Shown here: in pieces, positions 1-52,628 of the stretch
How the letters are laid out: every line of letters starts with the position of its first letter
Position numbering within the stretch: position 1 is the first letter of the stretch
Origin: Nitrospirota bacterium
GTDB lineage: Bacteria > Nitrospirota > Thermodesulfovibrionia > Thermodesulfovibrionales > UBA1546
Assembly: GCA_009773185.1 (NCBI GenBank)
Contig: WPIF01000019.1
Span: 1-52,628, forward strand
Length of the DNA: 52,628 bases
Direction of reading: 5' to 3'
Notes under the pieces: generated by a model
Database searches by the model: none
What the model was told of the DNA's origin: nothing
The model's input: only the letters and a program-made list of their open reading frames with translations
Program-made: the position numbers and the translations under genes

Positions 1-115
1 CAGGGTGAAATGTCGTTTCCGTCAGAAACTTAGACATTATAACTCGACAGGTGCCTTCTCTTTTACTGTTTATCAGACTGCTTATCAGGAAATATAGGTC
101 TTCGCTCTGTCCAGG

Positions 116-145
116 TTGACAACAAAAGATTATAAACTTTATTCT
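116..145 (+). promoter_or_regulatory. Probable sigma-70 promoter for recR
   Basis: A perfect -35 box TTGACA is followed after 18 bp by TATTCT as a -10 box, about 70 bp upstream of recR. The recR start has no clear Shine-Dalgarno sequence; the DNA just before it is short-period 'stutter' repeat instead. Assignment rests on box match and position only. Confidence 0.45.
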
Positions 146-162
146 AAAGAGTGTTGTTTATT

Positions 163-207
163 TTTAGTAGTCAGCTAATAACTGGCCCCTGACAACTAAC
201 AACTGAA
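163..207. repeat. Stutter-type low-complexity repeat upstream of recR
   Basis: Short imperfect units built on 'aactgac/ctaacaactga' and a 'ggcccctga' block fill the DNA directly before the recR start, where a ribosome binding site is expected. Similar units recur inside holB and at the start of the downstream M16 peptidase gene, so this is a family of short insertions rather than ordinary leader DNA. Confidence 0.45.
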
Positions 208-215
208 AACTCAAT

Positions 216-809
216 ATGGCACTGGGCATAATAGAAAATCTTATAAATGAGCTTACAAAACTTCCGGGCATCGGCAGGAAGACCGCCCAGAGGCTTGCAT
301 TTTTTATACTCACAATGCCTGAAGAAAGCGCAAAAGACCTTGCAAAGGCCATAAATGATGTGAAGGAAAGGGCTCGTTTCTGCAGCAGGTGTTTTAATAT
401 TACTGACTCGGAGATTTGCAGCATCTGCAGTGACAAATCAAGGGACAGGACAAGGATCTGTGTTGTTGAAGAGCCAAGCAACATACTTGTTGTCGAAAGG
501 GCCAGGACCTTCAACGGCCTTTATCATGTGCTTCTTGGCGCTATTTCACCGATAGACGGCATGACTCCTGACAAATTAAAGATAGCTGAGCTTGCAGAAC
601 GGGTAAAATCTGACAGCATATCGGAAGTAATACTTGCAACTAATCCGAATACAAAAGGAGAGATGACGGCACAGTATATAAAAGATGCCCTTAAACCCTT
701 CAATGTGAAAGTCACGCGAATCGCATACGGCCTCCCGATAGGAAGCGATATCGAATTCGCTGATGAGGTTACTTTAAGCAAGGCGCTTGAAGGAAGAAGA
801 GAGATGTGA
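216..809 (+). CDS. recR: Recombination protein RecR
   Basis: RecR acts with RecO and RecF in loading RecA onto gapped DNA. The 197-residue protein has normal family length. The N-terminal helix-hairpin-helix reads LPGIGRKTAQRLAF. A four-cysteine zinc finger follows near residues 56-71 (CSRC...CSIC). The Toprim domain includes VVEEPSN and the Walker-like IGSDIEFADEVTLSKAL end. The ATG start fits the family N-terminus although no good Shine-Dalgarno precedes it. In many genomes recR follows dnaX and ybaB; here at least 200 bp of non-coding DNA lies upstream, so it may be transcribed alone. Identification is secure. Confidence 0.97.
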   Translation: MALGIIENLINELTKLPGIGRKTAQRLAFFILTMPEESAKDLAKAINDVKERARFCSRCFNITDSEICSICSDKSRDRTRICVVEEPSNILVVERARTFNGLYHVLLGAISPIDGMTPDKLKIAELAERVKSDSISEVILATNPNTKGEMTAQYIKDALKPFNVKVTRIAYGLPIGSDIEFADEVTLSKALEGRREM

Positions 810-873
810 GGGAATAAGCCTCAGGCACTGCATGGCAAAACGCAATAAAAGCGTTTAGGGTTCAAAAATTACA

Positions 874-1461
874 TCAGTCAACATCATCATATTTTTTGCG
901 GAGTTCGGCAAGCTTGGCCCTGTAAGTTTCGGCATCTCCATAATCAATGAATGTATGGTAGCGTGAATGACGCCTGGCTTTTCCTGAGGCATGTTTTATC
1001 GGGCACCAGTACTGCTCTGTACGCGCTGCGACTTCTGTCGCATATGACATCAGACCGTTAAAGTAGCTGCAATAATCACAGTTCAGCTTTTCCATAAAGT
1101 TCAGGTATTTTAAGTAATGCCGGTCAAGGACAACATGGTCTTTCCGTTTGACTTTAGGGATTTTATAGACAGGAAAGCATACTGCCTGATATATCCAGAT
1201 AGAGGCGTCAAAGATGAGGCCGGGTATAATCATTGCGTAGATTACCGGCGCTGACAATGCCGTAAGAAAAGAAGACCTTATGATATAAAGAAACAATGAG
1301 CCTGAAAATTTTTTGTGCAGTTCGGCAATCTCTTTTTCAAATACAACCCTGCCCTTTTCAACTTTATATTTTAATTCTTCTTCCTTGCGCCTCATCTCCT
1401 CCTGAACACTCTTTTCCAGTTCCCTTATCTCATCAAGAATCTCATTAAGCCTGTTACTCAT
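874..1461 (-). CDS. Conserved coiled-coil membrane protein of unknown function
   Basis: Function not recognised. The 195-residue product starts with a highly charged coiled coil (about residues 1-55), then a hydrophobic stretch of about 45 residues that could form one or two membrane helices. The C-terminal soluble part is rich in Cys, His and Tyr (CDYCSYFNGL, EQYWCPIKHASG, HSRYHTFIDYGD). The Cys/His pattern suggests metal binding. I chose the ATG because a GGAGGGG ribosome site sits just before it; a TTG 33 bp further upstream is possible but unsupported. The gene faces away from recR and stands alone. The C-terminal pattern looks like a conserved family seen in varied proteobacteria, from memory only. 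Confidence 0.75.
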   Translation of the reverse strand: MSNRLNEILDEIRELEKSVQEEMRRKEEELKYKVEKGRVVFEKEIAELHKKFSGSLFLYIIRSSFLTALSAPVIYAMIIPGLIFDASIWIYQAVCFPVYKIPKVKRKDHVVLDRHYLKYLNFMEKLNCDYCSYFNGLMSYATEVAARTEQYWCPIKHASGKARRHSRYHTFIDYGDAETYRAKLAELRKKYDDVD

Positions 1462-1608
1462 AACCCCTCCAGTGACAATATTCGTTATCCCCAATAATAC
1501 ATTTTAAAGAATGCAGGTGTTGCGAAAAAAATTATTTGAACAAGACCTGCATTATATCCGGGTTGTCATGACTTTAGCACATACAGGGGGGCAAAGATAG
1601 CGCCTTGA

Positions 1609-2919
1609 CTATCTAATCTTCCTGCTCCACGTTCTTGCTTTTGAGATTATGCCTTTTTCATCAGCGGTGCAGAGTTTTCTCTTATCCACAACAAGCTTGC
1701 CGTTTACAAACACAGTTTCCACATCTGACGCCATTGAAGAATAGACAATATGGGAATAGATATCGTATAAAGGTGTTAGATGGGGTTTATCGAGGTCCAT
1801 GATTATGATGTCTGCGGACTTTCCTTTTTCAAGGCTGCCCGTTATTTTCCCAAGTCCCAGAACTTCTGCGCCCCATCTTGTTGCCATCAGCAATGCTGTT
1901 TTTGCATCAAGGACAGTCGGGTCGCCTGATACAGCCTTGTGGACCTTTGCAGCAGTTGACATCTCGCTTAATATATTGAGGTCATTGTTGCTTGCAGCGC
2001 CGTCTGTTCCAAATGCCACCCTTATCCCTGCCCTGAGCATTGCTGGGACAGGCGCGATGCCTGAACCTAATTTCAGGTTACTCTCAATGCAGTGCGAGAC
2101 TCCGACCTTATGTTTTGCAAGCGCTTCTATTTCTTTGTCATTAACCCATACACAGTGGGCTGCGACCATACAGCTATCAAGAAATCCGAGATTTTCCAGG
2201 TGTTCAACAGGCCGCCTGCCATATTTTTTTTCAATCTCATCAACCTCCCATTTTGCCTCGGAAACATGAATGTGTATTGGGACATTATATTTATCAGCAA
2301 TCTTTTTTATCTTCTTTAAAGTATCCGGACCGCAGGCATAAACAGAATGAGGCGCAATGCAAGGGGTAACGAGTTTGTCTTTTTTCCACTTTTCTATAAA
2401 TTTTTCAGCCTTGCCGAGATATTCATCTGCGTTCTTTCCCGATATTGTAGGGAAATCAACAATGCCTGCGCCAAGGACTGCCCTCATACCGATTTTTTTT
2501 GCTGCCTTGCCTGAGGCATCCTCAAAAAAATACATATCACTGTAAGTCGTGATTCCGGCCTTAATCATCTCAAGGCAGGCAAGCTCTGTTGCGTCTGAAA
2601 CAAATTCAGGACTAAGCCATTTGTTCTCGGCAGGCCATATGTGCTTTTCAAGCCATTCTTTTAACGGGAGGTCATCAGCCATCCCCCTGAAATAAACCAT
2701 TGCAGCATGGGTGTGGGTGTTGATTAGTCCGGGAAGTACTGCCCTGTTTTTGCCGCCGGTTATGTTTTTGGAATAATATTTCTTTGAAATGTCACCGAAG
2801 CTGCCGACCTCTGTAATCTTATTCCCTTTGACAACCACAGCTCCGTCTTTGATAACAGCCTGTCCTTTATCCATCGGAAGGACATAATCACCGCGAATAA
2901 TGTAGTCAGCGTTTTTCAT
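1609..2919 (-). CDS. mtaD: Amidohydrolase: 5-methylthioadenosine/S-adenosylhomocysteine deaminase type
   Basis: Metal-dependent amidohydrolase of the MTA/SAH deaminase family, which deaminates the adenine ring of S-adenosylmethionine by-products. The 436 residues match family length. The metal-binding HxH lies in NTHTHAAMVYFRGMADD, followed by HIHVSE, the AAHCVW histidine, and the catalytic FGTDGAASNNDLN aspartate. These residues are those of the MTA/SAH subgroup rather than cytosine or guanine deaminases, though substrate cannot be fixed from sequence. It is a single minus-strand gene with a start ATG at KNADYII. Its presence fits a methionine-salvage route through inosyl intermediates and fits the SAM use implied by the many methyltransferases in this window. 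Confidence 0.88.
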   Translation of the reverse strand: MKNADYIIRGDYVLPMDKGQAVIKDGAVVVKGNKITEVGSFGDISKKYYSKNITGGKNRAVLPGLINTHTHAAMVYFRGMADDLPLKEWLEKHIWPAENKWLSPEFVSDATELACLEMIKAGITTYSDMYFFEDASGKAAKKIGMRAVLGAGIVDFPTISGKNADEYLGKAEKFIEKWKKDKLVTPCIAPHSVYACGPDTLKKIKKIADKYNVPIHIHVSEAKWEVDEIEKKYGRRPVEHLENLGFLDSCMVAAHCVWVNDKEIEALAKHKVGVSHCIESNLKLGSGIAPVPAMLRAGIRVAFGTDGAASNNDLNILSEMSTAAKVHKAVSGDPTVLDAKTALLMATRWGAEVLGLGKITGSLEKGKSADIIIMDLDKPHLTPLYDIYSHIVYSSMASDVETVFVNGKLVVDKRKLCTADEKGIISKARTWSRKIR

Positions 2920-2970
2920 CCTTTAAAATACTGCCATAGTTTATGAGAAAAAGACAATTGCACTTTGGCG

Positions 2971-3034
2971 CTTCTGCCCTATCGGACTATGGAACTATGA
3001 ATTATTGCAGCAGGCGGAGAGATTGAGGCAGAAG
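2971..3034. repeat. 64-bp repeat, copy 1, with 8-bp terminal inverted repeats
   Basis: This 64-bp unit begins CTTCTGCC and ends GGCAGAAG, a perfect 8-bp inverted repeat. Its first 50 bp match copy 2 (3744-3807) at 48 of 50 positions. The two copies are in direct orientation and bracket the toxin-antitoxin pair. It could be a tiny MITE-like or REP-like element. Confidence 0.7.
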
Positions 3035-3102
3035 GTGGGTGAGATTTTGTAATTGAGGAAAAGCTCTCAGAGAGATAATTTGTTGCTAAATTCAGTTTTT
3101 TT

Positions 3103-3435
3103 ATGATAATTTTAGATATAAAGGATGAGAAAAACCAAAGGCAGGAATTTTTGGAAATTGCTGATTTAATAATAACACCGGAAATACTCGATAAGCTTAT
3201 ATGGAAACATAATGTAACTGAATCAGAGGTCAGGCAGGTCTTTCTTGATAAACCACGGTACAGATTTATCGAAAAAGGCAGGTATATGGGTGAACATTTA
3301 TATCTCGCTCTCGGGACTACAGACGCAGGGAGGTATTTAGCTGTATACTTTATATATAAAAAGAATAAACAAGCATTAATTATAACTTCGAGGGACATGA
3401 CAGAAAATGAGAGGAGAAAATATGCAAAAAAATAA
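3103..3435 (+). CDS. BrnT-like toxin of a type II toxin-antitoxin pair
   Basis: A RelE-fold ribonuclease toxin of the BrnT type is the best match. The family signature is visible: KHNVTESEVRQVF (family 'KHgVsFeeA..vF'), a GEHLYLALG strand, and the C-terminal ITSRDMTENERRKY, which corresponds to 'ISAR.a...Err.Y'. At 110 residues it is slightly longer than typical BrnT because of an N-terminal extension. The toxin precedes its antitoxin and overlaps it by 14 nt, the usual BrnT/BrnA order. Direct 64-bp repeats flank the pair, suggesting it arrived as a unit. Family assignment is from motif memory; catalytic residues were not verified by structure. Confidence 0.72.
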   Translation: MIILDIKDEKNQRQEFLEIADLIITPEILDKLIWKHNVTESEVRQVFLDKPRYRFIEKGRYMGEHLYLALGTTDAGRYLAVYFIYKKNKQALIITSRDMTENERRKYAKK

Positions 3436-3694
3436 AAAGAAGATAGAACCTATTCCAGATGAGTTTAAGACCATTATGGAAGCATCTGACTTCTGGGATA
3501 CTCATGATATTACTGATTACTGGGATAGCACAAAAGAAGTAAAACTCAGTGCCGGTTTAAAAAAAGAGCCTAAGTATGTTGCCCTTGAGGGAAACATTGC
3601 TAAAAAAGCATTTAATGTTGCAAAGAAAAAACATATTTCAATGGAAACTTTGGTCAACCTGTGGCTTAAAGAAAAACTTTCTGCTGCAAGGTAG
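3422..3694 (+). CDS. CopG/BrnA-type antitoxin
   Basis: Predicted ribbon-helix-helix antitoxin of the CopG_antitoxin type. The N-terminal IPDEFKTIMEASDFWDTHD-ITDYWD stretch is the family's FW..hD..dY hallmark. The C-terminal part (KKAFNVAKKKHISMETLVNLWLKEKL) matches the helix-turn-helix-like end that binds DNA in this family. I use the inner ATG because AGGAG sits 5 nt before it, inside the toxin gene; an ATG 15 nt upstream is less well placed. The 14-nt overlap implies translational coupling and tight stoichiometry. Such antitoxins normally repress their own operon. Confidence 0.78.
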   Translation: MQKNKKKIEPIPDEFKTIMEASDFWDTHDITDYWDSTKEVKLSAGLKKEPKYVALEGNIAKKAFNVAKKKHISMETLVNLWLKEKLSAAR

Positions 3695-3743
3695 CTTTAC
3701 TCTCTTCCCCACTTTCACGCTTCCTAACTTCCTGGCTGGAGTA

Positions 3744-3807
3744 CTTCTGCGCTATCGGACTATGGAACTATGAATTATTGCAGCAGGTGGAGAAAATGGG
3801 GCAGAGG
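3744..3807. repeat. 64-bp repeat, copy 2
   Basis: Direct repeat of the unit at 2971-3034, with two mismatches in the first 50 bp and more in the last 14. The terminal inverted repeat is degraded here (CTTCTGCG / GGCAGAGG). It lies 49 bp after the antitoxin stop. The rest of 3808-3956 holds a short GC-rich inverted repeat around 3889-3911 and nothing coding. Confidence 0.68.
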
Positions 3808-3956
3808 GGTGGGTGAAGGGGATGCGAGGAGTTTTTTGTTTGAAGGCTAAGTAAGGCAAAAAAGTGCGGTGTGATAACGATAAGTTCACACGTCGCGAAG
3901 CGGTCGGCGTGGAACAACAGGTTAACAACTTTGCTATGTTTTACTTATCATGCGGA

Positions 3957-4796
3957 TCATTTAGTAGCTAATGCTTCGATAATTTTCGAGCAGCCTCCAT
4001 CGTGTAAATATGCGGCATGGTCGTCGACATCCTTAAACTTCCGTCCGACAATTTTGGAGCACTCGAATTCATAACCAGTACATTTTATAAATCTGCCAAT
4101 AGCATCCTGGGCTTTGGGATTCATAAAATCAAGTTTACTGGCTCCTTCCTTGATGCTGTTCATTCCGATGATCCATATTGCGGCGCCCAATGCCCCACAG
4201 GCTCCGCCGCTCAAGCCGATACCGCCTGCAAATCCCGCTGCCATGACCGTATGCATGTCGGATACACCCATCTTTTGTGCCAGCATTGCCGAGCAACTTA
4301 CCGGAGAGAGGGGCGCTTCGATATTTTTTCCGGAAAGAGCGGTATTTATCTTATCGAATGCTGCAGGGGCATACTTTACAGCCATGTGCATGCAGTTTAT
4401 GGTCCCGCCTTTAATCAGGAAATAGATTGTCATCTGCATAGTTGTTGATGACTTGTCTATGCCGGTTATTTCGATGCAGTTTATATGTTTGTTGAGAGCA
4501 CGGAAGGACTCTACAAGCCTTTGTGCCGCAATAATTGCCCCGGTTTCAGCTCGCGAACCCGAGCCAAAAAGTCGATACGCTTGTGCTCCTGCCGCAAGTG
4601 TCGAGCCCCAAAGCATGCCGCATTGATAGCCATGTTGCATTATTCCACCTGCCAAAGGCATGGCGGCTTGTTCCTCGGATTTCATCGGGTGATCAAATGC
4701 GTGGTTGAGAACTCTCAACAGTGATCCTGATCATGCAATTTTGAAAAATTTACCTACTGTTCTTATCGCTGATATTTTTCCTCTTCCTTTGGTCAT
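3957..4796 (-). CDS. C_GCAxxG_C_C family redox protein, candidate selenoprotein (UGA at codon 22)
   Basis: Reading from an ATG with an excellent AGGAGG site 8 nt upstream gives 279 residues interrupted once by UGA at 4731-4733 (codon 22). Without read-through only a weak TTG start remains and the N-terminus is lost. The UGA falls at KFFKIA-U-SGSLLRVLNHAFDHP, where I recall relatives having cysteine (TCS...). Later motifs are GYQCGMLWG and GGACGALGAAIW, the family signature, plus conserved cysteines near the C-terminus (KCTGYEFEC). Eleven nt after the UGA is a six-base-pair hairpin with a G-containing loop, the spacing known for the E. coli fdhF SECIS. A nonsense mutation is the alternative. 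The precise redox role of this family is unknown. Confidence 0.75.
4704..4733 (-). promoter_or_regulatory. UGA codon plus SECIS-like hairpin
   Basis: UGA is followed by 11 nt and then GTTGAG-AGTT-CTCAAC, a perfect 6-bp stem with a 4-nt loop containing G. Bacterial SECIS elements sit in the coding sequence directly after UGA and present a G in the apical loop; E. coli fdhF also has about 11 nt between UGA and upper stem. No bulged U is evident, so this is a candidate only. Confidence 0.5.
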
Positions 4797-4864
4797 TAAG
4801 GTCTCCTCCTATTTTTCGGACAATTCTACTTTTATAGAAGAAAAACATAGGGACACTTACCGTA

Positions 4865-6433
4865 TTATTTCTTCTTTGCCTCTTTCGTCTCGATCCTCGG
4901 GAAAAGGTGCTCAGCTTTCGAGACCTTTATATCGTAACTTGGTTTCCAGTCCCATGAAAAAATCTCTGTTCTGTTTCCTCTTATTTCATCGGAAAGTGAT
5001 TTAAATCCAAGCTGGTTCCACATCTTCTCCGCTGTATCAGGCATAAAAGGATATACAAGCAACGCTGTAACCCTAAGGGAATTCCAGATATTAAACATAA
5101 CAGCCTTAAGCCTTTCCTGATTATCCTTTGCAAGTTTCCACGGCTCTTCCCTTGCTATAAGGTTATTTGCCTCGCTGACAATGCCCCATATATTTTCAAG
5201 AATCAGATTAAAACGCAGATGCGACCAGTTCTGCTCATCCATTGCCACGGCTAAAGATTTAACGCAATGAACTTTAAATTCCTCCAGCGATTCTGATATC
5301 TCGATTTTTCCTTCAAAATATTTTATCGCCATCGCAATAAACCTGCTCAACAAATTCCCCAGGTCATTCGCAAGGTCTGTATTAATCCTGTTAATCAATG
5401 CCTGTTCTGAGAAATCTCCATCAAGCCCGAATGGCACTTCCCTTAATAAAAAATACCTGAATGCATCAACCCCGTATTTATCAACCATATCGTGAGGGTC
5501 TATGACATTTCTAAGTGATTTTGACATTTTTTTGCCATTAACAGTCCACCAGCCGTGGGCAAAAATATTTATGGGAAGAGGAAGATTTAATGCCATAAGC
5601 ATTGTGGACCAATATACAGCATGGGTTGTAAGAATATCTTTTCCTATGAGGTGGTGATTGGCAGGCCACCAGAACTCTCCAAGTCTTGCATCCTCAGCTC
5701 CGGGCACAAGATATCTTGTTGCTGAAAAATAATTTACCAGCGCGTCAAACCAGACATAAGTAACAAAGCTTTCATCAAACGGCAATGGAATCCCCCATGA
5801 AAGCCTCTGCTTTGGCCTTGAAATGCACAGGTCTCCAAGAGTATTATTCTTGAGAAATCCAAGGACTTCGTTTCTCCGTGTTTCAGGAAGCACATAAGAT
5901 GGATTGTCTTCTATATATTTGATAAGCCTGTCCTGATATTTGGACATCAGGAAAAAATAGTTTTCTTCCTGAATCTCTTCTACAGGCCTTCCGCAGTCAG
6001 GACATTTGCCGTCAATAAGGTCTTTTTCTGTCCAGAACCTTTCGTCAGGAGTGCAGTACCATCCGGCATATGACCTCTTTTCTATCTCACCCCTGTCCCA
6101 GAGCATCTGAAGAAGCCCCTGCACAGTCTTGATATGCTCTGTATCAGTGGTGCGGATAAACCCATGCTCTGATATGTTCAGTTTAACCCAGAGTTTTTTA
6201 AAGTTTCCGACCATGAGGTCTGCATGTTCTTTTGGGGTTTTCCCTTTTTCCTGGGCTGCCTTTTCCACCTTCTGTCCGTGCTCGTCAGTCCCTGTAAGAA
6301 AAAATACTTGTTTCCCCATCAGCCTGTTATATCTTGCAAGTATGTCTGCTGCTATGGTCGTGTATGCATGGCCGATGTGCGGGACATCATTAACGTAGTA
6401 AATCGGGGTTGTAACGTAGAATCGTCTGTTCAT
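4865..6433 (-). CDS. metG: Methionyl-tRNA synthetase
   Basis: Class I synthetase charging tRNA-Met. The HIGH box appears as PHIGHAYTT and the KMSKS box as NGKKMSKSLRN. The zinc-binding connective region has CTPDERFW and CPDCGRP, a one-knuckle arrangement. At 522 residues it covers the catalytic and anticodon-binding domains but lacks the C-terminal EMAP/tRNA-binding domain that many bacterial MetG proteins (about 630-680 residues) carry, so dimerisation through that domain is unlikely unless a separate protein supplies it. It follows ricT on the same strand, with a structured repeat element between them, and precedes the candidate selenoprotein gene by about 70 bp. Confidence 0.97.
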   Translation of the reverse strand: MNRRFYVTTPIYYVNDVPHIGHAYTTIAADILARYNRLMGKQVFFLTGTDEHGQKVEKAAQEKGKTPKEHADLMVGNFKKLWVKLNISEHGFIRTTDTEHIKTVQGLLQMLWDRGEIEKRSYAGWYCTPDERFWTEKDLIDGKCPDCGRPVEEIQEENYFFLMSKYQDRLIKYIEDNPSYVLPETRRNEVLGFLKNNTLGDLCISRPKQRLSWGIPLPFDESFVTYVWFDALVNYFSATRYLVPGAEDARLGEFWWPANHHLIGKDILTTHAVYWSTMLMALNLPLPINIFAHGWWTVNGKKMSKSLRNVIDPHDMVDKYGVDAFRYFLLREVPFGLDGDFSEQALINRINTDLANDLGNLLSRFIAMAIKYFEGKIEISESLEEFKVHCVKSLAVAMDEQNWSHLRFNLILENIWGIVSEANNLIAREEPWKLAKDNQERLKAVMFNIWNSLRVTALLVYPFMPDTAEKMWNQLGFKSLSDEIRGNRTEIFSWDWKPSYDIKVSKAEHLFPRIETKEAKKK

Positions 6434-6457
6434 TTTTGGAATCTTTCCCGGGATGGA

Positions 6458-6583
6458 GACAGGGGACAGTATTTGAGCGGTTTTATTTTGCCGATATTCC
6501 TATAATAAATGTATATAAAAGCGAGAGGCAAAATTCCTCGGAGGGCGGTAGCCCGAGAATGAGCGATAATATTGTCCCCTGTC
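6458..6583 (+). repeat. Dispersed structured element, copy A
   Basis: Outer arms 6458-6473 and 6568-6583 form a 16-bp stem with one G-T pair. Inside are the conserved TTGAGCGGTTTT motif, a second stem (6485-6492 with 6527-6534, ATTTTGCC/GGCAAAAT), a third hairpin (6538-6556, CTC..GGGC-GGTA-GCCC-GAG) and the conserved GAATGAGCGA motif. Copies B and C share the conserved motifs but use different sequences for the stems, which stay paired. It lies between ricT and metG, on the strand opposite to them. Confidence 0.8.
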
Positions 6584-6597
6584 TTAGAAATCATTTT

Positions 6598-7512
6598 TTA
6601 TTGCTGCTTATTCTCAGGCTTGCCGTGTTTCTGGAATTTTCTCCAGCGCCATTTCTTGCGCTTCCTGTTACTCTGCCCCTGTTTTTGCTCAGCCCCCTCT
6701 GTTTTGGGAGGCGCTGCATCCTGACGGGCTTCAGAAGATATGGGTTCTTTACTCTGAGGTGCAGGAACCGGAACCTGCGGTTGAGGCCTTTCTTCAACAG
6801 CCTCTGTTGAAACTGTTTCTTTTTCTGTAACGGCTATATCCTCAATGGAGGGTGTTTCACTTGTCTCTTCATCTGATTCAGCAGCTACCTCGTAACCCAG
6901 ACAGCACATAAGCCTTCCGCATATGCCCGACAGCTTGCTCATGTTCAGCACGAGTTCCTGCTGCTTTGCCATTTTGATGGATATGGGTTCAAATGACGTA
7001 AGAAATGTTTTACAGCAAAGCTCTCTGCCGCACATGCCAAAACCGCCGACTATTTTAGCCTCGTCCCTGACACCAATCTGCCTCATCTCAATCCTGGTTT
7101 TGAATTTTGCGGCAAGGTCTTTTACAATCTCCCTGAAATCTATTCTCCCGTCTGCCGTAAAATAAAAGATGATCCTTTTCTTATCAAGGGTGGCCTCTGT
7201 GGAAACCAGCTTCATGGGAAGTCCCCTTGCCAGTATCCTCTCAAGGCAATAGTCCCTTGCCTCTTTTTCGAAATTCTCATTATCCTGCTTTTTCTTAAAA
7301 TCCTGTTCTGTTGCTTTTCTGAGCACCTTCCGGAGTTCTTTGCCGGGATTTTCAACTGTGTGCCTTCCTGTAACTACACTCCCGATGCTCAGCCCCAGGT
7401 CTGACTCAACTATTACGCAGTCGCCCCTTTTAAACTCTTCTCCTGAGCCATTAACTTCAAAATCGTATATTTTACCGCAGCTTTTAAATCTTATACCGAC
7501 AATATCAGGCAT
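6598..7512 (-). CDS. PSP1-domain protein, RicT/YaaT-like
   Basis: The PSP1 domain spans most of residues 20-210. Cysteine clusters GMCGRELCC and CGRLMCCLGYE match those of Bacillus subtilis RicT, where they take part in iron-sulfur binding within the RicAFT complex that controls RNase Y cleavage. Residues after about 215 are a low-complexity acidic then basic tail (ends KRKKWRWRKFQKHGKPENK), probably disordered and perhaps RNA-binding. The gene sits between holB and metG, a recurrent arrangement (holB-yaaT in Firmicutes). The 304-residue length exceeds RicT only because of the tail. Role by homology; partners RicA and RicF are not in the window. Confidence 0.85.
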   Translation of the reverse strand: MPDIVGIRFKSCGKIYDFEVNGSGEEFKRGDCVIVESDLGLSIGSVVTGRHTVENPGKELRKVLRKATEQDFKKKQDNENFEKEARDYCLERILARGLPMKLVSTEATLDKKRIIFYFTADGRIDFREIVKDLAAKFKTRIEMRQIGVRDEAKIVGGFGMCGRELCCKTFLTSFEPISIKMAKQQELVLNMSKLSGICGRLMCCLGYEVAAESDEETSETPSIEDIAVTEKETVSTEAVEERPQPQVPVPAPQSKEPISSEARQDAAPPKTEGAEQKQGQSNRKRKKWRWRKFQKHGKPENKQQ

Positions 7513-7533
7513 TGTTTATTCCTCTCTTTTGCC

Positions 7534-8553
7534 TCAGCGGTTTGCCTGAGGCGAGGCGAATCCGATAAATTTCCTTAAAATAAACCCGGTGTAATTCCAT
7601 GTAATCGCTTTATTCAGATTAAATCTGAGATACCCCTTCAAAAAGGTTAACTTTATGTAACTTTCTATTATATCCTTTAACTCTATGGTTTTGCTCATTC
7701 GTGCTATGCTGTCTTTGAGGTCTATGTTTATAAGCATATTCTCCTGCCCTGTTATCTTAAACACAGCCGTATCTCTTAAGACCGTAATTGCATAGTTAAA
7801 CCACTTTTCAATCTCTTCCTTGTCTCCCCAGGTTTCTTTATTTTCTCCATTAACCATCCCTTTGAACAGCCTTATAAACCAGTCTCTTTCTTCAATAAGG
7901 TCATTTGAGATTGCAAGGCCGGGCCTTCCCATCGAAAGCCTTGAAACCGTCGAAAGCTGAGAATCTTTTTCTAACCCCTGGCCCCTACCCCCCGGCTGAT
8001 TTTTAATAACCTCTTCGCACCTTGCAGCAGACAAGGGCAGAAAATTCACCCGTGAGCACCGCGACCTGATGGTCTCAGGCAGTCTCTCAGGGCTTGAGGC
8101 TATCAGTATTATAATGCTCTGGGGAGGAGGTTCCTCAAGGGTTTTAAGAAATGCATTTGCAGCAGAAGCGTTCATTGTCTCGGCTTCATCAACAATAATA
8201 ACTTTCCTTTTGCCTTCATAAGGCGCAAAAGAAAGGGCCTCTTCTATCGCCCTTACCTCTTCAACGCGAATCTCTGATTTTTCAGGTGTTACCACCATGA
8301 AATCCGGATGTGTCTGGCTGTCAATCTTTTTGCAGGAGGGGCATTCATCGCAGCAGTCAGATGGCTGATGGCTGATGGCTGATAGCTGACTCTTCTGGCA
8401 GTTTAAGGTCTTTGCAAAATTAACTGCAGTGAATTTTTTCCCTATCCCTGATTCTCCTGCAAACAGATATGAAGACGGAATCCTGTTCTGGCTTAGAGTG
8501 CCCAGCAGAATATTGATTGCCTTTTCCTGCCCTATAATATCTTTAAGCGCCAT
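7534..8553 (-). CDS. holB: DNA polymerase III delta-prime subunit
   Basis: Clamp-loader AAA+ subunit. The degenerate P-loop GESGIGKK, zinc-binding CDECPSCKKI, sensor-like VDEAETMNASAANAFLKTLEEPP and SRC box (RSRCSRVNF) are all present. Two stretches look foreign: about residues 55-66 (SQLSAISHQPSD), encoded by repeated 'cagccat' units inside the zinc finger, and about residues 190-210 (QPGGRGQGLEKDSQLSTVS), encoded partly by a 'cccctggcccctacccc'-like repeat. Both match the stutter repeats found outside genes nearby, so the gene seems to have absorbed two in-frame insertions. The frame stays open and core motifs are intact. Confidence 0.93.
   Translation of the reverse strand: MALKDIIGQEKAINILLGTLSQNRIPSSYLFAGESGIGKKFTAVNFAKTLNCQKSQLSAISHQPSDCCDECPSCKKIDSQTHPDFMVVTPEKSEIRVEEVRAIEEALSFAPYEGKRKVIIVDEAETMNASAANAFLKTLEEPPPQSIIILIASSPERLPETIRSRCSRVNFLPLSAARCEEVIKNQPGGRGQGLEKDSQLSTVSRLSMGRPGLAISNDLIEERDWFIRLFKGMVNGENKETWGDKEEIEKWFNYAITVLRDTAVFKITGQENMLINIDLKDSIARMSKTIELKDIIESYIKLTFLKGYLRFNLNKAITWNYTGFILRKFIGFASPQANR
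8356..8395. repeat. Stutter repeat inside holB
   Basis: Four to five tandem imperfect 7-bp units (consensus 'tggctga') lie within the zinc-finger region of holB and are translated. The unit resembles the repeat before recR and that at the start of the second M16 peptidase gene. The insertion is in frame. Confidence 0.6.
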
Positions 8554-8562
8554 ATTAAACTC

Positions 8563-9954
8563 TTAGTACTTCAGCCCGGCCTTTTTCTGGTTTGCCACGA
8601 CAACAAGAACAAAATTTTCAGGGTCGAGATATTTTTGGGCGACCCTCAGCACATCCTCTTTTGTAACTGCATTTATGTAGGAAGGGTATTTTTCCACATA
8701 ATCCTTGCCGAGATTATAGAATTCAACAGATGCAAGAAAATCCGCAATTTTTCTGCTGGTATCAAGCCTGCGGGGGAAACTCCCTGTAAGGTATGCCTTT
8801 GCATCTGCAAGTTCCTGGTCCGAGACTTTTTCTTCCCGTATTTTTTCCATTTGCCTCAGTATCTCTCCGATTGCCGTATTTGCAGATTCGTTCTTTGTCT
8901 GGACACCTGCCTGAAATACTCCTCTTTCTTTGTTCGGCACAAAAAAACTGTGCACATCATATGCAAGCCCCATCTCATCCCTTATCTTCTGCATAAGCCT
9001 TGAAGAAAAGCCGCCGCCACCCAAAATATAGTTCATTACAGAGATGGCATAGTAGTCCGGATTGTCCCTGCTCACTCCGAGATGGCCGAGAATTACATTT
9101 GCCTGCGTGACATCTTTTTCTATCTTTACAACCTTTTTTGTTTTTTCTTCAGGCATGGGATTAATCTTTTTCTCAGGCACAACAGCAGCCTTCCATGAAG
9201 CGAGATATTTCTTCATCAATGAATCAAGTTCACCAGAAGTCAGGTCTCCGGCAATAGATAGTATCGCGTTGTTGGGGATAAAATATTTTGAATGAAATTG
9301 TATAAGGTCTTCTCTTGTTATTGCTGAAAGGGTTTCTGCAGAACCTTCAGTAAGCCGTCCATAAGGATGCTCCCCGAATACCTCTTTGTCGAATGCCCTG
9401 CCTGCAAGAAAAGAGGGGTCTTCTTCACGCTGCTTCAAAGCGCCCTTTATCCTCTCCCGCGTTCTGTCCAGTTCCTCCTGCGGGAATACTGGATTCAGGG
9501 CTATGTCAGAAAAAAGCTCAAAACCTTTTTCCATATCTTTCTTAAGTACAGAAAGAGTTACAGTCGTGTAATCACTTCCGGCAGATGAGCCAAGAGATGC
9601 GCCTATGAACTCAATCTCCCCGCTTATCTCTGACGATTTTCTGTTTTTTGTCCCTTCATCGAGAAGCCCGGCAACGAGGGTCGCAAGGCCTGCCTTTTCC
9701 TGAGGCTCATCCAGCGGGCTTGCCTTTATAATCATTGTTACCATAACAATCGGGATATTGTGTTTTTCAGAGTAAAGCACTGTAAGGCCGTTCGGAAGGA
9801 TTTTCCTGTTTGAATCAAGAGCGTATGTATCAGGGCATAGAGCAAAGAGCATAGAGCAAAGAAATAATACAATCAGAAAAATTCTGACTTCTGACTTCTG
9901 ACTTCCCGCCACGGCGGGTCGCCGAAGGAGACTGACTTCTGACTGCTTACTCAC
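8563..9954 (-). CDS. M16 family peptidase-like protein, inactive partner
   Basis: Periplasmic or secreted pitrilysin-fold protein. The HxxEH zinc motif is replaced by TLVAGLLDEG, so it cannot be catalytic, but the C-terminal substrate-binding motif GGGGFSSRLMQKIRDEMGLAYDV is intact. This is typical of the non-catalytic subunit of a two-gene M16B heterodimer. Its GTG start overlaps the stop of the active subunit by 4 nt and has GGAGG 7 nt upstream. The first 24 residues (SKQSEVSLLRRPAVAG...) are encoded by stutter repeat and a short GC-rich palindrome; the signal peptide core (IFLIVLFLCSMLFAL) follows. The repeat insertion has lengthened the n-region of the signal sequence. Confidence 0.88.
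   Translation of the reverse strand: MSKQSEVSLLRRPAVAGSQKSEVRIFLIVLFLCSMLFALCPDTYALDSNRKILPNGLTVLYSEKHNIPIVMVTMIIKASPLDEPQEKAGLATLVAGLLDEGTKNRKSSEISGEIEFIGASLGSSAGSDYTTVTLSVLKKDMEKGFELFSDIALNPVFPQEELDRTRERIKGALKQREEDPSFLAGRAFDKEVFGEHPYGRLTEGSAETLSAITREDLIQFHSKYFIPNNAILSIAGDLTSGELDSLMKKYLASWKAAVVPEKKINPMPEEKTKKVVKIEKDVTQANVILGHLGVSRDNPDYYAISVMNYILGGGGFSSRLMQKIRDEMGLAYDVHSFFVPNKERGVFQAGVQTKNESANTAIGEILRQMEKIREEKVSDQELADAKAYLTGSFPRRLDTSRKIADFLASVEFYNLGKDYVEKYPSYINAVTKEDVLRVAQKYLDPENFVLVVVANQKKAGLKY
9890..9950. repeat. Stutter repeat with GC-rich palindrome at the start of an M16 gene
   Basis: Tandem 'gacttct' units appear on both sides of a GC-rich inverted repeat (cccgccacggcggg). All of it is translated as the N-terminus of the inactive M16 protein. 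This is the clearest of the stutter elements and suggests insertion just after the start codon. Confidence 0.6.
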
Positions 9955-11267
9955 TTGCTCTCCTCCGGTTTTGTCGGTATTAAGACCCCGACTGTCCTGT
10001 TATCTTCAATAAGATATTTTTTTGCAACCCTGCTGACGTCCCCGGGCGTTACTTTTCTTATGCCTTCGAGATATTGCTCTTTCAGCTTCCAGCCCCCTAT
10101 CATCTCGAAGATGCCTGCCAGCTCTGCCTGAAAATATATCGAATCCTGCCCCATGATAAAAGCTGCCTCTATCTGATTCTTTGCCTTTTGCACTTCGTTC
10201 TCTGCAGGGGGCTCTTTTTTAATTTTTTCTATTTCTTCGTAAAGCGAATTTTCTACATCCCTGATATCTTTGCCGGGAGCTGCCGTTGCTCCAAACATAA
10301 AGAGATATGGGTCTTTACTGAGCCCGCTGTAATCGGCATATGCGGAAAGCGCAAGTTTTTTTTCATGGACTATTGTTTTATAAACCCTCGAACTCTTTCC
10401 GCCTGATAAAACTGCTCCAAGCACCTCAAGGGCATAGCTGTCCCTGTCAGGGAAACTCGGGGTGTGATAGGCGCCTATTACATAAGGCAGTTCCGCCTCT
10501 CTTTTGAGGCTTACCCTTCGCTCCCCCTTTTGTTCATCCTCCCTTGAAGTGACAGGCCGCCTGTCAGTAACCGCAGGAATCTTTCCGAATGCCGCCTTTA
10601 TCTTCTGGATTATCTCATCCGCCTTAATATCACCTGAGACAACAATAACTGCATTATCAGGAGAATAATATGCCATGTAATGGCTGTAAAGGTCGTTTCT
10701 CTCTATCGAAGCGATATCAGACATCCAGCCTATTACAGGCCAGTGATACGGATGAGACTTGTATGCGGCAGCCATTACCTCTTCATGTAAAGAATTCTGC
10801 GGGTCATCGTCGTATCTCATCCTCCGCTCTTCCATGACAACGCTTCTTTCTGCCAGGACCTCTTTTGGGTCTATTATAAGGTTCTTCATCCTGTCTGCCT
10901 CAAGCTCAATTGAGATAGCAATCCTGTCTGATGCAAGCGACTGGTAATACATTGTGTAATCTTTTGTTGTGAATCCATTGTCAACCCCGCCGTTTTTCTG
11001 CACTATCTTTGAGAATGCCTTTGAGCCGTATTTAGGCGTTCCCTTAAACATCATATGCTCCAGAAGATGGCTGATCCCGCTCTTGCCCATGGGCTCATTC
11101 CTTGAACCAACCCTGTACCATATCTGGAATATCGCCAATGCCGCCTTGTGGTCTTCGACAACAAGGACCTTTAAGCCGTTATCGAGGTTGTATTCCTTTG
11201 TTGTATCTGCATTGGCAGACAAGGGGATTATAAGGATAAATGCCAGTAAAAATACCAGGTTTTTCAT
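9951..11267 (-). CDS. M16 family zinc metallopeptidase, catalytic subunit
   Basis: Processing-peptidase-like protease of the pitrilysin family. The inverted zinc motif HLLEH (in SGISHLLEHMMFKGTP) and downstream glutamate in the LEADRM/EERRMR region are intact. A signal peptide (KNLVFLLAFILIIPLSANA) directs export. The 438 residues fit a half-length M16B subunit. Translational coupling by a 4-nt overlap with the non-catalytic M16 gene supports a heterodimer such as those characterised in Sphingomonas. It probably degrades peptides or processes envelope proteins; the substrate is unknown. Confidence 0.92.
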   Translation of the reverse strand: MKNLVFLLAFILIIPLSANADTTKEYNLDNGLKVLVVEDHKAALAIFQIWYRVGSRNEPMGKSGISHLLEHMMFKGTPKYGSKAFSKIVQKNGGVDNGFTTKDYTMYYQSLASDRIAISIELEADRMKNLIIDPKEVLAERSVVMEERRMRYDDDPQNSLHEEVMAAAYKSHPYHWPVIGWMSDIASIERNDLYSHYMAYYSPDNAVIVVSGDIKADEIIQKIKAAFGKIPAVTDRRPVTSREDEQKGERRVSLKREAELPYVIGAYHTPSFPDRDSYALEVLGAVLSGGKSSRVYKTIVHEKKLALSAYADYSGLSKDPYLFMFGATAAPGKDIRDVENSLYEEIEKIKKEPPAENEVQKAKNQIEAAFIMGQDSIYFQAELAGIFEMIGGWKLKEQYLEGIRKVTPGDVSRVAKKYLIEDNRTVGVLIPTKPEESK

Positions 11268-11377
11268 ACGTTTAATAATATCATATCCAGCCTGTGGTTT
11301 GCCTGAATCCGGAGCGCCCGAAAGACTGCATTATCAGAGACTTCCAGGCCTGCTGATTTGTAATTATGCCGTACCCT

Positions 11378-12682
11378 TTATCTTGCTTCCCAGTTGATTT
11401 CCTGTGTTATGGCCTGAGAGAGCCGGAACGCTGCGTCTTTGTCAAGGGGTTTAAGCCGGTTGTATATTTCCAGAGCCAGGTCTTTTTTGCCTATGCTTGC
11501 GTAAACAAAACCGAGGCCTTCAAGGCCAGAGACATTATTCGGGTCAAGCTCGATTGCCTTCTTGAAGGCATCAATAGACTCCTTTGCCTTGTCCATATAA
11601 ATATTAACAAGGCTGATTCCGACACCGGCATGATAATCAGGTACATCCGGTGATATCTCAACTGCCTTTTTGTACTGCTGGAGGGCAGTTTCAGGATAAT
11701 GCATATTGATAAGCGCCGCGCCGTACCACGAATAAAGGTCCGGATTATCAGGCCACTTTTCAATGCCTTTCCTTAAAAGCTCCGCAGCTTTTCCGTAGTT
11801 TTCTTTGCCGTACTGGTTTGAAACATCTTTTAACAGCAGCACAACTTCATTATTTTGTTTTTCAGATCCCGGCTTCTGATTTTTTTCGCTCTGCCCGGTT
11901 TCTTCTGCTGAGGTTCCGGATTTTTCGACTATAATCAAAGGGAAAGAGGTTTTTTCATATGTGCTTATGACCTGTTCATTCGCCTTTTTGCTTTTAATAA
12001 TAACTGCATTGGGTGTTACTTTTCTCGTATGCGCAAGCAGCGCTTTTGCAGATGAGTAGTCCCTGAATTTTCCAAGCCTTACGCAAAAATATCCTTTTAT
12101 CTTCTCTATTCTGAGGTCTTTTAGGTATTCTTCCTTCAGCTTCAGGGCCAGTACATTAAACTCGTTTGATGCCTGCTCTATTTTGGGGAATTTTTTTATC
12201 TGCAAGGTGTAATATTCTTCAAGCGCCTGTTCAGGTTTGGCAGGGACTTCCGGAGGCATCTGATTCTTCAAGGATACAGGGGCATTTTTATCTGAAGGCA
12301 AAGAAGTTTTTTCATAGAGGTCTGCGACAAACATGTCTTCTGAATCAACAGCCTTTACTATGGAAGCGTTAGGTGCCAGTGGTCTAACTTTTTTCAATAA
12401 GTTCGCAGCCCCGGCATAGTCGTCAAATTTTCCTAGCCTTATAACAATATTATTATCTTTCTGCTCTATCCTGAGATAATTCTGTTCATCATTTTTTAAG
12501 GCTTCATAAAGCGCATTGAAATGTTTTTTTGCCTTACTGTAAGAGGCAGGGGTATACTTTGCTGCCTGTATGGTATAAAAACCCTCGAAGGCCGCTGAAA
12601 TGCCTGTCTGATAAAAAAACAAAAAAAGCAGCAAAAAGGTCTTCTGAATGATTGTGAATTGGCACATCCGGGATTGTTTCAT
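11378..12682 (-). CDS. Exported protein with two SPOR-like domains and TPR repeats
   Basis: The first 30 residues form a signal sequence (IIQKTFLLLFLFFYQTGISA). Two SPOR-like domains follow (YTIQAAKYTPASYSKAK... near residue 36 and YTLQIKKFPKIEQASNEF near 161), each with the RLGKF.DY motif. SPOR domains bind denuded peptidoglycan at division sites. The C-terminal third (about residues 285-430) contains three to four TPR units (PDLYSWYGAALINMHYPETA; PDYHAGVGISLVNI; SGLEGLGFVYASIGKKDLAL). Length 434. It heads the minus-strand run ending at metG, about 110 bp before the M16 pair. A scaffold at the septal cell wall is likely; this is inference from domains. Confidence 0.8.
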   Translation of the reverse strand: MKQSRMCQFTIIQKTFLLLFLFFYQTGISAAFEGFYTIQAAKYTPASYSKAKKHFNALYEALKNDEQNYLRIEQKDNNIVIRLGKFDDYAGAANLLKKVRPLAPNASIVKAVDSEDMFVADLYEKTSLPSDKNAPVSLKNQMPPEVPAKPEQALEEYYTLQIKKFPKIEQASNEFNVLALKLKEEYLKDLRIEKIKGYFCVRLGKFRDYSSAKALLAHTRKVTPNAVIIKSKKANEQVISTYEKTSFPLIIVEKSGTSAEETGQSEKNQKPGSEKQNNEVVLLLKDVSNQYGKENYGKAAELLRKGIEKWPDNPDLYSWYGAALINMHYPETALQQYKKAVEISPDVPDYHAGVGISLVNIYMDKAKESIDAFKKAIELDPNNVSGLEGLGFVYASIGKKDLALEIYNRLKPLDKDAAFRLSQAITQEINWEAR

Positions 12683-12818
12683 GTTTTATGCCTTTATAAT
12701 AAGCAAGGGGGCGTGGTTTTTCAAGTAAAGCAAGAGGGTTAGCCGGGTGCTGTTGACAAATTGCCCCTGGTTTGATATAAACAGGCAGACGAATGTTGCT
12801 GGGATATAAGAAATGATG

Positions 12819-13827
12819 TTAAACGCCAAAAGAAAATGACCAGATGACGGAAGAGAGCAGGTCAAAACATATCGCTGAACTGGCCAAAGAACTGCTTGAC
12901 GACATCGAACTTAATAGGATGAGCGCCGAGCATTTGCTTTTGAAGGCAACCAGATTGGCGCGATGGATGGGTTCCGAGGAGACCCAACAGTGGTTGAGAC
13001 TAGAGATGATTGGCTATAACAGTACAGACGAAATTTCCGTGAAATACATGTCATTAACAGGGAGGTGGATAAATCGAGCAAAGGGAATAGGATACTGGGG
13101 TCCCTTAGCTCAGCAGGAAGCTGCGATAGCGGCCGAAAAGGCTAAACTCGCCGCAATGCGAACGCCTGACACAGGTGGGGAATGGGCAAACCTTGCCATT
13201 ACAAATGTAACGAACGCAATGACTCAAACCGCGAACCTTATCTCAACCCTCAGTGCTATAAAAAGCCGGGTACTTGCTCGGCTGCATCAGTTTGTGAGCG
13301 AAGTCTACTACAGCTTGGCATTTGAAGGTCTTTCGGAATCAATCTTCGAGAGGTATAAGCGTGACGTTGATGTGCTCATAGCTCAGTCATGCGGTAACGT
13401 TCTAGACCAGATCCCTGCCGTAATAGACCGATTGGCAGAGGCGCAACCAGAAGCTATCAGCCAAGCTCTAACAACATGTCGCCGTATCATCGAAAGTTTC
13501 GCTGATTCTATTTTCCCACCTACAGAAGAAACCATCGAGATCGGCGGTAGCACACTGAACCTTGGACTAGACAAACACCAAAACAGGATCAATGCTTATA
13601 TTCACCAACATACCGACAGTCAGACGCGAAAGAAAAGATTACGTCAGAACCTCGTCAACTTGTTTGATCGTGTATCGACGGGAGTTCATACTGACGTTAC
13701 ATTAGAAGAGGCTAGGGCACTATTCCTAAATACCTATTTGCTGTTGGGAGAGATTCTCCACATTGGAAGAAATAGCGTTTGACAAGGCAATACAGCCGAC
13801 TCGTTACACTCGCGGCTGATTCTTGCG
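12819..13827 (+). mobile_element. Candidate lone integron gene cassette
   Basis: The block starts in GTTAAAC at 12818, which fits the integron core GTTRRRY, and ends in GTTAGGC at 13827. One promoterless ORF begins 20 nt after the left core and ends inside an attC-like palindrome. Both are normal for gene cassettes. No integrase gene and no second attC is visible, so this would be an isolated cassette inserted at a secondary site. Confidence 0.5.
12844..13782 (+). CDS. AbiTii-like domain protein, possible phage defence
   Basis: The N-terminal part matches my memory of the AbiTii domain: LLLKATRLARWMGSEETQQWLRLEM-IGY corresponds to 'L..AlrLAr.Lg.eel..WL..EL.GY'. The rest is helical, with a middle Ala/Thr-rich segment and a conserved-looking C-terminus (RVSTGVHTDVTLEEARALFLNTYLLLGEI). 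No catalytic motif is visible. AbiTii proteins are linked to abortive phage infection, but this architecture is not one I can name. The gene lies between minus-strand housekeeping genes, its base use looks less AT-rich, and it carries an attC-like site at its stop, so transfer is likely. The preceding 100 bp has no strong Shine-Dalgarno. Confidence 0.62.
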   Translation: MTEESRSKHIAELAKELLDDIELNRMSAEHLLLKATRLARWMGSEETQQWLRLEMIGYNSTDEISVKYMSLTGRWINRAKGIGYWGPLAQQEAAIAAEKAKLAAMRTPDTGGEWANLAITNVTNAMTQTANLISTLSAIKSRVLARLHQFVSEVYYSLAFEGLSESIFERYKRDVDVLIAQSCGNVLDQIPAVIDRLAEAQPEAISQALTTCRRIIESFADSIFPPTEETIEIGGSTLNLGLDKHQNRINAYIHQHTDSQTRKKRLRQNLVNLFDRVSTGVHTDVTLEEARALFLNTYLLLGEILHIGRNSV

Positions 13828-13833
13828 TTAGGC
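13777..13833 (+). other. attC-like recombination site
   Basis: A 57-bp palindromic site has an R-double-prime-like box GTTTGAC (one base off RYYYAAC), inner complementary arms CAGCCG/CGGCTG and AAG.CAAT/ATTCTTGC, and R-prime GTTAGGC, a full GTTRRRY match. The TGA stop of the AbiTii-like gene lies in the first box, as is common in cassettes. The length is at the short end for attC sites. Confidence 0.55.
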
Positions 13834-13921
13834 ATAACAAAATTAATCATAATTAATCCTTGACACTTCTTTTTAAAATCTAACTCCCCTCTCTCTTATC
13901 CCTCCTCAAAAAAAGCAAGCA

Positions 13922-15181
13922 TCACGGCTTGTAATATTTTTTCTTCTTTTTTAAATACTCCTGTTCAACTTTGCCTTCGGGATAATCATGCGGATATTTA
14001 TAGCCTTCGCCGTGCCCGAGTTTTTCTGCGCCGGGATAATTACTGCCTTTGAGGTGGTCAGGAACCTCAAGAGTCTCTTCAGATGCTACGTCCTTAAGGG
14101 CTTCTTCTATTGCCATGTAGGCTGTGTTGCCTTTCGGTGCATTGGTTATATAAATGACTGCCTCTGCCAGAGGGATTCGCGCCTCAGGCATGCCGACAAA
14201 CTCTATTGCCTTTAAGGCAGATATGGCAAGGACTAATGCCATCGGGTCTTTAAGCCCTACATCCTCTGCCGCGCAGATGACAACGCGCCTTGCTATGAAG
14301 CGGGGGTCTTCTCCTGCATAGAGCATCTTTGCAAGATAATAAATCGCTGCGTCAGGGTCAGAGCCGCGCATGCTTTTTATGAATGCCGAGATTGTGTCAT
14401 AATGCTGGTCTCCTTTTTTATCATAGACAACTGCCTTTTTCTGGATGGATTCCTCTGCTGTTCCTTTGGTAATTACTATTTCTCCTTTTTCATCCGGCTG
14501 GGTTGTAAGGACCGCTATTTCCAATGCAGAGAGCGCCTTTCTTGCATCTCCGTCTGACATCTTTGCTATATGCTCAAGGCCGCCTTCTTCTGTAATAATC
14601 TTTAAGCTGCCGAGCCCTCTTTCTTTATCAGCCAGGGCATTTTTTAAGATTAAAAGAAGGCCTTCACGGGAAAGAGGCTTCAGCTCAAATACCTGGCTTC
14701 TTGAAAGCAATGCCGAGTTAACGTAAAAAAAAGGGTTTTCCACAGTTGCTGCTATCAAGGTTATATTCCCTTCTTCCACATCAGGCAGAAGCGCATCCTG
14801 CTGAAGCTTATTGAACCTGTGGATTTCATCGAGAAATAATATTGTTCTTCCGCCTGAGGATTTTTGGGCCCGCGCTTTTTTGATAACTTTTCTTATTTCT
14901 TCAAGCCCGGCTGTGGCAGCATTAAGCCATTCAAAATAAGCGTTTGTTTTATTTGCAATAACCCTTGCCAGGGCAGTCTTGCCTGTTCCGGGCGGGCCGT
15001 AAAGGATTATGGAGGTTATCCTGTCAGCCTCTATGGCCCTTCTTAAGAGTTTCCCCTGCCCCAGAATATGCTCCTGTCCGACGTACTCCTCAATTGTCTT
15101 TGGAGACATCCGGTAAGCAAGGGGGTCTTTCCCGCTTCCGCGGGCCTCTGATATTTCTTCAGGCTTATTGAACAGGTCCAT
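13922..15181 (-). CDS. rarA: Replication-associated recombination protein A (RarA/MgsA)
   Basis: AAA+ ATPase acting at stalled replication forks. Walker A is GPPGTGKTALARVIA and Walker B is ILFLDEIHRFNKLQQDALL. The sensor region (VENPFFYVNSALLSRSQVF) and the C-terminal MgsA domain (GSDPDAAIYYLAKMLYAGEDPRFIARR split over about residues 268-300, and the YPHDYP end) are present. The 419-residue length is normal for the family. A small zinc-ribbon gene ends 10 bp upstream of its start, so they are probably co-transcribed. Confidence 0.96.
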   Translation of the reverse strand: MDLFNKPEEISEARGSGKDPLAYRMSPKTIEEYVGQEHILGQGKLLRRAIEADRITSIILYGPPGTGKTALARVIANKTNAYFEWLNAATAGLEEIRKVIKKARAQKSSGGRTILFLDEIHRFNKLQQDALLPDVEEGNITLIAATVENPFFYVNSALLSRSQVFELKPLSREGLLLILKNALADKERGLGSLKIITEEGGLEHIAKMSDGDARKALSALEIAVLTTQPDEKGEIVITKGTAEESIQKKAVVYDKKGDQHYDTISAFIKSMRGSDPDAAIYYLAKMLYAGEDPRFIARRVVICAAEDVGLKDPMALVLAISALKAIEFVGMPEARIPLAEAVIYITNAPKGNTAYMAIEEALKDVASEETLEVPDHLKGSNYPGAEKLGHGEGYKYPHDYPEGKVEQEYLKKKKKYYKP

Positions 15182-15190
15182 AAATAGCGC

Positions 15191-15361
15191 TCACTTTTTT
15201 ATATCTTTAAGGCTTTTGAGCGTTGCCTTAAGAAGCTCCGATGGTTCGGGCTTGCATACAGGACAATATAGCTCCCCCAGATCCAGGAGGCATACATGCC
15301 CTCATTCAGGGCAACAGACACATTTGTCCAAAGGTTCTTTACAAACAGGGCATATTTCCAT
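15191..15361 (-). CDS. Small zinc-ribbon protein with in-frame UGA, candidate selenoprotein
   Basis: The frame from this ATG to the stop just before rarA is 56 codons with one internal UGA at 15302-15304 (codon 20). Cysteine pairs surround it: CPVC (4-7), CVCC (14-17), then PE-U-GHVC (20-24) and CPVC (33-36). UGA occupies the second cysteine of CPEC, so read-through gives a complete double zinc ribbon with selenocysteine. After the UGA, 11 nt precede CUCCU-loop-GGGAG with a GG-containing loop (15271-15290), again SECIS-like. The ATG lacks a clear ribosome site. A decayed zinc-ribbon gene is a real alternative. The charged C-terminus (SELLKATLKSLKDIKK) is well formed. Confidence 0.5.
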
Positions 15362-15495
15362 GATGGTTAAATTATATCATTTTATATAGGCATTAGCCTG
15401 AAACGGCACTGGATTGCCGTATAAAAAACCTGATAATTTTAATTAGACGTTGACAGGGAGTTTCTTCTTATTTAATATTTTAACAGGGGATAGAA

Positions 15496-16068
15496 ATGGG
15501 TTTTAAGGAAGCAAAAAACTACATCAGCGAATTACACAAAAAACAGGACGACCCATATCTCTGGCCTGATTATCTTACCGGGCTTCCTGACAAAAATGCG
15601 ATAGTGCAAAAGATAAGGGAGATCTATGACCAGCTCGGGAAAGAGAGCATTGCCATTATAAGGATTGCGGATATCCAGCCATATCTTATTAAATACGGCC
15701 CTGACAAACATGCCCAGATAATCCAGTGGGCTGCGGGCATACTAAAGACAACGGCAGATAAACATAAGGGTTTTGTAGGCGCCTGCTGTACTCATGACTT
15801 TGTTGCCGTATGTAATACAAAAAACCTTGGTAGTTTCATAAACGAGGCATCAAGGCTTTTTGAAAAGAAGGCGTTGACGTTCTATAACAAGGAAGATTTG
15901 AAAAAAGGCAAGGTGCTGTCTTTTATGAGAGAAGGCAGGAAGATAGACATCGGCTTTATGAAGTTTATTGTCTGCAGCATAAGCGACAAGGCACAAGTGC
16001 CAAAAGATAAGATACTGCCTCATATCGGCAAGCTCTGCCTTGAAATCGAGAAGGGCCAATATCCTTAA
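15496..16068 (+). CDS. Degenerate GGDEF-domain protein
   Basis: The fold resembles a diguanylate cyclase: DYLTGLPDKNAIVQKI corresponds to the domain start 'D.LTGLPNR.A', and IAIIRIADIQPYLIKYGPDKHAQII to 'v.l.DiD.FK..ND..Gh...d'. The active site is lost: GACCTHDFVAV stands where RxGGDEF should be. The 190-residue protein has no sensor domain. It cannot make c-di-GMP; it may bind a nucleotide or act in protein interaction. It has a good start (aggggatagaaATG) and is a single plus-strand gene, convergent with the Cys-rich gene that ends 1 bp later. Confidence 0.75.
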   Translation: MGFKEAKNYISELHKKQDDPYLWPDYLTGLPDKNAIVQKIREIYDQLGKESIAIIRIADIQPYLIKYGPDKHAQIIQWAAGILKTTADKHKGFVGACCTHDFVAVCNTKNLGSFINEASRLFEKKALTFYNKEDLKKGKVLSFMREGRKIDIGFMKFIVCSISDKAQVPKDKILPHIGKLCLEIEKGQYP

Positions 16069-16069
16069 G

Positions 16070-16384
16070 TCAGGCAACTCCGGAAGGTGCAAGTCCTGAT
16101 TCAACGCAATCCATAAAACGCTGCTTATTTATTACTGAATATTTTTCCTCGCACCAGACATGTCCTGTCTGAGGTGATTTCCCTGAAGGCAGGGTAGTCC
16201 TTGCTTTTGTGCATGCAAAGCAGTGTCCTGTTTTTCTGACTCTCAGCGGCGTAAAGCAGGGCATTTGCCTCTTTCTTGCCATCTGGATACTGCGATGGTC
16301 GCACCATACTGTACCGGGCGGAGGGCTCTGTCCTTCGGGTTTTGTGGCAAAACCGTATCTGCATTCCTCGCAAAAATTATACAT
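16070..16384 (-). CDS. Cys-rich protein made of two equal metal-binding modules
   Basis: Not a family I can name. The 104 residues contain an exact duplication of cysteine spacing: C5-x2-C8-x19-C28-x14-C43 and C55-x2-C58-x19-C78-x14-C93. In both halves the third cysteine is in VWC, preceded by P.G.SP..G (PEGQSPPPGTVWC; PSGKSPQTGHVWC). Four cysteines per half suggest one zinc ion or one Fe-S cluster each. There is no signal peptide. The Shine-Dalgarno is weak. Regular spacing argues strongly that it is a real gene. Confidence 0.72.
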   Translation of the reverse strand: MYNFCEECRYGFATKPEGQSPPPGTVWCDHRSIQMARKRQMPCFTPLRVRKTGHCFACTKARTTLPSGKSPQTGHVWCEEKYSVINKQRFMDCVESGLAPSGVA

Positions 16385-16547
16385 AATTTTTTAACCTGAC
16401 AGAAAACCGGTAATTCGCATACCGTTTTAAGCTCAACTGTTTCAGAAGGAATTGCATCTTTGCTGCTGTCTCAAAAACAGATTAAACTGAAATCTGTTCC
16501 CCCAATAAAACTCTATGTCTTTTATACGGTATTGTCAAGCATTTTCT

Positions 16548-17726
16548 CTAAACCTGCGGTGAAATCTTTACCAATACTTCTCCGATTCTCCCGATTCCCT
16601 CTTCAATGTTTTCAGCAGTGGCATTTGAGAAATTAAGGCGCATGGTATTCTTCCCGGAGTTGTCAGGAAAAAACTCCTGTCCGGGCACAAAAGCCACATT
16701 CTTCTCAACACAGCGCATAAGGATTTCCCTTGCATCATATCCTTCCTGCAATATGGCCCATATAAACATCCCGCCTGAGGGCTTATTCCATTTTGCTGAT
16801 TTTGGAAAATATTTTTCCATTGCAGAAAGCATACAATCCCTGCGGACTTTATATGTCTCCCTGAGGAGATTGATATGTTTATGATAATTGCCATTCTCAA
16901 GATATTCGTTCACAATATACTGGCCAAGTGTATTTGTGTGAAGGTCCGTGCCTTGTTTTACAATAGCAAATTTTTTGATAATTTCTTTATCAGCGATAAC
17001 ATAGGCTACGCGGAATCCAGGCGCAATTGTCTTTGAGAAAGAACTCATATAAATGAAGTTCCTGCTTTGTGCAAGGCTAAAAAGCGAAGGGATTTTCTCT
17101 CCTTCAAATATCAATTCCCCGTAAGGGTCGTCTTCTATGAGCATGAAGTCATGTTTCCCCGCAATCTCAAGCAGCCTGTGTCTTCTATCCATGGGAATGG
17201 ATGCGCCTGTAGGGTTCTGGAAATTCGGCATGAGATAGAGCAACCCGGGCTTATTTGTTTTCAGTTTCTTTTCCAGTTCATCTGTCTGAATCCCTTTTTC
17301 ATCAGACGGGATTGCAAAGATATTTGCCTGGAAAAGCTGGAAAGACTGGAGAGCGCCAAGGTAACTTGGGGTTTCTGTAAAAACTGTATCTCCTTTGTCC
17401 AGGAAAAGTTTTGATATGAGGTCAAGCCCCTGCTGCGAGCCCTGTGTAATAATTATATTTTCAAGGCTTAGATATTTCGAATCAGGGTCCAGTTTCTTTA
17501 TTATCTTTTCCCTGAGCGGAATAAGCCCCTCTGTAATTGAATATTGGAGGGCTGATGAGCCATGTCTTGAAAGCACCTTTGCAGCTGCATCGCCAATCTC
17601 TTTAATCGGAAAAAGCTCAGGAGCAGGCAGCCCGCCTGCAAATGAGATTATTCCGGGCCTTGACATCAGCTTTAAAATATCACGGATAGCTGAACTTCTT
17701 AATCCGGCGATTCTTTCAGCGTACAT
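16548..17726 (-). CDS. PLP-dependent aminotransferase, 2-aminoadipate/aromatic type
   Basis: Fold-type I aminotransferase of the AraT/LysN/Aro8 group. It starts with the family's short N-terminus (SRPGIISFAGGLPAPELFP). The cofactor loop ITQGSQQGLDL, the NFQNPTG site, the D-Y pair (IEDDPYGEL) and the Schiff-base lysine in YMSSFSKTIAPGFRVAY are all present, as is the C-terminal RLNFSNAT arginine. The 392 residues fit. Such enzymes transfer amino groups between alpha-aminoadipate, aromatic or branched amino acids and 2-oxoglutarate; the substrate is not decided by sequence. It lies 15 bp after the MBL hydrolase gene on the same strand and may share its mRNA. Confidence 0.9.
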   Translation of the reverse strand: MYAERIAGLRSSAIRDILKLMSRPGIISFAGGLPAPELFPIKEIGDAAAKVLSRHGSSALQYSITEGLIPLREKIIKKLDPDSKYLSLENIIITQGSQQGLDLISKLFLDKGDTVFTETPSYLGALQSFQLFQANIFAIPSDEKGIQTDELEKKLKTNKPGLLYLMPNFQNPTGASIPMDRRHRLLEIAGKHDFMLIEDDPYGELIFEGEKIPSLFSLAQSRNFIYMSSFSKTIAPGFRVAYVIADKEIIKKFAIVKQGTDLHTNTLGQYIVNEYLENGNYHKHINLLRETYKVRRDCMLSAMEKYFPKSAKWNKPSGGMFIWAILQEGYDAREILMRCVEKNVAFVPGQEFFPDNSGKNTMRLNFSNATAENIEEGIGRIGEVLVKISPQV

Positions 17727-17741
17727 TGTTTATAATCCTCC

Positions 17742-18656
17742 CTATTTCTTCAGATATTTCATCTGAAGATTTGCCTTAATAATCGCTCCCAGTTCTGCCC
17801 TCACAGGCAGGATTTTTTTGATTTCAGCAAAAATATACTCACCATCCTTTGATTTTGCACTTAATTTTTTAGCATTTTTATCAAATGCAATCAGATAGGC
17901 TTTCATATCCGTGACATCCTTTTTTGTCGAAACAGCCCCGTGCCCAGGGATGATTGTCGCAACATCCATCTTCATAATGTAATCGAGAACCCTGCCCCAG
18001 CTTTTTATATCTCCATCCGCTATATATGGATGATAATTTGTAAAAAGAACGTCTCCCGCAAATAATATCTTTTTATCAGGCAAATAAACGAGTATGCTCC
18101 CGCCTGTATGAGACGGCCCGGCATAAATAAGCTCAATTTTCTGTTCGCCTAAATCTATCCCTAATTTGTCATTGAAAGATAGTTGAGGATAAGCAATCTT
18201 TGTCCCTTCCATATCTTTTTCAGAAAGACCATAGGCAGATGCATTTTTTAATGTTGCCTCTCCGTTTTTCTGTAAGCTTTCATTGTCGCTTGCCTGGGCA
18301 ATGATTATTGCTCCAAGCTTTGCGAATTCTGAATTGCCGAATGTATGGTCAAGGTGGAAATGTGTGTTGACCACATATTTAATCGGCTTGTCTGAAATCT
18401 TCCGTATATCCTCTATAAACCTCTTTGCCTCCTTTGCCGAGATCAATGTATCAATGACGACGATACTGTCTTTCCCGATGATAATCCCCGCATTTGCGCC
18501 AAAACTGTTCTGAGGGGCAGCACCCTTCACGTCCACATACGAATACACATTATCCGCAATTTTTGTGAGCCCACTCTGTGCAAATGCACTTTGCCCGAAC
18601 GTAAAAAAACTGATTAATACAAATACAAAAATCCCGAAAACCATTAGTCTTTTCAT
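17742..18656 (-). CDS. Exported MBL-fold metallo-hydrolase
   Basis: Zinc hydrolase of the metallo-beta-lactamase superfamily. A signal peptide (KRLMVFGIFVFVLISFFTFGQ...AFA) occupies the first 26 residues. The zinc motif is NTHFHLDHTFGN (HxHxDH); further ligands are in GPSHTGGSILVYLP, FAGDVLF and IPGHGAVST. The 304-residue length and GD...GHG pattern resemble SoxH/quinoprotein-relay-type hydrolases and subclass B-like hydrolases; true beta-lactamase activity is not implied. It is probably first in a two-gene unit with the aminotransferase. Confidence 0.88.
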   Translation of the reverse strand: MKRLMVFGIFVFVLISFFTFGQSAFAQSGLTKIADNVYSYVDVKGAAPQNSFGANAGIIIGKDSIVVIDTLISAKEAKRFIEDIRKISDKPIKYVVNTHFHLDHTFGNSEFAKLGAIIIAQASDNESLQKNGEATLKNASAYGLSEKDMEGTKIAYPQLSFNDKLGIDLGEQKIELIYAGPSHTGGSILVYLPDKKILFAGDVLFTNYHPYIADGDIKSWGRVLDYIMKMDVATIIPGHGAVSTKKDVTDMKAYLIAFDKNAKKLSAKSKDGEYIFAEIKKILPVRAELGAIIKANLQMKYLKK

Positions 18657-18718
18657 GGAATCATCCTCCTTATTTATTTTCGTAACCCTTTCCCTAAGCT
18701 ATCTCCATCCAAAGACAG

Positions 18719-19150
18719 TTATTCCATTTGCGGCCCTTTGCCGATCTTCATTTTGCCCCTGAAATATCTTTGTTTGACTTCTGCGGTCTTTTTCTTCCAC
18801 TTGTCCACGCCGTGCTGTTTGATGTAGCACAGGGCAAATAGTTTTATGTTGTGCGGCAGGACATCGGCCTTGTCAGCCGCTGGGTTTAATTTAGAACAGG
18901 GGAATTCCGCACACTCAAAGCAGAAGTCGTGCCCGCGTTTGCTGATACAGGCGTAGGTTTCGCATGTACCCTCAACAAACTGGCAGCGTCCCTTGAGCGG
19001 TCTGCATCCCTGACAGGGAACGCCGTTCCAGTTAAATTTTTTAGTCAGCACTTCTCCCCACGATGGGTCATCCTTGACCTTGTATGCCGGGCAGTCACCG
19101 CAATACCCTCCGCACGGTGCGACCAAAGTAGTGTCATCTTTTGTCTTCAT
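18719..19150 (-). CDS. DUF3795 cysteine-rich protein
   Basis: The APCGGYCGDCPAY start, PCQGCRPLKGRCQ centre, YACISKRGHDFCFECAEFPCSKL and the following charged tail define DUF3795, whose function is unknown. About 11 cysteines suggest zinc or Fe-S binding. It has a good AAGGAG site and sits 20 bp downstream of a methyltransferase gene. Two more DUF3795 genes lie at 27.2 and 28.2 kb, so the family is expanded here. Confidence 0.87.
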   Translation of the reverse strand: MKTKDDTTLVAPCGGYCGDCPAYKVKDDPSWGEVLTKKFNWNGVPCQGCRPLKGRCQFVEGTCETYACISKRGHDFCFECAEFPCSKLNPAADKADVLPHNIKLFALCYIKQHGVDKWKKKTAEVKQRYFRGKMKIGKGPQME

Positions 19151-19171
19151 GTGTAACTTCTCCTTTTTTAG

Positions 19172-19906
19172 TTATATACCACTGTAATATATAAACGCCA
19201 TGTTGCCGTTGATATCGTATTTTATGGGCATTCCGAGTTCGTTAAAAACTTTTTGATGTTCGTCTATGTTTCTGGATACCAATTTGCCTCCGCTTGCCAA
19301 TGCCTCAAGATACCTGTCGGCAAGGCGGTTGCCTTTAACCAATGTCGTAAAATACATCCTGCCGTCTTCTGATAAGATCTTCTTTAAGACAACTAACAAT
19401 TTCTTTGTGTCATCGAGGCAGTGAAGTAGATTCAATGAAATTATTGTATTAAAATTATCAGGCTTAAAAGGCAATTGAAGGGCATCTGCGCGGAGGAAAA
19501 CCATGTTGTCGGGAACTTTTCCATTCAGTTTTGTCAGGCGTGACTTGGCAATTCTTAACATCTTAAGCGATTGGTCCACCAAGACAACAGGCCGGGCGGA
19601 ATATTGAATATATGTTTTTGCGGTGAACGCAAGAGAGCCGCACCCAAGATCTAACACATATCCCTCCTTTGATGAGGTGAGGGCATTATGAGCAAGAGTA
19701 GCGAACTTTGCAATTGAATAACCCCATATGAGCCGGTTATATAAAGGATTACACGCCACCCGATCGTATATATTCCCAAATTGCGTATCATAAGTATTGG
19801 CGACTTCAATATCCGGAAAGGCCGAGTATATATGCGGTTCAATGAGTTCGAGATTTACGTCTTTTGAGATCAACTCGGATAAGGCTCTTTCTCCAGTTGT
19901 TGACAT
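19172..19906 (-). CDS. Class I SAM-dependent methyltransferase
   Basis: The Rossmann SAM site is VLDLGCGSLAFTAKTY, followed by the acidic VLVDQSL loop and the motif region LRADALQLPFKPDNFNTIISLNLLHCL. Residues 1-50 are an N-terminal extension. Length 244; substrate unknown. The AAGGAG site is 4 nt before ATG. It precedes a DUF3795 gene by 21 bp, probably one transcript. Similar methyltransferases appear at 23.2, 30.4 and 31.2 kb but are not close paralogues by eye. Confidence 0.87.
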   Translation of the reverse strand: MSTTGERALSELISKDVNLELIEPHIYSAFPDIEVANTYDTQFGNIYDRVACNPLYNRLIWGYSIAKFATLAHNALTSSKEGYVLDLGCGSLAFTAKTYIQYSARPVVLVDQSLKMLRIAKSRLTKLNGKVPDNMVFLRADALQLPFKPDNFNTIISLNLLHCLDDTKKLLVVLKKILSEDGRMYFTTLVKGNRLADRYLEALASGGKLVSRNIDEHQKVFNELGMPIKYDINGNMAFIYYSGI

Positions 19907-19946
19907 TTATCTCCTTTTTTACGGTGAGTTTTATCAAATGACTTTT

Positions 19947-20699
19947 TCAGGCTATCAATTTAACAACGTCCTTATACGTTACAAATACCGAGAGAATTAT
20001 AAATAAAGCAAAACCAATCAAATTAACAGCTTGATACGTTTTCAATCTCAAGGGCTTTTTCCTGACGGATTCGATAAGAAGCATAACCAACTGGCCTCCA
20101 TCCAGCGCAGGCAGAGGGAAAAGGTTCATGATGCCAAGGCTCATGCTTAACACTCCGGTGAAATAAATAAGGTTCAGAAAGCCCATGCCCGTTGCCTTGC
20201 CTGCCATCACGGCTATGCCCACGGGTCCTGATAGTCCTTCCATAGAACCGTTGCCTGAGAAGATATTGAATATAAAAATGACCGTTCCTGAGAATATGCC
20301 CAAGACAGTTTTAGCGCTTGCAAATACCGCGTCAATAAAAGGAATGTGCTTCCCTGCGATAAATACAGGAACGAAAATCAAAAAGGCAAAGGCTATATTG
20401 AACAGGGAACCTGCCGACATGATTAATGCTCGGTTAGAATATGATGCTCTAAACAAATCATCGGCTCCTTCATCCCCATCCTTTGAAAAGCTTACAAACC
20501 CTCCCAGCGGAAGAAGGCGCAACGTGAATTCAGTCTCTTTGTGGTGGAAAAGCGTGCACAGCCTCGGACTGAAAGGAAAACCTATAGAGAATTCGTAAAC
20601 TTTAACTCCGGCTTTTCTTGCCGCGATAAAATGTCCAAGCTCATGAACAAGAACAACAATAGAGAACACTATGACAAATGCGATAAAAGAAAGTACCAT
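19947..20699 (-). CDS. Site-2-protease-type M50 membrane peptidase, short form without PDZ
   Basis: Zinc intramembrane protease fold. The catalytic HELGH is in the first helix (VVLVHELGHFIAARKAG) and the third ligand is in MNLFPLPALDGGQ. The GFVSF region matches RseP/SpoIVFB-type proteins. At 250 residues it is much shorter than RseP (about 450) and has no room for a PDZ domain between the helices; a short linker (DGDEGADDLF) stands in its place. Four to five membrane helices are visible. It might cleave anti-sigma or signal-peptide remnants. No rasP neighbours (dxr, cdsA) are present, which argues that this is not the housekeeping copy. Confidence 0.88.
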   Translation of the reverse strand: MVLSFIAFVIVFSIVVLVHELGHFIAARKAGVKVYEFSIGFPFSPRLCTLFHHKETEFTLRLLPLGGFVSFSKDGDEGADDLFRASYSNRALIMSAGSLFNIAFAFLIFVPVFIAGKHIPFIDAVFASAKTVLGIFSGTVIFIFNIFSGNGSMEGLSGPVGIAVMAGKATGMGFLNLIYFTGVLSMSLGIMNLFPLPALDGGQLVMLLIESVRKKPLRLKTYQAVNLIGFALFIILSVFVTYKDVVKLIA

Positions 20700-20838
20700 T
20701 TTTCATATCCTCCAAGTTAAATTTGATTCACTTAATCTTAACAGATAAACGCGAAGTAACGACTGAAAACTTGAATTGCATACAGGGAGAGATATGTCCT
20801 TAACATAGCCGGTCAATAACATTTTGCACCTCCTATAT

Positions 20839-21297
20839 TTAATCATTTGCCTTTTCCATATAAATCAGTTTAAGATCGTCTCTTATTGTTTCCCGTCTTA
20901 TTTTCTTGTATCCCAATTTATTATATATGTGTAAATTCTTTCCGCTCTTGTGCCCGGTAAATAATGCAAATCGATTTACGGATGATGCATATCTTTTTTC
21001 GATTTCAGTCATAATTTTTGTTCCGATGCCTCTATTTTGAAAATCGGGATCAACAATAAGTTTTTCTAAATAGAGGACATTGTCCTTTATGCAGCATCGA
21101 ATGCTTGCGACAATTCTTCCACCCTGTTCCACTTTAAAAATCGCTTTTTGCCTGAATTCATTCTTAAGGTCATCAATTGTCTGCGTGAGAGGCGGCAGGT
21201 TGAAATCATTATAAATTAATGCCTGGCCAAGGAATGCCTTTTTTTGCAATAGCAAAATTGACTCTAAGTCTTGTTCATTAGCATGTTCGAGTTTCAT
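20839..21297 (-). CDS. GNAT family N-acetyltransferase
   Basis: The acetyl-CoA motif is LEKLIVDPDFQNRGIGTKIM (Q/RxxGxG/A) and the end is YNKLGYKKIRRETI. I place the start at MKLEHANEQ because AAGGA lies 7 nt before it; an ATG 24 nt upstream is open but poorly spaced. The substrate is unknown. A fragment of another GNAT gene lies directly upstream. Confidence 0.85.
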   Translation of the reverse strand: MKLEHANEQDLESILLLQKKAFLGQALIYNDFNLPPLTQTIDDLKNEFRQKAIFKVEQGGRIVASIRCCIKDNVLYLEKLIVDPDFQNRGIGTKIMTEIEKRYASSVNRFALFTGHKSGKNLHIYNKLGYKKIRRETIRDDLKLIYMEKAND

Positions 21298-21326
21298 TGC
21301 CATATCCTTATTCTCACTCATAAGAC

Positions 21327-21430
21327 TTATTTTTGTAGCTTTAGAATGAAATACTCAGAAAACAAGTATGCCCTAGTTTCAACCCCCATCTGTTTATAGA
21401 AACCATGATTTCTCCTTCCATCAAAAATCT
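21327..21430 (-). pseudogene. Fragment of a second GNAT acetyltransferase C-terminus
   Basis: One frame reads GRRNHGFYKQMGVETRAYLF followed by SEYFILKLQK and a stop. This fits the FY.k.Gf...YL end of GNAT enzymes. No start or CoA-binding region remains; upstream the frame runs into the end of the YCII gene. It looks like a deletion remnant. Confidence 0.5.
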
Positions 21431-21433
21431 CGA

Positions 21434-21697
21434 TTATAAATCCACAACCCACTCTTTTGTCCATTTGCTCTCAAGCAACTCATGAATAACAAAAGGGTCG
21501 TTCATTATAATACTCTTTGCTTCGTCGATGCTTGCGGACTCGAATGTAATCATTCCTCCCGATCTGTCCGCAAAAGGCCCACCGAGATATTTGCTCAATT
21601 TGAGCTTGTGCCAATACTCAATATGCAACGGCACGGCAGCCTTTATCTTTTCCGGCTCCTTTTTCATGAAATAAAAGAACACAAACCTTTTTCCCAT
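21434..21697 (-). CDS. YCII-related domain protein
   Basis: A small ferredoxin-like-fold protein of 87 residues. The pattern HIEYWHKLKLSKYLGGPFADRSGG followed by FESASIDEAKSIIMNDPF is that of the YCII family, whose His and Asp may form an active site; function is mostly unknown. The ATG has a GGGAG site. It stands between a GNAT remnant and the NapH-like gene on the same strand. Confidence 0.83.
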   Translation of the reverse strand: MGKRFVFFYFMKKEPEKIKAAVPLHIEYWHKLKLSKYLGGPFADRSGGMITFESASIDEAKSIIMNDPFVIHELLESKWTKEWVVDL

Positions 21698-21728
21698 TTC
21701 GTTCTCCCTTCAATTTTTAACTAGTATA

Positions 21729-22499
21729 TTATGTCTTAAAATATTTATGTTTTATCTTTATAAGGTATTTAACCTCGTATCCGATCGGGCAAAAGTGCGT
21801 ACAGTAAGAACGGGGACCGATGAAAGGCACTCCGATAATCAGGTAAAAGAACTGGGATATCAGAAAAAAGACAACCTTTTGAATTTGGCGTACCGATTCT
21901 ACTGCGGATGGAATAAGAAAAATTACAACCAATGCTGCTGTCATAAACAGAAAATATAGAGGCGGGAAATACTTTCTTGCCCCATGCAGCCTATCGGGAT
22001 TGGCGGAAAATAATCTTCCGTATGCCTCGGAATAAAATGCTCCATGAGGGCAGACATAACCACAGAAGCCTTTTGCTCCCCATTTAAAAGTAAGTGCAGG
22101 TATAACAACAAAACCTACAAAGATGCTCAAGGCAGATACTAAAGTTGTAGTCTTAGGATCAAAGGCAAGAAGGGTCTGAGGCCAGGGATATAGAACTGCC
22201 ATCCATGTGAAATCTCTGAAAGCTATTGGCAGGATAAGAACTGATGCGTAATGGAAAAATGCAACCGATACGAGCCTGACACGTCTATCTGGATACTTAA
22301 TTGCAAAATAGATGATCAGTCCACCCATAATTAACTCGAAAAGGCCAAAGCTGGAACGGAAGAAGGTTGTTAAAAAGCGTTGATGCACAGAACCAGAAAC
22401 GAGAGATAAATCAAGAATTATTTTCACCAGATCAGCTATGAATATTGAGGAAACAAATAGCCATAGAAGAAATTTCAACATCTGCTTAACTTTTTTCAT
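21729..22499 (-). CDS. Membrane protein with two CxxxCP motifs, NapH/CcoG-like
   Basis: The 256-residue protein has about five to six membrane helices and two partial Fe-S motifs: GFCGYVCPHGAF near residue 146 and SYCTHFCPIGYEV near 239. Paired CxxxCP motifs on membrane helices are seen in NapH, NosR and related quinol-side electron-transfer proteins. Unlike NapH it lacks C-terminal 4Fe-4S ferredoxin motifs. It directly abuts the TetR gene upstream, which has an operator, so it is very likely under TetR control. Partners and electron acceptor are unknown. Confidence 0.75.
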   Translation of the reverse strand: MKKVKQMLKFLLWLFVSSIFIADLVKIILDLSLVSGSVHQRFLTTFFRSSFGLFELIMGGLIIYFAIKYPDRRVRLVSVAFFHYASVLILPIAFRDFTWMAVLYPWPQTLLAFDPKTTTLVSALSIFVGFVVIPALTFKWGAKGFCGYVCPHGAFYSEAYGRLFSANPDRLHGARKYFPPLYFLFMTAALVVIFLIPSAVESVRQIQKVVFFLISQFFYLIIGVPFIGPRSYCTHFCPIGYEVKYLIKIKHKYFKT

Positions 22500-23117
22500 T
22501 TATTTTCTCCCCGCCTGAAAATTAATATTCGAGATGCCTGACCAAAAGATTGAAAAAACTTCTTCTGCTGTTTGTGCTGGCTCTTTTTTACTTCTTACCG
22601 GGAAGGATGTCGCGTTAATGAGGAGTTGCATTAGTATATTCGCCGGCAAATCCCTTATTTCCTTTCGCCTGATTGCCGCATTGAATTCATTCATTAATGC
22701 AGCATATATCGCTTGATGTTTTCCTCTTATTGCTGCCTCGGTTTTGCCAGAAATGTCTCCGGAACTTCTTGACAATGAGCGGAATAATTGAGAAAAACTC
22801 TTATGGTAACTGCCGTACTCCAACTGAAGCTTAATAAATTCCATCAACTTAATTTTGAAAGCAACTTTCTTGTCCATGATAGCCATTACCTTTTTATGAT
22901 AATCCGTCATTTCTCTTTCCAGATATGCTGCGAGTATTTCATTCTTATTGTTGAAATATTCATATACAGTGGTTCTGCCTAAATTATTTTTGCTTGCAAT
23001 ATCCGAAAGAGTGACTTTTTCAAAACCCTTTTCCACAAACAATTGAGCAGATGATTGAATAATCTCGCCTTTCTTTTTATCTCTCTTATGCTGGACGTTA
23101 TATTTCTTCCGCTTCAT
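22500..23117 (-). CDS. TetR/AcrR family transcriptional regulator
   Basis: The helix-turn-helix is VTLSDIASKNNLGRTTVYEYFNNKNEIL, preceded by a strongly basic N-terminus (KRKKYNVQHKRDKKK). The rest is the helical ligand domain; length 205. A perfect 26-bp palindrome lies just before the start and overlaps its promoter, so autorepression is very likely. The downstream NapH-like gene starts at the next base after this stop and should respond to the same ligand, which cannot be named. Confidence 0.93.
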   Translation of the reverse strand: MKRKKYNVQHKRDKKKGEIIQSSAQLFVEKGFEKVTLSDIASKNNLGRTTVYEYFNNKNEILAAYLEREMTDYHKKVMAIMDKKVAFKIKLMEFIKLQLEYGSYHKSFSQLFRSLSRSSGDISGKTEAAIRGKHQAIYAALMNEFNAAIRRKEIRDLPANILMQLLINATSFPVRSKKEPAQTAEEVFSIFWSGISNINFQAGRK

Positions 23118-23121
23118 TTTA

Positions 23122-23176
23122 AATAACCGACACTAGTGTCGGTTATTATTATAATCGCTACCCTAATGAAAGTCAA
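23122..23176 (-). promoter_or_regulatory. TetR promoter with a 26-bp palindromic operator
   Basis: On the minus strand TTGACT and TATAAT are separated by exactly 17 bp. Immediately after the -10 box is a perfect 26-bp palindrome (23122-23147; half-site AATAACCGACACT). An operator at the transcription start blocks RNA polymerase, as in other TetR systems. It ends five bases before the TetR ATG. Confidence 0.85.
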
Positions 23177-23218
23177 CATTGGATGTTTAGTCGGAGTAGA
23201 AGCTGTTTAATTTTATTG

Positions 23219-23776
23219 TCAGCCCTTTTTTAAAATCGCTGTTCTGCTAAGAAACACTTTCGGCCTTTCAACAGGTGTAAATCCGGCGGCACGAGCTTTT
23301 TTAATAGTTTCTTCAAATGCCGTCTTTGAGACATGGAATAACGGCTCTGCTATGAAAACCTGTCCGTTTGGCTTGAGTATTGACCCTATCTCATTAAAAA
23401 ATTGCTCTTGATTGGGCACTTCGTGAACCAGATAGAACGCCAGAACAAAATCAACATTCTCAGACACGCCTATTTTGTTCTCTTCACACTTATGTAGTGT
23501 GATACGTTCCTCCAGTTCCGTTCCTCGAATCTTATCTCTTAGTTTTTGAAGCATCCCTTCCTGCAAATCAGAAGCAATAACCCGGCCTGATTTACCGACC
23601 ATTTGAGCCATGTCAATAGAGAAAAAGCCCGGGCCACAACCTATATCAAGAACTGTTATCCCTTCTTCAATATAGGGTTCCAGTATTTTCCGGGGGTTTT
23701 GCAGCCATCTTCGAATCCTATTGTCAAGAATCCCCGCTATTTCAACCGGACATATATGATTTTTTCTACTGTTCAC
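23219..23776 (-). CDS. Class I SAM-dependent methyltransferase, UbiE/arsenite-type fold
   Basis: SAM motif I is VLDIGCGPGFFSIDMAQ, motif II ASDLQEGML, and LAFYLVHEVPNQEQF covers motif IV. The protein is only 185 residues, with a C-terminal strand (VERPKVFLSRTAIL). The GTG start has AAGGAG upstream. The substrate is unknown. It lies divergently placed beyond the TetR promoter but on the same strand as its neighbours. Confidence 0.86.
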   Translation of the reverse strand: MNSRKNHICPVEIAGILDNRIRRWLQNPRKILEPYIEEGITVLDIGCGPGFFSIDMAQMVGKSGRVIASDLQEGMLQKLRDKIRGTELEERITLHKCEENKIGVSENVDFVLAFYLVHEVPNQEQFFNEIGSILKPNGQVFIAEPLFHVSKTAFEETIKKARAAGFTPVERPKVFLSRTAILKKG

Positions 23777-23849
23777 AATTCCTTTCTCCTTCGATTTTTT
23801 TTACGTTCCAAATATCACCTTTCAGTATCTTCTTCGTAGTAAAAATATT

Positions 23850-24716
23850 TTACTTCCTTAAGAATTCTTCTATGACCGGACACAATTCGCTGCCTTTCTC
23901 ATCTTGCACAAAATGTCCCGTATCGTAATATTTTATTACTTTAGAATCAGAGAAAAGGCTTATCCATCTGTTTAGTTCCTGCTCCCTGAAAGCAATGTCT
24001 TTCATCCCCCATAAGATAAGAGATGGCTTGTCTTTTATCTTGTCCCTCTGCGACCAAAGAAAATCCAACCAATCACTGGAGCCTATAATACGTTTTGGGA
24101 ATGTCCAGCAGCCTTTCCGTTCTTCGGGCTTTTCAAGTGCCCTAAAGTAATGCTGATGAACCGATGCGGTGAGTTTTGCCGGATCACCCATCGCCTTTTT
24201 CATTATGACCCGCACAAAAAAATTAAAGCGTTTGATCAAGAACCTGCCGATTGGTCCGCCCATAAATTTGCTAAACCTCTCATAATAAGGATCTCCCTTG
24301 ACAGACCACATCCAAGTATTCATTATGATAAGCCGTTTCACATTTTCCGGCGAGTTAACGGCGTATGACAGGCCGATAGGCCCGCCCCAGTCCTGTACAA
24401 TGAGCGTTATTCCTTTCAAATCTAATTTTTCTATCAGCAGTTTCAGATTTTTTGCATGATCTTCCGGATAATATGACCAATTCCTTGGTTTATCCGATAA
24501 TCCAAATCCAATATGATCCATTGCAATGCAACGATAATTCTTTGAGAGTCCTTTAATTAGATGTCTGTATAGAAAAGACCATGTGGGATTGCCGTGAAGC
24601 ATAACTATCGGCTCTCCGCTGCCCTCATCAACATAATGCATCTTCCCCATTTCAAGCTGAAGGAAATGGGGCTCAAACGGATACTCTTTTTTATCTATCC
24701 ATCCGGATTCCTGCAT
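23850..24716 (-). CDS. Alpha/beta hydrolase, haloalkane dehalogenase-like
   Basis: The HGNPTW motif carries the halide-binding Asn. The nucleophile Asp is in LIVQDWGGPIGL with the adjacent Trp. The catalytic acid may be Asp in WGMKDIAFRE, and the base is His in TGHFVQDE. This Asn-Trp pair and 288-residue length are those of haloalkane dehalogenases, but haloacetate dehalogenases and epoxide hydrolases look similar. There is no signal peptide, so it is cytoplasmic. AGGAGGT precedes the start. A cupin fragment follows on the same strand. Confidence 0.82.
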   Translation of the reverse strand: MQESGWIDKKEYPFEPHFLQLEMGKMHYVDEGSGEPIVMLHGNPTWSFLYRHLIKGLSKNYRCIAMDHIGFGLSDKPRNWSYYPEDHAKNLKLLIEKLDLKGITLIVQDWGGPIGLSYAVNSPENVKRLIIMNTWMWSVKGDPYYERFSKFMGGPIGRFLIKRFNFFVRVIMKKAMGDPAKLTASVHQHYFRALEKPEERKGCWTFPKRIIGSSDWLDFLWSQRDKIKDKPSLILWGMKDIAFREQELNRWISLFSDSKVIKYYDTGHFVQDEKGSELCPVIEEFLRK

Positions 24717-24734
24717 GCAGACCTCCTGCTTTTT

Positions 24735-24878
24735 TCATAGATATTCTTTTCTCACAGGAGACCACGCATCAACCGCTTTACAGGACTTAGTTCCCATAAA
24801 AGCAGAATGAACAGTATTAGAAGGGATCGCGATTGCCTCTCCCGGCTTCAATGTAACTTCTTTGCTTGACTTCCACAT
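24735..24878 (-). pseudogene. Truncated cupin, C-terminal half only
   Basis: Only 47 residues remain: EVTLKPGEAIAIPSNTVHSAF is the second cupin motif and AVDAWSPVRKEYL its usual C-terminus. The first motif (with the metal histidines) is missing. GGGGAGG lies 6 nt before the ATG, so the stub may still be translated. Probably a deletion relic; function as a mini-cupin is unlikely. Confidence 0.6.
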
Positions 24879-24913
24879 TCTTTTCCTCCCCTTTGTTCCG
24901 AATCTTGTCTGTT

Positions 24914-25123
24914 TCAAGTACCCTCATTTTGCTTTCTCGTACTATACTTGAATGGAACATAAAAAGGGCAGAAGGCGAAAACCCCTGTTGCCAGTCTTAG
25001 CACACCGTAACTCCCCAGAACATATCGCCACACACCCGTAACCAGGAACAGCGCGATAAGGGCAAAAACAATGCCGTGAAATATCCTTTCCTGTCTGTCC
25101 AATCCTCCAACATTACACTTCAT
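24914..25123 (-). CDS. DUF2892 inner-membrane protein
   Basis: The pattern NVGGLDRQERIFHG, a hydrophobic helix pair, then GVFAFCPFYVPFKYST matches DUF2892, the small membrane domain also found at the end of rhodanese YgaP. I start at the ATG with GGAG 8 nt upstream, giving 69 residues; longer readings overlap the flavoprotein gene. It follows the flavin reductase in the same direction. Confidence 0.85.
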   Translation of the reverse strand: MKCNVGGLDRQERIFHGIVFALIALFLVTGVWRYVLGSYGVLRLATGVFAFCPFYVPFKYSTRKQNEGT

Positions 25124-25151
25124 AAAGTTATCTCCTTTCATTATTCTCGGC

Positions 25152-25733
25152 TTAAGCGAGATTGCGTCCGAAGGCAATCGCCTTTTCGCGAAGGCCGGCA
25201 TTCTGCTTTATTTCATCAGAATACATCGAGGCGTTAGGGACAAGGAGCGAGCTGCATTCAGAGCCTATAAAACCCGCGACTGTCTTGAAGGTCTGCTCGA
25301 CAAGACTGATTCCGGGATTGATGTCGCCGCCGCCTGTGCAGATAAGGGCAAATTTGAGATGAGACAAATTATGCTCATAAAGACCTTTTGCCGGACTAAT
25401 TTTTATAAGGGAGTACATCCTGTCCATAACCAGTTTCATTTGGGCGCTCGGTCCGAAAAAATAAACGGGAGTCGCAAAAACAATCACATCTTTATCGGGT
25501 ATACGCGATAGAACAGGCTTAACCTCGTCATCCACTACACACTCGTATTTGTCGGACTTTTGACAACCCATGCACGCGACACATCCATTGTTCTTGCTTT
25601 TTAAACGAGCAACATCAACGACCTCAACATCTGCACCGGCCTTTTTTGCTCCTTCCACAACCCATCCTGCAACAGTATTGGTATTACCGTTTTTTCTCGG
25701 GCTTCCACATAAGACCATCACTTTTTTTGCCAT
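25152..25733 (-). CDS. NAD(P)H-dependent FMN reductase / iron-sulfur flavoprotein-like
   Basis: Flavodoxin-fold protein: FMN phosphate loop LCGSPRKNGNTNT, then ATPVYFFGPSAQMKLVMDRM and ICTGGGDINPG. Cysteines in NGCVACMGCQKSDKYEC suggest a compact Fe-S site as in iron-sulfur flavoproteins. Length 193. It starts with MAKKVMV after AGGAGG. A TetR-type operator lies 160 bp upstream, so this gene and DUF2892 may belong to the regulon of the next TetR. Confidence 0.87.
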   Translation of the reverse strand: MAKKVMVLCGSPRKNGNTNTVAGWVVEGAKKAGADVEVVDVARLKSKNNGCVACMGCQKSDKYECVVDDEVKPVLSRIPDKDVIVFATPVYFFGPSAQMKLVMDRMYSLIKISPAKGLYEHNLSHLKFALICTGGGDINPGISLVEQTFKTVAGFIGSECSSLLVPNASMYSDEIKQNAGLREKAIAFGRNLA

Positions 25734-25893
25734 AAGACCTCCTTGAAATTGTATATTCCGGAATTATTGCCGGCAGGGCAGTTTAACGTCATGCCCCGGA
25801 CAGGAGTTCACCACCTTCCTTGCAGTGGGCAACTGCCCTTAGCATGTAGCGCTTCCTCAAATATTATTCTCACCTCCTCCTTGGTAACTTCTC

Positions 25894-25909
25894 AACCGAC
25901 CGTTCGGTT
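25894..25909. promoter_or_regulatory. Putative TetR operator, flavin-reductase side
   Basis: AACCGACCGTTCGGTT is an inverted repeat with half-site AACCGA. A near copy lies at 26559-26574, on the other side of the TetR gene. Two matching sites flanking a TetR gene are the usual layout for autoregulation and neighbour control. Confidence 0.65.
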
Positions 25910-25930
25910 TTTTTGTCTCTAAAAAAAGGG

Positions 25931-26539
25931 TCACCTCTTTAATCCGATTAACGTCCGTAGGGAATCCACACAATCCTTCAAGGGCTTTTCGCTCTTTTCA
26001 AGACGGGTCAGCATGATGCCGCCCTCGATGGCCATAACGATATGTCTGGCCAGTGTACCCGCCGATATGTCTTTCCTGACTTGACCTATGACCTGCGCAG
26101 CTTTGACGACCTTCCGCACTTTTTCTGTGAGCTCGTCAAAAACCCCCTTGACAAATGCAGCTAAATTTTCATCTTTATCGCCCATTTCAAGGGCTGTATT
26201 GCCGAAGATACACCCGCCCGAAAACGCCATGTCCCTTTGGGCATCCTGTAAGCCCCTGAAGAGATTATTAAGGCAGCCTCCCGGCGTTTTGCCATCGAGC
26301 AGAGAATCAAGAAATATAAAAAAATCCGCTTTGGCTTTTTCGAGAACAGCAAGCGATAGTTCGTCTTTCCCTGAGAAGTGAAAATATAGGCAACCCTTTT
26401 TAAGGCCGGTCGCCTTTACCAGGTCATTGATAGTGGTAGCTTCAAAACCCTTTTTATGCATGAGCCGGGCAGCCTCTGCAAGGATTTTATCCCTTGTCAT
26501 CTCTCCCTTGGACTTCTTGCCGCAACTAATCGTCTTCAC
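25931..26539 (-). CDS. TetR/AcrR family transcriptional regulator
   Basis: The helix-turn-helix reads ATTINDLVKATGLKKGCLYFHFSGKDEL. The ligand domain has CIFGNTALEMGD, the pattern seen in AcrR/YjdC-like regulators (TetR_C). The 202-residue protein starts at GTG. Operators on both sides suggest control of itself and of the flavin reductase-DUF2892 unit downstream. The cysteine in the effector region might sense electrophiles, which is speculation. Confidence 0.92.
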   Translation of the reverse strand: MKTISCGKKSKGEMTRDKILAEAARLMHKKGFEATTINDLVKATGLKKGCLYFHFSGKDELSLAVLEKAKADFFIFLDSLLDGKTPGGCLNNLFRGLQDAQRDMAFSGGCIFGNTALEMGDKDENLAAFVKGVFDELTEKVRKVVKAAQVIGQVRKDISAGTLARHIVMAIEGGIMLTRLEKSEKPLKDCVDSLRTLIGLKR

Positions 26540-26558
26540 CTTTTATCCTTTCCCTAAA

Positions 26559-26574
26559 AACCGACCGTTTGGTC
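26559..26574. promoter_or_regulatory. Putative TetR operator, upstream of the TetR gene
   Basis: AACCGACCGTTTGGTC differs from the site at 25894 at two positions. It lies 20 bp before the TetR start. The following stretch to 26743 has no convincing gene; I see only a GC-rich segment and weak open frames. Confidence 0.6.
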
Positions 26575-26743
26575 TATTTTAGCGAACACTTTTTTAAAAG
26601 TCAACAAAAATTTCGAGGCGCAATAACACAGCCTGCATACTCGCCGCCCACGGCTCCAGCTTTCCTCTCACAGAAATGCACATGGCTTACTAGCGACCTG
26701 TCCGGCTCCTCTTTAGTCGGTTGGGAGATCGCCAAGGCAAAGA

Positions 26744-27049
26744 CTACTCGAAAATTGGTTTCATAAAACTCCTCTCGTAGCTCACGATGCACCGCGTTTC
26801 TTCTGCATATCTAAATGCAGCTTTGCACTCTGCATCCTGCCACATCCGCATTCTATAGTCCTCATAGGCTGCCAGAGTTGGAAAACTGAAAAGGGCGAAT
26901 GCAATATTGTTTGCCCCCTCATGTGGCAGAAAATACCCGTGATGGGTTCCTCCGAGTTTGCTAACCAAGGGAATCCACATCTTGGCGTACTTCTCGAACT
27001 CAGCCAACTTGTACGGATCAATTACATAACGCAAGTAACATGTGACCAT
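26744..27049 (-). CDS. NIPSNAP family protein
   Basis: A dimeric alpha/beta-barrel fold protein. The family pattern appears in TCYLRYVIDPYKLAEFEKYA, LVSKLGGTHHGYFLPHEG and AFALFSFPTLAAYEDYRMRM. I place the start at the ATG with GGAGGGG just upstream, giving 101 residues. Function is unknown in bacteria. It is a single minus-strand gene. Confidence 0.87.
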   Translation of the reverse strand: MVTCYLRYVIDPYKLAEFEKYAKMWIPLVSKLGGTHHGYFLPHEGANNIAFALFSFPTLAAYEDYRMRMWQDAECKAAFRYAEETRCIVSYERSFMKPIFE

Positions 27050-27196
27050 GACCCCTCCATTCCTACAGTTGCGCGAGCAACATAACATTTACCTTTATGC
27101 TTTTTATATATTTTCACAAATATCAATAGTAACATTCTCAGAATTACTCATTTATTCTTATAGATGACATGCATGCCTCCTTAGTGAGCATCACGC

Positions 27197-27718
27197 TCAT
27201 TTCCACTTTGACAATTGCTCGATAATTTTATCTTTATGCAGCTTCACATAAGTACAGCTTGGAGTCGCTCCGCATTTCCGGCATGATATGTCATAAGCGG
27301 AATTTAAAGTACGACACTCCGGACATGAATAATGCTCGATCATTTCTGCATACCATTTTTCATATCCGACTTCTCTGATTCGATCCTGAGATTTCCACAA
27401 CTCAATTCTATGGGGCATGGCTGCCTGAAATACTTTCAGGTCTTCGCAGGGATATTCCCGGCACTCACCGCAAAAGTCCAGCCCTCTTTCGGAAGCACAC
27501 TTTCCCATTTTACATATCTCCTGACAGTAAAAGCACCTTTTCTCCGATCGGCACCCGTCACAATGTAGTTCTTCAACTGATTTCTGAACGCGTGCAGCCA
27601 TCACCTTAAGCCTTTCGGGGTCTTCTCTTGTCCCAATAAGTATCGTGCATGCGGGACAAAACAGTCCACAAACGGCTGCGAGCTGCTTGTCGGGCATCTT
27701 AAGATTTTCTTTTTGCAT
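27197..27718 (-). CDS. DUF3795 protein with an added zinc ribbon
   Basis: The DUF3795 part is AVCGLFCPACTILIGT, LHCDGCRSEKRCFYCQEICKM (read as two blocks), RGLDFCGECREYPCEDL. The C-terminal extension contains YSCPECRTLNSAYDISCRKC, a four-cysteine zinc ribbon absent from the other two copies. Length 173, about 14 cysteines. Function unknown; the family may sense or bind metals or thiols. OsmC lies 37 bp upstream on the same strand. Confidence 0.86.
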   Translation of the reverse strand: MQKENLKMPDKQLAAVCGLFCPACTILIGTREDPERLKVMAARVQKSVEELHCDGCRSEKRCFYCQEICKMGKCASERGLDFCGECREYPCEDLKVFQAAMPHRIELWKSQDRIREVGYEKWYAEMIEHYSCPECRTLNSAYDISCRKCGATPSCTYVKLHKDKIIEQLSKWK

Positions 27719-27755
27719 GTCTACAGTCCTTCTCCTCTTTTATATGAATTTGTCA

Positions 27756-28175
27756 TTAGCCTATCGAATATTTCCATGTTATGGCAACATTATTCTTCAA
27801 CATCGCCCATACAGGACAATAGGTTTCCTCAGATAACTTGATTGCCTTTTCCACAGAAGAAGCGTCCAGATCATCTCCCTTAAGGAGATACAGCAACTCG
27901 ATAGATGTAAATACCGTGGGATGTTCGCTCTGGCGCTGCCCGACTGCATGAACCTCAAACTTATTTGTTGACTTCCCCATCTTTCTCAGGAGGAATAGTA
28001 CGGTGTGCAAACTGCAACCTGCTAAGCTGATTAAAAGCAATTCCATAGGCAGGATGCCGTCATCGCCCCCGAAAGGCGGTATGTAGTCTATTTGAACTTC
28101 GTGTCCGGTATGCGCCTTGCCTTTCAAAACTGTTTCGCCCTGAAGAGTAACTGTTGCCTTAACTTCAGTTCCCAT
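27756..28175 (-). CDS. OsmC family protein
   Basis: OsmC/Ohr-fold protein. GGDDGILPMELLLISLAGCSLHTV carries the first conserved cysteine and the SEETYCPVWAML stretch the second. These act as a thiol peroxidase pair against organic hydroperoxides in this superfamily; the family also includes YhfA-like proteins of unclear role. I use the ATG with AAAGGAAAG upstream; a GTG two codons earlier is possible. Length 139. Confidence 0.9.
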   Translation of the reverse strand: MGTEVKATVTLQGETVLKGKAHTGHEVQIDYIPPFGGDDGILPMELLLISLAGCSLHTVLFLLRKMGKSTNKFEVHAVGQRQSEHPTVFTSIELLYLLKGDDLDASSVEKAIKLSEETYCPVWAMLKNNVAITWKYSIG

Positions 28176-28210
28176 AATCACTTCTTTCCTTTAATTTTTT
28201 TGTCAGCCGT

Positions 28211-28657
28211 TTAAACATAGCGCGGCAAATCCTTTGTCTCTTCAAAGTAAGTCTCGACTCCTATCTCTTTCATACGGGCATTCATTTTCAGCCATCTCTG
28301 TTTGAGGTTTGGATCGAAGTTTGTTTTTTCGCATGGAAATTCATTACACTGAAAACAGAAATCCACTCCTTTTTGCTTATAACAGGCGGCAACTCCGCAG
28401 TTCGGATATTTGCAATCTCCCTGTCTACATCCCTCGCAATTCATTTCACTGAAATGATCGAGCATTTCTTTAAACTGCGGATAATTTTTATACACAGACT
28501 GAAACTTTGAAAACCTTTCGGCATAGCCGTCAAAAGATCCGAGAAGTCTTTTTAGTTCTTGAGCATGCTTTTTAATGTCTCCCTCGGCAAATGCCTGACA
28601 TTTGCCACAATTTAATCCGCACGGCGAAAGAATTTTTAATATCTCTCTGGAGTTCAT
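28211..28657 (-). CDS. DUF3795 cysteine-rich protein
   Basis: Motifs: LSPCGLNCGKCQAF, MNCEGCRQGDCKYPNCGVAACY, GVDFCFQCNEFPCEK. The tail contains WLKMNARMKEIGVETYFEE, typical for the longer version of the family. Length 148; function unknown. GGAGGGGG precedes the ATG. It lies 35 bp upstream of OsmC, and OsmC, this gene and the ribbon-bearing DUF3795 gene may be co-transcribed. Confidence 0.87.
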   Translation of the reverse strand: MNSREILKILSPCGLNCGKCQAFAEGDIKKHAQELKRLLGSFDGYAERFSKFQSVYKNYPQFKEMLDHFSEMNCEGCRQGDCKYPNCGVAACYKQKGVDFCFQCNEFPCEKTNFDPNLKQRWLKMNARMKEIGVETYFEETKDLPRYV

Positions 28658-28684
28658 TTTTCCCCCTCCCGTTATAAATCTCTA

Positions 28685-28924
28685 CTATATTTCTTCAGCT
28701 TTCTTTTTCAGTTCTTTTTCAATCTCCGCAATCCGCTCGTTCAGCATACTGCATTCTTCTTCAAATTCGATTTGCATGTTCTGCGCCTTTTCAGAGCCGA
28801 TATGAGCCGAGGTTTTCGAGAAGGTGAATGAATGCATATCTTCGATATCGCAGAGGTTGTCCTTGAGACGCCTTAGTTCGGATTTTAGTTCCTCTACTGT
28901 CATATTATTCAGTTTATTTTCCAT
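28685..28924 (-). CDS. Small coiled-coil protein
   Basis: Not recognised. The 79-residue protein is charged and helical: TVEELKSELRRLKDNLCDIEDMHSF near the start, and ECSMLNERIAEIEKELKKKAEE at the end form a heptad-like pattern. I use the ATG with AAAGGA 7 nt before it. It lies upstream of a DUF3795 gene by 27 bp and probably shares its mRNA. Confidence 0.65.
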   Translation of the reverse strand: MENKLNNMTVEELKSELRRLKDNLCDIEDMHSFTFSKTSAHIGSEKAQNMQIEFEEECSMLNERIAEIEKELKKKAEEI

Positions 28925-29027
28925 GTCAACATCCTTTAGCACCCCTTCTCAGCCATTCAGGTACTTTGACCCCTCTCTGTTCTAACTTTAAAATCAGTTT
29001 GCCTCTCACGGAGGGTTTAACCCCTCC

Positions 29028-29120
29028 TCAAAGCATCTTCTTATAACCCAATCTCAGGTTTATCGCTGCAAAGACGTAGATGAGTATAAGTATAAGAGAT
29101 ACCAGCAATAGAACTTTCAT
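29028..29120 (-). CDS. 30-residue single-helix membrane peptide
   Basis: An unlisted short frame: ATG preceded by AAAGGAG 7 nt upstream, then a Lys, about 19 very hydrophobic residues (VLLLVSLILILIYVFAAI), and a basic end (NLRLGYKKML). This is the form of regulatory or stabilising small membrane proteins. It has its own ribosome site and stands in a 250-bp gap. Not recognised. Confidence 0.5.
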   Translation of the reverse strand: MKVLLLVSLILILIYVFAAINLRLGYKKML

Positions 29121-29194
29121 AACTTCGCTCCTTTCGTTAACTTTCTAAATATTATAGCCGTTCCAAGCCCTCAGGTCATTATTCGTTCAGGTAA

Positions 29195-29617
29195 CTACAA
29201 CTCTATAAACTCCTTTGGCGCAAAATTAGTCTTCATTGTCCATATTGTTGCCACGCTGTTTTTCATACGATAAACTGCCAGAGGCTCATATCCCGATTGT
29301 TCGACAAAGGGCTTTAAAAATTCGCGTTTTTGAACAATCTCCTTCTTTAGTTCAATATCCTCTACAAGCTCAACAGTTCCGCTGACCCTGACCTGAATAA
29401 GGTTTTCAAAACTGCCGTTATTAAAGCTCATCTCCACATTCGGATTCTCTGTCAATTGCCTGTGGAGGTCTTTAGTTTTCCCGGTATGGAATATTATGCC
29501 GTTTTCATCTGCCCGATACATCAGCATCCCGCGGACATGCGGCTTATTCCCTTCAGCAGTTGCCAGATGGAATATTGGATTGGCATTCATAAAGCCGAAT
29601 ATTTCATTTTTGTTCAT
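29195..29617 (-). CDS. Pyridoxamine 5'-phosphate oxidase family protein
   Basis: Split-barrel flavin-binding fold. The pattern IFHLATAEGNKPHVRGML, FHTGKTKDLHRQL and VRVSGTVELVED is typical of small PPOX-like proteins that bind FMN or F420. I start at MNKNEIF because AAAGGAG lies 7 nt upstream, giving 140 residues. Substrate unknown; not the PdxH vitamin B6 enzyme, which is longer. Confidence 0.87.
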   Translation of the reverse strand: MNKNEIFGFMNANPIFHLATAEGNKPHVRGMLMYRADENGIIFHTGKTKDLHRQLTENPNVEMSFNNGSFENLIQVRVSGTVELVEDIELKKEIVQKREFLKPFVEQSGYEPLAVYRMKNSVATIWTMKTNFAPKEFIEL

Positions 29618-29653
29618 TGTAAATCTCCTTTCGTATTTAATATGCATCTATGC

Positions 29654-30442
29654 TTAAATTTCCCTAAAATCCGCAGAGAACACAGTTACAGCCTGACCGC
29701 CCAAATATACCCTCTCCTTGCCAACCCTTACCTTCAGAAATCCGCCCCTCTCAGAGACCTGATGTGCCATGAATTCATCCTTTTTCAATCTCCTCTTCCA
29801 GTAAGGCCCGAGACAGCAATGCGCAGAGCCTGTTACAGGGTCTTCGGGAATACCGTATGCAGGCGCGAAGAATCTCGAAACAAAATCAATCCCTGATTCA
29901 CTTGAACTGCTCGTCACTATTATGCCCCTCGCAGCTATCTTTTTCAAAACCTCGAAATCAGGCTGAATGTTTCGAATAATATCTTCGGATTCAACTTCAA
30001 CAATATAATCCATACGATTTTTTCCGACATAAACAGCTTTAACCTTTAACCCTTGCAGCAAGCCATGGGGCGCATCTGTTTTTTTGTCTTCTTCCAGAGG
30101 AAAATCGAGTTCAATAAAGCCATCCTTTTTGGAGGCCTTTAAAAGCCCGCTCTTTGTAAAGAACCGTATTTCTTTTGTCTTATCTGCAATGCCTGTCTCA
30201 TAGAGGATATGGGCGCTCGCAAGCGTTCCATGCCCGCAGAGGTCAACTTCCCTTTGGGGAGCAAACCATCTCAGATTAAACCCATCCTCCTTTTTGATTA
30301 AAAAAGCTGTTTCAGACAGATTCATCTCTGCTGCTACATTTTGCATCCATGTGTCATCCTTTACTGCCGGCAGTATGCAGACGCCGGCAGGGTTGCCTGA
30401 AAATATCTTGTCTGTAAATGCATCAACCTGATAAATCTTCAT
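29654..30442 (-). CDS. PhzF family isomerase/epimerase-like protein
   Basis: The PhzF fold starts KIYQVDAFTDKIFSGNPAGV and contains the catalytic Glu in MNLSETAFL (family 'nlSETaF'), then LRWFAPQREVDLCGHGTLA and DPVTGSAHCCLGPYW. The 262-residue length fits. Members isomerise small aromatic or amino acid-derived acids; most are uncharacterised. The start ATG has GGAGG. It overlaps the previous methyltransferase gene by 20 nt, so they are translationally coupled. Confidence 0.93.
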   Translation of the reverse strand: MKIYQVDAFTDKIFSGNPAGVCILPAVKDDTWMQNVAAEMNLSETAFLIKKEDGFNLRWFAPQREVDLCGHGTLASAHILYETGIADKTKEIRFFTKSGLLKASKKDGFIELDFPLEEDKKTDAPHGLLQGLKVKAVYVGKNRMDYIVEVESEDIIRNIQPDFEVLKKIAARGIIVTSSSSESGIDFVSRFFAPAYGIPEDPVTGSAHCCLGPYWKRRLKKDEFMAHQVSERGGFLKVRVGKERVYLGGQAVTVFSADFREI

Positions 30443-31160
30443 TCTTCCTTCCTCCGTATATCGAGAATATGCCATATTTGTAGAAGCAATCTACTTCCTG
30501 AAAGCCAATATCTTTTAAAGCATCCAACTGGTCATCCAGTGTATCAGGCTTGTTGTCCTTATTATCCTTATACCTGTGGATAATATCGTTGCTGATGCTA
30601 TCTGATACCCCGAATGCGGCTTTTCTATCATCCATCCATTCCTGCCATAATTTCAGATACCACTGTTCAAGGCCCCCTGAGGGCGCCAGTATCACATCAA
30701 TATTCAGGAAGAATCCTCCTGGGCTCAGATGGGTATAAAGACTCTTAAACAACGATATCTTCTCAGGCATATTTAAATGGTGAACTGCCAGAGAAGAAAC
30801 AATGAAATCAAAGTCCGGCTGCAAAATATCCTTCCCTATAATCTCCTGAAAGCTTGCGTTAATGAACTGAACATTTTTAAAATCTTTAAGTCTTTCCCGT
30901 GCTTTTCCCATCATGTCAGCAGAGCCGTCAACAAGCGTAGCTGATATAGCGGCATCAACTTTCAAAAGCTCATGCGCAAGAATTCCATCCCCGCAGCCAA
31001 GATCGAGAATGCGGGTTGGCTTTCCTCTAAGGAAATGATTATAAAACGATACCAATAACCCAAACATCCTTCTGCGCTCAACAATATAGATATCCGCCTT
31101 ATCAATATACTGTTGGCTGAACCCGGCTTTAGCCCAGTTTGTTTGATTGAAGTCAGTCAT
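30423..31160 (-). CDS. Class I SAM-dependent methyltransferase, CmoA-like arrangement
   Basis: SAM motif I is ILDLGCGDGILAHEL, motif II LVDGSADMM, and DFIVSSLAVHHLNMPEK the motif IV region. The C-terminal LDALKDIGFQEVDCFYKYG-IFSIYGG strand pair completes the fold. Length 245. Substrate unknown. It ends inside the PhzF start and begins 12 bp after the next methyltransferase, so the three genes form one operon. Confidence 0.87.
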   Translation of the reverse strand: MTDFNQTNWAKAGFSQQYIDKADIYIVERRRMFGLLVSFYNHFLRGKPTRILDLGCGDGILAHELLKVDAAISATLVDGSADMMGKARERLKDFKNVQFINASFQEIIGKDILQPDFDFIVSSLAVHHLNMPEKISLFKSLYTHLSPGGFFLNIDVILAPSGGLEQWYLKLWQEWMDDRKAAFGVSDSISNDIIHRYKDNKDNKPDTLDDQLDALKDIGFQEVDCFYKYGIFSIYGGRKNEDLSG

Positions 31161-31172
31161 AATATAATCTCC

Positions 31173-31943
31173 TTATTTCTCTCCAAACGCAAAGAGCCTC
31201 CTGAAACCGAACTCTATGCCCTTTTCAGTTCTGTAATTTTCAAATTCCATTGCAAATGCATATTTAAACCGCTCCTGTTTATTTTCATTTAACGGCGCGA
31301 GAAATGGCCTTAGTCCAGCCGATACCCCCCAGTCAAGCACATCATTTATGCTTTCGAATAAGAGCACATATTCTTTATAAAACGTATCCACCTTTCCAAA
31401 TCCCGCATCCTTAAGAAATCCTTCCATTTCCTCTTTCAGGGGAAATCTCCACGGTGACTCCATTTTTTTATATTTTGATTCAAGCCCGAGCGCAGAAATC
31501 GCGCTCCGGATATTATCCATCATCGCCCAGCAAAAATCCTTTGCGGGAAGTTGAACGGCAATCCTTCCATTTTTCCTGAGTGCCTTATACGAGAGAGCGA
31601 TTACATCTCCCTGCTCCTTTATCCACTGGAATGCGGAGTTGGAATACACAACGTCAAAGTCATTTTTAAATTTCATCTCCTGCGCCGTGATATTCAATAA
31701 AGTAATATTATCCGTTGAGGACGTTGCTTTTCTCGCCTTATTGAACATCTCCTGAGATGGGTCAATACCCACGACTGTGCCTTTGTGCGCAAGGCGCGCA
31801 AGCTCACACGTAAGCCTTCCTGTTCCGCAGCCGATATCGAGTATTGAATCGCCTGCTTTTACAGAAGCCATTTCAATAAGCTCCCGGCCCGCATCAGTCT
31901 GCGGTGATTTTGCAGAGTCGTACTTCTCAGCATCCCATCTCAT
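31173..31943 (-). CDS. SAM-dependent methyltransferase, trans-aconitate methyltransferase-like
   Basis: It begins with the Tam-like WDAEKYDSAKSPQTDAGREL. The SAM site is ILDIGCGTGRLTCEL, with GIDPSQEMFNKA and VYSNSAFQWIKEQGDV, the motif typical of Tam/BioC-like enzymes. Length 256. I use the ATG with GGAGG 6 nt upstream rather than the GTG one codon before. Its true substrate is not shown. It probably leads the operon with the next methyltransferase and PhzF. Confidence 0.85.
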   Translation of the reverse strand: MRWDAEKYDSAKSPQTDAGRELIEMASVKAGDSILDIGCGTGRLTCELARLAHKGTVVGIDPSQEMFNKARKATSSTDNITLLNITAQEMKFKNDFDVVYSNSAFQWIKEQGDVIALSYKALRKNGRIAVQLPAKDFCWAMMDNIRSAISALGLESKYKKMESPWRFPLKEEMEGFLKDAGFGKVDTFYKEYVLLFESINDVLDWGVSAGLRPFLAPLNENKQERFKYAFAMEFENYRTEKGIEFGFRRLFAFGEK

Positions 31944-31980
31944 CACACACCTCCAATATTAACAATAGCTTTAAGACAGC

Positions 31981-32089
31981 GGGCACAGCGCTTTCGCTCA
32001 TTCTCGGCCCCGATAAATCGGGACCTCCGAGGTGAACTCTGTCCCGCCTGAAGGCTGGCAGAATTCAAAACCGCTCAAGTGCAATGCCC
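31981..32089 (-). repeat. Dispersed structured element, copy C
   Basis: On the minus strand it reads TTGAGCGGTTTT, a stem GAATTCTG/CAGAGTTC (one G-T pair) capped by GCC-TTCA-GGC, CCTCGGAG, hairpin CCCGA-TTTA-TCGGG, then CGAGAATGAGCGA. The outer arms GGGCATTGCAC and GCGCTGTGCCC pair imperfectly. The stem sequences differ from copies A and B while pairing is retained. It lies just upstream of the Tam-like gene, in its sense direction. Confidence 0.72.
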
Positions 32090-32110
32090 TCTATCTATCC
32101 TGCATTCAAA

Positions 32111-32144
32111 ATAAAAAGGCCACGGGGTTTATTCCGTGGCCTTT
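32111..32144 (-). terminator. Rho-independent terminator of the candidate small RNA
   Basis: On the minus strand AAAGGCCACGG and CCGTGGCCTTT form an 11-bp stem with an 8-nt loop, followed by TTTTTAT. The A-rich 5' flank means it may work in both directions. Confidence 0.85.
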
Positions 32145-32260
32145 GAAGTTTTTCTTATTATCCGACTAACAGTTAATAGAATCCCCCTTCAGCCACGGCA
32201 CCTATGTGCCAGGCGTTCTTAAGGACGGCCTTATTAATCAGCATCGGATTGTAAAACATG
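32112..32260 (-). ncRNA. Candidate small non-coding RNA, about 150 nt
   Basis: A consensus promoter upstream and a strong terminator downstream enclose DNA with no credible ORF. The predicted transcript folds as a rod: GTTTT/AAAAC, ATCCGA/TCGGAT, TTAATA/TATTAA, GCC/GGC and an apical GGCAC-ATAG-GTGCC hairpin, in nested order. A long rod with internal bulges is reminiscent of 6S RNA, but I could not match 6S core sequence, so the identity is open. It lies in the gap between the AlkD-like and Tam-like genes. Confidence 0.62.
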
Positions 32261-32265
32261 CTTTA

Positions 32266-32294
32266 AATATACGACGGGATTAGATTTGTGTCAA
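32266..32294 (-). promoter_or_regulatory. Strong sigma-70 promoter of the small RNA
   Basis: On the minus strand TTGACA, exactly 17 bp, then TATATT. Transcription would start near 32259. It is the best -35/-10 pair in the window and has no ORF downstream until the terminator. Confidence 0.8.
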
Positions 32295-32350
32295 GGGGGG
32301 GGAGAACTTCTGCACTAGGGGGCCATCAAAAAACTAAAACCCTCTCTGTC

Positions 32351-33070
32351 TCATATCCCTGTTATCAAAGCTTTCATCTTCTCAGAAAGCCTCTTTGAGC
32401 CTTCCCTGAGGGTAAGGCCTGATGCACTGCCTTTAATCTTCATCAGAAAAGCGAATGCCTCGTCAGGATTTGGTTTTGATATTTCCCTCAGGCACCAGCC
32501 GATTGCCTTTCTTATAAAGAACTCTTTTTCAGAGGCCATTTTTTCAGCAAATTTAAAGAAAAGTTTTTTATCTCCTTTGCCATGCCTGAAGAGAAGTATT
32601 TGTGATATAAGCGAGGCCCTCCTCATCCAGAAATTATCAGAGCTGCTCCACCTCTTCAGATAAACAAACGCCCTTTTGTCCTTTTCGAGCACTGTACCCA
32701 CGAGGTGAATAGAGATGTCATCAACAAGGTCCCAGCCTGTTGATTGAGCAAGCATTTTTTCGAGCAAAGGCATTACTGAAAGGTCAAGACATTCCGGATA
32801 ATACTGCAGTATCCTTAAAGCGAGCTTTTTTTCATCATGATACTCTGAGTTCCAGAGCCTTTCGGCAAGTTCGATAATATGTTCTTTACCGGCGTCTTTA
32901 TTTGATTTCCGGAATTCTCTGGCAATCTCTCCGGTTACAGGCAGGGAAACACCAAAAAATTTGAAAGGGCTTTTTAAATATCTCTTCGAATTTACTGCCC
33001 GCTCCTTATTGGAATGTTTTTTAAGGGCATTCCTCAGCAGGACAATCTGGTCATTGATAGCCTTATTCAT
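32351..33070 (-). CDS. DNA alkylation repair glycosylase, AlkD-like
   Basis: HEAT-repeat-like DNA glycosylase removing bulky or charged alkyl bases such as 3-methyladenine and 7-methylguanine. The AlkD active site residues are visible: STGWDLVDDISIHLVG contains the Trp and catalytic Asp (W109/D113 in AlkD), and FIRKAIGWCLREIS holds the second Trp (W187). The N-terminal SPFKFFGVSLP also matches. The 239 residues fit. AAAGGA precedes the ATG. A DNA-repair-type radical-SAM gene lies divergently beside it. Confidence 0.9.
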   Translation of the reverse strand: MNKAINDQIVLLRNALKKHSNKERAVNSKRYLKSPFKFFGVSLPVTGEIAREFRKSNKDAGKEHIIELAERLWNSEYHDEKKLALRILQYYPECLDLSVMPLLEKMLAQSTGWDLVDDISIHLVGTVLEKDKRAFVYLKRWSSSDNFWMRRASLISQILLFRHGKGDKKLFFKFAEKMASEKEFFIRKAIGWCLREISKPNPDEAFAFLMKIKGSASGLTLREGSKRLSEKMKALITGI

Positions 33071-33261
33071 TTATCCTTTGAACATGAAATAAAAAATTAC
33101 TTCATTTTAACATAATTTTTTTCTGAGCAGTTGGCGGAGTTTCTCCCTCTTATTTTTGTATTCCATATTTGATTCAATCAAAGAAAAACCCAAAAAGATT
33201 TAGCATCAATCCTAAAAATCGCAGGGGGAAAATTGTGTTATAATTTCAGTAAGGTTACCCG

Positions 33262-34383
33262 GTGGACACAATCGAAAAGCTTAAAATCCTTTCTGAAGAT
33301 TCGCAATATGACCTTGCATGCGCATGCGGCACAGGAAAGGATGACCACAGGAAAAGGGGGACAGAGGGCAAATGGCTCTATCCTGTTGCGCTTCCTCAGG
33401 GAGGTTATTCGATACTCCTTAAAACCCTTCTTTCAAATGCATGCAAAAACGACTGCAAATACTGTCCCCTGCGCTCTGATACGGATGTCAGGCGATGCAC
33501 CCTCCAGCCCGAAGAAACAGCAAATATATTCATGGAATATTTGAGAAAGAAAAAAGTATTCGGCCTTTTCCTGAGTTCAGGAGTTATCGGCACTCCTGAT
33601 AATACGATGGACAGAATCAACAGCGTCGCCCGCATCCTTAGATACAAAAATGGCTTCAAGGGCTATATCCATCTGAAAATAATTCCCGGCGCATCAGATG
33701 CAGCAATAGAAGATTCCTTTTCCCTTGCAAGCGCGGTTTCCCTGAATATCGAGACACCGGGCAAGGAGCGCTTTGGCCTGCTTTCAGGAAAAAAGGATTA
33801 TATGAACGATATCATCAGGCCGATGAAGTTCATGGCAGGGCTCAGGAAACAGGGAGGGAGAGCAGAAAAGGTTAAATGCACAACCCAGTTCATTGTTGGC
33901 GCCTCTGACGAGACTGATTCAGAGATCATAGGATACATGTCAGGCATATACAATAAACTCAAATTCAACCGTGTATATTTTTCAGCATATCAGAAAGGCC
34001 TCGGGCATCCCACTATCCCCGGTGAAAAGATGCCCCTCTCCAAACCCGAGAATATCTTTGCACGTGAGCACCGCCTGTATCAGGTTGATTTTCTCATGAG
34101 AAGATACGGATTCAGGACAGGAGACATCATCCTTAACAGCAACGGCAATTTAAGCCTCGACAAAGACCCGAAGCAGCTATGGGCTGAGAGCCATCCTGAA
34201 TTTTATCCTGTGAGAATCAACAAAGCTGACAGGGAGGCGCTCCTGCGGGTGCCTGGAATAGGGCCTGAGACTGTATCGAGGATTCTCAAGGCACGGCGCG
34301 AACAGAGAATAAGCTGCCTTGAGTATCTGGGAATAAGAGGAAAAAGGCTGGAAAAGATACAGGGCTACGCAACCTGTGATTGA
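33262..34383 (+). CDS. Radical-SAM protein, putative DNA modification/repair type, with helix-hairpin-helix
   Basis: The 4Fe-4S SAM motif is NACKNDCKYCPLR (CxxxCxxC). The protein begins with LSEDSQYDLACACG and ends with a helix-hairpin-helix (LLRVPGIGPETVSRILKA), the layout of the radical-SAM family predicted to act on DNA. In many genomes it is paired with a UdgX/DUF4130 protein; no such gene is next to it here. Length 373 with a GTG start. It is divergent from the AlkD-like gene and its last base pairs overlap the long reading of pdhA. Substrate unknown. Confidence 0.85.
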   Translation: MDTIEKLKILSEDSQYDLACACGTGKDDHRKRGTEGKWLYPVALPQGGYSILLKTLLSNACKNDCKYCPLRSDTDVRRCTLQPEETANIFMEYLRKKKVFGLFLSSGVIGTPDNTMDRINSVARILRYKNGFKGYIHLKIIPGASDAAIEDSFSLASAVSLNIETPGKERFGLLSGKKDYMNDIIRPMKFMAGLRKQGGRAEKVKCTTQFIVGASDETDSEIIGYMSGIYNKLKFNRVYFSAYQKGLGHPTIPGEKMPLSKPENIFAREHRLYQVDFLMRRYGFRTGDIILNSNGNLSLDKDPKQLWAESHPEFYPVRINKADREALLRVPGIGPETVSRILKARREQRISCLEYLGIRGKRLEKIQGYATCD

Positions 34384-34457
34384 ATATAAAGAGAGCTGGA
34401 ATTGTTTGGTATAGAATCAGAGTGCGGGTTGTGGTAAGATTCGAAAGGACAATAAAT

Positions 34458-35516
34458 ATGCCGGAAAAGATACTGGAATCATTTAACGTGAAACATCTGT
34501 CAATCCTTGATGAAAAGGGGGATACTGATGAATCCCTCATGCCTTCCCTGTCAGATACTGATATAAAAATGATGTATGAGTTGCTTGTTCTTTCACGGAC
34601 CTTTGACCACCAGGCCCTTAATCTTCAGAGGGAAGGCAGGATAGGCTCCTATGCGCCTATTTTAGGACAGGAGGCGTCACAGATAGGCAGCGCTTTTGCC
34701 CTTGAGAAAACTGATTGGATATTTCCGTCATTCAGAGAGATAGGTGTTTATATAACGATGGGCTATCCATTGCATATGTTGTTCCAGTACTGGTCAGGAG
34801 ATGAAAGAGGCGTTAAAACTCCTGAGGAGTTGAATATCTTTCCTGTCTGTGTGCCTGTAGGAACACAGGTGCCTCATGCTGCAGGTGCAGCGATGGCAAT
34901 AAAATATAAGAATAAAAGAAAAGCGGTTGCAGCCTATTTCGGTGACGGAGGGACTTCAGAAGGAGATTTCCATGAAGGGATGAATATGGCAGGCGTATTT
35001 AAACTGCCTGTTGTTTTTATCTGCCAGAACAACCACTGGGCAATATCAGTTCCAAGAGAAAAGCAGACTGCATCAAAAACAATTGCTCAAAAGGCATTTG
35101 CATATGGCTTTGAGGGAATTCAGGTTGACGGAAATGATATCTTTGCTGTTTACAAAGCAACAAAAGACGCATTAGACAAGGCAAAAAAGGGTGAAGGCCC
35201 GACACTTATAGAATGTTTTACATACAGGATGTCAGACCATACAACGTCTGATGATGCATCGCGATACAGATTTAAGGAAGAACTTGAGGCCTGGAAACCG
35301 AAAGACCCGATTCTGAGATTGAGGCTGTTCATGGAGAAAAAAGGATTGTGGACAGGGCAGTATCAGAAAGAAGTTGAAGGCAGAGCAAAAGAGGCGGTTG
35401 ATGAAGCTGTGAAAAAAGAAGAGGCAATAGAGCATCCCGAGCCAAAGGATATGTTTACATTTACTTTTGAAAAACTGACGCAGAGACAGACAAAACAAAT
35501 AAGGGATTTTCAGTAA
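34458..35516 (+). CDS. pdhA: Pyruvate dehydrogenase E1 component, alpha subunit
   Basis: Thiamine-diphosphate enzyme subunit that decarboxylates pyruvate. The TPP motif is FGDGGTSEGDFHEGMNMAGVF...NN, and YRMSDHTTSDDASRYR is the phosphorylation-loop region conserved in E1-alpha. Starting at the ATG with AAAGGA gives 352 residues; a longer reading adds 26 residues that do not look like the family. Its stop touches the 5' arm of structured element B, and pdhB follows. Confidence 0.94.
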   Translation: MPEKILESFNVKHLSILDEKGDTDESLMPSLSDTDIKMMYELLVLSRTFDHQALNLQREGRIGSYAPILGQEASQIGSAFALEKTDWIFPSFREIGVYITMGYPLHMLFQYWSGDERGVKTPEELNIFPVCVPVGTQVPHAAGAAMAIKYKNKRKAVAAYFGDGGTSEGDFHEGMNMAGVFKLPVVFICQNNHWAISVPREKQTASKTIAQKAFAYGFEGIQVDGNDIFAVYKATKDALDKAKKGEGPTLIECFTYRMSDHTTSDDASRYRFKEELEAWKPKDPILRLRLFMEKKGLWTGQYQKEVEGRAKEAVDEAVKKEEAIEHPEPKDMFTFTFEKLTQRQTKQIRDFQ

Positions 35517-35644
35517 TGCTGCATGATATTGTGTTTGAGCGGTTTATTTTGCCGATATTCCTAGAGTAAAAATTGTAAAAATAGAGAGGCAAAATCCTCG
35601 GAGCGTAGCGAGAATGAGCGAGAACATTATATCATGCAAAGCAT
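35516..35644 (+). repeat. Dispersed structured element, copy B, between pdhA and pdhB
   Basis: Outer arms ATGCT.GCATGATAT and ATATCATGC..AGCAT pair over about 14 bp with a small bulge. The core has TTGAGCGGTTT, stem ATTTTGCC/GGCAAAAT, hairpin CTC..GC-GTA-GC-GAG and AGAATGAGCGA. The loop of the second stem differs fully from copy A. It begins at the pdhA stop codon and lies in the sense direction of the pdhA-pdhB transcript, so it would be part of that mRNA. Confidence 0.8.
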
Positions 35645-35668
35645 AAAATGTTTTTGGGGTAACTTATC

Positions 35669-36631
35669 ATGCCTAAATTAAACATGGTTCAGGCAATAAA
35701 CCTTGCATTGAAAGAAGAGATGCAGAGGGACAAGAATGTCTTACTGCTCGGAGAGGATGTTGGCAAAGACGGCGGGGTATTCAGGGTTTCAGAGGGGCTG
35801 CTGGAACAGTTTGGCCCTGAGAGAATCATAGATACGCCTCTGGCTGAGTCCGGCATTGTCGGCGCAGCAATAGGAATGGCTGTATACGGTTTAAGGCCTG
35901 TTGCAGAGATTCAGTTCATGGGGTTTATCTATCCTGCCTTAGACCAGATTTTTTCCCATGCCTCAAGGATTCGCTCACGTTCAAGGGGAAGGTTCACATG
36001 CCCTTTGGTCGTCAGGGCCCCGTATGGCGCAGGGATAAAAGCGCCTGAACTTCATTCAGAAAGCACAGAGGCATTGTTCTGTCATATGCCGGGGATAAAG
36101 GTTGTTGTCCCTTCATCTCCTTATAATGCAAAAGGGCTTTTGCTCTCATCAATAAGAGACCCTGACCCTGTAATATTTCTTGAATCAACAAGGCTCTACC
36201 GCTCCATAAAAGAAGAAGTCCCTGAAGGCGAATATTCAATCCCGCTCGGAAAGGCAAGGATTGTTCAGGAGGGAAAAGATGTAACTTTGATTGCATGGGG
36301 AAGTATGCTTCAAAGGGCCTTAAAGGCAGCTGAAGGAATTGATGCAGACATAATTGATTTAATAACCTTAAGCCCTTTTGATGAAGAGGCAATATTTAAG
36401 TCAGTTAAAAAAACAGGCCGTGTCGTGATTATTCATGAGGCCCCAAAGACCTGCGGATTCGGCGCAGAGCTTTCAGCAACTATTGCAGAGGATGCGATGC
36501 TTTACCTTAAAGCCCCGATAATCAGGATTACAGGTTTTGATGCTGTCATGCCTTTTTCAAAGCTTGAAGATTATTACATGCCAACTGCTGAGAGGATTAA
36601 AAAAGGGATTCAAGAGGTGATGAAGTATTAG
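35669..36631 (+). CDS. pdhB: Pyruvate dehydrogenase E1 component, beta subunit
   Basis: Partner of PdhA. It contains LLGEDVGKDGGVFRVSEGL, the E1-beta TPP-contact region, PLAESGIVGAAIGMAVYGLRPVAE(I) and the C-terminal transketolase domain with EAPKTCGFGAELSATI. The 320-residue length fits. The intergenic 152 bp from pdhA is filled by a structured element; otherwise the two genes are one operon. The E3 gene lpd is not in the window. Confidence 0.94.
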   Translation: MPKLNMVQAINLALKEEMQRDKNVLLLGEDVGKDGGVFRVSEGLLEQFGPERIIDTPLAESGIVGAAIGMAVYGLRPVAEIQFMGFIYPALDQIFSHASRIRSRSRGRFTCPLVVRAPYGAGIKAPELHSESTEALFCHMPGIKVVVPSSPYNAKGLLLSSIRDPDPVIFLESTRLYRSIKEEVPEGEYSIPLGKARIVQEGKDVTLIAWGSMLQRALKAAEGIDADIIDLITLSPFDEEAIFKSVKKTGRVVIIHEAPKTCGFGAELSATIAEDAMLYLKAPIIRITGFDAVMPFSKLEDYYMPTAERIKKGIQEVMKY

Positions 36632-36703
36632 TTTTCAGCTACTTCGGGTTTTCCGGCTAGCCGCCTTCACAGCCTTTGGATTCCCTGGCTTCCTTAGTTA
36701 CTG

Positions 36704-37771
36704 CTAAGAATACAGCAGCTTTCTTTCCAGGTCTGTTGTACGGGAAATCCGCCTCGCTTCATCAAGGGTTATAATCTCCTTCTTGCAGAGCTGGACCAGG
36801 TGCTGATCCAGAGTCTGCATGTTATATTCATCGCGCCCTTTTTCAATATATTGTTCAAGTTCCTCAAGGTGGCCATCCCGGATGCAGGCCTTAATGGTGG
36901 CTGTCGCATACATTACTTCCATGGCAGGCAGAATAGTTTCGCCGCTTTTCCCCCGTACGAGACGCAGGGAAACTGTTGCCACAATAATTTCCGCCAATCT
37001 GTGGCGCAGGCTCTCCTGGGCCTGGGGTGGAAAGTACCCTACGATACGGCTGATAGTGGAAGCCGCGTTATGTGTATGCAGGGTCGAGAGTACCAGATGT
37101 CCTGTTTCTGCAGCTTTAATGCAGGCGTCAATTGTTTCCAGGTCACGCATTTCTCCAACCATGATAACATCGGGATCCATACGCATCGCTGCCTTGAGGG
37201 CTCCGCCGTAACCCTCTGTGTCAATGCCTACTTCCCTTTGGATAATACAGCTTTTATTTGAATTAAAAATATACTCTATCGGATCTTCAATAGTAACAAC
37301 ACTGTAATTGAAATTGTCGTTGATATGCCTGATCATTGAAGCAAGGGTTGTAGATTTGCCGTTGCCGGTGGGCCCGCAGACAAGGATCAGGCCGTTCGGG
37401 GCCTTAGTGATATTTCCCAATACAGGCGGCAGATTAAGTTCCTCGAAAGTGCCGATATGGTGAGGGATGACACGCATCACAAGTCCAATATTTCCCCGCT
37501 GACGGAAGATACTGACTCTGAAACGCCCTACGTTTGACAAGGCATAAGAAGTATCGAATTCCTTTAGGTCTTCAGGCAGCTTCCGGTTGTGCTGCTCCAT
37601 TACTGCCGATGCTATAGACTCTGTATCTTTTTTGGTTAACTTATTCAATTTTGAGCGAATCAAGTGCCCGCGAGCCCTGAATAAGGGTGGATTGTCCACT
37701 TCAAAGTGGATATCGGAAACCCTTTTTTCAAATGCAATTTCCAGAATTTTTGTCAAAGTGGTGATGTCCAT
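36704..37771 (-). CDS. pilT: PilT-like twitching motility ATPase
   Basis: Type IV pilus retraction ATPase. Walker A is CGPTGNGKSTTL, the Asp box TIEDPIEYIF, Walker B DPDVIMVGEMRDLETI and the His box STLHTHNAASTISRIV. The C-terminal region has TIKACIRDGHLEELEQYIEKG where PilT has its AIRNLIRE motif, so it is degenerate and PilU-like features cannot be excluded. Length 355. It lies on the strand opposite to the pdh genes, 52 bp after the DUF4388 gene. Confidence 0.9.
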   Translation of the reverse strand: MDITTLTKILEIAFEKRVSDIHFEVDNPPLFRARGHLIRSKLNKLTKKDTESIASAVMEQHNRKLPEDLKEFDTSYALSNVGRFRVSIFRQRGNIGLVMRVIPHHIGTFEELNLPPVLGNITKAPNGLILVCGPTGNGKSTTLASMIRHINDNFNYSVVTIEDPIEYIFNSNKSCIIQREVGIDTEGYGGALKAAMRMDPDVIMVGEMRDLETIDACIKAAETGHLVLSTLHTHNAASTISRIVGYFPPQAQESLRHRLAEIIVATVSLRLVRGKSGETILPAMEVMYATATIKACIRDGHLEELEQYIEKGRDEYNMQTLDQHLVQLCKKEIITLDEARRISRTTDLERKLLYS

Positions 37772-37823
37772 TTTCCTTTTCCTCTTGAATGTTATATATT
37801 GTTAGGTATCTGTGTCAAGTCTG

Positions 37824-39632
37824 TCATTTAGACGCCTTGCTGCCCTGTTTGCGATAAAGTATGTTCTCCAAAATAAGGCCGGCCTCATTAGCCAGAATTT
37901 CCAATAAATCACTCTGTAAGGTTGTGGCCTCTTTCCCTCCGAAATCTCCATATATAAGGGCCACAGTCTTACCCCGGGTCTTCACCGGCAGGAGAATTAT
38001 AGTCGGCCTCAGAGGCGCGCCAATCACTTCAAAGAGATGTTTCTTTAATGCTTCATCTTCGCTTTCTCCATAAAAAAATCGCCCCTTTTCAGTCACATCA
38101 CGGAATACCGACGGTTTTGTCAGGGGTATCTTCAGGCTTGTTGCTGAAGTTGGCCCTGTATTTCTTTCGGCAGACACCCCTATGGCTTTTTCTCCTGCAA
38201 GCTCTGCAGGACGGACAATAAAAGTAACAGACCGTTCAAATATTTCAGAGACATACTGAAGAAGGGCAAGAGAAATGGCAGCCGGTTCTTTAATGTCCCG
38301 AAGGGGCAGGATGCGGCTCTTGAGTTTTCCCATCTGATTGTCTGCTGCCGCAATGTTTTTCTGCTCATGGAAAAAGCCTTTGATATAAGAGTTAAAGGTT
38401 TCCAGAAATGTTATCGTATCCTGAATGAAAGTCGCTTTCCCTGCCTTTATTGAGGGTTTTGGGAAAACAGCCCTTGTGCCGTCATGAAATGCCTGTAACA
38501 TAAAGGCATAATCCGGCGAAGAAGCCATCTGGACAGCAGAAACCTGCGGATATTTTTCTTTTACCCGTTGCCTCAGGCCGACGATTTTTTCCTTGGAAAG
38601 TATCCCTTCCGTAGTTTCGGGGTTATCAAAAACCAGAAGGGGCGAGGCCTTTATTTTAAGGCACTGGTCTATGATGCGGTTAAGTTCCTCTTCGCCGGCT
38701 GTAGCAAATACAAGGACCCCCTCATCCTTGCATATCGTCATAACCGAATGATTTATGAGTTCATCCTCGCTAAGCAGTATGAGGCCTTTCGTCCCGCCAT
38801 CCTGCCTTTGCGACCCGTCATAGGCGCCTCTGGTTGCCGTAGATTTTTTCAAAAAAGAGACAAAGACCTCCTGCTCTTCGGACGAAAAATCGGCTAAAGT
38901 CTCCTTTATCTTTTGGCGGTGAATTTCAGCCGGGTCAAAAACCTCATTCACAGGCAAAAACTCAGGGATTTTTCTTTCCATATGGTCAAGGTCGCCCAGG
39001 CCCAAGTCGTCCGCAGTAAGGGCTGAACTCTTTGCCCCGGGTTCCAAAACCACTTCTGATGGCAGCACCTCTTCAAACAATTCTTCATCAGACGGAACAA
39101 CTTTGCCTGGCTGGCGGTCACGTTCCTGTTCATCAAAAATGCGAAGGGCCTCCATCAATACCATCTGCGAGTCGAGGCATATTTCCTGTTCCATCTTGCC
39201 TATGGGATAACTACAATCAGGAGACACTACAACGGCTTCTGTATCGAGGGTGAAGGTTCCCTTTGTCCAGCCTACCAATTCAACAACAGTCATTTCTATC
39301 AGTTTCGTCAGTCCCTTAATTGCATCGTCATGCTTTAGCTTGCCCATTTCCATAAGCGTGGCTATCAACGGTTTGCGGTTTTTCCCTGCCTTTTTTTGGA
39401 CTTCCAGCGCCTGTTTGAGATCTTCGATGGTTATGGCGTTCAATTTTACCAGGACAGTGCCGATGCGGACTCTGTTCAGATGATTTGCGCCAACGATATA
39501 TCCATTGCTGAAAATTATCCGGCTTTCGCCCTTGCTTCCTTTGACGAAAAGAGCGCCTGACTTCCTCGTTGTATTGAGCAGCTGGATTATATCAACTATA
39601 TGTAGTTGTTCTAACTCTCCGGTAAATGCCAT
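37824..39632 (-). CDS. DUF4388 (PATAN-type) signalling protein with receiver-like and GAF-like regions
   Basis: The N-terminal DUF4388 domain (FTGELEQLHIVDIIQLL; GALFVKG; IIFSNGYIVGA) is found in signalling and motility regulators of deltaproteobacteria. About residues 260-420 have the alternating pattern of a receiver-like domain (LILLSEDELIN..., ASPLLVFDNPE). The last 150 residues read like a GAF domain (LPVKTRGKTVALIYGDFG). Length 602. No DNA-binding domain. Same strand as pilT and likely co-transcribed, so it may regulate pilus retraction or surface sensing. That link is inference. Confidence 0.78.
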   Translation of the reverse strand: MAFTGELEQLHIVDIIQLLNTTRKSGALFVKGSKGESRIIFSNGYIVGANHLNRVRIGTVLVKLNAITIEDLKQALEVQKKAGKNRKPLIATLMEMGKLKHDDAIKGLTKLIEMTVVELVGWTKGTFTLDTEAVVVSPDCSYPIGKMEQEICLDSQMVLMEALRIFDEQERDRQPGKVVPSDEELFEEVLPSEVVLEPGAKSSALTADDLGLGDLDHMERKIPEFLPVNEVFDPAEIHRQKIKETLADFSSEEQEVFVSFLKKSTATRGAYDGSQRQDGGTKGLILLSEDELINHSVMTICKDEGVLVFATAGEEELNRIIDQCLKIKASPLLVFDNPETTEGILSKEKIVGLRQRVKEKYPQVSAVQMASSPDYAFMLQAFHDGTRAVFPKPSIKAGKATFIQDTITFLETFNSYIKGFFHEQKNIAAADNQMGKLKSRILPLRDIKEPAAISLALLQYVSEIFERSVTFIVRPAELAGEKAIGVSAERNTGPTSATSLKIPLTKPSVFRDVTEKGRFFYGESEDEALKKHLFEVIGAPLRPTIILLPVKTRGKTVALIYGDFGGKEATTLQSDLLEILANEAGLILENILYRKQGSKASK

Positions 39633-39732
39633 AGGTGTTTAACTCAACAAGCAGCTTTTTTTATGCATATAGAAGAATACCATAAGAAACTCGGCATGGT
39701 AAATACAAGAAATATGAGAAAATATCCGGACT

Positions 39733-39933
39733 TCAGGAAGATGCATTTACATCAGGCAACCCGCTGTTTTCCGTTTCTCCTGCCGGTTCTGTTTCTTGCG
39801 GGGATTCCGTTTCAGCGTTCCCTTTTATATCCTCATCTTTTTTAAAACGTCTCTGCCTTTTCTCTTCCTGCTTTTTCAGCCTCGACAATTCTTTTCTTCT
39901 TTTATCGCTCTTAAACGCCCCGGCTCTTCCCAA
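39733..39933 (-). CDS. Small basic protein, conserved-looking
   Basis: The start reads GRAGAFKSDKRRKELSRLKK, and EEKRQRRFKKDEDIK continues a very basic helix; the acidic C-terminus is low complexity. The start is TTG with AGGAGG 4 nt upstream, which supports translation. From memory similar 60-70-residue proteins exist in deltaproteobacteria, without known function. It might bind nucleic acid. Confidence 0.62.
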   Translation of the reverse strand: MGRAGAFKSDKRRKELSRLKKQEEKRQRRFKKDEDIKGNAETESPQETEPAGETENSGLPDVNASS

Positions 39934-40007
39934 AGTTCCTCCTTAAATGCATTGCGCTTTCAATATTATATCACAGATGCGTGTTTCGGAAAAAACTAAA
40001 GGGATGG

Positions 40008-40412
40008 TTAATAAATCACTACGCTGTAGCCGGGAAATTTACCTGCCGAACTAATCTTTTTCTTCAATCCTTTTGAATCGAATCTCCCGTATGCCAGAGA
40101 GTTATCATATAACCTGATTTGTTTTTGAGTTTTATCAATATCGAATTTTCCTCCGCCAACCACTTCCCACCCGGGTTCGCGTATGTCAAAACGCTTTTCC
40201 TCTCCTGCGTATGCCCCTTTAAGTCCTCGGTCCAGACAAAACCGCTCAACAATATTGGCGTGATAGAGGGTAAGCTCCTTTGGGGAAAAGACAAGATACT
40301 CTGTCTGTTTATTTCTTATCTGGACAAACTTGCCGTTTATTTTATCAGGCACAGGTGTTTTTGCTTTGTTCGAATAATATGTCTCAATGTAATCTACAAA
40401 AACTACATCCAT
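40008..40412 (-). CDS. Janus/Ocnus-like protein
   Basis: The order of motifs, VERFCLDRGLKGAYAGEE then WEVVGGGKFDIDKTQKQIRLY and NSLAYGRFDSKGLKKK, resembles the Janus/Ocnus family, which includes eukaryotic protein-histidine phosphatase PHPT1. Catalytic His (in VDYIETYYSN... or LTLYHANIVERF) is plausible at HANI. The ATG three codons into the open frame has a GGAGG 10 nt upstream. Length 134. The function in bacteria is unknown; assignment is moderate. Confidence 0.5.
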   Translation of the reverse strand: MDVVFVDYIETYYSNKAKTPVPDKINGKFVQIRNKQTEYLVFSPKELTLYHANIVERFCLDRGLKGAYAGEEKRFDIREPGWEVVGGGKFDIDKTQKQIRLYDNSLAYGRFDSKGLKKKISSAGKFPGYSVVIY

Positions 40413-40476
40413 TCGTGTCACGCCTCCAGTTTATAGAATTAAATTATACCACAACAGATTCACGGAATATTTTAAA

Positions 40477-40505
40477 TTGACTGCCATTATCCTGCGTGTT
40501 ATTCT
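40477..40505 (+). promoter_or_regulatory. Promoter of pdhC
   Basis: TTGACT, 17 bp, TATTCT, ending 37 bp before the pdhC start. A separate promoter is needed because pdhC is cut off from pdhAB by opposite-strand genes. Confidence 0.6.
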
Positions 40506-40541
40506 TTTATTGATTAATAAACATTAAGGCAAGGAGGCATC

Positions 40542-41714
40542 ATGCCATTTGATTTTGTATTGCCGGATTTGGGAGAGGGAATCACTGAAGGCGAGATTAG
40601 AAAGTGGCTTGTTAAAGAAGGAGATGCCATAGAAGAGCACCAGACCGTCCTTGAGATAGAAACAGACAAGGCAGTTGTTGAGGTGCCTTCCCCAAAAAAA
40701 GGAACGGTTTTAAAGATTAACAAAGAAGAAGGCGCTATCGCAAAGGTGGGCGAGGTCTTAATGAGAATTGCAGAAGAAGGTGAGAAAGCAGAAGAGCAAT
40801 CTGCAGAGAAGCCAAAATCTGTGTCTGTTGTTGGAGTTCTTCCCGAAGAAGAAGAGGAGGTTCTTGCAGCTCCTGCTGTGCGCGCACTCGCAAAGGAACT
40901 CGGGGTAAAGCTCGAATCAATAAAAGGCTCCGGCCCAGGCGGCAGCATCACAAAAGAAGATGTGGCTGATGCATCTGAAAAGAGCAAGAAGACAGAAGAC
41001 CAGTTCGGCGCTATGGAGAGAATGCCTTTGAAGGGCTTGAGAAGGACAATAGCAAAGAATCTCATAACAGCCCAGAAAACAACTGCATCGGTAACAGGCA
41101 TGGATGAGGCTGATATAACTGAATTATGGAATCTGAGGGAAAAGGAGAAAAAGCCAATACAGCAGGAAAAAGGGATGCATCTTACTTTTATGCCGTTCTT
41201 TATCAAGGCTGTATACCATGCGCTTTTAGAACACCCTTTATTAAATGCGTCAATTGATGACGAGCGGGAAGAAATTATCATTAAAAAATACTATAACTTT
41301 GGGATTGCTGTTGATACGCCGGAAGGCTTGATGGTTCCTGTAGTAAAAGATGCAGGCAAAAAGACCATCCTTGAACTTGCCGCAGAGATACAGAATTTAG
41401 GCCAGAAGGCAAGGGAGCGTAAGATAAAGCTCGAAGAGATAAAGGGCAGTACATTCACAATTACAAATTACGGACATTTCGGCGGATGGTTTGCAACACC
41501 GATAATCAATTATCCTGATGTTGCAATACTCGGCACAGGCAAGATTTCTGATAAGCCGTGGGTTAAAGACGGACAGATTGTTATAAGAAAAATACTCCCA
41601 TTGTCCCTCACATTCGACCACAGGGTAACAGACGGTGTTGATGCATCAAAGTTCCTGACAAAGGTGATTCAGTACCTCGAAGACCCTGCGTTGTTGTTTA
41701 TAGAGAGCGCTTAG
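40542..41714 (+). CDS. pdhC: Dihydrolipoamide acetyltransferase (E2) of pyruvate dehydrogenase
   Basis: One N-terminal lipoyl domain with the lipoylated lysine in EIETDKAVVEVPSP, a peripheral subunit-binding domain (APAVRALAKELGVKLESIKG), and the catalytic domain ending LTFDHRVTDGVDASKF, where the His is the active-site base. The 390 residues with a single lipoyl domain are typical. AAGGAGG precedes the ATG. pdhA and pdhB lie 4-6 kb upstream on the same strand with the pilT/DUF4388 block inverted between them. Confidence 0.94.
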   Translation: MPFDFVLPDLGEGITEGEIRKWLVKEGDAIEEHQTVLEIETDKAVVEVPSPKKGTVLKINKEEGAIAKVGEVLMRIAEEGEKAEEQSAEKPKSVSVVGVLPEEEEEVLAAPAVRALAKELGVKLESIKGSGPGGSITKEDVADASEKSKKTEDQFGAMERMPLKGLRRTIAKNLITAQKTTASVTGMDEADITELWNLREKEKKPIQQEKGMHLTFMPFFIKAVYHALLEHPLLNASIDDEREEIIIKKYYNFGIAVDTPEGLMVPVVKDAGKKTILELAAEIQNLGQKARERKIKLEEIKGSTFTITNYGHFGGWFATPIINYPDVAILGTGKISDKPWVKDGQIVIRKILPLSLTFDHRVTDGVDASKFLTKVIQYLEDPALLFIESA

Positions 41715-41820
41715 CGCTTTATTTGCTGACTTTGCCTTACACTTTGCGCAAATTCATACTTGATTTTATCATAATTAAGTTTTAGTATAGGTCATAAAAA
41801 CGATTTCCTAAGGAGTGGCT

Positions 41821-42090
41821 ATGCCGATAATAAAATCCATATCAAGCCTTCGCAACCGGACAAGAGACATAGCGTCCCTGTGCCATGAGCAAGACGAGCC
41901 GGTTTACCTCACTACAAACGGCGAGGGCGACCTTGTTGTTATGAGCATTGAGCATTATGAGAGGCTCAAGGCAAGAGCAGACCTTTTTGAAAAACTTGGG
42001 GTTGCCCAAGCCCAGTCTGCTGCCGGAGAGAAGGGGTTTACCCATGCCCAGGTCATAAGCAAACTTCGTCAAAGATTGCATGGCAGATAA
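41821..42090 (+). CDS. Phd/YefM-type antitoxin
   Basis: The N-terminal pattern (IIKSISSLRNRTRDIASLCHE; EPVYLTTNGEGDLVVMSIEHYERL) is the Phd/YefM DNA-binding fold. The C-terminal tail is the toxin-neutralising part. AAGGAG precedes the ATG; a GTG two codons upstream is also open. It overlaps the toxin by 11 nt. The antitoxin normally represses the operon. Confidence 0.9.
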   Translation: MPIIKSISSLRNRTRDIASLCHEQDEPVYLTTNGEGDLVVMSIEHYERLKARADLFEKLGVAQAQSAAGEKGFTHAQVISKLRQRLHGR

Positions 42091-42385
42091 GTGCGCTGTT
42101 CGCTACCTTCCCGTTGCACTTGACGACCTCATATCAATTTTTGATTGGATTGCCGATGACAGCCCGGCAAATGCCAATAAATTCCTGAGGAAACTCGACC
42201 AGCAGATACGTAACCTTGAGAATCATCCCTCACTTGGCAGAATACCAAGAGATGAAAGGCTGAAAATTACCGGCTATCGTATTCTAATAATCGAATCTTA
42301 TCTTGTGTTTTATATAGTGCGCGATAAAACAGTTGAAATTCATAGGATCATCCACGGCTCACGGCACCTGGACAACATCTTGTAA
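42080..42385 (+). CDS. RelE/ParE-type toxin
   Basis: The RelE/ParE fold is recognisable from PVALDDLISIFDWIADDSPANA, FLRKLDQQIRNLENHPSLGR and YRILIIESYLVFYIVRDKTVEIHRIIHGSR. The HRIIHGSR end is the ParE-like signature. Length 101. Without active-site comparison, ribosome-dependent RNase (RelE) and gyrase poison (ParE) cannot be separated. Start codon lies inside the antitoxin end. Confidence 0.9.
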   Translation: MADKCAVRYLPVALDDLISIFDWIADDSPANANKFLRKLDQQIRNLENHPSLGRIPRDERLKITGYRILIIESYLVFYIVRDKTVEIHRIIHGSRHLDNIL

Positions 42386-42917
42386 TTCCATCCCGCAATT
42401 TCACAACCTTTGACCACTTCACCCCACCTGCCCTACACAATCTTTGTCTCCGTCTTTGCTCACTATGCACCAACCGTAAGACAATTTATGGAGGTTCAGC
42501 CTCAATAGATGCTCAGAGACGAATGAGGAGTATATAGCGAGCGTGAAAAACCTAAGACGATTTAGAACGTGATGATTTTAATGTGTCGCAGATAATCCAA
42601 ATGAGGAGGGTAAGCTGTAATATGGCCACAAAAAATTCCATAGCTCTATTATAGATGGAGAATTTAAAATATGCAAAACAAGCAGAAAATAGAAGTTCCT
42701 GCCAAAATAAAAATGTCTAGTTTTATGAATTGTTGTTCAATACAGTTGTCATTCCGACTTGTTCGGAATCCCTCTGAAGAAAAAAGGCCAGAGGTTAAAC
42801 CTTGACAGACCTGTTTCCCTCCACAATCCTTATCTCCGCCTTTGTCACACCATACACCAACCGTAAGACAATTTATGGAGATTCAACCTCAATAGACTCG
42901 ATACTTTGTAGCCGTCA
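42386..42917. other. Gene graveyard with decayed restriction-enzyme tails and a Bro-like start
   Basis: No intact gene. Two related 75-77-bp blocks (42436-42510 and 42821-42897) read on the minus strand as a frameshifted LVYGVTKAEIRIVEGN-like tail, close to the C-terminus of the restriction-modification gene at 44.6 kb. At 42622 an ATG starts MATKNSIALL and stops, resembling the first residues of BRO-family proteins. A 19-bp hairpin (ATTCCGA/TCGGAAT) lies at about 42751. The block looks like debris from repeated insertion and deletion. Confidence 0.6.
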
Positions 42918-43827
42918 TTATTTCCGATAGCGACCTTGACCAATAACACTTTCTATTCTATATCTAAGTTTTTCCCTGAATTCTGGCAACTTGTCAGGTT
43001 CCCAAGCAATACAGTTATACTGGCGTATGTCAAAATGCAGATTGTCAACATCATCTTTTCTGCATGTCCAAAAAAACTTCCAGCCCAAGGCCTTTTCCAT
43101 AGCCGGCTTCAAAATATACGCCGCCACGATGTCCAGTAAAATCAGCTACTACGAACCGGCTACGCCTTATTTGTGCAATAATTTCATCATCAATTTTGTT
43201 ATTATGTTCCCTCTGATCAACACGATGTGGTTTATACCCCGCAGCAAGTATAGCTTCGGAGATTGCAGTATCATAAATGTCTTGCATGGTTGCATCAAAC
43301 CACATGGCGACGAACGCTTGAAGGCTATCCGCATTTATTTTTTTAATGTCTTCTATCTTTTGCCACCCATCCGCTGCAATTTTATATGCCGGACCGCGGC
43401 CCATAACAGGTTGAGAAATTATTCTTTGCGATGAGGCAAGGAAACCAAGAATTTCTTTCAACTCTGCCTCATTGAGACACCAGCCCCAGCTAATCCATGA
43501 TTTATTATATGGAACGAATTCCCCCGCATATTCCGTACGTCTTTCCATCGCCAATAAAATCTTGTTTGCTCGTTCATGAAAGCTTGTACTTGCTGTTGAC
43601 ATCAATTGATCTAAATTATGTGTGGTGATTTTAGAAGAAGGGTTATCATAAAGCCAGCCCGATGCGTTTGCTCTTTGCCTTGGTTCCACAGAAAAGGTTT
43701 TTAGATTTGCAAGAGCTTCTCTCGTAATATGATAATTACCGCAACGCAGACAACTTACGGAAGAGACCTCTAATCCACGGTTAAAACTATAATCAATTGG
43801 TTCCTGGCATATAGGACACGGTTCCAT
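42918..43827 (-). CDS. Zinc-ribbon/TIR-like (nucleoside deoxyribosyltransferase-like) protein, frameshifted
   Basis: The first frame gives an N-terminal zinc ribbon (CPICQEPI...SCLRCGNY), a helical middle, and then a Rossmann-like domain: AFVAMWFDATMQDIYDTAI, GYKPHRVDQREHNNKIDDEI, FVVADFTGHRGGVYFEAGYG. It breaks in a run of seven A (43070-43076). Removing one base joins it to a second frame, FWTCRKDDVDNLHFDIRQYN and CIAWE, giving about 302 residues with a complete domain. This fold is used by TIR-like and nucleoside deoxyribosyltransferase-like defence effectors. The frameshift may be a sequencing slip, a mutation, or programmed slippage. Function by fold only. Confidence 0.7.
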
Positions 43828-43877
43828 TTTATATCCTCACTTTAAGATAATATTTTGACAAGAGTTAATCGCCTCCA

Positions 43878-43988
43878 CTACTCCACTATCAACATAGCAC
43901 CACTAAAAGAGACATTAAGTGTTCGCAAAATCTCAAGAACTTTCATCAATCCTTTTTTCCCTCCCCCGTCAAGCCGTACAAAGTTCAC
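43878..43988 (-). CDS. Possible 36-residue peptide
   Basis: GTG start with AAGGA 6 nt upstream; the sequence VNFVRLDGGGKKGLMKVLEI followed by LRTLNVSFSGAMLIVE. It lies between the partner protein and the TIR-like gene on the same strand. It may be a fragment. Not recognised. Confidence 0.3.
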   Translation of the reverse strand: MNFVRLDGGGKKGLMKVLEILRTLNVSFSGAMLIVE

Positions 43989-44009
43989 TTGTCTTCCTTA
44001 GTTTTTCAA

Positions 44010-44573
44010 TTACTTATTCTTAATTAAAGTAAATTTCGGATGCGATAATAAGTCGCCCTTATTTGCCTCTTCAAGCTCCAAGGCGATCTTTTCAAGTAAA
44101 TCCCTGTAGTCGAAAAGCGACTTAGCTCCATATTTCTGTAGTTTTTTCTTGATGTACCATGAGTTTTTGTTATCTACAAAAAACTTATGATGCAGTATTT
44201 TACCAAGCTCTTTTTCATAATAGTCAATAAGTTCTTTTTTTACCGGGGTATACTTGAACACGGATAGACTTGTGCTTCCCTTTTTGCCTATTAACAATTC
44301 TAAGGGTTGATCGGCATCAGGGTTGTTTTTTAACAGCTTAGCGAATAACTTTTTTGCATGGTATTCCTTTTGTTTAGATGGCTTTTCGTCATTAAGGCTA
44401 TGTTCAAGATATTCGCATATCCGTGCCTCAATCCCCATTCTCAACTCTAAAGCTGCATAGAACAAACTTTCTATATTACCTGCATCAAAAAGGCTGAGTT
44501 GTTTCCTGGCTCTATCCAAAAAATCGAGGGATGAAATATTGTAATCAACATAAGGATAATCTGGATCAGTCAT
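44010..44573 (-). CDS. Restriction-modification-linked protein of unknown function
   Basis: Not recognised. A 187-residue soluble helical protein: SSLDFLDRARKQLSLFDAGN, FYAALELRMGIEARICEYLEH, then a strand-rich middle and a basic C-terminus. The LELRMGIEARI helix has a HEPN-like look, but the RxxxxH motif is absent. It begins 2 nt after the restriction-enzyme stop, with its ribosome site GGAGGG inside that gene, so the two are co-translated. A regulator or accessory factor of the enzyme is likely. Confidence 0.7.
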   Translation of the reverse strand: MTDPDYPYVDYNISSLDFLDRARKQLSLFDAGNIESLFYAALELRMGIEARICEYLEHSLNDEKPSKQKEYHAKKLFAKLLKNNPDADQPLELLIGKKGSTSLSVFKYTPVKKELIDYYEKELGKILHHKFFVDNKNSWYIKKKLQKYGAKSLFDYRDLLEKIALELEEANKGDLLSHPKFTLIKNK

Positions 44574-44575
44574 GG

Positions 44576-47440
44576 TCAATTACCCTCCACAATCCTTATC
44601 TCTTCCTCCGCTAAGCCATACAACTCATAAACAAGTTTATCTATTTGTTTATCTGTTGCGTCAATCTGCCGCTGGAGGGAGTTCTTTTCGTGGTCGGTCT
44701 TGGCTGACGATAATTGCTTGTTAAGCGAAAGCATCTGCTCAACGAGTGAGACCATCTTGTCATGGTTGTTTTTATCTTTCGATACCAATGGGAATGGAAG
44801 TGCGATAACATCTTTAATTGTCACCTGAGGGAAATCGTCCTTAGTTGCTTGTGTGACTTGATTGATGTACAAATACGATATCAGCCGACTGTTTAATACG
44901 CCTAAAATAGCAGCGATACTAAGAGCTTTATCTTTTGCCAAAACGCTATACAGATTTTTGTTCGTAATAAACGTATCAGTAGCCAGCGTTGCCATCATTC
45001 TTTGACGCCGGTTCACCAAGCGTCTCAGCAAAACACGAGGCCCTTCGAACCATATAAATTCTTTGGGGCGTTCTTTCATCTTGTCGCTAAATTCAACCCA
45101 CTGCTCAGCAACAAGGTTAAGCTGATACCTGTACACATCGCCCTCAAAATAACGATAGCTATTTGAGCTTAACTTTTTCTTGGTAAGTAGTTCCTTATCA
45201 AAAAGTACGCCACGTTTGATTTGAACCGCATCGTCAAAAGTGCCGGAAACATGTTTGCGAATTTTTTCAAGCAAGTGTACCGTGCTGGGGTCAAGAACAA
45301 ACTTCTTGTCATTGGAACTCATCCACTCGCTTTGATGGACAGCCTTATACTGATCTCGTGTCAAATCAATTGCAATAAGTTTTTCACGCTTAGGATAGAT
45401 ATGCGTTTGAACTTTGTGATTGGCACCTACTGCTTGGTTTGCAATTACAAAGACTGTTGTATCAATATAGGCATCCTTGAAAACATCAAAGGGAAGGAGA
45501 ATTATTGACTCAATCGTGTGTGGCAAAATGAGTTCGCGAAGTTTCTTGTATTCGGGACCGCCAAGCCAAGCTGAAGGGACAATAAACGAGTGCCTACCGT
45601 CTTTTTCCAGCAGAGAAATGCTTTTTTCTATAAAGCAAGTATAAACGTCTTTAACGCCGCCAAATACCTGATACTTATCTGCAAAATATTCTGCCTCTTG
45701 CTTCCCGAATGTCGCCCCATACGGCGGATTTCCAATCACCACATCAAAGCCGCCTGATTTCATGATGGCGGAAAATTCTTTCTCCCAATCAAATACATTT
45801 ATCCTGTACCGTTCTTCATCATCAAGCATTGTCTGCTGCTGATAGAAATCAGGGCCGATGAGGGAGTTCCCGCATTTGACGTTGTCGCCTAAGTCAGGCA
45901 GCGCCCTCTCATGATAGAACTTAAGCTGTTTTTCAATTGTCTGGTTGTTCTCTCCTTCGAGAACTTTTAACAGCAATGACAGCTTTGTGACCTCGACTGC
46001 CTGTGAGTCTATATCAACTCCATAAATATTGTTTAAGAGAATACGCTTCTTCTCCGCTGTCGTGAGATGCCAAGCTCCGCCCTGCGTCTGATAAAGAACC
46101 GGCTTCTTGCCTGTGGCTAATTTCTGCGGGTCGTTGTTTGCGTACCAGTCCCGGTGCCAGTCGAGAAGATACTGATAGGCTTCCAATAGAAATGAGCCTG
46201 AACCGCATGCAGGGTCGAGGATGCGGAGCTTTGAAACGTATTTGGGGTTAGGGTTTGGGGATTCGGGATTGGATAACAGTTTCCCGACTGTATTTTTGAC
46301 AATATAATCCACAATATAGGTCGGCGTGTAATATACGCCGCCTGCTTTTCTGACTTCGGGTTTTTCCTCAACGATGGCCCGGTGTCCTGAGGTAAGACGA
46401 ATAACTTTCCCTAAAAACTGCTCATAGACCTGCCCGAGGATGTCAGCAGGAAGCACTGAAAACTCATACGGGCTTTCAGGATAATAAAGGCGCTTGATAA
46501 TGTCTTTCAGGTTTTTATCATCGAGCGATAAATTCGGCGTCAGTTCATCGGGCGTCTCGTGGCGGTCTTTTTCTTTGTTGAAGTGAAACAGGCCTGAATT
46601 ATATTTTTCATCAGCGGTTCTGAAGAATTCGAGAAGCCGTCTATAAATATTTGTACCGTTCATCAGGGTCAAGAGACGGCCATACTGCTCAATGCCCCTG
46701 TCCTCGCATATTCGAAGAAAGATGATACGGTCAATTGTCCGCTGTACGGCAAAGTTTAATTCGCGCTGAGAAAGTTCAGGATTACGGATGGCAATGTTCT
46801 TGGCAAGGATATCACGCCACGATTCTATTTCCTTAAGAAAGGCGTCATCTACCTCGGCGGTTCCCCTTTTATGTTTTCCTTTTTCTGCATACTTGTCGAA
46901 AGAACCTCTAAGGATTGCCTCACGGGAGAATATGGGCTCAATCTCAGTCCATTTTTCTGAGAAGTCCTCATATCTGAGATACATTATTCTTGCAGTTGAA
47001 GCTTTGTCTGTCTTTGCCGGAGCTATGCGGCAGTCATAAACTGCAAACTCTTCGAAATCAGTAAGTATACTGAGGGGAAGTTTGGCTGACCATGCATATC
47101 GTCTGAGCTGGAAGGCAGGATTTAGATCATCTTTGATATTGACAGACGGTTTCTTTGTCTCAACAAAGAACTTCCTTGTGCCGCCGATGCGAAAGCAGTA
47201 ATCAGGCGCTTTTGTCGCGCTTCCGATCTTTATCGAATCTTCATGAATAACATCCTTGTATGCCTCTGCATAGCCCTGCCTGTTATTGACATCCCATCCA
47301 AGGGCTTCAAAAAAAGGGTCTATAAATTCACGGCGGAGCTGGGTTTCGTTATACTGTCCGGAAATATAGGCTTCGCGGTTCCGGGCGAACCTCTCAATGA
47401 GTTTTAAAACTTCATCGGGCGTCTTCCTGTGTTCTATCAT
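44576..47440 (-). CDS. Type IIG restriction-modification enzyme (Eco57I-like)
   Basis: Single-chain endonuclease-methyltransferase. N-terminal nuclease: APDYCF...FFVETKKPSV gives PD-(x)n-ExK. SAM motif I is LDPACGSGSFLLEAY, motif IV VVIGNPPYG. The C-terminal third is a target-recognition region with VTIKDVIALPFPLV and a helical end (IDKLVYELYGLAEEEIRIVEG). Length about 954, right for a IIG enzyme. It is an N6-adenine methylase by motif (NPPY). The ATG at MIEHRK is preferred over a TTG. The long helical DUF (residues 140-300) matches the fusion form seen in bifunctional enzymes. Confidence 0.9.
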   Translation of the reverse strand: MIEHRKTPDEVLKLIERFARNREAYISGQYNETQLRREFIDPFFEALGWDVNNRQGYAEAYKDVIHEDSIKIGSATKAPDYCFRIGGTRKFFVETKKPSVNIKDDLNPAFQLRRYAWSAKLPLSILTDFEEFAVYDCRIAPAKTDKASTARIMYLRYEDFSEKWTEIEPIFSREAILRGSFDKYAEKGKHKRGTAEVDDAFLKEIESWRDILAKNIAIRNPELSQRELNFAVQRTIDRIIFLRICEDRGIEQYGRLLTLMNGTNIYRRLLEFFRTADEKYNSGLFHFNKEKDRHETPDELTPNLSLDDKNLKDIIKRLYYPESPYEFSVLPADILGQVYEQFLGKVIRLTSGHRAIVEEKPEVRKAGGVYYTPTYIVDYIVKNTVGKLLSNPESPNPNPKYVSKLRILDPACGSGSFLLEAYQYLLDWHRDWYANNDPQKLATGKKPVLYQTQGGAWHLTTAEKKRILLNNIYGVDIDSQAVEVTKLSLLLKVLEGENNQTIEKQLKFYHERALPDLGDNVKCGNSLIGPDFYQQQTMLDDEERYRINVFDWEKEFSAIMKSGGFDVVIGNPPYGATFGKQEAEYFADKYQVFGGVKDVYTCFIEKSISLLEKDGRHSFIVPSAWLGGPEYKKLRELILPHTIESIILLPFDVFKDAYIDTTVFVIANQAVGANHKVQTHIYPKREKLIAIDLTRDQYKAVHQSEWMSSNDKKFVLDPSTVHLLEKIRKHVSGTFDDAVQIKRGVLFDKELLTKKKLSSNSYRYFEGDVYRYQLNLVAEQWVEFSDKMKERPKEFIWFEGPRVLLRRLVNRRQRMMATLATDTFITNKNLYSVLAKDKALSIAAILGVLNSRLISYLYINQVTQATKDDFPQVTIKDVIALPFPLVSKDKNNHDKMVSLVEQMLSLNKQLSSAKTDHEKNSLQRQIDATDKQIDKLVYELYGLAEEEIRIVEGN

Positions 47441-47556
47441 TTTGAACAAGTTTAAAAAGGATATGTTCGATTATATCACAGCGGAAATATTTCATGCGGC
47501 CAAGCTTAACACAACCAGCCCTTTATAGAGCAGGCTTGATGTAATATAATAACCGT

Positions 47557-48927
47557 ATGGCGACAACAACCAAGGCAAGCCTTGATTCTCTATTTAAACC
47601 TCAATCCATCGCCCTGATTGGCGCGGCGCATAGCGAGGAGAAGCTCGGAGGCGTTATCCTGAAGAGCCTGCTTAAGTTCAAGGGGAAGATCTATCCTGTA
47701 AACCCGAAGTACAAAAAACTCATGGGGCTAAAGGCATATCCCTCCGCAGGAGATATCCCCGAGGTTGAGCTTACGATAATCATGAGGCCCGCCAAAGAAG
47801 TCCCTGCAATCCTCAACGAGCTTAAGGCTAAGACAAAGAGCGTGCTTATAATGAGCTCGGGTTTTGCGGAGATAGGAGAAACAGGCCTTCAGGAGGAAGT
47901 GAAGAAAATCGGGAAGGAATCAGGATTCAGGATCGTGGGGCCTAATTGCATGGGACTTTATAACCCTTATCACAAACTCGATACTTTTTTCCTGCCGCAA
48001 GAGAGATTGAGGCGGCCAAAGCCAGGCAACGTCTCGATAGTTTCCCAGAGCGGAGCAATCTTGAGCTGCATTATGGAAGAGATAAGAAAGGCAAACACAG
48101 GCGTGTCTAAGATCATCGGTTACGGGAATGCGGCGGATGTGGATGAGTCTGATATATACGACTACCTTGCGGAAGATGAAAAGACCGATGTCGTCATCTC
48201 CTATATTGAATCGGTAGGTGATGGGAGAAAGTTTGTTGAAAAGGCAAGGGCGCTTTCAGATAAGAAGGCTCTGCTCGTGCTTAAATCAGGCAAAAGCCCT
48301 GGCGGAGAGGTTGCGGCATTCTCACATACAGGAAGGCTTGCCGGAAGATATGAGGTATTCCATTCGATTCTGAAACAATTCAGAATTCAGGAGGCCGGGG
48401 ATTTTGAGGAGCTTCTGGATGCAACAAAGGCGCTATCGTATCAGAGCGCAAAATGCAGAGATGCGAAGAAGGGATGCAACAGCGTTCTGATAATAACAAA
48501 CGGCGGAGGTTCCGGTGTCCTTGCTGTTGATGAATGCATAAAACAGAGGATTGAGGTACCTAAGATGTCTGGGGCCCATAAGGAAAGGCTTAGGAAGGTA
48601 TTCCCTCCTTTTTATGGAATAAATAATCCGGTTGATCTCACTGCCCAGGTTAGGGACGAGGATTATGCCGTTGCTCTTGCCGAGCTTAAGGATGATTATG
48701 ACGGATTTTTGCTTATTGCGCTTCCTAATGTAATGGGCATCACTGAAAAGCTCGGCAGAATAATGGAAGATGCGGTGAGAGATTTAAATAAGCCGGTTGT
48801 TTTTTACGTGTCAGAGGGAGGCATATCAAAAAAATTGATTGCCCTCCTTGAGAGAGCAAAGATACCCGTTTACCCTTCACCTGAAAGGGCAGTGAGGGCA
48901 ATCAGGGCGCTTTTAATACACACATAA
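47557..48927 (+). CDS. ADP-forming acyl-CoA synthetase alpha-type protein
   Basis: NDP-forming acyl-CoA synthetase, alpha-subunit domains only: CoA-binding Rossmann fold (SIALIGAAHSEEKLGGVIL), then succinyl-CoA synthetase-like flavodoxin domains with the phosphohistidine loop AAFSHTGRLAG, and IVSQSGA(I). It lacks the beta (ATP-grasp) subunit, and the 456-residue length fits alpha alone. It would make acetate plus ATP from acetyl-CoA with a beta subunit from elsewhere. Lone PAT-like or acyl-CoA regulators exist, so activity is not proved. No beta-subunit gene is within 1 kb. Confidence 0.85.
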   Translation: MATTTKASLDSLFKPQSIALIGAAHSEEKLGGVILKSLLKFKGKIYPVNPKYKKLMGLKAYPSAGDIPEVELTIIMRPAKEVPAILNELKAKTKSVLIMSSGFAEIGETGLQEEVKKIGKESGFRIVGPNCMGLYNPYHKLDTFFLPQERLRRPKPGNVSIVSQSGAILSCIMEEIRKANTGVSKIIGYGNAADVDESDIYDYLAEDEKTDVVISYIESVGDGRKFVEKARALSDKKALLVLKSGKSPGGEVAAFSHTGRLAGRYEVFHSILKQFRIQEAGDFEELLDATKALSYQSAKCRDAKKGCNSVLIITNGGGSGVLAVDECIKQRIEVPKMSGAHKERLRKVFPPFYGINNPVDLTAQVRDEDYAVALAELKDDYDGFLLIALPNVMGITEKLGRIMEDAVRDLNKPVVFYVSEGGISKKLIALLERAKIPVYPSPERAVRAIRALLIHT

Positions 48928-48943
48928 GGTTTTTTGGTATCCT

Positions 48944-49053
48944 AACTCCCCTCCTTAGTTAAGGAGGGGTAGGGGTGGTCTGATTAGGATGAATTCCCTT
49001 TTCCCACTTACCACCCTGTCCTTCGGACACCCCTCCTAAAATAGGAGGGGAGC
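48944..49053. repeat. Palindromic MITE-like repeat
   Basis: Two internal hairpins (48948-48969, CCCCTCCTTA/TAAGGAGGGG; 49030-49050, CCCCTCCTA/TAGGAGGGG) are joined by complementary arms TAGGGGTGGTC and ACCACCC. The outer ends are themselves inverted (ACTCCCCTCC / GGAGGGGAGC). The structure suggests a non-coding mobile palindrome. It lies between two plus-strand genes. The remaining 130 bp to the DUF4410 gene shows no other feature. Confidence 0.65.
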
Positions 49054-49198
49054 TACAAAAAGCTTTTACTTTACCCACTTACTTTGAGAAAGATTTTCTT
49101 TTAGCTGGTCTTGTTTTTTATGTTGAGTACCTTTATTATTATAAAAACAGCATGCTTATCACTTCATTAACAAATCACAGCAAGGAGGTGTAACTTTT

Positions 49199-49723
49199 AT
49201 GAAAAAGTTTTTGGGAGTAATTACCATTCTCGCAGTTATTTTTGCCGCCGGCGTGGCATTTGCGGGCCCCAAGGCGCCAGGGTTGGAAGGCGGGGGCAAG
49301 ATTTCAATCTTCATTCTGTTAGACACGGGAATTACTGATGGCATGAATGGAAGACAGGAAAAGGCACAGAACGACATTGGCGATTGGATGGGTAATGACC
49401 TTGTCAGGATGCTCAATAAAGCCGGATATGAGGCAACTCTTATCCAGAAACAGAACGACTACACTCCCGGAGCCGGGAAATATCTCCTTAAGGCCACTAT
49501 TGTAAAATATGACCCCGGCAGCACAGCAGCGCGCGTGATAGTTGGTTTTGGTGCCGGAGCTGCATCAATGGATATGCGCTATGAATTATCCGGAAAAGGA
49601 GAGGCTTTGCTGAAATACGATGATGGTGTGGGCTCGGGCAGAGACTGGAGAAACGTCGCCAGGAAACTTAACGAGAATGCCCTGAAGAGGGTCACAGAGA
49701 AGATGAATGAAATGCACAAGTAA
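49199..49723 (+). CDS. Exported DUF4410 protein
   Basis: A cleavable signal peptide (KKFLGVITILAVIFAAGVAFA) leads a 150-residue mature protein. DUF4410 is recognised by YLLKATIVKYDPGSTAARVIVGFGAGAA; function unknown in this family, often envelope-associated. It has AAGGAGGT upstream of the ATG. A strong terminator follows, and the cytochrome operon converges on it. Confidence 0.78.
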   Translation: MKKFLGVITILAVIFAAGVAFAGPKAPGLEGGGKISIFILLDTGITDGMNGRQEKAQNDIGDWMGNDLVRMLNKAGYEATLIQKQNDYTPGAGKYLLKATIVKYDPGSTAARVIVGFGAGAASMDMRYELSGKGEALLKYDDGVGSGRDWRNVARKLNENALKRVTEKMNEMHK

Positions 49724-49754
49724 GGCGACTGCGACAGAATAATTTAAGTATAAA

Positions 49755-49790
49755 AGAGCGATAGCAGTGATTGGTCACTGCTATCGCTCT
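49755..49790. terminator. Bidirectional terminator hairpin between convergent genes
   Basis: AGAGCGATAGCAGTGA-TTGG-TCACTGCTATCGCTCT is a perfect 16-bp stem with a 4-nt loop, between the DUF4410 stop and the nonahaem cytochrome stop. Short T-rich and A-rich flanks exist on both sides. Confidence 0.88.
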
Positions 49791-49796
49791 TCATTT

Positions 49797-50558
49797 CTAT
49801 CCTTTATGACATTTAGTGCAATCTGTTGCCGGTGAGGCTATGCTGCCGTTATGGCAGGCGCCGCAGAATTTACCTTCGTTTATCTTATCCATCGGCATCT
49901 TGCCCTGGGTCTTCTTCATCGCAAACAACTTTGGATGACATTCGTCGCAGGGGAATGTGCCTGCGTGGAACTTGTGGCTGAATGTTACCGGCCCCAGGCC
50001 TTCAACCTTGTAAACAAGCTCTTTGTCAAATCCTTTCATGTCATGGCATTTATTGCACTCTGAAGACGCAAATGCCTTTTGCCCGTTATGACAGACGCCG
50101 CAGTATGCACCGCTGTATATATCTTTCATGGTAATCTGGGCACTGCCGGCCTTCATTAAAAATACCCTCGGATGGCATTCTTTACAGCTAACCTTCTTTG
50201 AATGTGCTTCATGGTTGAAGCGCGAAGGCATGCTCGTTTTTTTAAAGGATATCACCTTAATATTGTGGCAACTGCTGCAAAGGCTCCGGTTAATAACCAT
50301 GTGTTTATGGCCATAAAAATCGTGGCACTGGTTGCAGTGGTAGCCGGTGTTGATGTGGATTTTATGGGAAAACACACCTTTTTTGGGAACTCCTGAAAAT
50401 TTCTCATAAGAGTGGCACTTAAAGCACGGAAGGCTCCCGATTGCCTCATCTTTGGAGATAACCTTCTCAGGGGCTTTTTCGGCATGTCCCTTTTCTGTTT
50501 TATGGGAACAGCCGAGCGCCAGCGAGCTAATAATTAAAACTAATATCAGCCATCTCAT
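49797..50558 (-). CDS. Nonahaem cytochrome c lipoprotein
   Basis: Nine CxxCH haem sites are counted: CFKCH, CNQCH, CSSCH, CKECH, CGVCH, CNKCH, CDECH, CGACH and CTKCH. A lipobox is in SSLALGCSH, so the mature protein would be anchored to a membrane on the periplasmic side. The repeat pattern FSHKFHAGTFPCDECHP with CGACHNG resembles cytochrome c7/c3-type modules. Length 253. It is the last gene of a c-b-c operon and overlaps cytochrome b by 4 nt. Confidence 0.9.
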   Translation of the reverse strand: MRWLILVLIISSLALGCSHKTEKGHAEKAPEKVISKDEAIGSLPCFKCHSYEKFSGVPKKGVFSHKIHINTGYHCNQCHDFYGHKHMVINRSLCSSCHNIKVISFKKTSMPSRFNHEAHSKKVSCKECHPRVFLMKAGSAQITMKDIYSGAYCGVCHNGQKAFASSECNKCHDMKGFDKELVYKVEGLGPVTFSHKFHAGTFPCDECHPKLFAMKKTQGKMPMDKINEGKFCGACHNGSIASPATDCTKCHKG

Positions 50559-51283
50559 TTATCAGCCCCTTTTTTATCGCCGAACTCGATCTCATATTCT
50601 AGTGGATGTTCGTGCTTCATCTGCTCTAAGGTAATCCTGCCTGTAATCCAGGTCATGCTCATCGGGAACTTGTCGTATCTCAGGTGTTCGTTGTAGAAGT
50701 GCCAGAACAATATGAACACTATTGCAAGCAGGGCCTCATCGCTGTGCATAATCGAAATTACTTCCCATATCCAGTTCACAGTAAACATCGGGAACAAAAA
50801 AGAGACCTGAACCGGAAATGCAAGGAAAAACCCCGATGCTCCGATAATACCCATGCCCCAGAAAACCGCCCAGTAATCAAATTTGTGTATGTAGCTGAAC
50901 CTGCCGAATTTGGGTTTTTCTTTGCCCAGCCCGACAAAATAAAGGATGTTTTTAATGGCATCAAACACATCCTTTGGAAGCGGGATTATGGTTGTATTCA
51001 TGCGAAGCTTCATCTTTCCTGTTGAAAGCATATATCCGAGATATATCACGTGCCAGACAAAATCGAGCAGCATTGTAATGCCTGCTACACGGTGGATTAT
51101 CCCTGCTGTCCTTGCGCCTCCCCACATGGTTATCCACCATCCCTGGTGTTCAACGGTTATCTCGGGATATTTTAAGGCCCATCCGGTAAAGGTGAGCAGC
51201 AAAAATGTGGTAAAAAGAATCACATGCTGAATCCTCTCAACAACATTAAACCGAAGATATTCTTTTGGAAGTTCATTATTCAT
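50555..51283 (-). CDS. Membrane cytochrome b subunit
   Basis: Cytochrome b561/Ni-Fe-hydrogenase-type subunit with about five membrane helices. Histidines typical of b-haem ligation are in VVERIQHVILF, TAGIIHRVAGI, VWHVIYLGYM and FWHFYNEHLRYD. Length 242. It would oxidise or reduce quinone and pass electrons to the flanking cytochromes c. It overlaps the heptahaem gene by 8 nt upstream and the nonahaem gene by 4 nt downstream. Confidence 0.87.
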   Translation of the reverse strand: MNNELPKEYLRFNVVERIQHVILFTTFLLLTFTGWALKYPEITVEHQGWWITMWGGARTAGIIHRVAGITMLLDFVWHVIYLGYMLSTGKMKLRMNTTIIPLPKDVFDAIKNILYFVGLGKEKPKFGRFSYIHKFDYWAVFWGMGIIGASGFFLAFPVQVSFLFPMFTVNWIWEVISIMHSDEALLAIVFILFWHFYNEHLRYDKFPMSMTWITGRITLEQMKHEHPLEYEIEFGDKKGADK

Positions 51284-52214
51284 GATGTTCCTCCTTACCC
51301 TTTTTAAGTACTTTGTCCCTGATTTCTGAAATTGCCTCGAGAATCACATGCCCAAAAATAAACGCAAAGACTGACAGCAGAAGGACTATCAATGCCTTTT
51401 CAAACCAATATGGGATTGGGTCGTCTTTCCCCAGAGGTTTGTGAGTGATTGCCGTAACGAACTTTTTGGTTGCGCCTTTATGGCACTTGCCGCAGGTCTG
51501 TGTCCTGTTGTCCCAGGCAACCGGAGACTTCGGGTCATCCCATTTTTTTATATCATGCGCATTGTGGCAGTTAACACACGTAGGTGCATTAGGATGCCCG
51601 ATGATATATTTTTTACCGTGAAAGCTTTCATAATATCTGTCCAGTATATGTGTTCCAAAATCATATTTCTTTGCGATCGCTTCATTTTCATGACATTCGC
51701 CGCAGGTCTTAACAATATTCTTTTTGTTAACTAAAGAAGTTGCCGTGTTTTTAGGCGTGATGTAATGAGGAGAACCATGGCAGTCAGTGCAGAGGGCGCC
51801 GTCAGATTGCTTTTTGTCAAATACGTTTTTGCCATGTATGCTTTCCTGTACAGACTTATAAGCGTCTTCATGGCATTCTGCGCATGCAGCAAGGGCTACA
51901 GGATCAATCTTTGCCTTGTGTGCTATTTTGCTTGCAATGGCAGCAACATTTTTAGGGATATTTCCAGCCTTAGCCGGTTCGTGCGGGTTTGAAGAGAACT
52001 GTTTATGACAGGTCAAGCAATCAAAGCCGCCATGAACAGATCCGGCATACCGTTCCCCGTCCACATTTACATTAATCAGAGCTCCAGCCTCTGTCCGGAT
52101 CTTGCCTTTCATTGCACTATGGCAGGCAAGACATGTAAAGGTTTCAGCACTTGCTGAACAGGTAAAACATAACAGAGGGAGCAAAATAAAAACTATCGGG
52201 AGCACCCTTCTCAT
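51276..52214 (-). CDS. Membrane-anchored heptahaem cytochrome c
   Basis: Seven CxxCH sites: CLACH, CLTCH, CAECH, CTDCH, CGECH, CVNCH, CGKCH. A signal peptide (RRVLPIVFILLPLLCFTCSASA) precedes the haem domain, and one membrane helix (YWFEKALIVLLLSVFAFIFGHVIL, shown here as two parts: YWFEKALIVLLL and SVFAFIFGHVIL) anchors the C-terminus. AGGAGG is 8 nt before the ATG. First gene of the operon; the layout resembles inner-membrane quinone-linked conduits such as Geobacter Cbc clusters, by analogy. Confidence 0.9.
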   Translation of the reverse strand: MRRVLPIVFILLPLLCFTCSASAETFTCLACHSAMKGKIRTEAGALINVNVDGERYAGSVHGGFDCLTCHKQFSSNPHEPAKAGNIPKNVAAIASKIAHKAKIDPVALAACAECHEDAYKSVQESIHGKNVFDKKQSDGALCTDCHGSPHYITPKNTATSLVNKKNIVKTCGECHENEAIAKKYDFGTHILDRYYESFHGKKYIIGHPNAPTCVNCHNAHDIKKWDDPKSPVAWDNRTQTCGKCHKGATKKFVTAITHKPLGKDDPIPYWFEKALIVLLLSVFAFIFGHVILEAISEIRDKVLKKGKEEHHE

Positions 52215-52275
52215 GAAACCTCCTCCTTAAATTTAATATATTTTTTGAAAGTGGGATAGAACTCTCTATCACTTT

Positions 52276-52311
52276 GTTGCGTAACTTTTATATTTTGTTT
52301 TGTTACGCAAC
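52276..52311. promoter_or_regulatory. Inverted repeat upstream of the cytochrome operon
   Basis: GTTGCGTAAC and GTTACGCAAC form a 10-bp inverted repeat with a 16-bp A/T-rich spacer that on the minus strand contains a TATAAA-like -10 box. It looks like an operator at the operon promoter. A second inverted repeat (AAAGTGATAGA/TCTATCCCACTTT) lies in the leader at about 52250-52275. The regulator is unknown. Confidence 0.5.
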
Positions 52312-52429
52312 GCTATATTTCATTTTGCACCAAGCTAATTATTATCTTAAAAGAGCAAGGTGCTGTCAAGGTTTTTTTATTGTACAAAAAAATTATACAC
52401 AAAAAGATTTTTTTTTTAAACAAAAAAAT

Positions 52430-52494
52430 AACTGCCTGTCAGGGCAGGTTAAAAAACAGACAAAAAAAAGAGGGGGAAATTTCCCCTCTTTTTT
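52430..52494 (-). terminator. Tandem terminators after the edge gene
   Basis: 52464-52494 is a near-perfect palindrome, A6GAGGGGGAAATTTCCCCTCT6-like, which terminates in either direction. Immediately beyond it on the minus strand, CTGCC-loop-GGCAG is followed by TTATTTTTTT, a second terminator. Both would end the gene coming in from the right edge. Confidence 0.8.
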
Positions 52495-52516
52495 ATATTT
52501 TAAAGGCCAAAATTCT

Positions 52517-52627
52517 TTACTTTGCCTTGGCAGTAGCCTCAGCACCCTCTTTAACCTCTGCCGGTGATGTAACAGCCTCTACCAGATATCCAAGCCCTGT
52601 CCCCAGTATTGAGCCTACCACTATGCT
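52517..52627 (-). CDS. Partial CDS at the right edge, C-terminus of a glycine-zipper-like protein
   Basis: The minus-strand frame continues past the window end and reads SIVVGSILGTGLGYLVEAVT then SPAEVKEGAEATAKAK and stop. A Gly-rich hydrophobic helix and charged tail suggest a small membrane protein. The two terminators follow its stop, supporting it as a real gene. Confidence 0.6.
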   Translation of the reverse strand, partial: SIVVGSILGTGLGYLVEAVTSPAEVKEGAEATAKAK

Positions 52628-52628
52628 C

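Follow-up and report, generated by a model that had tools for sequence, protein, structure and literature searches.

The three copies (A, B and C) of a structured repeat present in the window, i.e. in the whole 52,628-nucleotide stretch of Nitrospirota DNA analysed here, belong to one family of repeats of about 90–170 bases that has more than 100 copies in the genome containing the window (G000). The members of this family are probably non-autonomous dispersed palindromic mobile elements, the fold of which is kept by trans-acting recognition of the folded single strand. Under this reading, a putative trans-acting enzyme would recognise the folded single strand, most likely of DNA; the use of the fold by this candidate enzyme would copy or move the element into the gaps between genes, and the recognition itself would keep the shape of the element while the sequences of its stems drift.

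The core pattern CCTCGGAG-N(2-32)-GAATGAGCGA was found 76 times in the 2.79-Mb genome G000, while the reversed control pattern yielded no matches. In all 76 of these core copies GAGCGG (GAGTGG in one case) is present upstream, and the outer arms pair. The covariance model of the family, which was built from 49 copies, detected 112 copies in G000, each aligned with the model from end to end. Measured with their flanks, the 76 core copies are 93–162 nt long, and the extents given by the model reach about 170–190 nt. Within the window the pattern GAGCGGTTT-N-CTCGGAG occurs in exactly three places, which are copies A, B and C, while the shuffles expect none. The sequence-only reading, which had located these three copies and listed their shared letters, was correct in this respect, and the model extents of the copies (Table 1) are slightly longer than it had proposed. 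Its expectation that this genome and its relatives would contain further copies with paired but different stems was also borne out, both by the exact core matches and model hits in G000 and by more copies in the related genomes.

Table 1. Coordinates of the three copies of the element in the window and of their parts.
Feature	Position	Strand	Basis or remark
Copy A, whole	6453..6586	+	covariance model, 122.9 bits
Copy A, P1 5′ arm, 18 nt	6457..6474	+	sequence, pairing count
Copy A, conserved GAGCGG	6475..6480	+	GC pairs with GC; GA opposite GA of GAGCGA (tandem G·A, by inspection)
Copy A, P2 5′ arm ATTTTGCC	6485..6492	+	sequence, fold count
Copy A, P2 3′ arm GGCAAAAT	6527..6534	+	sequence, fold count
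Copy A, conserved CCTCGGAG	6536..6543	+	CTCG pairs with CGAG 6554-6557; GAG bulge
Copy A, variable P3 tip hairpin GGC/GCC	6544..6553	+	sequence, fold count
Copy A, conserved GAATGAGCGA	6557..6566	+	core pattern
Copy A, P1 3′ arm	6567..6584	+	P1 pairing count
Copy B, whole	35515..35641	+	covariance model, 124.4 bits
Copy B, P1 5′ arm	35519..35536	+	sequence, P1 pairing count
Copy B, P1 3′ arm	35622..35639	+	sequence, P1 pairing count
Copy C, whole	31974..32098	-	covariance model, 72.1 bits
Copy C, P1 5′ arm, 15/18 paired	32077..32094	-	sequence, arm pairing
Copy C, P1 3′ arm	31976..31993	-	sequence, arm pairing
Copy C, conserved CCTCGGAG	32025..32032	-	GAGCGGTTT-N-CTCGGAG match

Read from 5′ to 3′, the folded strand consists of the first P1 arm, GAGCGG, the P2 hairpin, CCTCGGAG, P3, AATGAGCGA and the second P1 arm. 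The resulting shape is a three-way junction, in which the outer stem P1 (18–20 bp) carries a long variable P2 and a short P3. The loop that closes P1 is internal and conserved, with GAGCGG lying opposite AATGAGCGA; by inspection, the GA of GAGCGG faces the GA of GAGCGA in a tandem G·A step, next to which there are two G–C pairs. The P2 stem is 7–9 bp long and in G000 usually reads TTTTGCC/GGCAAAA, the length of its loop being very variable, and in P3 the invariant CTCG pairs with the invariant CGAG across a GAG bulge below a variable tip. Conservation is confined to the junction letters and the pairing, while the sequences of the stems and tips change freely. In all three window copies either strand folds better than nearly all of the shuffles, as RNA as well as DNA, and the strand bearing GAGCGG is the more stable of the two in each copy.

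A C-rich hairpin was found in the P2 of 11 of the 76 G000 copies. Since this hairpin occurs mostly inside the element (8 cases inside, 2 outside), we treat it as a variant of P2 and not as a proven foreign insert. The tip loops of P2 and P3 are often ACANGGATGT or have GGA in the loop in the genomes G140, G037 and G121 (L413-L446) and in the copies from Latescibacterota and Gemmatimonadetes. Such loops resemble the CsrA/RsmE binding consensus; a general CsrA/RsmE-binding function of the element was rejected because tips of this kind are not the rule in G000.

The observation that the stems differ in sequence yet remain paired, made initially on the three window copies, proved to be real. In a 36-pair structure compared over 49 copies, standard pairs make up 95.0% of the cells, while the shuffled controls reach 80.1 ± 0.5%, and the pairing drops to 32–52% when the partner is slid by 1–3 columns. 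There are 246 double-changed cells in this alignment versus 70 ± 6 after shuffling, and both sides have changed in 27 of the pairs; none of the 500 shuffles reached the observed number of paired cells, of double-changed cells or of pairs changed on both sides. In the larger set of 76 copies, each position of the 18-bp P1 forms a standard pair in 55 to 75 copies. This pairing holds in the correct register and not in the neighbouring ones, although the 76 copies have 75 distinct P1 5′ arms, with 7 differences on average over the 18 positions.

Covariation alone cannot tell DNA from RNA as the folded molecule. The wobble pairs are informative about the strand: a G·T pair on one strand is an A·C mismatch on the other, and wobbles thus show which strand is selected. 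In the P1 stems of the 76 G000 copies there are 156 G·T pairs and only 23 A·C, with G·T being more frequent than A·C in 68 copies and less frequent in 2. The ratio is 96:17 in other Nitrospirota and 19:3 in other phyla. This large excess of G·T over A·C in P1 shows that selection acts on the strand GAGCGG...GAATGAGCGA and, judging from the wobbles, marks it as the strand that is folded.

The same data bear on the idea that the copies are the remains of an old mobile element and that template switching during replication corrects the arms of such quasi-palindromes, no protein being involved. Arms that differ strongly and stay complementary (75 distinct 5′ arms among 76 copies) would be expected in this case, and the remnants of orphan arms near a few copies (L057, L064, L335) agree with it. 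Arm correction, however, would not give 156 G·T versus 23 A·C, and it leaves unexplained the unpaired junction letters that are invariant in all the copies and across phyla. We therefore consider this passive origin of the pairing highly improbable.

Nearly all the G000 copies are intergenic, a typical copy being at most about 20 nt away from the stop codon that precedes it and 10–60 nt from the next gene. In the surveyed regions of G000 the folded strand is antisense to the co-directional neighbours in 33 cases and sense in 6. With a cruder gene caller the antisense to sense ratio in G000 was 35:14; it was 13:1 in the congeners, 34:9 on contigs of other Nitrospirota and 26:7 in G140, G037 and G121; outside Nitrospirota a small sample (3:8) had no antisense bias. 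Copy A, whose neighbours are a PSP1-domain gene and the methionyl-tRNA synthetase gene of the minus strand, has its folded strand antisense to them, and copies B and C belong to the sense minority. Copy B lies between the E1 alpha gene, which ends at 35516, and the E1 beta gene, which starts at 35669, and is sense to both; these neighbours carry Pfam domains of the two E1 subunits, alpha and beta, of a 2-oxoacid dehydrogenase, in keeping with the original placement of this copy inside a pdhA-pdhB transcript. Copy C is also sense to both of its neighbours, which are a DNA_alkylation-domain gene and a methyltransferase-domain gene of the minus strand. The orientation bias may stem from selection against sense copies in operons or from the strand that is used at insertion. 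A bias with respect to the replication strand, as judged by GC skew, is inseparable from gene direction in the G000 contigs.

These positions bear on the question whether the element is a structured RNA functional for the host, cis-regulatory or stabilising mRNA and kept by selection on the transcript, with a role such as REP or ERIC RNA hairpins can have. Very strong covariation with wobbles on one strand, the short intergenic gaps often lying just 3′ of a stop codon, the sense orientation of copy B within the E1 alpha–E1 beta pair and the six orthologous copies that are almost unchanged between species would all be in line with such a role. A cis-acting mRNA structure would nevertheless need to be mostly sense, and in G000 as well as in other Nitrospirota most copies with co-directional neighbours have the folded strand opposite to both of these genes, so this is not the general role of the element. 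The unrelated neighbour genes, as well as the empty sites, the inversion at the same site and the replacement by palindromes described below, also misfit a fixed regulatory role, and a host RNA function thus appears unlikely. The position of the folded strand, mostly opposite to the transcript, makes single-stranded DNA more likely than RNA as the folded molecule.

The orthologous sites were compared in two congeners, of which G001 is mostly 91–97% and G002 mostly 88–96% identical over the regions used. Empty orthologous sites were found both in G001 (L231:2399 and L232:18889) and in G002 (L234:14070 and L235:1734). At 14 sites the element is present in both of the genomes compared; P1 is nearly unchanged at 6 of them, and at the other 8 a different copy is present, inverted in 4 cases. 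In G001 and G003 copy C is inverted compared with its orientation in G000 and G002, and four sites besides that of copy C have inverted alleles. Copy C is separated from the DNA_alkylation-domain gene by a terminator-like hairpin GGCCACGG...CCGTGGCC with a T-run after it (window 32115-32145, minus strand); this hairpin is kept in both G001 and G002 despite the flip of copy C. Parts of the element may also change separately: at the orthologous sites L025:1404 and L287:3673 of two species P1 is identical and the P2 loop is swapped between the plain and the C-rich hairpin versions, while in the comparison of L234 with L355 one half of the element is conserved and the other half is replaced.

At several sites unrelated palindromic elements replace the family copy in the sister species. 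The replacing palindromes are of the GTCATTCCCG type at L235:1734 and L235:12016 and C-rich at L231:7856 and L234:1462; the site L235:1734 contains, in three species, no element, the family element and another palindrome. At the site of copy B in G002 and at the L231:6050 site in G001 a GIY-YIG gene (Pfam PF01541) is located between inverted repeats. Small GIY-YIG genes at replaced sites were seen on L252 (G002:C102) and at L347:3139-3664 (G001:C156), the repeats being of the CATTGCGAGGAACGAAGCGACGTGGCAATC and GTTATTCCCGCGCAGGCGGGAATCCAG types. No GIY-YIG gene lies inside a family element, those found being in other palindromic elements, with one near but outside a copy. The site L232:3733 has a larger structured element in place of the family copy. 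This larger element, CTTGAGCGGCATCAG...GGGCGAGTTTCGAGGATGTA...GTAGCAAGCGAAAG, was seen at L346:4230-4510 (minus strand), near position 4800 of L102 and on L412; its outer stems differ but stay paired, and it shares the GAGCGG / AGCGAAAG edges. It replaces the family copy at one G001 site, has no Rfam match and was not found in G000.

In the left flank of one copy, at L335, the new copy begins directly after an orphan P1 arm of an earlier copy. Sequences similar to orphan P1 arms lie 3–52 nt outside complete copies on L057 and L064/L331 (right flanks) and on L335 (left flank), and suggest that earlier insertions may have taken place at the same sites. There is one clear case (L335), together with a few remnants, of a copy inserted into an older one at the P1/core junction, with no systematic enrichment of such insertions. 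From the comparison of the genomes we infer that the turnover would be that of mobile DNA returning again and again to the same gaps between genes. Part of it could stem from recombination between strains that replaces entire intergenic alleles; the sequence adjoining the element also differs between alleles, and clean insertion boundaries were not seen. The sequence-only reading had offered two explanations of the covariation, namely that the copies function as RNA or that the element moves in the form of folded single-stranded DNA. The empty sites, the inversion, the re-use of sites and the patchy occurrence across phyla favour the second of these, while the first, as far as a cis-acting mRNA structure is meant, does not agree with the antisense placement of most copies.

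Some of these changes would also be understandable if the element were a recombination or attachment site read as a folded single strand, similar to integron attC, and underwent exchange or inversion rather than transposition. Integron attC sites are recognised as a folded single strand, are tolerant to sequence changes and have the folded strand antisense to the preceding gene. The family resembles them in its free sequence and in the folded strand being mostly antisense to the preceding gene; the conserved structure and unpaired bases, the variable terminal part, the inversion at the same site, the exchange of whole copies and the swap of P2 within an identical P1 (L025 versus L287) fit as well. 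Inspection of the 76 copies, however, revealed no attC core motif (RYYYAAC/GTTRRRY boxes), the fold is a three-way junction and not one interrupted hairpin, and the copies are scattered among ordinary core genes and do not form cassette arrays. An attachment site of this type is in our opinion quite unlikely. Within the mobile-element reading that we prefer, a bolder version can be put forward tentatively: the family may represent a transposable or homing class defined by the folded three-way junction and not by a sequence, whose copies would be moved or converted by the enzyme in either orientation at fixed intergenic sites, with exchange of stems and tips as modules, and which would have spread across phyla including Parcubacteria.

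The family was detected in 10 of the 118 sampled Nitrospirota genomes (E ≤ 1e-6), and within one genus it is present in G037 and G121 and absent from G026 and G138. In the species scan, contigs labelled Latescibacterota, Gemmatimonadetes, Desulfobacterota, Parcubacteria and others were matched, and many of these cross-phylum matches were confirmed by covariance-model matches and paired P1 arms around the same core. The matches in cultured actinobacteria, Bacillus and haloarchaea lack the fold and were discarded as chance ones. Among the viral contigs there were 24 core-pattern matches, none with the fold, and the plasmid collection contained no match to copy A.

Comparison with Rfam (Rfam 15) gave no matches in the window at gathering thresholds and, with a relaxed E-value, only a chance match outside the element, in agreement with the initial impression that it is not a member of a known family. 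We found no description of the family in the literature; it may be among the 250 mobile/repeat candidates of PMC11109978. The 'mobile/repeat sequence candidates' of that work are multi-copy covarying motifs that are presumed to be selfish, the RNA or DNA form being undecided, and are often, though not always, associated with a transposase, integrase or nuclease gene (PMC11109978). Our family is similar to this class (PMC11109978) in its high copy number per genome, in the covariation of its fold, in the lack of a consistent gene context and in its occurrence in diverse phyla; the gene association, however, was not found for the family copies. MRSC-65-2 is a single long stem with repeated UYCCGG (PMC11109978), in contrast to the three-way junction with GAGCGG, CCTCGGAG and GAATGAGCGA.

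The RPE elements are Rickettsia-specific long stem-loops of 105–146 bp that occur in intergenic regions or in frame in genes (PMC2229807). The family is similar to them in size, long stem-loop and intergenic location, with the mobiliser and target duplication likewise not established for either, but, judging by the published description, differs in being almost all intergenic, in its conserved three-way-junction core and in spanning phyla. ERIC/IRU and YPAL are enterobacterial intergenic elements, and the orientation of ERIC matters for its effect on mRNA (PMC2229807). The intergenic location, the similar size and the RNA or DNA folds are common to them and our family; ERIC, however, has TA ends and target duplications, of which no clear case was seen in the family, and, unlike ERIC and YPAL, the family conserves the pairing and the junction letters while its stems differ. 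Presence or absence at orthologous sites is a feature shared with classical MITEs of the ERIC, Correia and RUP type. REPs are 20–40 bp long, with a tag (GTAG or CGTC) left unpaired at one of their ends, and have RAYT transposases (PMC3733652). Like REPs, the members of the family are high-copy palindromes with conserved structure, located mostly downstream of genes; unlike REPs, they are about 130 bp long (P1 of 18–20 bp inside 93–170 nt) and have no RAYT beside the copies, and the aligned copies have no conserved letters outside P1 that would correspond to a GTAG/CGTC foot tag. The kind of element is already known (MRSC, RPE, ERIC, REP), while the family itself, of which no description was found, appears to be previously uncatalogued. 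It is set apart by the three-way junction with exchangeable arms, by the folded strand defined by wobbles and by the cross-phylum occurrence.

Small palindromic repeats are widespread in bacteria, and what moves them and why their fold is kept is mostly obscure. The present family offers more than 100 copies per genome, a sharp structure, a defined folded strand, a wide distribution and sites that are empty, inverted or replaced in sister species, so that the questions of DNA or RNA and of the enzyme become testable. It may also serve as a warning: strong covariation alone is what new regulatory RNAs are usually recognised by, and yet it can stem from mobile DNA.

With respect to the mobilising enzyme, no gene was found inside the copies or consistently beside them, and no autonomous copy was detected. 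There are three Y1_Tnp (RAYT-type) genes in G000, one of them at a contig end, with no copy within about 1 kb on the available sequence. RAYT/Y1 transposases were rejected as direct hosts of the element, none being near the copies, and neither an IS200/IS605-type nor a REP-type transposase was found attached to them. The direct similarity of the flanks is in weak excess (z = 3.3 at 60 nt), which is possibly due to composition, with no clear target-site duplication, and in a second comparison the left flanks were too diverged in this respect. Two Y1-transposase genes have repeats in the vicinity. On L229 the RAYT-type gene is flanked by an inverted repeat of its own, AAAAGGGGACAGGCTACTTTT / AAAAGTAGCCTGTCCCCTTTT (1430-1450 and 2138-2165) unrelated to the family, and directly upstream of another Y1-transposase gene tandem AGAGAAATTTGAGGGTCAA units, partly masked as N, are located at L230:1165-1416.
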